Shown in pieces: positions 1 to 28,696 of a DNA stretch of 28,696 bases. The notes beneath the pieces are model-generated. The model had not been told where the DNA came from. It saw only the letters and a list, made by a program, of their open reading frames with translations, and did no database searches. A program made the translations under genes and the position numbers. Source of the stretch: an uncultured Oscillospiraceae bacterium (GTDB lineage: Bacteria; Bacillota; Clostridia; Oscillospirales; Oscillospiraceae); assembly GCA_934569045.1 (NCBI GenBank), contig CAKTJX010000032.1, positions 1-28,696 on the forward strand. Reading direction: 5' to 3'. Numbering within the stretch: position 1 is the stretch's first letter; the number at the start of each line of letters is the position of its first letter.

Positions 1-125
1 ACCTTGTGCTTGCCGCGCAGCAGGTTAGCAGCGATCACAGCGGTACGGCCCAGGGGCTTGCCGGCTGCATCGATGATGTACCACTTGCGCACCACGGTCT
101 CCTTCTTGGCGAGGGTAGTGGACAT
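1..125 (-). CDS. rplM: 50S ribosomal protein L13 (5' part only)
   Basis: The minus strand gives 41 residues starting [20 protein letters not shown] and continuing with [20 protein letters not shown]. This matches the N-terminus of L13, an early-assembling large-subunit protein; the WYxxDAxGKxLGR and LRGKHK segments are characteristic. The gene runs off the left edge, so about two thirds of the usual roughly 145 residues are missing. The start is set by a GGAGGA ribosome binding site 5-10 bases upstream. In most Firmicutes rplM is followed by rpsI; that gene would lie outside the window. Transcription comes from the promoter at 205-233. Confidence 0.93.
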
Positions 126-204
126 ATGGGTTCCTCCAATTTTTTGGTAAAATATTTTGACATTCTCGTGGGGATGAAGTACAATATCTTCAAACCGCTT
201 AAGA

Positions 205-233
205 TTTATACCATAAGAAAATTCAAATGTCAA
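205..233 (-). promoter_or_regulatory. sigma-A promoter of rplM
   Basis: On the minus strand there is TTGACA (228-233), a 17-base spacer and TATAAA (205-210). The transcript would carry a leader of about 70 bases before rplM. L13 leaders that bind their own protein are known in Firmicutes. A small GAAG/CTTC stem is visible in this leader, but I cannot match it to the known motif. The remaining 120 bases up to the ttcA-like gene are AT-rich and show no clear plus-strand promoter. Confidence 0.85.
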
Positions 234-353
234 CACCTTTTTTGAAGATTTTTATGCAGCTTTGAAAAAGCTCTCGAAATCTTTCAAAATCTCTTGATTG
301 CTCTTGAATGCTCACTTGCGGATTGAAACCGTTTTTAGGAGGAAATATAGAAA

Positions 354-1100
354 ATGCAGAGACTTGTGGGCCTGGTTCGCAGGTGCGTAGAAGATTACAA
401 CATGATTGAAGACGGAGATAAAATTGCCGTAGGTGTCTCCGGCGGCAAGGATTCTCTGGTCCTCGTGAAGCTTCTGGCCGCCCTGCGGGGCTACCACAAC
501 CGGGATTTCCAGCTGGAGGCCATCACCATCGACATGGGCCTCGGCATGGATTACAGCGCCGTGGAGGCCATGTGCCGCGCACTGGATGTGCCCTATACCG
601 TTGTCAAAACGGAGATCGGCCCCATCGTCTTTGACTATCGGCAGGAGAAAAACCCCTGCTCCATGTGCTCCAAAATGCGCCGGGGCGCATTGAATCAGGC
701 GCTGGTGGACAAGGGGTTTAACAAGCTGGCTCTGGGGCACCATTTTGACGATGCGGTGGAGACCTTCCTCATGTCCCTGATCTACGAGGGCCGCATCAGC
801 TGCTTCCAGCCCGTAACCCATCTGGACCGTACCGGCATTACCCAAATTCGTCCCATACTCTATATCCATGAGAAAACCGTGGATGCCTTCGCCAGACGGG
901 AGAACCTGCCCGTTCTGCAAAACCGCTGCCCCGTGGATAAGCACACCAAGCGGGAGGAGATCAAGGAGTTGATCTACGATCTGGTAAAGACCTACCCGGA
1001 TCTGAAGGAGCGGATTTTCGGCGCCATGCAGCGCTATCCTCTGGAGGCCTGGGAGCCCCAGGGCCGGTACAAGCGGCCTGTGGATGATTTCAGGGAATAA
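354..1100 (+). CDS. ttcA: TtcA-like tRNA thiolation ATP pyrophosphatase
   Basis: This is a 248-residue PP-loop enzyme. The nucleotide-binding motif SGGKDS is near residue 30. A Cys-x-x-Cys pair follows in PCSMCSKMRRG, near residues 101-104, and a third cysteine lies in NRCPVDKHTKRE. TtcA proteins use three such cysteines to hold an iron-sulfur cluster and add sulfur to cytidine 32 of tRNA. GHHFDDAVET is the usual PP-loop family second motif. The start follows AGGAGGAAATATAGAAA. The protein is somewhat shorter than the E. coli enzyme, and Firmicute members of this group are sometimes labelled TilS by mistake. The exact tRNA target is inferred from family resemblance. Confidence 0.8.
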   Translation: MQRLVGLVRRCVEDYNMIEDGDKIAVGVSGGKDSLVLVKLLAALRGYHNRDFQLEAITIDMGLGMDYSAVEAMCRALDVPYTVVKTEIGPIVFDYRQEKNPCSMCSKMRRGALNQALVDKGFNKLALGHHFDDAVETFLMSLIYEGRISCFQPVTHLDRTGITQIRPILYIHEKTVDAFARRENLPVLQNRCPVDKHTKREEIKELIYDLVKTYPDLKERIFGAMQRYPLEAWEPQGRYKRPVDDFRE

Positions 1101-1151
1101 TTCCCAGAAAAACGGGAAAACTTTCTTTGCAAGGAAAAAGGAGGTATTTCC

Positions 1152-1409
1152 ATGGTCAAGGGTGTATCCCGTCAGGTCATTGTGGTTCCATCCCCGGACA
1201 AAAAGCTGTTCGATCAGGCAATTTTCATTTTGAAGGACGACGCGGTTTCAGAGGGCGTCAGTGATGACGCGCTTCTCCGCCAGGCCCGTCAGGTTCTCCG
1301 TGCGGCCCCCCAGGAGCACAGGCGCGGCGTACGGCTCTATGGCATCTTCTGGGCTGCCTGCGGGGCGCTGGTGACCGGAGTGGTGTGGGCTCTGACGGCA
1401 CTTTTATAA
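1152..1409 (+). CDS. small conserved protein with C-terminal membrane segment
   Basis: An 85-residue protein preceded by AAGGAGG eight bases before the ATG. The first 60 residues are soluble and mixed in charge (VSRQVIVVPSPDKKLFDQAI, then an acidic stretch). The last 25 or so form a single hydrophobic helix (YGIFWAACGALVTGVVWALTALL region), suggesting a tail-anchored membrane protein. I do not recognise a named family. It sits between two tRNA-modification genes with gaps of about 50 and 30 bases, so co-transcription with them is likely. The good ribosome binding site and codon use like its neighbours support a real gene. Confidence 0.7.
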   Translation: MVKGVSRQVIVVPSPDKKLFDQAIFILKDDAVSEGVSDDALLRQARQVLRAAPQEHRRGVRLYGIFWAACGALVTGVVWALTALL

Positions 1410-1440
1410 CGATCTATTTTCGCAGAAAGAGAGAAAATCC

Positions 1441-2406
1441 ATGCAGATTGGAAATTTAACAGTAGAAAATCCCCTGTTCCTGGCCCCCATGGCCGGGGTG
1501 ACGGACTGGGCCTTCCGGACGGTCTGTGCCAGGCTGGGGGCGGGGGTTACGGTGACGGAAATGGTCTCCTCCCGGGCCCTGGTCTACCAGGACAAAAAGA
1601 CCGCCAAGCTTTTAAAGAAGAACGAGGGCAGCCTCTGCGGCGCGCAGATCTTCGGCAATGACCCGGAGATTATGGCCCAGGGGGCTCGGCTTGCGCTGGA
1701 GCTCTCCGACTGCGACTTTCTGGATATCAACATGGGCTGCCCTATGCCGAAAATCGCCAATTCCGGCGACGGCTGCGGTCTGATGCGCAGCCCGGAGCTG
1801 GCGGAGCGCATCGTCCAAGCGGTGTGCGCCGCGGTGGACGTGCCGGTGACGGTCAAGTGCCGCCTGGGCTGGGACAAGGGCAGCATCAACGTCCTGGACT
1901 TTACCAAACGCATGGAGCAGGCGGGCGCGGCCATGGTTACCGTTCATGGCCGCACCCGGAGCCAGCTCTATTCCGGCATGGCGGACTGGGACGCCATCCG
2001 CAAGGTGAAGGAGCAGCTGTCCATTCCGGTGATTGCCAACGGGGATATCACCGGGGCGGAGGCGGCCCTGCGCTGTGCCAAATGGACCGGGGCGGATGGG
2101 CTGATGATCGGCCGCAGCTGCTTCGGGGACCCCTGGATTTTTGCGGAGGTGCAGGCGGCCCTAGCAGGTCAGACCATCCCGGAGCGGCCCCCGCTGAAGG
2201 ACCGCGTTGCCGTTGCCGTAGACCAGTTCCGCCTGGCGGAGCAGGACCACGGGGAGCATGTGGCCTGCCTGGAGGCGCGGAAGCACTTCGCCTGGTACTT
2301 ACGGGGTGTGCCCCACAGCGGATTTTACAAGCAGCAGATTTCTTCTCTGACCACCATGGAGGATATTTACCGGGTGGCAAAGGAGATTTCCAGAGATTTG
2401 CAGTAG
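1441..2406 (+). CDS. dusB: tRNA-dihydrouridine synthase (DusB type)
   Basis: A 321-residue flavoenzyme that reduces specific uridines in the tRNA D-loop to dihydrouridine. The start LTVENPLFLAPMAGVTD is the FMN-binding TIM-barrel opening. NMGCP places the catalytic cysteine at residue 100. VTVKCRLGW and VTVHGRTR carry the FMN-contacting lysine and histidine, and ANGDI and GLMIGRSCFGDPW complete the barrel. Length is normal for the family. It begins about 30 bases after the small membrane protein gene, with a purine-rich AAAGAGAGAAA as a modest ribosome binding site. It ends at an intrinsic terminator at 2426-2476. Confidence 0.92.
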   Translation: MQIGNLTVENPLFLAPMAGVTDWAFRTVCARLGAGVTVTEMVSSRALVYQDKKTAKLLKKNEGSLCGAQIFGNDPEIMAQGARLALELSDCDFLDINMGCPMPKIANSGDGCGLMRSPELAERIVQAVCAAVDVPVTVKCRLGWDKGSINVLDFTKRMEQAGAAMVTVHGRTRSQLYSGMADWDAIRKVKEQLSIPVIANGDITGAEAALRCAKWTGADGLMIGRSCFGDPWIFAEVQAALAGQTIPERPPLKDRVAVAVDQFRLAEQDHGEHVACLEARKHFAWYLRGVPHSGFYKQQISSLTTMEDIYRVAKEISRDLQ

Positions 2407-2425
2407 AATTTTGGATAAAAAAGAG

Positions 2426-2476
2426 GCCGTTTCGCATCCTAAATCCATGAGGTGAGGGATGTGAAACGGCTTTTTT
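2426..2476 (+). terminator. intrinsic terminator after dusB overlapping the next gene's start
   Basis: Bases 2426-2439 pair with 2457-2470 to give a 14-bp stem with a single G-T pair, a 17-base loop, and six Ts at 2471-2476. A run of As before the stem means it could also terminate the minus strand. The ribosome binding site of the downstream peptidase gene lies in the loop, and its GTG start (2461) is in the right arm of the stem. Confidence 0.8.
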
Positions 2477-3402
2477 CGGCGCTTATTCTGTGCGCCTGTC
2501 TGCTCCTTCCGGTGTCCGCGGAACCCATCCGCTGGGTGGATTTCAACGTGTCCAGCCAATCCATGGCCTATGCCTTGCGCCGGGATGTGGAGACCTCGGA
2601 GCAGGAAAAGCATCTGTCCTGGATCGAAATTCTGGCCCTGGCCGCCTGCAGGACCGGGGGAAAGTGCGGCCTGACCGCCGTTCAGAGGGCGGCGAAGGAC
2701 TTAGAAGGGGACATGCCCGCCAAGGAGGCGGCCGGAGAGCTGGGGAAATATTACGATTATTATTTCGGGGCCTATTCTGCCGCCCTGGGGGGCCTGGTGG
2801 GCAGCTACGCCATCGAAAAGGCCGGCCAGTGGCTCCCGCAGTACGGCCTGAAAGCCTTTTCTCCCGTAGCGGCGGGCTACGGCTACAGCCATTGCGATGA
2901 CTTTGGCGTGGGCCGCAGCTTCGGCTTCAAACGGAAGCATCTGGGCAACGACCTGATGGGCGGCCTGGGCACCCCCATTGTGGCGGTGGAGGGCGGCGTG
3001 GTGGAGGCCATGGGCTGGAACCGCTACGGTGGCTGGCGGGTGGGCATCCGCTCCTTTGACGGGAAGCGGTACTACTATTATGCCCACTTGCAGAAGGATC
3101 GGCCCTTTGCCCCAGGTCTACAGGAGGGGGACATGGTCCAGGCGGGGGAGCTCATCGGCTTTATGGGCCGCACCGGCTATTCGGACAGGGAAAACGTCAA
3201 CAATATTGAGACGGTGCACCTGCATTTTGGCCTGGAGCTCATCTTTGACGAGAGCCAGAAGGAGTGCAACAGTGAAATCTGGATCAATGTGTACGAAATT
3301 GTAAAGCTCCTGTCCCAGCACCGCAGCAGCTATCAAAAAACAGCCCAGGCCTGGCAGCTGGTTTACCCCTACCGGGATCTGGACTGGGTGGAATTTCCTT
3401 AG
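2461..3402 (+). CDS. exported M23-family peptidoglycan endopeptidase
   Basis: About 313 residues. An N-terminal signal peptide (MKRLFSALILCACLLL, likely cut after PVSA) is followed by a helical region of about 110 residues and then an M23/LytM domain. The zinc ligands are visible as H160 and D164 in KHLGNDLMG and the HLHFGLE pair at 253 and 255. GTPIVAVEGGVVE and AGELIGFMGRTG are typical M23 strands. The enzyme should cut cell-wall cross-bridges outside the membrane. I chose GTG 2461 because GAGGTGAGG lies just upstream and the signal peptide then starts naturally; GTG 2452 is possible but has no ribosome binding site. The stop overlaps trmO's stop by a few bases, tail to tail. Confidence 0.85.
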   Translation: MKRLFSALILCACLLLPVSAEPIRWVDFNVSSQSMAYALRRDVETSEQEKHLSWIEILALAACRTGGKCGLTAVQRAAKDLEGDMPAKEAAGELGKYYDYYFGAYSAALGGLVGSYAIEKAGQWLPQYGLKAFSPVAAGYGYSHCDDFGVGRSFGFKRKHLGNDLMGGLGTPIVAVEGGVVEAMGWNRYGGWRVGIRSFDGKRYYYYAHLQKDRPFAPGLQEGDMVQAGELIGFMGRTGYSDRENVNNIETVHLHFGLELIFDESQKECNSEIWINVYEIVKLLSQHRSSYQKTAQAWQLVYPYRDLDWVEFP

Positions 3403-4091
3403 ATTTTTGCCGCTTCTACGCTTTGCACCGTCAGCGTGGTATCCTCCACGGTGAAGCGGATATCGAAGCCGGAGAAGGTGAGGCCGTAGACTCTGCCGGG
3501 CTTGCGCTGGTAGGAGGGCCGGGGATCATGGGAGAGAACGCCAATGGCGGCCGCCTGTTTGTCCTCCGGCAGCTTTTCCAGCAGGGCAGGGGGGAAGTCC
3601 ACTGTCAGCAGAAAATCCCCGACTCGGTCTGTGAAGCCGCCGGCAGCTGCCGGGATACAGTCGCCGTAGGGAATATAGGGCTTGATGTCGAAAATCGGCG
3701 TTCCGTCCATCAGGTCCGCGCCGCCGACGATCAGCACCGTGCCAAACTGCTGGGTGTGCTTTTTCTCCAGTAGCCGGACGCAGGACAGCCCCAGATTGTT
3801 GGGCCGGAAAGGGGAGCGGGTGGCAAAGACCCCCATGCGGGTATTCCCCCCCAGCCGAGGAGGCCGCACCGTGGGGGACCAGCCCTCCCGCACCGCCTGG
3901 GAGAACTGCCAGATCAGCCACAGGTGGGAGTAGTCCTCAATGCCCCGCAGGGCCTCGTCATTGCGGAATTCCGGCTCGAAGACGATCATGGACTTCAGCT
4001 CCTCTACCAGGCCGCTTTGTCTGGGAATGCCGAATTTGCTGGGAAAGTCGCTGCGCATATGGGCAATGGGGTGAATTTCTACGGTTTCCAT
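3399..4091 (-). CDS. trmO: tRNA (m6t6A37) methyltransferase TrmO
   Basis: A 230-residue protein of the TrmO/TsaA (YaeB, UPF0066) family, which methylates the N6 position of threonylcarbamoyladenosine 37 in tRNA using S-adenosylmethionine. Visible motifs are RSDFPSKFGIPRQSG near the start, IEDYSHLWLIWQF, and VFATRSPFRPNNLGLS, the family signature. The C-terminal half holds DIKPYIPYGD. ATG 4091 is preferred over the longer open frame because GGGGAGGA lies about 10 bases upstream and family members begin near this point. It starts one base after the znuB stop, so it is probably translationally coupled as the last gene of the metal-transporter operon. Confidence 0.9.
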   Translation of the reverse strand: METVEIHPIAHMRSDFPSKFGIPRQSGLVEELKSMIVFEPEFRNDEALRGIEDYSHLWLIWQFSQAVREGWSPTVRPPRLGGNTRMGVFATRSPFRPNNLGLSCVRLLEKKHTQQFGTVLIVGGADLMDGTPIFDIKPYIPYGDCIPAAAGGFTDRVGDFLLTVDFPPALLEKLPEDKQAAAIGVLSHDPRPSYQRKPGRVYGLTFSGFDIRFTVEDTTLTVQSVEAAKI

Positions 4092-4092
4092 T

Positions 4093-4932
4093 TCAGGCGT
4101 TCCTCCCCCGGAACGCATAGGTTCCCGCAAAGATCAGGGTCAGCACCAGGCTGATGGCCGCGCCGGCAGAGCAGCCGAAGCTGTAGGACACTGCCAGCCC
4201 CGTCAGCCCGGCGACCAGGGCGAAGAGCACGGAAAACAGATGGTACTGCTTCTGGTTCCGGGCCACATTCCGGGAGGCTGCTCCCGGCAGCACCAGCAGG
4301 GAATTGAGAATCAGCAGACCCATGCTGGAAATGGACAGGGTTACCACCACCGCAATGGCCACCGTGAAAATCGTCTGGGACAATGCCACCGGAATTCCGC
4401 GGGAGGAAGCCAGCTGGGGGTGCACCGCCGTCAGGGTCAGCCGGTTGGCGTACAGGCACCAGAATCCCAGCACACCCAGCAGCACCAGCGCCAGCATCCC
4501 AATCTCCCCCGGCGTAATGGACAGCACGTCACCAATCAGATACTTATTGTACTTTGTAAAGCTGCCGCCGCCAACGGTGGCCACCAGAATGCCCAGGGCT
4601 ACCGCCGCGCTGGAAAAAACGCCGATCAGTGTATCTGCCGCCTGATTGCTGCCCCGGCGGATGTAGGAGAACAGCAGGGCAAAGGCGGCGCTGAAGGCCA
4701 CGGCGGCCCAGGTGGGGGCGGCGATGCCGAAGATGGACCCCAGGGCAATGCCCGTAAAGGCGGAGTGGCCCAGGGCATCGGAGAAGAAGCTCATGTGCCC
4801 TGTGACAATCATGGTGGAGAGAATGCCGAACAGGGGCGCCATCAGCAGCAGCGCCAGCAGGGCGTTTTTCATAAAGTCCCACCTGAGCATTTCCAGGGGG
4901 ATTGCGTTGCAGATTGAATACCAGATGCTCAT
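4093..4932 (-). CDS. znuB: zinc/manganese ABC transporter permease
   Basis: A 279-residue integral membrane protein of the ABC-3 metal permease family, with about eight or nine hydrophobic segments. The SFFSDALGHSAFTGIALG stretch near residue 50 and the LLILNSLLVLPGAASRNVA stretch near residue 220 are family landmarks; SFGCSAGAAI is in the last part. It forms the membrane channel for the solute delivered by the binding protein encoded upstream. Its ATG overlaps the end of znuC by four bases, so translation is coupled. Whether the metal is zinc or manganese cannot be told from the permease alone. Confidence 0.9.
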   Translation of the reverse strand: MSIWYSICNAIPLEMLRWDFMKNALLALLLMAPLFGILSTMIVTGHMSFFSDALGHSAFTGIALGSIFGIAAPTWAAVAFSAAFALLFSYIRRGSNQAADTLIGVFSSAAVALGILVATVGGGSFTKYNKYLIGDVLSITPGEIGMLALVLLGVLGFWCLYANRLTLTAVHPQLASSRGIPVALSQTIFTVAIAVVVTLSISSMGLLILNSLLVLPGAASRNVARNQKQYHLFSVLFALVAGLTGLAVSYSFGCSAGAAISLVLTLIFAGTYAFRGRNA

Positions 4933-5678
4933 AAGCTGCCGCCTTTCATGTGGAAAATCCCCTGGAATTCCTGGGAGGAGAGAACCTCCTCCGGGGTGCC
5001 CTTGGCACGGATGCCGCCGTCAATGAGCACCACCTGGTCGGCGTACCTTGGCAGCATGGAAAAATCGTGGGTGGTCATCAGGATGGACAGGTCGTAGGTC
5101 TTGCGGATCTCGTCCAGCATATCCATCAGGGTGGTCATTCCCTCTACATCCACGCCGGACAGGGGCTCGTCCAGAATCAGAATGTTGGGCATGGGCTCCA
5201 GCGCCAGAGCCAGCAGCACCCGCTGCAGCTCACCGCCGGAGAGGGTGCCCACCCGCTTGTGCAGCAAATCGGTGCCGTGCACCCGGTCCAGACAGTCCAG
5301 AATGGTCTGCTCCATGGCCTTGGAAATGCCCAGGAAGGCGGGCCGCTTGCTCATGCAGCAGGCGAACAGGTCCGCCACGGACAGGGGCTCCCCCGGGTCA
5401 AAAGCCGGGCTCTGAGGCACATAGCCAATCCGGGGCTTGTGGCTCCGGTGTCCCGGCTCGGAAAAGGCGATGATGCCGGAATAGGGCCGCTGGCCCAGAA
5501 TGGCTTTGAGAAAGGTGCTTTTGCCAGCGCCGTTGGGGCCGATCAGAGCCACCATTTCCCCACAGTGGACATGGAGATTCATGTCCTTTAAAATAATGTT
5601 GCCGCCGATGCTGACGCTCAGGTTTTCTACCCGCAGGCAGCAGGCATGGCCGCAGTCGTTGATGTGCAGTTCGCTCAT
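4929..5678 (-). CDS. znuC: zinc/manganese ABC transporter ATP-binding protein
   Basis: A 249-residue ABC ATPase. Walker A is GPNGAGKST (near residue 50), the Q-loop is YVPQSPAFD, the signature is LSGGELQRV, and Walker B is ILILDEPLSG followed by MTTHDFSM with the switch histidine. It powers metal import together with the adjacent permease and binding protein. An HxxxCCLR segment near the N-terminus is unusual but not diagnostic. The start codon overlaps the znuA stop by four bases and the stop overlaps the znuB start by four, indicating one tightly coupled operon. Confidence 0.93.
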   Translation of the reverse strand: MSELHINDCGHACCLRVENLSVSIGGNIILKDMNLHVHCGEMVALIGPNGAGKSTFLKAILGQRPYSGIIAFSEPGHRSHKPRIGYVPQSPAFDPGEPLSVADLFACCMSKRPAFLGISKAMEQTILDCLDRVHGTDLLHKRVGTLSGGELQRVLLALALEPMPNILILDEPLSGVDVEGMTTLMDMLDEIRKTYDLSILMTTHDFSMLPRYADQVVLIDGGIRAKGTPEEVLSSQEFQGIFHMKGGSL

Positions 5679-6553
5679 CCCAGAGCCTCCTTGATGGTAT
5701 CGATATTGCGGTACATGGCGTCAAAATAGCTGTCTCCCGCCATGGCCATGTCCAGAACGGCTTCCTTCGCACCGGTCTCCCGGCAGAGAATTTCCGCCGC
5801 GGAGGTGCTGCCGTTTTTCTCCACAAATACGGCGGGCAGATCATGGCCCCGGACCAGCTGGATGAGCCCGATCAGCTCCTTTGCGGAGGCCTCGCTGCCG
5901 GATTCCTCCTCCACCGCCGCCAGAATATCCAGGTCAAAGGCCTGGGCAAAGTAAGAAAACCCATCATGGAAGGTGATGAGCTCCCGACAGCTAAGCTGGG
6001 AGAGCGTATCCTGCCCATATTGCTCCAGCGCGTCCAGCTGGGCGAGCAGGGACGTTAGATTTTCCGCAAACCGGTCCGCCCGCTCCGGGTATGCCTTGCT
6101 TAACCCATTGCAGATATTCTGTGCCATGATCTTTGCGTTGGCAGGGGAGAGCCAGATGTGGGGGTCCCACTCGTGATCATGCCCGTCCCCATCGTGGGGA
6201 TGTTCGTGCTCCCCGTGTTCCTCGCCCTCCAGCAGCGCAATGCCCTGGGAGGCGTCAATGGCCGGTTTTCCATCCAGGATGCCGTCCATAAAGTCCTCCA
6301 GCCCCGCACCGGACAGGACGATGAGCTCCGCCTGCTCTGCCTGCCGCACCTGATTTACATTCAGGGAGTAGTCATGCAGGCAGGAGACGGACTCCGTAAT
6401 CAGCCGCCCCACAGTCAGGTCCGTTCCCTGGCACAGGGCCTGGGTGAACTGGTAGACCGGCAGGGTGGTGGCGGCAATGTCCACGGTTTCCGTGGACCGG
6501 GCGCACCCGCTGAGTAGCAGAAGCAGCCCCAATAGAATCGCAGATTTTTTCAT
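5675..6553 (-). CDS. znuA: zinc/manganese ABC transporter substrate-binding lipoprotein
   Basis: About 292 residues, cluster A-I solute-binding protein. A lipobox (LLLLLSGC) places the lipidated cysteine at residue 17. A histidine- and acid-rich loop with repeated EHEH, PHDGDGHDHE elements lies near the middle, followed by WDPHIWLSP and later ITFHDGFSYFAQAF. These provide the usual metal-binding histidines; such a loop is more typical of zinc than manganese binders. ATG 6553 is chosen because AGGTG lies about eight bases upstream; a GTG at 6562 is in frame but less likely. The gene begins only 18 bases from an inverted-repeat element (6572-6751), so its promoter is not obvious. Confidence 0.92.
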   Translation of the reverse strand: MKKSAILLGLLLLLSGCARSTETVDIAATTLPVYQFTQALCQGTDLTVGRLITESVSCLHDYSLNVNQVRQAEQAELIVLSGAGLEDFMDGILDGKPAIDASQGIALLEGEEHGEHEHPHDGDGHDHEWDPHIWLSPANAKIMAQNICNGLSKAYPERADRFAENLTSLLAQLDALEQYGQDTLSQLSCRELITFHDGFSYFAQAFDLDILAAVEEESGSEASAKELIGLIQLVRGHDLPAVFVEKNGSTSAAEILCRETGAKEAVLDMAMAGDSYFDAMYRNIDTIKEALG

Positions 6554-6571
6554 ATTCAACACCTAAAAAAG

Positions 6572-6751
6572 AAAGGGACTGCCAAAGAAGCGGCTGCCGC
6601 TGCGAACCAGTGCGCACACTGGTGTGGGAATCCCCCGGATTTTCGAGTATGTTTGCGGAAAATCCGGACAACTCTCCCCGAACCGGGGGATTGCCACGCC
6701 AGTGACATCGGTCACTGGCTCGCAATGACAGCGTTTCTCAACAGTCCCTTT
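6572..6751. repeat. 180-bp palindromic repeat element (MITE/REP-like)
   Basis: The ends are a perfect 10-base inverted repeat, AAAGGGACTG (6572) and CAGTCCCTTT (6742). Inside are three hairpins: ACCAGTG/CACTGGT (6606-6623), CCGGATTTTC with GAAAATCCGG (6635-6644 and 6658-6667), and GCCAGTGA/TCACTGGC (about 6698-6719). A motif GGGGATTnCCAC-GCCAGTG...CACTGG-TCGC occurs twice in opposite orientation. No open reading frame or clear target duplication is present. It looks like a non-autonomous mobile or intergenic repeat placed between a small gene and znuA. Confidence 0.75.
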
Positions 6752-6764
6752 GGGATATCCGATA

Positions 6765-6995
6765 TCAGTGCTTGTCGGTCCATTCCTTGACCTTGGTCTT
6801 CGCCAGACGAAGAATGTCCTCCGTGGGGTAGGGAGAAGCTTCACCGCCGGCAACATACAGGAAGTACAGACCGCCCTCGGTCTGGTACAGGCATTCCTCA
6901 TAACCGGCAGGATCACCCAGAGCACCGCAGGTGTACTTCTGAATCAGGGTCGCCGTATCGGTATCGTACTCTTTTTTGCAGATGATCTTTTTCAT
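6765..6995 (-). CDS. small hypothetical protein
   Basis: A 76-residue soluble protein beginning MKKIICKKEYDTDTATLIQK and ending in a charged helix (LRLAKTKVKEWTDKH). The middle has YEECLYQTEGGLYFLYVAGG, a pattern of short beta strands seen in many small Firmicute and phage proteins of unknown role. I do not assign a function. AAAGGAGG lies seven bases before the ATG, and a promoter is visible at 7032-7059, so the gene is very likely expressed. The znu operon follows 211 bases downstream on the same strand across the repeat element. Confidence 0.75.
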   Translation of the reverse strand: MKKIICKKEYDTDTATLIQKYTCGALGDPAGYEECLYQTEGGLYFLYVAGGEASPYPTEDILRLAKTKVKEWTDKH

Positions 6996-7031
6996 GGAAC
7001 AAGCCTCCTTTCATTGGCGCTTATGCACACT

Positions 7032-7059
7032 ATTATACAGGAAATGATTTGGAAATCAA
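7032..7059 (-). promoter_or_regulatory. promoter of the small gene at 6765-6995
   Basis: On the minus strand TTGATT (7054-7059) and TATAAT (7032-7037) are separated by 16 bases, about 40 bases before the start codon. The perfect -10 and sensible distance support it. Confidence 0.65.
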
Positions 7060-7239
7060 GTGAAAAGAACGGCCAAGCCAAAACATTTCCAAAAAATTGG
7101 AGGAAACCAAGAGAAAGCGTCCCTCCATGGGTCTGCCCCTTCAGCACATTGCACAAAGAAAAGCTGGCTTTTTTGTAGAAAAAAGAACTTCTACCCGCAA
7201 AAAATCCGGGACAACCATGAAATAATCGTTGAATCGTTC
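7060..7239. other. intergenic stretch with no recognised gene
   Basis: Part of the roughly 400-base gap between the small gene and flavodoxin (6996-7399). Apart from the promoter at 7032-7059 and the terminator at 7240-7274, it is AT-rich with A and T runs and no open frame that has both a start and a ribosome binding site. A 31-codon minus-strand frame near 7128 was not accepted. Confidence 0.5.
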
Positions 7240-7274
7240 AAAAAACGCAGCCGCCCGGGAGAGAGGCGGCTGCG
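7240..7274 (-). terminator. intrinsic terminator after flavodoxin
   Basis: CGCAGCCGCC (7246-7255) pairs with GGCGGCTGCG (7265-7274), a 10-bp stem with a 9-base loop. Read on the minus strand it ends in six Ts (7240-7245). It lies about 125 bases after the flavodoxin stop and separates that unit from the next minus-strand promoter. Confidence 0.85.
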
Positions 7275-7399
7275 GACTCTGCAATGTTGGCGATGGGAAA
7301 GAAATAGTTAGGAGGTATTTCGGCAATACAGCGCATTCATTACAGAGATTTTGGAAAATCAAAATAAGGCGGACGCAACCAGATGCGTTCAGAGGCCCT

Positions 7400-7819
7400 T
7401 TATGCCAGAGCCTCGCCCAGGCTGCGGCAGCTTGCCAGCGCGTCGTCATCGGGCTGCTCCTGGCAGATGACGCTGTCGCAGGCCAGGTTGGCGCCCTTGG
7501 CCTGGCAGGTTTCCTCCCAGGTGCGCATCCACTCGCCGTCGCCCCAGCCGTAGGAGCCGAACAGGGCAATCTTCTTGCCGGAGAGCTTGGCCTCGCAGCC
7601 CTCAAACATGGGGGCAAACTCCGTATCCTCCAGCTCCTCCGCGCCCATAGCGGGGCAGCCGAAGGCAACCGCGTCAAAGGCATCCATCTGGTCAGCATCA
7701 AATTCTGTGGCGGTCAGCAGAGAAACCTCCGCGCCTGCCTTTTTGGCACCCTCGGCCACAGCCTGGGCCATGGCCTCGGTGTTGCCGGTGCTGCTCCAAT
7801 ATACAACTGCAATTTTCAT
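7400..7819 (-). CDS. flavodoxin
   Basis: About 139 residues, the usual length of a short-chain flavodoxin. It starts MKIAVVYWSSTGNTEAMA, where SSTGNTE is the FMN phosphate-binding loop, followed by AFGCPAMGAEELED and LFGSYGWGDGEWM, the two flavin-flanking loops. It carries electrons in the cytoplasm and in many bacteria replaces ferredoxin when iron is scarce. Two starts are possible: ATG 7819 fits family N-termini, and ATG 7828, nine bases earlier, lies very close to the AAAGGA ribosome binding site. Upstream on the same strand are a MITE-like element and a DUF3793 gene, with a promoter carrying paired palindromes at 8760-8844. Confidence 0.9.
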   Translation of the reverse strand: MKIAVVYWSSTGNTEAMAQAVAEGAKKAGAEVSLLTATEFDADQMDAFDAVAFGCPAMGAEELEDTEFAPMFEGCEAKLSGKKIALFGSYGWGDGEWMRTWEETCQAKGANLACDSVICQEQPDDDALASCRSLGEALA

Positions 7820-7848
7820 AATGGTCATTTTCCTTTCTTGTGTACCTT

Positions 7849-8069
7849 GGGAACCTCTGAATAAATCGTCCGCGGCTGGAGAGCGGATCTTTTTCGCCCA
7901 CTCTTCAACATCAAAAGCAGGAAATATTGCGCAACCGTTGCCAGTGAAAACTGGCTTACGGATGCGGCATACCCCTTGCGGGTACATCCAGTATTCCTCT
8001 GCTTTTGATGCTTCGATCGGTCAAAAAATCTCTCGCTCCCAGCCCTTGTCGATTGAATCATAGGTTCCC
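7849..8069. repeat. 221-bp MITE-like inverted-repeat element
   Basis: The ends are GGGAACCTCTGAATAAATC (7849) and the inverse of GGGAACCTATGATTCAATC (ending 8069), matching at about 16 of 19 positions. The similarity between the two arms continues inward for roughly 65 bases, including a shared ATCAAAAGCA block (7910 and the inverse near 7999). The centre holds a GCCAGT/ACTGGC hairpin. No transposase is encoded. It begins five bases beyond the stop of the DUF3793 gene and ends about 20 bases before flavodoxin, so it appears inserted between two genes of one unit. Confidence 0.75.
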
Positions 8070-8074
8070 TTATA

Positions 8075-8620
8075 TCAACCGGCTACAGTGAGCCGTTCGA
8101 TGTCTGTTCCGTTGGCAAGCTGGCGGCAGTAGACCCGGGTGCACTTTTTGTACAGGGCAAAAGTCTTCCGGGCCGCCTCTTCGTTTTCGTAGACCTTCCA
8201 GCAGCCAACGCATTTGCAGGGCTTCCGCTCCATAAATCCCAGCACATCCTCCGGGGGATAGCTGAGGAACAGCCCGATCTCGTGGGGAAAGTCCCCCGTC
8301 TGCCGGAGCTTTCTGGCAAGCTGGGTCAGGCACCGGTTGGCATCGCAGCAGCCATAGCCGCAGCGGCTCAGCAGCGCCGCGGACAGCTCTTTGGACAGGT
8401 CGGCTTCCAGCTTGGCGGGCCGGTAGAGATAGATCAGGGCCTTTTCCTGGGAAAACCGCAGGGGCAGCGCCCGGATGCCCTTGGGGCCCAGGCGTTTGTT
8501 CAGCTGCCGCAAGGATTCCAGCAGGGCTTCCTTCGTCTCATAGGGGCAGGTGAAGAGATTCCCGGTTTTCAGTCCCGCCAGGGTTGGGGCACAGTTGCGT
8601 ACTAGCAGCTCTTCAGACAT
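8075..8620 (-). CDS. DUF3793 family protein
   Basis: About 181 residues. Features resembling DUF3793 are an early CAPTLAGLKTGNLF segment, LRQLNKRLGPKGIRALPL, ALIYLYRPAKLE, and the FPHEIGLFLSYPPEDVLGFM segment followed by KCVGCWKVY and a C-terminal helical YKKCTRVY. The family is common in gut Clostridia and its function is not known; genes of this kind are often seen near iron-uptake or flavodoxin genes. ATG 8620 is preferred (GAGGGA about nine bases upstream) over the longer open frame, and it overlaps the end of the small membrane peptide gene by eight bases. Several cysteines (CGYGCCDANRC, CKCVGC) could bind metal, which is inference. Confidence 0.8.
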   Translation of the reverse strand: MSEELLVRNCAPTLAGLKTGNLFTCPYETKEALLESLRQLNKRLGPKGIRALPLRFSQEKALIYLYRPAKLEADLSKELSAALLSRCGYGCCDANRCLTQLARKLRQTGDFPHEIGLFLSYPPEDVLGFMERKPCKCVGCWKVYENEEAARKTFALYKKCTRVYCRQLANGTDIERLTVAG

Positions 8621-8738
8621 GGCCCGTCCCTCTGCCCCAGGTCCGACGGAGAAAATGCCGCAGACCGAAGGAACCAAAGAGAATCAGACCAATGCTTAGA
8701 AGGGCGCTGACAAAGGACAGCAAGCGAACCAATTCCAT
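8613..8738 (-). CDS. 41-residue membrane peptide
   Basis: A short frame with an excellent AGGAGG ribosome binding site eight bases before ATG 8738. It encodes a helix rich in Leu, Ile and Phe (LLSFVSALLSIGLILFGSFG) followed by a basic tail (LRHFLRRTWGRGTGHV), as expected for a single-pass membrane peptide with a cytoplasmic positive end. Its stop overlaps the start of the DUF3793 gene, so the two are probably translated in series. It is the first gene behind the promoter at 8816-8844. I know of no named family. Confidence 0.65.
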   Translation of the reverse strand: MELVRLLSFVSALLSIGLILFGSFGLRHFLRRTWGRGTGHV

Positions 8739-8759
8739 AATCGAACCTCCTATGCAAAT

Positions 8760-8775
8760 GTTAGCTTACGCTAAC
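8760..8775. promoter_or_regulatory. operator-like palindrome, distal copy
   Basis: GTTAGC-TTAC-GCTAAC, a perfect 6-base dyad in the 5' leader, about 22 bases before the membrane peptide start. It has the same half-sites as the copy at 8793-8808; the centres are 33 bases apart, about three helical turns. Confidence 0.7.
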
Positions 8776-8792
8776 TGCTGGTTTAAATTTAA

Positions 8793-8808
8793 GTTAGCCT
8801 TTGCTAAC
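8793..8808. promoter_or_regulatory. operator-like palindrome, promoter-proximal copy
   Basis: GTTAGC-CTTT-GCTAAC, starting seven bases downstream of the -10 box, so it should cover the transcription start. TTAG/CTAA half-sites recall those of DtxR-family metal regulators (IdeR, MntR), although the central spacing differs from the classic DtxR box. The regulator is therefore an inference. Confidence 0.7.
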
Positions 8809-8815
8809 TGACAAC

Positions 8816-8844
8816 ATCATACACGATGCGTCCCAATTTGTCAA
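8816..8844 (-). promoter_or_regulatory. sigma-A promoter of the peptide-DUF3793-flavodoxin unit
   Basis: Minus-strand TTGACA (8839-8844), 17-base spacer, TATGAT (8816-8821), followed directly by the two palindromes. Confidence 0.85.
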
Positions 8845-8897
8845 GTCCTTTTTCCTACTGTTTTGTAGGGATAATTTTTGACGATTTGAACGCAAAA

Positions 8898-8930
8898 GTG
8901 GCGCGCCGCAAACGAAACGCGGCGCACCAC
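8898..8930 (-). terminator. probable terminator after birA
   Basis: Bases 8898-8909 and 8919-8930 form a 12-bp GC-rich stem. The one plus-strand mismatch becomes a G-U pair in minus-strand RNA, favouring that strand. The following T-tract is short (TTTTGCGTT), so strength is uncertain. Confidence 0.65.
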
Positions 8931-8952
8931 ATTATCTTATCCCAAAAAAGGA

Positions 8953-9750
8953 TTACACATACCCGTACATACCCCGCACGCTGACCTCTCCGCAGCTGAC
9001 GGCCTCCTGGTGTCCATCGGGGAAGCGGACGATCAGATCGCCGGTGCCGCCAACGTCCAGAGCCAGCCCATGGCGGATTTCATCGCCGCGGACCAGGGAA
9101 ATCTGCTGCCCAAGGGTGATGCAGTCGGCGCGGTAGCGCTGGAGCATGGCTTCCTTCCCGGTAAAAAGGGTCTCATCCATCTTCGCAAGTTCCGCCATCA
9201 TGGCGGCGGCCACCCGGCCCCGGTCGATGGGCTGCCCCGTGACCATGGCCAGAGAGGCCGCACGGCCTCGCAGTTCCTCCGGAAAATCCTGGAGTGTCTG
9301 GCAGCAGTTGATGCCGATGCCCACCACCGCGTAGCTTACATTCCCATCGGGGCCCATGCCCAGCTCTGCCAGTATGCCCGCAATTTTCTGCTTTCCGCAG
9401 ACCAGATCATTGATCCATTTGATGCCGGGACGGATTCCGGCGGCCTGCTCCACCGCGTCGCACATGGCAACACCTACGGCGCAGGTCAGGTGCATCAGTT
9501 CCTCGGGCGGGCACTCCGGCCGCAGCAGGATGCTCAGGTAAACGCCCACGCCGCCGGGGGACTGGAAGCTGCGGCCCAGCCGCCCCTTGCCGCCGGTCTG
9601 GCAGTTGGCCACCGCCACGGTGCCGTGGGGCGCCCCCTCCGCTGCCAGCTTTTTCAGATAGTTGTTGGTGGAATCAATGGTGTCAAAGTAGTGGAAGCGG
9701 TCCGACCAGGGGTATTCCGCCGGAAGAAACGCGCGAATTTCCTGTTCCAT
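8953..9750 (-). CDS. birA: biotin--[acetyl-CoA-carboxylase] ligase, catalytic domain only
   Basis: 265 residues. It attaches biotin to the lysine of biotin carboxyl carrier proteins. DSTNNYLKKLA opens the catalytic domain, GGKGRLGRSFQSPGG is the biotinyl-AMP loop (E. coli GRGRRGR), and KWINDLVCGKQKIAGIL contains the catalytic lysine. VVGIGINC and a C-terminal SH3-like domain with GLALDVGGTGDLIV follow. The N-terminal winged-helix domain of bifunctional BirA is absent, so it should not act as a repressor. It begins four bases after the preceding gene's stop, so the two are co-transcribed. Confidence 0.92.
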   Translation of the reverse strand: MEQEIRAFLPAEYPWSDRFHYFDTIDSTNNYLKKLAAEGAPHGTVAVANCQTGGKGRLGRSFQSPGGVGVYLSILLRPECPPEELMHLTCAVGVAMCDAVEQAAGIRPGIKWINDLVCGKQKIAGILAELGMGPDGNVSYAVVGIGINCCQTLQDFPEELRGRAASLAMVTGQPIDRGRVAAAMMAELAKMDETLFTGKEAMLQRYRADCITLGQQISLVRGDEIRHGLALDVGGTGDLIVRFPDGHQEAVSCGEVSVRGMYGYV

Positions 9751-9754
9751 AGCC

Positions 9755-11173
9755 TCAGTCCATGTCCTTTACAATCTCTGTGGGGGCCTCGTCTAGAATT
9801 TCCGGGTGCTGGATCAGCCGCTTGAAGTATTTTAAGAATGCCGCGTAGTAGAAGCCGTCCACCGTCCGCTCGTCCAGGGTGAACCGGAAGTCCACATATT
9901 TCCGCAGAACCACCGTGCCGTCCTCCTGGACCTCCAGGGCCTTGCGCTTGCAGCCGAAGGAGCCGAACACCGGCAGATTGCCGAAGTCGTACAGGTGGTG
10001 ATAAACCGGCGGGATGCCCAGAGAACCCATGGAGGTAAAGAAGACGCTGCCGTGGAAGGGGCTGATCTCCAGTAGGAACTTGGGCAGCAGGCCAAAATAA
10101 TCCAGGGTTTTCAGCAGCCACACCACAAATTTCAGCACCACGCCAGGGATGAAGGTCAGCGCGTAGGCGGCGTTGTCCACCCCCGCGTCCAGAGGGGTAT
10201 TCTTGACCTTTGCCACCTCGTCATTCATCTTTTTGTAAACATCGTAGCTGGTGTCCCTGGGGGAGAGATGGAGCTTGATTTCGGTCTCCGCTCCCTCGGT
10301 GGTCATTTCCTTTTTAATGGTCATGCAGAACTGAATGTCCTCCCCCCGGGAGTAGATCTTCTGTCCGGCAATGAACCGGTTGACACCGGGGTACTTTGCC
10401 ACAGCCCGGCAGTAGGCGGCCAGGAACACATGGGTGATGCCGAAGTTTGTGAGCCCTTCCCGGCGCTTGGCGCGGATGTAGCGGTCCACATTGGTGATCT
10501 CAAAGGCCTGTTCAAAGAGGTTGGAGGCGGTGTTCCGCTCCACCATGATGTAGGGGGAAATCTGATTCACCGGCGGAAGCGTCCGAATCCGGCGGCCGTC
10601 TACCCGGTCGCCCCAGGTGGGGTGGTATTCTCCGGCGGGGTGGACCCGGATGGCGAAAATCAGCAGCGTGCAGCCCAGGAACAGCAGGGTGTTCGGCAGC
10701 AGCTGCACCACCCGTGCCCAGTCCTGCTGGAAGATGGCCTGACGGTTGTAGTACAGCACCGTGGCCATGGGCGCCAGCATGACGGGAAACAGCAGCCAGG
10801 TCCGATCCCGCCGCAGGCCGGAGGTGATGTCCGTGTACAAAAAGGCGAAGAAGAACAGGGCAATCCAACTCAGCAGGATCATTGCCCGCCCATTCAGATT
10901 GTGCCGCACCCACACGGCGGAAAACAGCACGAACATCCACACCGGGATGGCGGTCTTGTAGAACTGCTCCTTGCCGTTCAGAAGGGCAAGAAGAATATAG
11001 AGCACCGTGGCGGCCACCGGCAGCACCAGCTGCAGCCAGATATTGGCGTAGACCGGCGTTCCGGCCCATACATACAGCACAACCCGGCCCACGGCGGAGG
11101 CCCCCAGGCACAGTGCCATAAGCCAGACCATGGCGTTTCCGGGGCTGACGTAGAAATGCGCATTTTTATGCAT
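9755..11173 (-). CDS. membrane-anchored E2/CAT-fold acyltransferase-like protein
   Basis: 472 residues with two parts. Residues 10-180 contain about six hydrophobic segments, including LYILLALL and WIALFFFAFLYTDI. Residues about 200-455 resemble the catalytic domain of 2-oxo acid dehydrogenase E2 or chloramphenicol acetyltransferase: ITHVFLAAYCRAVAKYPGVN, a KLHLSPRDTSYDVYKKMNDE helix, and SVFFTSMGSLGIPP. The family active site HxxxDG appears here as DERTVDG (434-440), so the catalytic histidine is a glutamate (E435). The conserved aspartate and glycine remain. No lipoyl domain is present, and no E1 or E3 gene is nearby. It may be a different acyltransferase or a non-catalytic relative. It is co-directional with birA (four-base gap). 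Confidence 0.75.
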   Translation of the reverse strand: MHKNAHFYVSPGNAMVWLMALCLGASAVGRVVLYVWAGTPVYANIWLQLVLPVAATVLYILLALLNGKEQFYKTAIPVWMFVLFSAVWVRHNLNGRAMILLSWIALFFFAFLYTDITSGLRRDRTWLLFPVMLAPMATVLYYNRQAIFQQDWARVVQLLPNTLLFLGCTLLIFAIRVHPAGEYHPTWGDRVDGRRIRTLPPVNQISPYIMVERNTASNLFEQAFEITNVDRYIRAKRREGLTNFGITHVFLAAYCRAVAKYPGVNRFIAGQKIYSRGEDIQFCMTIKKEMTTEGAETEIKLHLSPRDTSYDVYKKMNDEVAKVKNTPLDAGVDNAAYALTFIPGVVLKFVVWLLKTLDYFGLLPKFLLEISPFHGSVFFTSMGSLGIPPVYHHLYDFGNLPVFGSFGCKRKALEVQEDGTVVLRKYVDFRFTLDERTVDGFYYAAFLKYFKRLIQHPEILDEAPTEIVKDMD

Positions 11174-11188
11174 AGAGATTCCCTCCGC

Positions 11189-12061
11189 TTATCCGAGAAG
11201 TGTTTTTAGAGCGGCTATGTGAGCAGGGGTTGTGCCGCAGCAGCCGCCGAGAAGCGTCGCGCCGTTTTCTATACAGGCCTTCTGCACCTGGGCGAAGGGC
11301 TCCGGCTCCAGCTTGTATTCCGCGATGCCTTGATCGTTGATGATGGGGTTGCCCGCGTTGGGCTTGGAGATCAGAGGCAGCTTTGTAAACCGCCGCAGCT
11401 TGCTCACCAGATGGGGCGTCATTTCATCGGCAGCCACGCAGTTAAAGCCCACGGCGCAGGCACCCCACTGTTCCAGCTGCCCCATCAGCGGTCCTGCATC
11501 GTGGCCGCTGTACAAAAAGCCCGCCGACTGCATGGAGTAGGAGATCATAACGGCCCCGGCCTGCTCCAGCTCCGCGGCGGTGAGGATGGCCTCTGCCTCC
11601 TGAGGATAGAGCAGCGTCTCGCCCACCAGCAGATCCGCGCCGCCGTCCATGAGGCCGCGGATCTGGCGGCGGTAGTTCTCCACCAGCAGATCAAAATTGT
11701 CCGGGTCCCAGCTGTCGCAGAAGGCGGCCAGGGTGGCAATGTCGCCGGCGATCAGGCAGTCCGGCGCTGCGGACCGGCTGAGGGCAAGAAGCTGGGCATT
11801 GATGGCCTCGGTATGCTTGTCCAGGCCGATTTTTTTCAGGGCAATGGGCTGGGCCTGGAAGGTGGGGGCGTAAATAATCCGGCTGCCCGCCTGGGCATAG
11901 CCCCGCTGCAGCTCTACCAATACCTCCGGGTTGCGCAGAACCCAGTCCTCCGTGGCCACATCCCGGGGCATTCCCTTGGCCCGGAGATAGGAGCCGGTGG
12001 CGCCGTCCAACAGCACGGGCCCATTGCAGGCAAGCTGTGCAAATTCTTCTTTCGTGAGCAT
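11189..12061 (-). CDS. homocysteine S-methyltransferase family protein
   Basis: 290 residues forming the zinc-dependent methyltransferase barrel seen in MmuM, BHMT and the N-terminal domain of MetH. It starts with GPVLLDGATGSYL, then YAPTFQAQPIALKKIGL. The zinc cysteines are visible as GFNC in the middle and GGCCGT near the C-terminus. The protein should transfer a methyl group to homocysteine; the donor (S-methylmethionine, a corrinoid or another) cannot be told. Alternatively it could work with a separate cobalamin-binding partner, but none is in the window. A GAGGT ribosome binding site lies seven bases upstream and a promoter at 12093-12121. Confidence 0.85.
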   Translation of the reverse strand: MLTKEEFAQLACNGPVLLDGATGSYLRAKGMPRDVATEDWVLRNPEVLVELQRGYAQAGSRIIYAPTFQAQPIALKKIGLDKHTEAINAQLLALSRSAAPDCLIAGDIATLAAFCDSWDPDNFDLLVENYRRQIRGLMDGGADLLVGETLLYPQEAEAILTAAELEQAGAVMISYSMQSAGFLYSGHDAGPLMGQLEQWGACAVGFNCVAADEMTPHLVSKLRRFTKLPLISKPNAGNPIINDQGIAEYKLEPEPFAQVQKACIENGATLLGGCCGTTPAHIAALKTLLG

Positions 12062-12092
12062 TTCGCTACCTCATTTCTTTTCAGGTGGGTAT

Positions 12093-12121
12093 ATTATACG
12101 GGAAACCGGTGAGAATTTCAA
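12093..12121 (-). promoter_or_regulatory. promoter of the homocysteine methyltransferase-family gene
   Basis: Minus-strand TTGAAA (12116-12121), 17-base spacer, TATAAT (12093-12098), 31 bases before the ATG. Its -35 box lies back to back with that of the divergent promoter at 12128. Confidence 0.8.
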
Positions 12122-12127
12122 TATCCG

Positions 12128-12156
12128 TTGACCTGATTCCGAAAATCTGCTATAAT
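12128..12156 (+). promoter_or_regulatory. promoter of the M29 aminopeptidase gene
   Basis: TTGACC (12128-12133), 17-base spacer, TATAAT (12151-12156), about 35 bases before the start codon. Only six bases separate its -35 box from that of the divergent gene. Confidence 0.85.
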
Positions 12157-12191
12157 GTCCCGAAGTACCTGAAAGAAAAGGAGAATACAGC

Positions 12192-13415
12192 ATGAAAAAA
12201 ACTGTTCTGCGGGAGTATGCCCGCCTGATTGTTCGCAGTGGTGTCAATGTCCAGAAGGGCCAGGAGGTCATGATCTATGCGGACCTGGACCAGCCGGAAT
12301 TCGTCCAGATGGTGGTGGAGGAGGCCTACAAGGCCAAAGCCAAAAAGGTGACCGTGGAGTGGAATTACCAGCCTCTGACCAAAATCCATACCCGCTACCG
12401 CTCCGTCACCACCATGGGCACGGTGGAGGAGTGGGAGAAGGCGCAGCAGCAGCACTACTGCGATGTGGTGCCCTGCCGCATCCACCTGATCTCCGAGGAC
12501 CCGGACGGTCTGAAGGGCATCAATATGGAAAAGCTGGTCAAGTCCCGCCGTATGCGCTATCCCATCCTGAAGCCCTACAAGGATCAGCTGGAGAACCAGC
12601 AGCAGTGGTGCATTGCCGCCGTCCCCGGCGCTGCCTGGGCCCGGAAGGTATTCCCCGGCGAGCGCACCAGCACCGCTGTGGAAAAGCTCTGGCAGGCCAT
12701 CCTGGATGCCTCCCGGGTTACGGAGGACCCCATTGCCGCCTGGCAGGCCCATGATCAGGATTTGCAGGCCCGCTGCGACTATCTGAACGGCCTGGGCATC
12801 TGCTCTCTGCATTATACGGCGGACAACGGTACGGATTTCACCGTGGGCATGATTCCCGAGGGCCGCTTCTGCGGCGGCGGCGAGACCGCCCGCACCGGCA
12901 TCTTCTTCAACCCCAATATCCCCACGGAGGAGTGCTTCGTCTCTCCCAAGCGGGGCGAGGCCGAGGGCATTGTCTACGCCACCAAGCCCCTGAGCTACCG
13001 GGGCCAGCTGATCGAGGGCTTCTCCATCCGCTTTGAAGGCGGCAAGGCTGTTGAAGTCCACGCCCAGTCCGGCGAGGAGCTGCTGAAGTCCATGATCTCC
13101 ATGGATGAGGGCGCGGCCTACCTGGGCGAGTGCGCCCTGGTACCCCAGGCCAGCCCCATTGCCCAGAGCGGCCTGCTGTTCTATAACACCCTGTTTGATG
13201 AAAATGCCGCCTGTCATCTGGCCCTGGGCATGGGCTTCCCGGATACCATTGCGGACTTCCAGAATAAGTCCTTGGAGGAGTGCCGGGCGCTGGGCATCAA
13301 TGACTCCATGATCCACGAAGACTTTATGATCGGCTGCGACAGCATGCATATTGACGCGGTCTGCGCCGATGGCTCCGTAAAGCCGATTTTCCGGAACGGA
13401 AACTGGGCGTTTTAA
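12192..13415 (+). CDS. M29-family metalloaminopeptidase
   Basis: 407 residues, the usual length of AmpS/PepS-type thermophilic aminopeptidases, cytoplasmic dimers that release N-terminal amino acids from peptides. The N-terminal domain begins VLREYARLIVRSGVNVQKGQ, typical of the family. Likely metal ligands occur in PTEECFVSPKRGEAEGIV, in FYNTLFDENAACHLALG and in the C-terminal HEDFMIGCDSMHIDAV, the family's HxDFMIG signature. AAGGAG lies eight bases upstream of the ATG. It is a single-gene unit between a divergent gene and rpmE. Confidence 0.9.
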   Translation: MKKTVLREYARLIVRSGVNVQKGQEVMIYADLDQPEFVQMVVEEAYKAKAKKVTVEWNYQPLTKIHTRYRSVTTMGTVEEWEKAQQQHYCDVVPCRIHLISEDPDGLKGINMEKLVKSRRMRYPILKPYKDQLENQQQWCIAAVPGAAWARKVFPGERTSTAVEKLWQAILDASRVTEDPIAAWQAHDQDLQARCDYLNGLGICSLHYTADNGTDFTVGMIPEGRFCGGGETARTGIFFNPNIPTEECFVSPKRGEAEGIVYATKPLSYRGQLIEGFSIRFEGGKAVEVHAQSGEELLKSMISMDEGAAYLGECALVPQASPIAQSGLLFYNTLFDENAACHLALGMGFPDTIADFQNKSLEECRALGINDSMIHEDFMIGCDSMHIDAVCADGSVKPIFRNGNWAF

Positions 13416-13474
13416 GGGCCTGACTCGGAAAAAGCATACCTGCGTAAATATTTTTCAAAAAACGAAAAAAACAC

Positions 13475-13503
13475 TTGCATTTTTGAATCCTGTGTGATAT
13501 TAT
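13475..13503 (+). promoter_or_regulatory. promoter of rpmE
   Basis: TTGCAT (13475-13480), 17-base spacer, TATTAT (13498-13503), giving a leader of about 60 bases. Confidence 0.7.
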
Positions 13504-13525
13504 ATCCAGGCGATTCAAGATTGCT

Positions 13526-13541
13526 AGGGCATTTATGCCCT
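13526..13541 (+). promoter_or_regulatory. leader hairpin before rpmE, possible L31 autoregulatory site
   Basis: AGGGCA-TTTA-TGCCCT forms a compact stem-loop in the rpmE leader, ending about 10 bases before the GAGGTG ribosome binding site. Leaders of L31 genes that bind L31 have been described in Firmicutes; a match to that motif is not established here. Confidence 0.4.
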
Positions 13542-13568
13542 TTAACTGATATGAAAGAGGTGAAAGAA

Positions 13569-13769
13569 ATGAAGGAAGGTATCCATCCTAACTACGAACA
13601 GACCACCATCCGCTGTGCATGTGGTAACGTCATCACGACCGGTTCTACCAAGAAGGACATTCGTGTTGAAATCTGCTCCAAGTGCCACCCTTTCTATACC
13701 GGCAAGCAGAAGCTGGTTGACACCGGTGGACGTGTTGATCGCTTCAACAAGCGTTTCGGCCTGAAGTAA
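13569..13769 (+). CDS. rpmE: 50S ribosomal protein L31, zinc-binding form
   Basis: 66 residues, [20 protein letters not shown] onward. Cysteines C16, C18, C36 and C39 (CAC and CSKC) give the zinc-binding form of L31, as opposed to the cysteine-free form made under zinc starvation. The end [11 protein letters not shown] is typical. The open frame extends upstream, but the family start and the GAAAGAGGTG ribosome binding site fix ATG 13569. It is a single-gene unit between its own promoter and a strong terminator. Confidence 0.96.
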
Positions 13770-13783
13770 GACGGACCCAATTA

Positions 13784-13813
13784 CCCGCACTACGTTGGTA
13801 GTGCGGGTTTTTT
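13784..13813 (+). terminator. intrinsic terminator after rpmE
   Basis: CCCGCACTAC (13784-13793), loop GTTG, GTAGTGCGGG (13798-13807), then six Ts. A perfect 10-bp stem. Confidence 0.95.
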
Positions 13814-13825
13814 GTATTTTTTACG

Positions 13826-13855
13826 TTGCCTACTCTCCGGTGCGTGTGGTATACT
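13826..13855 (+). promoter_or_regulatory. promoter of hflX
   Basis: TTGCCT (13826-13831), 18-base spacer, TATACT (13850-13855), just after the rpmE terminator and 26 bases before the hflX start. Confidence 0.6.
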
Positions 13856-13881
13856 TGAGATAAGAAATCAGGAGGAAATCT

Positions 13882-15150
13882 ATGGAAGAAAGAATGGAAA
13901 CACCGCGGCAGGAGCGGGCGGTCCTGGTGGGCCTGAACGCCGCCTACTTCACGAAGGAGCAGACCGCCACAGAGGAATCCCTGGAGGAGCTGGAGGCCCT
14001 GCTGGAAACCGCCGGCGGCTTCTGCACCGGCAAGATGCTGCAAAACCGTCCCACCCCGGACCCCCACAGCTTCATCGGAGAGGGCAAGGCCCAGGAGGTA
14101 AGAATGCTGGCGGAGGCCACCGCCGCGACCATGGTGATCTTTGACAATGAGCTTTCCCCCGGTAATATCCGGGCATTGGAAGAGATCATCGGCATGACGG
14201 TTCTGGACCGCAGCGCCCTCATTATGGATATTTTCGCCCAGCGGGCAAAGACCAAGGAGGGCCGTCTTCAGGTGGAGCTGGCCCAGTATAAGTATCTTCT
14301 GCCCCGACTCTCCGGCATGGGCAAGAGCCTGTCCCGCCAGGGCGGCGGCATCGGAACCCGGGGCCCCGGCGAGACCAAGCTGGAGAGTGATCGCCGCCAC
14401 ATCCGGGAGCGGATCAATCGGCTGGAAACGGAGCTGCAGCAGGTCTGCCAGGTCCGGGGCGTCCAGCGGGAGCGCCGGATGAAGAATTCCGTGCCCGTGG
14501 TCGCCATCGTGGGCTATACCAACGCTGGCAAGTCAACGCTGCTCAATCAGCTTACCGGCGCGGGCATCCCCGCCAACAACCGCCTGTTCGACACCCTGGA
14601 TACCACCTCCCGGCAGCTGAAGGTCTCGGACAATCTGGATGTGATTCTCTCCGACACTGTGGGCTTTATCGCAAAGCTGCCCCACCATCTGGTGGATGCC
14701 TTCCGGGCGACGCTGGAGGAGCTGCAATACGCGGATCTTCTGCTCCACGTCATCGATGCCTCAGACCCCAACCGCCAGGAGCATATCGCCGTTGTGGATC
14801 AGCTGATCTCCACTTTAGCCAAGCCAGGAACGCCGGTGCTCTACGTCTATAACAAGGCGGACCTGGTGAGCCGGGAGGAGCTGCCGGTGGGGGAGAACAC
14901 CATTGCTGTGTCCGCCGCTAAGGGCTTCGGAATGGAGGCGCTGCTGGCGCTGATCGAGACAACCCTGGGCCATGCCCGGCACCATGTCACGCTCTGCCTG
15001 CCCTATTCCATGGGCGGCCAGGTGGATGCCCTGCACTCCGGGGCTAAGGTGCATAGTGTGGACTATACCGCCCAGGGCATCGAAATTGATGCGGTGCTGG
15101 ACGATATCCTCTATGGCCGCCTGCGGCAGTATGTGACAAAGGAGAATTGA
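13882..15150 (+). CDS. hflX: ribosome-associated GTPase HflX
   Basis: 422 residues. The N-terminal HflX domain includes PDPHSFIGEGKAQEV and DNELSPGNIRALEE, then the GIGTRGPGETKLESDRR linker that marks the family. The G domain has G1 GYTNAGKST (about 211-219), G3 DTVGF and G4 NKAD. A C-terminal domain of about 60 residues follows. HflX splits stalled or stressed 70S ribosomes. A strong AGGAGG lies eight bases upstream of ATG 13882. yigZ begins three bases after its stop, so the two share a transcript. Confidence 0.95.
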   Translation: MEERMETPRQERAVLVGLNAAYFTKEQTATEESLEELEALLETAGGFCTGKMLQNRPTPDPHSFIGEGKAQEVRMLAEATAATMVIFDNELSPGNIRALEEIIGMTVLDRSALIMDIFAQRAKTKEGRLQVELAQYKYLLPRLSGMGKSLSRQGGGIGTRGPGETKLESDRRHIRERINRLETELQQVCQVRGVQRERRMKNSVPVVAIVGYTNAGKSTLLNQLTGAGIPANNRLFDTLDTTSRQLKVSDNLDVILSDTVGFIAKLPHHLVDAFRATLEELQYADLLLHVIDASDPNRQEHIAVVDQLISTLAKPGTPVLYVYNKADLVSREELPVGENTIAVSAAKGFGMEALLALIETTLGHARHHVTLCLPYSMGGQVDALHSGAKVHSVDYTAQGIEIDAVLDDILYGRLRQYVTKEN

Positions 15151-15153
15151 GCC

Positions 15154-15786
15154 GTGGAAGAGTACCTGGTGCCTACCGGCTTCGGAGAAGACGAATTTAT
15201 TGAAAAAAAGTCCCGCTTTATTGGTAGGGTCTGGCCTGTGGAGACGGAGGAGGAAGCGCTTGCCCGCATCCAGGAGATGAAGAAGCAGCACTACGATGCT
15301 ACCCACAACTGCTGGGCCTACATTCTCCACGGCGGCGCGGTCCGCTTCTCCGATGACGGAGAGCCCGGCGGCACCGCCGGGATGCCCATGCTGCAGGTGC
15401 TGCAGCGGGAGGGGCTCAATAACGTGGTCTGCGTGGTAACCCGGTACTTTGGCGGCATCCTCTTAGGGGCCGGCGGCCTGGTGCGGGCCTATACCAAGGG
15501 CGCGAAAATCGCGGTGGATGCCGCTGGAAAATCCATGAAACGGGTGTGGACCGCCCTGTATCTGCCCTGTCCCTACCCCTTCTATGAGCGGGTCAAGCCG
15601 ATTGTGGCGGACTGCGAGGGCATTATCCGCAAGACGGATTTTGGCGCGGAGATCGAATTGGAAATTCTGTTTCCCGAGGGGCGTACCCAGGCCTTCCTGG
15701 ATCAGCTCCGGGACTTAAGCAGCGGCAGTGTGGAGGCTATGGAGATCGGCCAGGAATACCGGGCCTTTCCCATTTTAACAAAATAG
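15154..15786 (+). CDS. yigZ: YigZ/IMPACT family protein (UPF0029)
   Basis: 210 residues. The IMPACT domain is clear: FIEKKSRFIGRVWPV, then HNCWAYIL, FSDDGEPGGTAGMPML, VTRYFGGILLGAGGLVRAY, followed by a C-terminal ferredoxin-like half. Members have been linked to translation and to peptide processing, but the bacterial role is unsettled. The start is GTG 15154 behind AAAGGAGAATTGAGCC; no in-frame ATG fits. Its coupling to hflX matches the translation theme of this region. Confidence 0.9.
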   Translation: MEEYLVPTGFGEDEFIEKKSRFIGRVWPVETEEEALARIQEMKKQHYDATHNCWAYILHGGAVRFSDDGEPGGTAGMPMLQVLQREGLNNVVCVVTRYFGGILLGAGGLVRAYTKGAKIAVDAAGKSMKRVWTALYLPCPYPFYERVKPIVADCEGIIRKTDFGAEIELEILFPEGRTQAFLDQLRDLSSGSVEAMEIGQEYRAFPILTK

Positions 15787-15806
15787 AGCGTGAAAGGGTG
15801 AACTCT

Positions 15807-16820
15807 ATGACGGTACGGGAAGAATTGGAACGTTTGGAGCATCGGCGGCTGAATCCGCTGGCGGCCTTTTCGGACCGCTCCTCCGGCCGCCCCAGGCCGG
15901 AGCCGGAGCGGGAGGAGGACGTGCGCACCTGCTACCAGCGGGATACGGACCGGGTAGTGCACAGCAAGGCTTTCCGGCGGCTGATGCACAAGACCCAGGT
16001 GTTCCTCCGTCCGGAGGGAGACCACTACCGTACCCGCATGACCCATACCCTGGAGGTTACCCGCATTGCCAAAACCATCACCCGGGCCCTGGGACTCAAT
16101 GAGGATCTGGCGGAGGCCGTCGCCATGGGGCATGACCTGGGCCATACCCCCTTCGGCCACGCCGGAGAGGCGGCCCTCACCGCCTGCTGGGGCAAGCCCT
16201 TCCGCCACAATGAGCAGAGCCTGCGGGTGGTGGACGTGCTGGAAAAGGACGGCCAGGGGCTGAACCTCTGCAACGAGGTCCGCATGGGCATCCTGGGCCA
16301 TACGGGCCCCTACATCCCGGAGACCCTGGAGGGCCAGATTGTCCGCCGGTCAGACCAGATTGCCTATGTGAACCACGACATTGACGATGCCATCCGGGCG
16401 GGAATCCTGACCCCGGAGGATATCCCCAGGGATATTGCCGCCATCCTGGGAGAGAACCAGCGGGACCGGATCAATACCCTGGTCTGCGATATGATCCGCA
16501 CCTCCCGGGAGGCAGGGGCCATCTGCATGACCCCCAAGGTGGAAAAAGGACTGGCGGACCTGCGCAGCTTTATGTTTGAGCGGGTCTATCATAACCCCAT
16601 CGCCAAGGGCGAGGAGAGCAAGGCCAAGGCCATGCTCCAGCGGCTCTTTGACTACTATGTGGCCCACCCGGAGCGCCTGCCGGAGGATTTTCAGCCCCAG
16701 CTGTCCTTTGAGGGCATCGGCCGGACGGTCTGCGACTATATCGCCGGCATGACGGATAACTACGCCGTGGGAAAATTTACAGAGATTTTCGTCCCCACCG
16801 GCTGGAATGTTCGGGGATAA
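15807..16820 (+). CDS. dgt: dGTPase-like HD-domain phosphohydrolase
   Basis: About 337 residues. HD metal-binding motifs are visible as RTRMTHTLEV, AVAMGHDLGHTPFGHAGE and, later, RRSDQIAYVNHDIDDA. These are the hallmarks of deoxyguanosinetriphosphate triphosphohydrolase-like proteins, which release triphosphate from dNTPs. Start ATG 15807 follows AAAGGGTG at about six bases; a GTG at 15798 is in frame but overlaps that ribosome binding site. In Clostridia this gene is commonly placed just before dnaG, as here. True substrate preference is not visible from sequence. Confidence 0.92.
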   Translation: MTVREELERLEHRRLNPLAAFSDRSSGRPRPEPEREEDVRTCYQRDTDRVVHSKAFRRLMHKTQVFLRPEGDHYRTRMTHTLEVTRIAKTITRALGLNEDLAEAVAMGHDLGHTPFGHAGEAALTACWGKPFRHNEQSLRVVDVLEKDGQGLNLCNEVRMGILGHTGPYIPETLEGQIVRRSDQIAYVNHDIDDAIRAGILTPEDIPRDIAAILGENQRDRINTLVCDMIRTSREAGAICMTPKVEKGLADLRSFMFERVYHNPIAKGEESKAKAMLQRLFDYYVAHPERLPEDFQPQLSFEGIGRTVCDYIAGMTDNYAVGKFTEIFVPTGWNVRG

Positions 16821-16831
16821 TATGCTATAAT
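16803..16831 (+). promoter_or_regulatory. possible promoter of the dnaG-sigma operon
   Basis: TGC followed by TATAAT (16826-16831) is an extended -10 element. The -35 region (TGGAAT at 16803) is weak and lies within the end of the preceding gene. It is 40 bases before dnaG. Confidence 0.5.
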
Positions 16832-16871
16832 ACAATACTAAGTCAGAAAACAGGAGAGGAGGGGTGCGCTT

Positions 16872-18617
16872 ATGCCGTTTCCACCGGCATTTCTGGATGA
16901 GCTGGCGGCCAGAAACCCGATCGAAGAGGTGGTAGGTCAGTATGTGAATCTGAAGCGCTCCGGGTCCAATCTCTTCGGCCTGTGCCCCTTCCATGGGGAG
17001 AAGACGCCCTCCTTTTCCGTAGCGCCGGATAAGGGCATTTTCTACTGCTTCGGCTGCCACAAGGGCGGCAGCGTCATCAATTTCGAGATGGAAATTGAGG
17101 GCCTCAGCTATCCGGACGCGGTGCGGGCACTGGCCCAGCGGGCCGGGATGGAGGTGCCGGATGACGAGCTCTACCAGAGCCGTTACCGCCAGCAGGAGCG
17201 GCTGTGGGCCCTCTCCAAAGAGGCGGCCCGGTTTTTCGTATCCCAGCTCTATGCCCCCGCCGGGGCAGAGGGGCTCCAGTATGCCATCAAGCGGGGCATG
17301 AGCAAGAACACCCTGACCCGCTTCGGCATCGGCTTTGCCCCGAACAGCTGGAGCAGCCTGTGCGATGCCATGCGCGCCAAAGGCTATACGGATGAAGAAC
17401 TCAGGGACGCGGGCCTGGTGTCCGTCTCCCAGAAGAACGGAACCATCTATGACCGGTTCCGCAACCGGCTCATGTTTCCCATCATCGATGTCCGGGGCAA
17501 TGTCATCGGCTTTGGCGGGCGGGTCATGGACGATTCCACCCCAAAATACCTGAACTCCCCGGAGACGGTGATTTTCAACAAGCGGAAAAACCTCTTTGCC
17601 CTGAACATCGCTAAGAAGTCCAAGCTGGGCTATCTGATCCTGGTGGAGGGATACATGGATGCCATCGCCCTGCACCAGTACGGCTTTGACTGCGCCGTGG
17701 CCTCTCTGGGCACCTCTTTGACAGAGGAGCACGCCACGCTGCTGTCGCGGTACACAGACCAGATCACCCTGATCTACGATGGGGACGAGGCAGGCCAGAA
17801 CGCCACCCGGCGGGCCATCCCCATGCTGGAGAAGGCGGGCTTGCAGGTCAAGGTTCTGCAAATGCGGGATGCCAAGGACCCGGACGAATACCTGAAGAAA
17901 TTCGGAGCGGACAAGTTCCGCGTTCTCCTGGAGGAATCCTCCAACCGGGTGGAGTATCAGCTCCGGGCTATCCAGCGCAAGTATGATTTAAAACTGGACG
18001 AGGACCGGGTCAAGTTTATCGGCGAGGCGGCGGAGTTCCTCAGCAGCCTTGGGAACGCGGTTCAGCGGGAAATTTACGGCACCCGTGTGGCGGAGGCCGC
18101 CGGAATTTCCACGGATGCCATGAAGATTGAGGTTACCAAGGCCTTCAAGCGCCGCACCGCCCGGGAAAAGCGGAAGCAGGAGCACATTGATCTGGCCCCT
18201 GCCATTGCGGTTCAGCCCAAGAGCCGCACCATTCACTATGACAATGTGAAATCCGCCATGGCGGAGGAGACGGTGATTGCCCTGTGCCTGCGGGACCCGG
18301 CCATGATCCGGGAGGCGGGGAGCCTCCGCCCGGAGGTCTTTTCGTCCCCGCTGCTGGGCCGGGTTTTCGGCCAGCTTTTGGAGCAGGACAGTCAGGGTAT
18401 GGCCCCGTCTCTCACGGGCCTGACGGATTTTACCGGGGAGGAAATGGCCCATATTGCCGGAATCCTCCAGAGAAATACAAACCCCGTGTCGGACCAGGCC
18501 ATGCGTGACAGCATTGCCGTGATCCGGCAGATGCACCAGTTCAAAACAGCCGGCTCTGACGATGACCTGATGGCATTGCAGCGCAAACTACAGGAAAGTA
18601 AAGGGATCAAAGCATGA
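16872..18617 (+). CDS. dnaG: DNA primase
   Basis: 581 residues. The N-terminal CHC2 zinc finger has C38, H41, C59 and C62 in LCPFHGEK and YCFGCHKGG. The catalytic core has GFGGRVMDDSTPKYLNSPET, the TOPRIM motifs LVEGYMDAIAL (near residue 260) and IYDGDEAGQNATRRA, and an AKDPDEYLKKFG segment. The C-terminal helicase-binding region is present but not strongly conserved by eye. It makes RNA primers for replication. Its stop overlaps the next start (ATGA), so dnaG and two sigma-like genes form one coupled unit, a version of the macromolecular synthesis operon. Confidence 0.96.
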   Translation: MPFPPAFLDELAARNPIEEVVGQYVNLKRSGSNLFGLCPFHGEKTPSFSVAPDKGIFYCFGCHKGGSVINFEMEIEGLSYPDAVRALAQRAGMEVPDDELYQSRYRQQERLWALSKEAARFFVSQLYAPAGAEGLQYAIKRGMSKNTLTRFGIGFAPNSWSSLCDAMRAKGYTDEELRDAGLVSVSQKNGTIYDRFRNRLMFPIIDVRGNVIGFGGRVMDDSTPKYLNSPETVIFNKRKNLFALNIAKKSKLGYLILVEGYMDAIALHQYGFDCAVASLGTSLTEEHATLLSRYTDQITLIYDGDEAGQNATRRAIPMLEKAGLQVKVLQMRDAKDPDEYLKKFGADKFRVLLEESSNRVEYQLRAIQRKYDLKLDEDRVKFIGEAAEFLSSLGNAVQREIYGTRVAEAAGISTDAMKIEVTKAFKRRTAREKRKQEHIDLAPAIAVQPKSRTIHYDNVKSAMAEETVIALCLRDPAMIREAGSLRPEVFSSPLLGRVFGQLLEQDSQGMAPSLTGLTDFTGEEMAHIAGILQRNTNPVSDQAMRDSIAVIRQMHQFKTAGSDDDLMALQRKLQESKGIKA

Positions 18618-19489
18618 CAGAACTGACCGACAAAGATACCACCCAGCCCATCCCCGTGCCAACGGATGAGGACGATATCCGCCAGTACCTTCAGGAGATT
18701 CGCAGCTATCCCCGCCTGACCCCGGAGGAGGAGCGGGAGCTGGCCCGCCGCTGTGCCCAAGGCGATGAGGATGCCATCCGCCAGATGGTCAATTCCAATC
18801 TGCGCCTGGTGGTGTCCATTGCCAAGGAATACACGGGCCGGGGCGTGCCGCTGTTGGATCTGATCCAGGAGGGCAGCATCGGCCTGCTGGTGGCGGCCCG
18901 CAAATTTGATTATACCCGGGACTACCGGTTTTCTACATATGCCACTAAGTGGATTCGCCAGGGCGTGACCCGTTGCCTGCTGAATCACGCGGGCACCATC
19001 CGGGTGCCGGTGCACACGGCGGAGCGGATGCGCAAAATTCAGGCGGCCCAGTCCTATCTGCGTCAGCAGAACGGCACGGAGCCCACGGCGGAGGAGATCT
19101 CTGCTCGGGTGGACCTGCCCAAGGAGAAGGTGGAGGAGCTGCTGCAGCTTGCCCCGGATATCTGCTCTCTGGACGTGCCTACGGGTGACGGCGACAAGGG
19201 CACTCTGGGCACCCTCCTGGAGGATATGGAAGCGCCCCAGCCCCAGGAGGAGCTGGTACGCAAGGAGCTGACAGACATGATGGATCGGCTCCTGGACTCC
19301 TTAACGCCCCGGCAGCAGACTATTCTGCGGCTGCATTTCGGCATGGAGGACGGCAAATGCCATTCCTTGGAGGAGATCGGCCAGCAGCTGGGCATTTCCA
19401 AGGAGCGGGTGCGCCAGGTGGAAAAGCAGGCTATGGATAAGCTGCAGGCCATGGGCACCAGCATGGGATTGGAGGATTTTCTGGAATGA
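18614..19489 (+). CDS. sigma-70 family factor, SigA-like, without region 1.1
   Basis: 291 residues. Region 1.2 is DIRQYLQEIRSYPRLTPEEE, region 2.1-2.2 includes NLRLVVSIAKEYTGRGVPLL and DLIQEG (82-87), and region 2.3-2.4 is FSTYATKWIRQGVTR (106-120). Region 3 ends in DICSLDVPTGDGDKGTLG, the 3.2 finger. Region 4.2 is HSLEEIGQQLGISKERVRQV, keeping the residues used on TTGACA-type -35 boxes. The order and position after dnaG match RpoD/SigA, but region 1.1 is missing and the usual double tryptophan of region 2.3 is Lys-Trp (112-113). It may be the primary factor in short form or a group 2 paralogue. It ends in a four-base overlap with the next gene. Confidence 0.85.
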   Translation: MTELTDKDTTQPIPVPTDEDDIRQYLQEIRSYPRLTPEEERELARRCAQGDEDAIRQMVNSNLRLVVSIAKEYTGRGVPLLDLIQEGSIGLLVAARKFDYTRDYRFSTYATKWIRQGVTRCLLNHAGTIRVPVHTAERMRKIQAAQSYLRQQNGTEPTAEEISARVDLPKEKVEELLQLAPDICSLDVPTGDGDKGTLGTLLEDMEAPQPQEELVRKELTDMMDRLLDSLTPRQQTILRLHFGMEDGKCHSLEEIGQQLGISKERVRQVEKQAMDKLQAMGTSMGLEDFLE

Positions 19490-20523
19490 ACGAATTGGAT
19501 ATTTCCTTTGAGGACCGGCCCTGGGAGCTGTATCTGAATACCCGGCAGCCCGGTGACCGGGTTTCCGCCGCCCATCTTCTGACCCTTCTGGAGCAGGAGA
19601 CGGAGGACGCGGTGGAGGATGCCTTTGCGGCCCTGGAGGACCGGGCCCTGGAGCTGGACATCTCCCAGCTGCCTGCCAAGCAGTACCAGGGCCAGGCCGC
19701 GCTGCGGCTGCGCCAGGAAGAAGAGCTGGCTAAGAAGGGCATGGATGCTTCCAGCCTGAACCCCAATGATCCCCTGCGGCTGTACCTGGAGGAGATCGCC
19801 CAGTTCCCGGCAGACGGCGACCAGGAGGCCCTGGCCCGCCGGGCAGCCCGGGGCGAGGAACAGGCGGCGGAGCAGCTGATGAACCTGGGGCTCCACCGGG
19901 TGACGGAGCTGGCCTCCGAGTTTGTGGGCTATGGCGTTCTCCTGATGGACCTGATCCAGGAGGGCAGCCTTGCTCTGTGGCAGGCCATCCAGGCCGGGGG
20001 AGAGGACTACGCCGCCCGCCGGGATGCCGCCATCCGGGGCGCTATGGCAAGAGCTGTGACCTTGCAGGCCCGGCAGCAGGGCGTGGGGCAGAAGATGCGC
20101 CAGGCCATGGAGGACTACCGGGCGGTGGACGAGCGGCTGCTCTCCGAGCTGGGCAGAAATGCCACCCTGGAGGAGATTGCTCTGGAAATGCATATGACCC
20201 CGGAGGATGCGGAGACGGTCCGCAGAGTCCTGGAGGATGCCCGCATGCTCCAGCGGGCCACGGCGGCCCCTCAGGAGCAGACGAAGGAAGAGGAAGACCA
20301 GGCCGTGGAGGATACCGCCTATTTCCAGATGCGCCAGCGCATTACGGAGCTGCTCAGCGTGCTTTCCGAGCAGGACGCGGAGCTGCTGACCCTGCGCTTC
20401 GGCCTGGAAAAGGGTCTGCCCCTGACCCCGGAGGAGACCGGCAAACGCTTAGGGCTCACTGTAGATGAGGTGGTCGCCCGGGAGGCAAAGGCTTTGGCTC
20501 TGCTGCGGCAGGAAGAAAAATAA
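19486..20523 (+). CDS. degenerate sigma-70-like protein with a region 1.1-like N-terminus
   Basis: 345 residues. Residues 24-63 (RVSAAHLLTLLEQETEDAVE onward) resemble sigma region 1.1. DPLRLYLEEIAQFP (95-108) is region 1.2, and EFVGYGVLLMDLIQEGSLAL with DLIQEG at 155-160 is the core-RNA-polymerase-binding region 2.2. From residue 171 the aromatic promoter-melting segment (FSTYATxW in sigma) is replaced by DYAARRDAAIRGAMAR, and the 4.2 recognition helix reads LTVDEVVAREAKALALL without the usual Arg/Gln contacts. It looks like a sigma factor that could bind core polymerase but not read promoters. The frame is open and codon use is like its neighbours, so it is not a decayed pseudogene. Function is unknown. 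Confidence 0.75.
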   Translation: MNELDISFEDRPWELYLNTRQPGDRVSAAHLLTLLEQETEDAVEDAFAALEDRALELDISQLPAKQYQGQAALRLRQEEELAKKGMDASSLNPNDPLRLYLEEIAQFPADGDQEALARRAARGEEQAAEQLMNLGLHRVTELASEFVGYGVLLMDLIQEGSLALWQAIQAGGEDYAARRDAAIRGAMARAVTLQARQQGVGQKMRQAMEDYRAVDERLLSELGRNATLEEIALEMHMTPEDAETVRRVLEDARMLQRATAAPQEQTKEEEDQAVEDTAYFQMRQRITELLSVLSEQDAELLTLRFGLEKGLPLTPEETGKRLGLTVDEVVAREAKALALLRQEEK

Positions 20524-20554
20524 CGGCACGAAATGCCGGGAAATGAGGAAAAGC

Positions 20555-21235
20555 ATGGACAAGAAAATCTCCGTGGCCATTGACGGCCCCGCCGGTGCCG
20601 GAAAGAGCACCATTGCCCGCCGCTTGGCAGCGGATCTGGGCTATCGATATGTGGATACCGGTGCCATTTACCGCACCGTTGCCTATTTTATGGATCTGTG
20701 GGGTGTCAGCCCCAAGGATGTGGACGGAGTCAACCGCTACATTGATGAGTTGACCGTGGGCATTGAATATGATGACGACGGACAGCAGCACATGATCATG
20801 AACGGCATGGACGTGACGGCGGATATCCGCACTCCGGAAATCGCCCAGAAGGCCAGCCTGATCTCCGCCCACGCGGTGGTGCGGGAGGTGCTGCTGGATA
20901 TGCAGCGGGAGATGGCGGAAAAGTACGATGTGATCATGGATGGCCGGGATATCGGCTCTGTGGTGCTGCCCAAAGCCACCGTCAAGATTTTCCTCACAGC
21001 TTCCCCGGAGGTCCGGGCCAACCGCCGCTGCAAGGAACTCCAGGAGAAGGGCCAGAAGGTCAATTACGAGAAAATCCTGAAGGACATTCAGCAGCGGGAC
21101 TACCAGGATACCCACCGGGACATTGCTCCCCTGAAAATGTGCCGGGACTCCGTGAAGGTGGACACCTCCGACATGACCCTGGAGGAGTCCATGGCGGCCA
21201 TTCGGAAGATCATTGAGGAGAAGCTTTCCAGATGA
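20555..21235 (+). CDS. cmk: cytidylate kinase
   Basis: 227 residues. AIDGPAGAGKSTIARRLA is the P-loop, followed by LGYRYVDTGAIYRTVAY, the CMP-binding segment, MDGRDIGSVVLPKA in the middle, and RRCKELQEKGQ plus RDYQDTHRDIAPL in the lid. It phosphorylates CMP and dCMP. ATG 20555 follows GAGGAAAAG; the open frame continues upstream but lacks family similarity. Its stop overlaps the ispH-rpsA start by four bases, the arrangement usual for Clostridia. Confidence 0.95.
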   Translation: MDKKISVAIDGPAGAGKSTIARRLAADLGYRYVDTGAIYRTVAYFMDLWGVSPKDVDGVNRYIDELTVGIEYDDDGQQHMIMNGMDVTADIRTPEIAQKASLISAHAVVREVLLDMQREMAEKYDVIMDGRDIGSVVLPKATVKIFLTASPEVRANRRCKELQEKGQKVNYEKILKDIQQRDYQDTHRDIAPLKMCRDSVKVDTSDMTLEESMAAIRKIIEEKLSR

Positions 21236-23172
21236 GTGTGCGCGTGGCGAAAAGCGCCGGCTTCTGTTTCGGCGTCAGCCGGGCTGTGGAGCTGGTTCAG
21301 TCCTCCGCGGCGGCAGGGAAGCGCACGGTGACCCTGGGCCCCATCATCCATAACCGCCATGTGGTCAAGGCCTTCCAGGAGGCCGGTGTAGGGGTGATCA
21401 ACACCCCGGAGGAGGCCCGGGCGGGGGACACGGTGATCATCCGCTCCCATGGCGTGGGCCGGCAGGTCTATGCTGCCCTGGAGGCGCGGGGCGCGGAAAT
21501 CGTGGATGCCACCTGCCCCTTTGTCAAACGGATTCACGGCCTGGTAAGCCAGGCGGAGCAGGAGGGGCGCCTGCCCATCATCATCGGCACGCCAACCCAC
21601 CCGGAGGTGGAAGGCATCGCCGGATGGTGCCGGGACTGCCGCATCTTTGATAGTGCAGAATCACTAAAAAAATGGGCCATTGAAGAACAAATTGATGCGG
21701 ACTTGCCAATTTGCATGGTTTGCCAGACAACTTCCACTGAAAGTTTGTGGAAATTATGCAGAAATTTTGCAAAAAAACAGTTTACTAACTTGAAAATATT
21801 TGATACAATATGTAAGGCGACTGAGGATAGGCAAACCGAGGCGGCAAGTTTAAGCCGCCAGTGCCAGGCCATGGTGGTGGTTGGAGATGCCAAAAGCTCC
21901 AATACCGGCCGTCTGGCCATGATTTGCCGCGAATACTGCGACCGTGTAGCTCTTGTTGACGATGCCAGCGAACTGGAGCCCGCGTTTTTCGCCGGTATCA
22001 CTGATGTTGGAATCACGGCCGGTGCGTCCACACCGGCGTGGATTATAAAGGAGGTCAACAAGACTATGAGCGAAATTACCAATGTTGAGGCTGTACAGGA
22101 GGAGAACTTTGCAGAGCTTCTCGAGCAGTCCATCAAGACTTTAAATACAGGAGACAAGGTTATCGGCACCGTTACCGGAATCGGCAATACCGAGGTCCAG
22201 GTAGACCTGGGCACCAAGCATGCCGGTTACATTCCTTATGATGAAGTCAGCACCGATCCCACTGTAAAGCCCGAGGATATCCTGAAGGTTGGCGACCAGA
22301 TCGAGGTTTTCGTGGTCCGCGTCAACGACCAGGAGGGCACCGTGCAGCTGTCCAAGAAGAAGCTGGACGGCCTGAAGGTTTGGGATGAGATGGCCGACTA
22401 CGTGGAGAACAAGACCACCATCGACGCCGTCATCACCGAGGAGAACAAGGGCGGCCTGGTTGCCAATGTGAAGGGCGTCCGGGTGTTCATCCCCGCTTCT
22501 CAGTCTGGCGTTGCCAAGGGCGGCGATATGGCTGCTATGGTTGGCAAGCCTGTCCAGCTGAAGATCACCGAGGTCAACCGTGCCCGCCGTCGTGCCATCG
22601 GCTCCATCCGTGCCGTGAACGCCGAGACCCGCAAGGCCGCTCAGGAGAAGATCTGGAGCGAGATCGAGGTCGGCAAGAAGTACCACGGCGTTGTGAAGTC
22701 CCTGACTTCCTATGGCGCTTTCGTGGATATCGGCGGTGTGGACGGCATGGTCCATGTCTCCGAGCTGAGCTGGAACCGGATCAAGACTCCCGCCGATGTT
22801 GTGAAGGTCGGTGACGAGATCGACGTTTATGTGATCTCCTTCGACCCTGAGAAGCACAAGATCTCTCTGGGCTACAAGACCGCTGAGATGAACCCCTGGA
22901 ACCAGTTCATGACCAACTACGCTGTTGGTGATGTTGTGGATGCCAAGGTTGTGAAGCTGATGACCTTCGGTGCCTTTGCGGAGATTCTGCCCGGCGTTGA
23001 CGGCCTGATTCACATTTCCCAGATCGCTGATCGCCGCATCGGCAAGCCCGAGGATGTCCTGTCCGAGGGTCAGGATGTGAAGGTCAAGATCACCGATATC
23101 GACGCTGAGAACAAGCGTATCTCCCTGTCCATCCGCGCTCTGCTGGAGGACGGCGAAGAGGACGCTGAGTAA
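21232..23172 (+). CDS. ispH-rpsA: HMBPP reductase fused to ribosomal protein S1
   Basis: 646 residues, a known Clostridia fusion. Residues 1-278 are IspH, the last enzyme of the MEP isoprenoid pathway, with iron-sulfur cysteines C12 (AGFCFGV), C95 (DATCPFV) and C194 (DTICKATEDRQ). The TTSTE motif sits at 167-171. Residues 279-646 contain four S1 RNA-binding repeats, beginning KVIGTVTGIGNTEVQVDLG, then about 393, 480 (YHGVVKSLTSYGAFVDIGGV) and 565 (VDAKVVKLMTFGAFAEILPGV). The S1 half shows a codon choice typical of highly expressed genes. An in-frame ATG at 22066 behind AAAGGAGGT could allow separate synthesis of S1. Residues about 138-208 are encoded by unusually AT-rich DNA. Confidence 0.95.
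   Translation: MSVRVAKSAGFCFGVSRAVELVQSSAAAGKRTVTLGPIIHNRHVVKAFQEAGVGVINTPEEARAGDTVIIRSHGVGRQVYAALEARGAEIVDATCPFVKRIHGLVSQAEQEGRLPIIIGTPTHPEVEGIAGWCRDCRIFDSAESLKKWAIEEQIDADLPICMVCQTTSTESLWKLCRNFAKKQFTNLKIFDTICKATEDRQTEAASLSRQCQAMVVVGDAKSSNTGRLAMICREYCDRVALVDDASELEPAFFAGITDVGITAGASTPAWIIKEVNKTMSEITNVEAVQEENFAELLEQSIKTLNTGDKVIGTVTGIGNTEVQVDLGTKHAGYIPYDEVSTDPTVKPEDILKVGDQIEVFVVRVNDQEGTVQLSKKKLDGLKVWDEMADYVENKTTIDAVITEENKGGLVANVKGVRVFIPASQSGVAKGGDMAAMVGKPVQLKITEVNRARRRAIGSIRAVNAETRKAAQEKIWSEIEVGKKYHGVVKSLTSYGAFVDIGGVDGMVHVSELSWNRIKTPADVVKVGDEIDVYVISFDPEKHKISLGYKTAEMNPWNQFMTNYAVGDVVDAKVVKLMTFGAFAEILPGVDGLIHISQIADRRIGKPEDVLSEGQDVKVKITDIDAENKRISLSIRALLEDGEEDAE
22047..22068 (+). promoter_or_regulatory. 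internal ribosome binding site and ATG at the IspH/S1 junction
   Basis: AAAGGAGGT (22047-22055) precedes an in-frame ATG (22066-22068, residue 279) by 10 bases. It falls exactly where the IspH domain ends and the S1 part begins. The same bases encode Lys-Glu-Val, which is common in IspH, so chance is possible. Confidence 0.5.
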
Positions 23173-23187
23173 GCCTTCCTGACAAAC

Positions 23188-23218
23188 AATACCGGGGTAG
23201 TCTGTCTGCCCCGGTATT
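23188..23218 (+). terminator. hairpin after rpsA, probable terminator
   Basis: AATACCGGGG (23188-23197) pairs perfectly with CCCCGGTATT (23209-23218) across an 11-base loop. The following sequence CTTACTATC lacks a full T run, so termination may be partial, allowing read-through into the Dabb gene. Confidence 0.55.
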
Positions 23219-23249
23219 CTTACTATCACCCCAAAAAGGAGACAGACCT

Positions 23250-23531
23250 ATGGTAAAGCATATCATTCTGTTCACTGTTGCCGAGGGCGCGGACAAGGAC
23301 GCGGTCTTCGCCAGCGCCGAAAAGGCGCTGATGCCCCTGGTGGGCCAAATCCCCGGCCTTCTGAAGATGGAGGTTCGCAAGGCCTTCTGCGGCCCGGATT
23401 TTGTGCTCTATTCGGAGTTCGATTCTGAGGAATCTCTGAAGGTCTATGCGGATCATCCGCTGCATCTGGAGGCCAAATCCCATTTCTTCCCCCAGATTGC
23501 GGGCCGTATCGCCGCGGACTATATTGTGTAA
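23250..23531 (+). CDS. Dabb (stress-responsive A/B barrel) domain protein
   Basis: 93 residues. MVKHIILFTVAEGADKDAV begins the ferredoxin-like Dabb fold; IPGLLKMEVRKAF and DFVLYSEFDSEESLKVYADH are the typical central strands, and the C-terminal helix carries HPLHLEAKSHFFPQIAGR. Such proteins form small dimeric barrels and have various or unknown roles. AAAAAGGAGA precedes the ATG. It is likely transcribed with the two genes that follow (gaps of about 12 and 10 bases). Confidence 0.85.
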   Translation: MVKHIILFTVAEGADKDAVFASAEKALMPLVGQIPGLLKMEVRKAFCGPDFVLYSEFDSEESLKVYADHPLHLEAKSHFFPQIAGRIAADYIV

Positions 23532-23543
23532 GGAGAGAACGCT

Positions 23544-23813
23544 ATGAAAGCAATTGTCACTGTTGTGGGCCAGGACCGGGTGGGCATCATTGCCGCCGTG
23601 TGCACCAAGCTGGCGGAGTACAATGTCAACGTGCTGGACATCAGCCAGACCGTTATGCAGGGCTATTTCACCATGATGATGGCCACGGAGGTATCCGCCT
23701 GCAATATCCCCCTGGCAGAGCTGGGACGCCGCATGGAAGAGGTTGGCATGCAGATGGACCTGTCCATCCGGGTGCAGCGGGAGGATATCTTCCAGGCCAT
23801 GCACCGGATTTAA
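23544..23813 (+). CDS. ACT-domain protein (UPF0237)
   Basis: 89 residues forming one ACT domain: MKAIVTVVGQDRVGIIAAVC, then EYNVNVLDISQTVMQGYFTMMM, and a second strand set ending in DIFQAMHRI. ACT domains usually bind amino acids and regulate partners. UPF0237 proteins are regularly found immediately before UPF0210 genes in Firmicutes, as here. AAGGAGAG precedes the ATG. Confidence 0.92.
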   Translation: MKAIVTVVGQDRVGIIAAVCTKLAEYNVNVLDISQTVMQGYFTMMMATEVSACNIPLAELGRRMEEVGMQMDLSIRVQREDIFQAMHRI

Positions 23814-23822
23814 GGAGTCGCC

Positions 23823-25181
23823 ATGCTGGATCAAAAAGATATTCTGTCCACCCTGGATATGATCGATAATCAGCACCTGGATATCCGCACCATCACCATG
23901 GGTATCAGCCTGCTGGACTGCGCAGACCCCGATCTTCACGCCTGCTGCCAGAAGATTTACAACAAAATTACCCGCTGCGCCAAGGACCTGGTCCGTGTGG
24001 GCCAGGAAATCGAGGCGGAGTTCGGGATTCCCATTGTCAATAAGCGCATTTCCGTGACCCCCATCGCCCTGGTTGCCGCCGCCTGCCAGACGGAGAGCTA
24101 TGTGGAAATTGCCAAAACCCTGGATGCTGCCGCAAAGGCATGCGGGGTTAATTTCATCGGCGGCTTCTCCGCCCTGGTGCAGAAGGGCGCTACGGAAAGC
24201 GATTGGAAGCTGATCCGCTCCATCCCGGAGGCCATGGCCCAGACGGATATGGTCTGTGCCAGCGTCAATGTGGGTTCCACCAAGGCTGGAATCAATATGG
24301 ATGCCGTGGCAGAGATGGGCCGTATTGTGAAAAAGACCGCCGAGCTCACCAAAGAGAACGACTGCCTGGGCTGTGCCAAGCTGGTGGTGTTTGCCAATGC
24401 CGTAGAGGACAACCCCTTTATGGCCGGCGCGTTCCACGGCGTAGGAGAGCCGGAGTGCGTCATCAATGTAGGTGTCTCCGGCCCCGGCGTTGTGTACCAC
24501 GCCCTGCAAAGTGTCAAGGGCCAGCCCTTTGACGTGGTGGCAGAGACCGTCAAGAAGACCGCCTTCCGCATTACCCGCATGGGCCAGCTGGTGGGCGTGG
24601 AGGCTTCCCGCCGCCTGGGTGTGCCCTTCGGCATTGTGGACCTCAGCCTGGCCCCCACCCCCGCCATCGGGGACAGCGTGGCACGGATTCTGGAGGAAAT
24701 GGGCCTGGAGGTCTGCGGCACCCACGGTACTACGGCGGCCCTGGCTCTGCTGAACGATGCGGTGAAGAAAGGCGGCGTGATGGCCTCCAACCATGTTGGC
24801 GGCCTCTCCGGCGCGTTTATCCCTGTGTCGGAGGACGAGGGCATGATTGCCGCCGCCGAGCGGGGCACCCTGGCTCTGGACAAGCTGGAGGCCATGACCT
24901 GCGTCTGCTCTGTGGGCTTGGATATGATCGCCGTCCCCGGGGATACCAGTGCCGCTACCATCTCCGCCATCATCGCCGATGAGGCGGCCATCGGTATGGT
25001 CAATACCAAAACCACCGCCGTCCGCATCATCCCCGCCCTGGGCAAGGGCGTTGGGGATCGGGTGGAAATGGGTGGCCTGCTTGGCAGCGCTCCGGTGATG
25101 CCCGTCCACCGGGAGAGCAGCGAGGCCTTCGTTGCCCGGGGCGGCCGCATTCCTGCCCCCCTGCAAAGCCTGAAAAACTGA
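23823..25181 (+). CDS. UPF0210 (PFL family) protein
   Basis: 452 residues. Family features are the start [15 protein letters not shown], the [14 protein letters not shown] segment, [12 protein letters not shown] and [12 protein letters not shown], with [16 protein letters not shown] and [14 protein letters not shown] later. Members are cytoplasmic and have unknown biochemistry, although some have a radical-enzyme-like fold; I do not assign an activity. AAGGAG lies a few bases before the ATG. It is paired with the upstream ACT protein, which probably modulates it. A strong terminator follows. Confidence 0.9.
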
Positions 25182-25190
25182 TTGCCAATC

Positions 25191-25238
25191 AAAAAATCCG
25201 TATGGATGGCAGCAATGCCAGCTCCATACGGATTTTTT
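25191..25238. terminator. bidirectional terminator
   Basis: AAAAAATCCGTATGGA (25191-25206) pairs with TCCATACGGATTTTTT (25223-25238). The loop contains a smaller TGGCA/TGCCA stem. T runs on both strands allow it to end the UPF0210 operon and the convergent DUF2318 operon. Confidence 0.93.
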
Positions 25239-25308
25239 ATGAAAAGCGTTCCGAAGGGACAATACAACCGCCCGGAACGGGCAGTTTTGTCCGGTCAAAA
25301 GCCGGATT

Positions 25309-25782
25309 TCATTGGTTGTTCTCTTTCCAGCGGGTGAACAGGGAAGCCGACCCGGAGAGAAATTTGTAGGACAGCCGAACCGTATCCCCCTCGTCCTGAC
25401 GATCCTCCGCAAAAATGGGATAGGGATTGCAGCCGCCGGAGAGAACGCCGACATCCTTCCGCCCAAAACGGTTTCCGCAGTTCTGGCAGACAACCTGATC
25501 GCCGTTCACCTCAAAATAGGCCTTTCGGGAGCCGTTGCAGACCTGGCAGGTATTAAAAGCCGTGCGGATGGTGCCGTCGGCATCCTTGGCAGCCAGAACT
25601 TCCATGGTCAAGCCGTCCACACGGACGGTGTACACCTGGATTTTTTCATTCAGTTCGGTGCTCGGGATTTCCAGATAGTTTCCTTCCTCCAGATGAGGAG
25701 TCTCTGCGGCCTTCTGACCGCAGCCGGAGAGCGCTGCCAGCAGAAAAGCGGTAAGAATCCAAAATGTAGCTGCTTTTTTCAT
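25309..25782 (-). CDS. DUF2318 lipoprotein, predicted Fe-S or metal-binding
   Basis: 157 residues. An N-terminal signal ends in a lipobox (LAALSGC, cysteine near residue 21). The main domain has FNTCQVCNGSRKAYF, VCQNCGNRF and SGGCNPYPI, giving five conserved cysteines typical of DUF2318. The family is annotated as iron-sulfur-containing or membrane-linked, often near metal transport genes, but its biochemistry is not established. Its ribosome binding site AGGAGG overlaps the TAG stop of the upstream HMA fusion gene, so the two are coupled. Confidence 0.8.
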   Translation of the reverse strand: MKKAATFWILTAFLLAALSGCGQKAAETPHLEEGNYLEIPSTELNEKIQVYTVRVDGLTMEVLAAKDADGTIRTAFNTCQVCNGSRKAYFEVNGDQVVCQNCGNRFGRKDVGVLSGGCNPYPIFAEDRQDEGDTVRLSYKFLSGSASLFTRWKENNQ

Positions 25783-25793
25783 TGTTTTTCCTC

Positions 25794-27221
25794 CTATTGT
25801 GTGACGGTAATGGTCCCGCTGATCATGCCCATCCAGCAGATGTATTGGTAGCTGCCCGGTTCCCGCGGGGTGAATTCAATGACGTTTTCACCGGGCTGAA
25901 AGCTGTATTCCAGCCCGAGGCTGCGGCAGAGAATGCGATTGTTGCAGCCGTTGATCTCCTCCGGGGATGCCTGGACAATCCAGCGGACGGGAATGCCGGC
26001 CTGCACCTGGATATCCGGATAAGCACCGGACTGAAGCAAGGTGCCTAAGGTCTGGTATCCATCTTCAGAAACCGCTGCCCGGACTGCTGTTTGCGCGGTG
26101 CCGGGCAATCGTGCCGAAGCTATGGCGAACGCAAGCAGGCAGGCTGCCCCCAGGAGGAGCAGCGGGCTGCAGAGATCGGTTTTCGGCCATTGATAGAGGA
26201 GTAATGCGGTGAAGAGACCGAGGGTTGCGCAGAACAGCTGCCGGGCCGTAAAGAGTCCGGCCAGTGCGCCGCCCTGACTGACCATTCCAAGTCCCAGAAC
26301 GCAGACAAAAATCGAGCCGCCCAGCAGCACATTTTTGGTGTATTTCTGTCCCAGAAGGCCAACCAGGGAGCCGAAGCAGAGCATCAGCGGCATGGTGCCC
26401 AGGGCGAACGCGGCCATGCTCAGGCCGCCGCTCCAGGGGCTACCGCTGGCCAAAGCCAGAAGCTGCATGCTCTGCAGGGGGCCGCAGGGCATCAGACCGT
26501 TCAGAAGGCCAAACCCAAAGGGGGAGAGCGGCCCCTTGAAATGGGGCAGTCTGCGGTGCAGGGTCCGAAAACGGGGTAGGAAATCCAGCATATTCAGGCC
26601 CATAAAGATCATCGCGCAGCCTGCAATCAGTTTTACTGTTCCCTGAAGCGTATAAGAAATTCCCAGGGATACACCTTCCAGCAGCATCCCAAGGGTTCCC
26701 AGCAAAGCGCCGATGATCGTATAAGACAGAAGCCGCCCCAGGTTATAGAGAACGGTGCTGCTGCCTGGGGAGGCGGACTCCCGAAGCCCGGATAGATTCT
26801 GCGACAGACTGATGCCGCCGCACATGGCGATGCAGTGTACAGAGGTCAGCAGCCCTGTAAGAAAAAGCGCGCCATAGCCCATAGAGCTGTCCGACAGCTG
26901 GGAGGGCACGAGAAGATTCAGGATACCAAAATGCTCCAGCAGCGCGAAGAGTGCCAAAATTGCGGCGATGGGCCACAGAATGGCAAAAGGGCTTTTGCGA
27001 AAGGGCTGCATCGAAGCACTGTATCCAGCCTCCTGAATGACCTTGCAGAGTGCCTGAACGGTGATTCGGCTGCCATCATAGTGCACCAGCGCCGTACCTT
27101 TGGAATAGGATACGGATGCGTCCAAAACCGCATCCACTCGCTCCAGTGCGGACTGAATGCGGGCGGCGCAGCTGGCACAGTGCATTCCAACTATGTAGAG
27201 CGTGACGGATTGTGAATTCAT
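25794..27221 (-). CDS. HMA - TauE/SafE-type membrane - cupredoxin-like fusion protein
   Basis: 475 residues in three parts. Residues 1-70 are a heavy-metal-associated domain with GMHCASCAARI. Residues about 80-385 contain roughly eight to ten membrane helices of the TauE/SafE-UreH_2 type, with HCIAMCGG and LMPCGPLQSMQLLALASGS, the cysteine-bearing helices seen in DsbD-like electron or metal transporters. The last 85 residues form a cupredoxin-like domain ending YICWMGMISGTITVTQ, where Cys and Met could bind copper. Such fusions are found in Firmicutes and are usually linked to copper or mercury handling. A perfect promoter with two dyads lies upstream (27239-27286). Confidence 0.82.
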   Translation of the reverse strand: MNSQSVTLYIVGMHCASCAARIQSALERVDAVLDASVSYSKGTALVHYDGSRITVQALCKVIQEAGYSASMQPFRKSPFAILWPIAAILALFALLEHFGILNLLVPSQLSDSSMGYGALFLTGLLTSVHCIAMCGGISLSQNLSGLRESASPGSSTVLYNLGRLLSYTIIGALLGTLGMLLEGVSLGISYTLQGTVKLIAGCAMIFMGLNMLDFLPRFRTLHRRLPHFKGPLSPFGFGLLNGLMPCGPLQSMQLLALASGSPWSGGLSMAAFALGTMPLMLCFGSLVGLLGQKYTKNVLLGGSIFVCVLGLGMVSQGGALAGLFTARQLFCATLGLFTALLLYQWPKTDLCSPLLLLGAACLLAFAIASARLPGTAQTAVRAAVSEDGYQTLGTLLQSGAYPDIQVQAGIPVRWIVQASPEEINGCNNRILCRSLGLEYSFQPGENVIEFTPREPGSYQYICWMGMISGTITVTQ

Positions 27222-27238
27222 TGCGTATCTCCTATAAA

Positions 27239-27257
27239 GTCTAGCAAACTAGTAGAC
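27239..27257. promoter_or_regulatory. inverted repeat over the transcription start of the HMA gene
   Basis: GTCTAGCAAACTAGTAGAC, with GTCTA/TAGAC ends, lies directly downstream of the -10 box. It is well placed to be a repressor site; the regulator is unknown (a CopY/BlaI-type or CsoR-type repressor would fit the gene content). Confidence 0.55.
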
Positions 27258-27286
27258 ATTATACAGAATCTGCGGGATTCTGTCAA
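27258..27286 (-). promoter_or_regulatory. sigma-A promoter of the HMA/DUF2318 operon
   Basis: Minus-strand TTGACA (27281-27286), 17-base spacer, TATAAT (27258-27263): a consensus promoter. Confidence 0.93.
27264..27282. promoter_or_regulatory. dyad within the promoter spacer
   Basis: CAGAATC (27264-27270) and GATTCTG (27276-27282) form a 7-base dyad with a 5-base centre filling the space between the -35 and -10 boxes. Confidence 0.5.
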
Positions 27287-27300
27287 GCCGAAACATGAGA

Positions 27301-27349
27301 ACAAAAAGAAAACAATCCTATCGCACCATTGGGCTGCTGATAGGATTGT
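27301..27349 (-). terminator. intrinsic terminator after the membrane protein gene
   Basis: ACAATCCTATC (27312-27322) pairs with GATAGGATTGT (27339-27349), an 11-bp stem with a 16-base loop. On the minus strand it is followed by TTTTCTTTTTG. Confidence 0.85.
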
Positions 27350-27380
27350 GAAAATTTGTTTTTGCTGCCTGAAAAGGGGG

Positions 27381-28256
27381 TTACAGCGCATGCCCAAGCA
27401 GATACCAGATAATGAGAAATCCCGGTAGCAGCGGCAGGTAGGCCGGCAGGGCGGAGGGGCTGATTTGAATGATCAGGAAGTTAAACCGGTCCATGGCGTA
27501 GAACACGCCGCAGAGGATGCCCGTGGACAGTACGGACTTGGTAACCTGACGGCCAATCAGATTGGAGAAAAAGAAGGTATAGATACCGCCCAGAATGGGA
27601 TTCACCACCGTCAGGAAAATGCCCAGCACCAGCTTGAAGAGCCCCAGCAGCAGAAAGCACAGCAGTACGATCAGCAGCACCGCCGGGGCATGATAGGCAA
27701 GGGTCGCGGGCAGATACTTTGCGATGGCCCAGTTGGCGGCCACATGGAGCCCCATGGCCAGGATCACGCTGAGGAACCGGGACAAAAACCAGGTGACAGG
27801 ATTGTCCCCCTCCGGCAGCACAGCGTCCACCAGGTTGACCACAAACGCCAGGAGAATCAGAGACAGGATCTGACTGCACAGCGTCTCAAAGGGTGTCCCC
27901 CGGAAGGGCAGCACGAAGAGATAATCCTGCACAAAGGTGACAAAGGGCAGGGGAGAGACCAGCTTTTCAAGTCCCTCGGGCTGGAAGGCGTAGACAATGA
28001 CCGTCAGCACATACACCGTCAGAATTCCGGCGGAGGAGGAGAGGGCGTGGTTCAGATCCGACCGATTGCCGAAAATCAGCTTGGTCACCACGCCTACACC
28101 CAGCAGCGCCGCAACAAAGATGAGAATAAACTTCAGGGAAGCGCCGATGTCAAAGGTGGTGGGAATGGCAGACGCGGCCGTTTTGAGAATTTCTCCCAGA
28201 TCATCGGGAAGATACTGCTTTGCGGCAGCAAGAATAGAGTTCAGGTCCAGTTCCAT
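27381..28256 (-). CDS. polytopic membrane protein of unknown function
   Basis: 291 residues with about six or seven hydrophobic helices, including LKFILIFVAALLGVGVVTKL, AGILTVYVLTVIVYAF and LLIVLLCFLLLGLFKLVLGI. A loop near residue 150 reads VDAVLPEGDNPVTWFLSRF. I do not recognise a family; no ATP-binding, catalytic or transporter signature stands out. AAAGGT lies nine bases upstream of ATG 28256. It lies 135 bases downstream of rplL on the same strand, beyond a terminator, and no clear promoter of its own was seen in the gap, so read-through or a weak promoter may drive it. Confidence 0.7.
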   Translation of the reverse strand: MELDLNSILAAAKQYLPDDLGEILKTAASAIPTTFDIGASLKFILIFVAALLGVGVVTKLIFGNRSDLNHALSSSAGILTVYVLTVIVYAFQPEGLEKLVSPLPFVTFVQDYLFVLPFRGTPFETLCSQILSLILLAFVVNLVDAVLPEGDNPVTWFLSRFLSVILAMGLHVAANWAIAKYLPATLAYHAPAVLLIVLLCFLLLGLFKLVLGIFLTVVNPILGGIYTFFFSNLIGRQVTKSVLSTGILCGVFYAMDRFNFLIIQISPSALPAYLPLLPGFLIIWYLLGHAL

Positions 28257-28339
28257 AGCAGATACCTTTCAAAATAGGGTCTCTGGGATCGTACCCAGAT
28301 CCAGCGAAAAATAACCGGATAAGTTCCGGGAACCTATCA

Positions 28340-28368
28340 AAAAACCTCCGCCGAAAACGGCGGAGGTC
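28340..28368 (-). terminator. intrinsic terminator after rplL
   Basis: ACCTCCGCCG/CGGCGGAGGT (28345-28368) with an AAAA loop, followed on the minus strand by six Ts. It closes the rplJL operon. Confidence 0.95.
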
Positions 28369-28390
28369 CTTATAGCCTTTTCGAGATAAC

Positions 28391-28696
28391 TTACTTGATC
28401 TCGGCCTCGGCGCCGGCTTCCTTCAGCTCGGCAACCAGCTTCTCGGCATCTTCCTTGGAGATGGCTTCCTTCAGGGTCTTGGGGCAGTTGTCAACCAGAT
28501 CCTTGGCGTCCTTCAGGCCCAGGCCGGTAGCGGCACGGACAACCTTGATAACGCCCAGCTTGGAAGCGCCAGCGCTCTTCAGGATAACGTCGAACTCGGT
28601 CTTCTCCTCGACCTCAGCGGCAGCGCCGGCAGCGGGAGCGGCAACAGCGGCAGCAGCGGCGGAAACGCCGAAAACATCCTCCAGGGTGTGAACCAG
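28391..28696 (-). CDS. rplL: 50S ribosomal protein L7/L12 (3' part)
   Basis: The last 101 residues of L7/L12, running off the right edge. An alanine-rich hinge ([16 protein letters not shown]) is followed by the C-terminal domain: [39 protein letters not shown] and [15 protein letters not shown]. This domain recruits translation GTPases to the ribosome stalk. The missing start would be about 25 residues further upstream. A strong terminator follows the stop. Confidence 0.96.

Follow-up and report, generated by a model that had tools for sequence, protein, structure and literature searches.

A sigma-70 relative without promoter contacts, encoded with a short sigma factor behind dnaG in gut Clostridia

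Sigma factors direct bacterial RNA polymerase to start sites. Their regions 2.2 and 4.1 are the two docking surfaces on the core enzyme, while W433, the first tryptophan of the WW dyad, has a role in promoter melting. Among described systems, two are close to the locus presented here. PhyR of the alphaproteobacterial general stress response has the fold of a sigma factor but controls a genuine one instead of initiating transcription itself (PMC4598750, PMC8103513), and its promoter and core contacts are both described as degenerate (PMC8103513). In SigO-RsoA of B. subtilis, the domains are split between two proteins, with sigma4 in SigO and sigma2 in RsoA (PMC8103513, PMC10028694). The first-pass annotation of the present DNA knew of no described system of this kind. 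This stands for the exact arrangement, while sigma mimics in general do have precedents in PhyR and SigO-RsoA; a description of this gene pair was not found in the open-access literature among the matches listed.

Gene order and pairing at the dnaG locus

The window, i.e., the whole stretch of DNA that was analysed (28,696 nucleotides from an uncultured Oscillospiraceae bacterium), carries six genes on one strand:

15798..16820, + strand: HD-domain phosphohydrolase, Dgt-like (Pfam HD and HD_assoc), first gene of the conserved neighbourhood
16872..18617, + strand: dnaG, DNA primase (Pfam DNAG_N, Zn_ribbon_DnaG and Toprim)
18614..19489, + strand: partner (short) sigma factor of 291 aa (Pfam regions 1.2, 2, 3 and 4), without region 1.1
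19486..19489, + strand: ATGA, in which the stop codon of the sigma gene and the start codon of the sigma-like gene overlap
19486..20523, + strand: promoter-blind sigma-like protein of 345 aa, a real and conserved open reading frame
20555..21235, + strand: cmk, cytidylate kinase (Pfam Cytidylate_kin), downstream neighbour of the sigma-like gene
21232..23172, + strand: ispH (LytB) fused to S1 repeats (Pfam LYTB and S1), downstream neighbour

The first of these genes (Dgt denotes a dGTPase) occupies the same position in those matched relatives of the locus that are long enough to include it. Just as the 3' end of dnaG overlaps the partner sigma gene by 4 bases, the latter overlaps the sigma-like gene by four, as the first-pass annotation had read; from this overlap, translation of the two sigma-type proteins appears to be coupled. 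Elsewhere in the window, a heavy-metal-associated domain is fused to a DsbD-like membrane region (25797-27221, - strand; Pfam HMA and DsbD_2), and two long open reading frames of 399 and 291 aa (12153-13349 and 27384-28256, both - strand) are without Pfam match.

In a profile search of 5.8 billion proteins, 6554 of the 8000 candidates reached E 1e-40 or better, 120 of these being listed. A Pseudoflavonifractor sp. record contains a copy with 75% identity. One named source of a homologue is Pseudoflavonifractor sp. MSJ-30, and the loci L001-L013 are labelled Oscillospiraceae, Clostridia or Eubacteriales. The gene was found in 5 of 394 genomes sampled from the order, in 4 of 200 from the family, and in 69 of the 119 nearest relatives, so that only a minor fraction of the order possesses it. 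Originally, 71 relatives passed the threshold, and two of them, G254 and G276 (172 bits; all others 236 or more), were set aside; the match in G254 is its dnaG-linked SigA. One further relative (G607) has neither the short sigma nor the sigma-like gene.

Both genes travel together. The short sigma was found in 68 of the 119 relatives and, judged by coordinates, the sigma-like gene adjoins it on the same contig and strand in 66 of them. The two exceptions are breaks at contig ends: in G610 the pair lies on different contigs with both matches at or near their ends, and in G602 the contig stops two bases past the sigma match. Conversely, no sigma passed the threshold in two genomes that do possess the sigma-like gene; in one (G219) a 48% identical sigma adjoins this gene, in the other (G225) a contig end interrupts the sigma. 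At the level of separate loci, a sigma lies directly upstream in 43/45 and is itself preceded by dnaG in 42/43, the remaining one (L052) being cut by a contig end. The gene order dnaG, sigma, sigma-like gene, which the first-pass annotation had proposed to map among homologues, thus holds in these loci. As for the two loci lacking an upstream sigma, L012 is cut by a contig end, and in L007 just the 62 codons at the 3' end of the sigma gene are left ahead of the sigma-like gene (5834-6001), with unrelated sequence beyond them; this break may be a contig chimera or a real rearrangement. Downstream, cmk follows in 41/45 loci; two are cut by a contig end, and L074 and L075 truly lack it at this place. 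With starts picked by script as those nearest to the aligned start, the sigma-like gene begins at -4 (26 loci), -8 (12), -1 (3), +24 (1) or +35 (1) bases relative to the sigma stop in the 43 loci, and hence at or inside the stop of its partner in 41 of them.

Kinship and anatomy of the sigma-like protein

By descent, the sigma-like protein belongs to the sigma-70 family. Its best NCBIfam profile is RpoD NF006666 (E 2.9e-35), whose curated cut-off of 572 bits is missed by the protein itself (122 bits) and also by the partner sigma (304 bits). It matches SigA chains with E 1.2e-32 and is 30% identical to the adjoining short sigma over 255 columns. Sigma regions 1.2 to 4.2 are present in order, both by sequence and in a predicted sigma fold with a mean pLDDT of 87.4, so that the kinship claimed at first stands; whole-chain comparison gave an rmsd of about 17 Å and a TM of about 0.3 because the domains are placed differently. 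Homologues are named sigma factor, sigma factor-like or hypothetical in their sources, and such names can mislead. The protein is acidic, which alone says little, since SigA is nearly as acidic (mean net charge -24.4 against -26.8 in the sigma-like family and -8.1 in the short sigma).

The following regions can be traced along the protein:

19507..19674, + strand: region 1.1-like N-terminal domain, residues 8-63 (hhalign, shuffle control, predicted fold and its matches)
19765..19815, + strand: region 1.2-like segment, residues 94-110, alignment columns 400-416 (Pfam only E 0.46)
19948..19965, + strand: region 2.2 core-binding motif DLIQEG, residues 155-160
19996..20070, + strand: counterpart of regions 2.3-2.4, residues 171-195, in which those for -10 reading and melting are lost
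20080..20181, + strand: rebuilt 3.0-3.1 helix, residues 199-232, with family-specific conservation
20254..20310, + strand: acidic linker replacing the sigma finger (3.2), about residues 257-275
20311..20409, + strand: region 4.1-like segment, residues 276-308, strongly conserved within the family
20422..20520, + strand: counterpart of region 4.2, residues 313-345, in which those for -35 reading are lost

Conservation was counted in 44 sigma-like members and 42 short sigmas against 56 SigA. Six repeat loci, L012 (a partial protein of 196 aa) and L052 (sigma cut to 79 aa) were left out beforehand, and L014 (Bacteroidales) was excluded from the SigA counts. The N-terminal domain spans 63-98 residues in the 44 members. 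For the isolated domain, B. subtilis SigA region 1.1 (5mww, 9a58) provided the top matches of a second aligner, at a low Z of 4.4-5.2, while 9a58 reached only rank 26 in Foldseek; the Pfam region 1.1 model did not match the protein or its family members among the matches listed.

Further along the chain, docking and DNA-reading residues part ways. The equivalents of the core contacts D403, Q406 and E407 are kept in 44, 44 and 42 of the 44 members, in line with the initial claim of a retained core-binding motif, and homologues are of full length. In contrast, the residues for melting and for the -35 element are gone, as also stated at first: the equivalent of Y430 is Y in 2/44, W433 and W434 are W in 34% and 38%, and no member has R at the R584 or R588 position (0/44, one member ending before it). 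The F427 position is F or Y in 88%, and the M413 position bears Trp in 93%. Contacts to the -10 element (2.3/2.4) and to the -35 element (4.2), on which promoter-specific initiation depends, are lost. Beyond what was noticed at first, the 3.2 finger is lost as well, its place being taken by the linker with a pLDDT <50 at residues 262-275, and regions 3.0 and 4.1 bear conserved motifs of their own.

The sigma-like family keeps the following shares of SigA-invariant positions (short sigma in brackets): 95% (90%) in region 3.1, which comprises 3 columns, 70% (82%) in 2.2, 47% (63%) in 1.2, 46% (85%) in 2.1, 42% (68%) in 4.1, 38% (47%) in 2.4, 37% (51%) in 4.2, 17% (73%) in 2.3, 13% (46%) in 3.0 and 10% (70%) in 3.2. 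Such percentages alone cannot tell a promoter reader from a non-reader, because the short sigma keeps just 46-51% in 2.4, 3.0 and 4.2; at the level of sequence, single contact residues do separate the two. Within the family, column identity peaks in 2.2 (0.80) and 4.1 (0.77). The mean in 4.1 exceeds that of the partner sigma (0.71), while in 4.2 the order is reversed (0.68 vs 0.77).

With its docking residues retained and its DNA contacts lost, the protein looks like a factor that binds core but is blind to promoters. However, anti-sigma factors, too, bind sigma2 at the surface conserved here, and the core-facing regions beyond 2.2 are only partly SigA-like, so affinity for core may be low or another partner may be served.

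We know of no anti-sigma factor with a sigma fold, which speaks against a role as anti-sigma factor or chaperone in direct contact with the partner sigma, as does the conservation of DLIQEG, which such a role would not need. The overlap and the constant pairing would fit, and genes for anti-sigma factors are described as often co-transcribed with their sigma gene (PMC4598750); nevertheless, we consider such a function very unlikely.

Alternatively, the protein might be a sigma mimic that frees the short sigma (or SigA) from an anti-sigma factor by titrating the latter, as PhyR does for EcfG, without acting on polymerase. DNA contacts lost from an intact fold and the new conserved surfaces in 3.0 and 4.1 are consistent with this, and PhyR serves as precedent (PMC4598750). 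However, a PhyR-like receiver was found neither among the 4 Pfam families matched by the protein of the window nor among the best 25 of 48 Pfam families for 62 members, and the length of the protein is filled by sigma-like regions and the N-terminal domain. A Pfam scan of 19 other open reading frames of the window (4 without any match) revealed no anti-sigma family. Furthermore, the core-binding residues are nearly invariant, whereas those of PhyR are described as degenerate (PMC8103513). Mimicry is thus quite unlikely in our view.

The partner sigma, the separate SigA and the origin of the pair

The short sigma has a mean of 15 residues before region 1.2 and no region 1.1 (42 homologues). Most other contacts in 2.3 and 4.2 are kept, while the position of W433 is Lys in 97% of the 42, which may make promoter melting stricter. 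At first sight it could be the sole primary-type sigma of its hosts; this was rejected, since a full-length SigA (open frame 388-455 aa) is encoded at another locus in 9/9 genomes of the clade, i.e., relatives of the genome of the window. Because this separate SigA exists, the role of housekeeping (primary) sigma probably does not fall to the 291-aa partner, a point that goes beyond the first-pass annotation. The unlinked SigA is 44-46% identical to the short sigma in the 9 genomes, and a LepA-like gene lies beside it in at least 5 of 7 loci inspected, one LepA being confirmed by Pfam; Pfam region 1.1 is present in the one copy checked. In one genome (G001), two full-length SigA genes stand in tandem at the unlinked locus (L079:6420-7601 and 7736-8935), besides the short sigma.

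Outside the clade, the slot behind dnaG is held differently. Among 25 genomes without a sigma-like match, dnaG was found in 21, and in all 21 a longer SigA-type sigma, long enough for region 1.1, adjoins it (in L106 its far end lies beyond the stretch fetched); a match to the sigma-like gene above threshold was found in none of these 21. In the near relatives G223 and G230 neither gene of the pair was matched and no dnaG was detected. The unlinked SigA of the clade groups with a second SigA line of the outgroups (support 1.0), and three genomes (G040, G097, G116) possess both lines. Given dnaG-linked SigA in the outgroups and SigA elsewhere in the clade, the short sigma is therefore additional to SigA and occupies the slot that was ancestrally that of SigA. 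Two genes now share this slot, one for a sigma devoid of region 1.1 and one for a promoter-blind sigma with a region 1.1-like domain. In one outgroup genome (G253), two tandem SigA genes directly follow dnaG (L131:4835-7187), a possible parallel to the beginning of the pair.

The origin of the sigma-like protein is harder to place. FastTree put it beside most dnaG-linked SigA with weak support (0.76, 0.75), and with more SigA in the tree it fell outside both SigA lines (0.67); a tree grouping it with the short sigma was not rejected (AU p 0.48). Because of long branches, both its SigA ancestry and its relation to the short sigma are unsure. The two proteins have 11 of 38 derived residues in common, where 3.4 are expected and 2 of 5000 permutations reach 11. 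These shared residues would favour either tandem duplication or common adaptation to the same core; in the duplication version, one copy would have lost region 1.1 and the other DNA reading. Tree distances of the sigma-like protein and its partner are correlated (partial r 0.33; 13 of 2000 permutations), although this is not specific, as cmk correlates more (0.48).

Irrespective of its origin, the gene is under purifying selection, weaker than that on its partner: dN/dS ranges from 0.09-0.38 over 18 pairs and, in the five pairs with at least 83% identity and dS <1, from 0.087-0.163, compared to 0.046-0.079 for the short sigma. The matched stretch is free of stops in 65/69 genomes, with one stop each in G610, G616, G621 and G623. 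Full-length homologues, low dN/dS and few stops led us to reject a pseudogene or random truncation. The protein might nevertheless be a remnant of the ancestral dnaG-linked SigA, decaying or kept solely for operon spacing: it occupies the slot in which all 21 outgroup genomes with dnaG found have their SigA, and the four single stops would agree with this. Values of 0.09-0.16 in the closest pairs argue that the gene is not decaying, however, and together with the 65 intact genomes and the highly conserved new motifs they make this explanation extremely improbable. A gripping motif that is kept, DNA-reading parts that are lost, and selection on the whole suggest that the protein probably controls polymerase or the partner sigma rather than initiating transcription.

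The complementary losses invite another thought. The short sigma is devoid of region 1.1, while the sigma-like protein keeps an N-terminal domain that is predicted to fold somewhat like region 1.1; the genes are constantly paired, and with Lys in place of W433 the partner may need help in melting. The sigma-like protein could then act with the short sigma at promoters as its obligate co-subunit and lend it, in trans, the 1.1-like domain or some contact, much as in SigO-RsoA, a two-subunit sigma that functions in B. subtilis (PMC8103513, PMC10028694). Yet the 2.2 docking motif is the same in both, so that they would compete for one site on one core. Since the short sigma also appears complete unaided (Pfam regions 1.2, 2, 3 and 4) and the rate correlation is not specific, we regard a two-subunit sigma as unlikely.

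A proposed function and comparison with known systems

The explanation we prefer, with a probability of roughly 45%, is that of a core-polymerase-binding, promoter-blind paralogue of primary-type sigma factors that is made with its partner and gates core or tunes holoenzyme formation. Such a protein would dock on core RNA polymerase with region 2.2 on the beta-prime clamp helices and region 4.1 on the beta flap. It would carry an acidic region 1.1-like domain along, neither read nor melt promoters, and place no finger near the active site. Synthesized by coupled translation with a short, promoter-reading sigma without region 1.1, it may occupy or gate core polymerase and thereby tune the share of core left for the partner sigma and the separate SigA to capture. 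Core binding is what the retained docking residues would suggest, and inhibition or gating may be its effect. Regarding the roles offered in the first-pass annotation (polymerase-binding regulator, region 1.1 supplied in trans, anti-sigma factor or chaperone), none is singled out, while the promoter-blind sigma kinship and the overlap it reported hold. A more far-reaching version, in which a dnaG-linked primary sigma was split into a translationally coupled, obligate pair of a reader without region 1.1 and a promoter-blind, 1.1-bearing core occupier that regulates the reader's access, seems somewhat unlikely to us.

In this clade of gut Clostridia, a pair with one promoter-blind member replaces the dnaG-linked SigA. 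In such a protein, core binding would be naturally uncoupled from promoter reading within a single sigma fold, and the pair could serve as a natural test case for region 1.1 in trans. If the sigma-like protein binds core, sigma competition would be set by a built-in decoy or gate and not by a separate anti-sigma factor. If the split into such an obligate pair were true, one member would regulate the polymerase access of the other, a kind of sigma control of which our literature search found no description.

How, then, does the protein relate to its described peers? Its N-terminal domain has its top matches in the second aligner with region 1.1 of B. subtilis SigA (5mww, 9a58) and sits in the collinear place; it differs in the low Z (4.4-5.2), the Foldseek rank (26 for 9a58) and the lack of a Pfam 1.1 match among the matches listed. 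With PhyR it has in common a sigma fold that lost promoter reading; however, PhyR is ECF-type and carries a receiver, whereas the sigma-like protein is primary-type, with core-binding residues kept and no receiver seen. As in SigO-RsoA, two sigma-derived proteins belong together, yet the sigma2/sigma4 split is absent: regions 1.2 to 4.2 occur in the partner and are spanned by the sigma-like protein as well. Compared to SigA/RpoD (group 1 sigma-70), it lacks the promoter contacts of 2.3, 3.0 and 4.2 as well as the finger and scores 122 bits against 572. Nevertheless, it is collinear with these factors from the 1.1-like domain to 4.2, possesses DLIQEG, has RpoD as its best profile and resides in the very genomic slot that SigA occupies in the outgroups.
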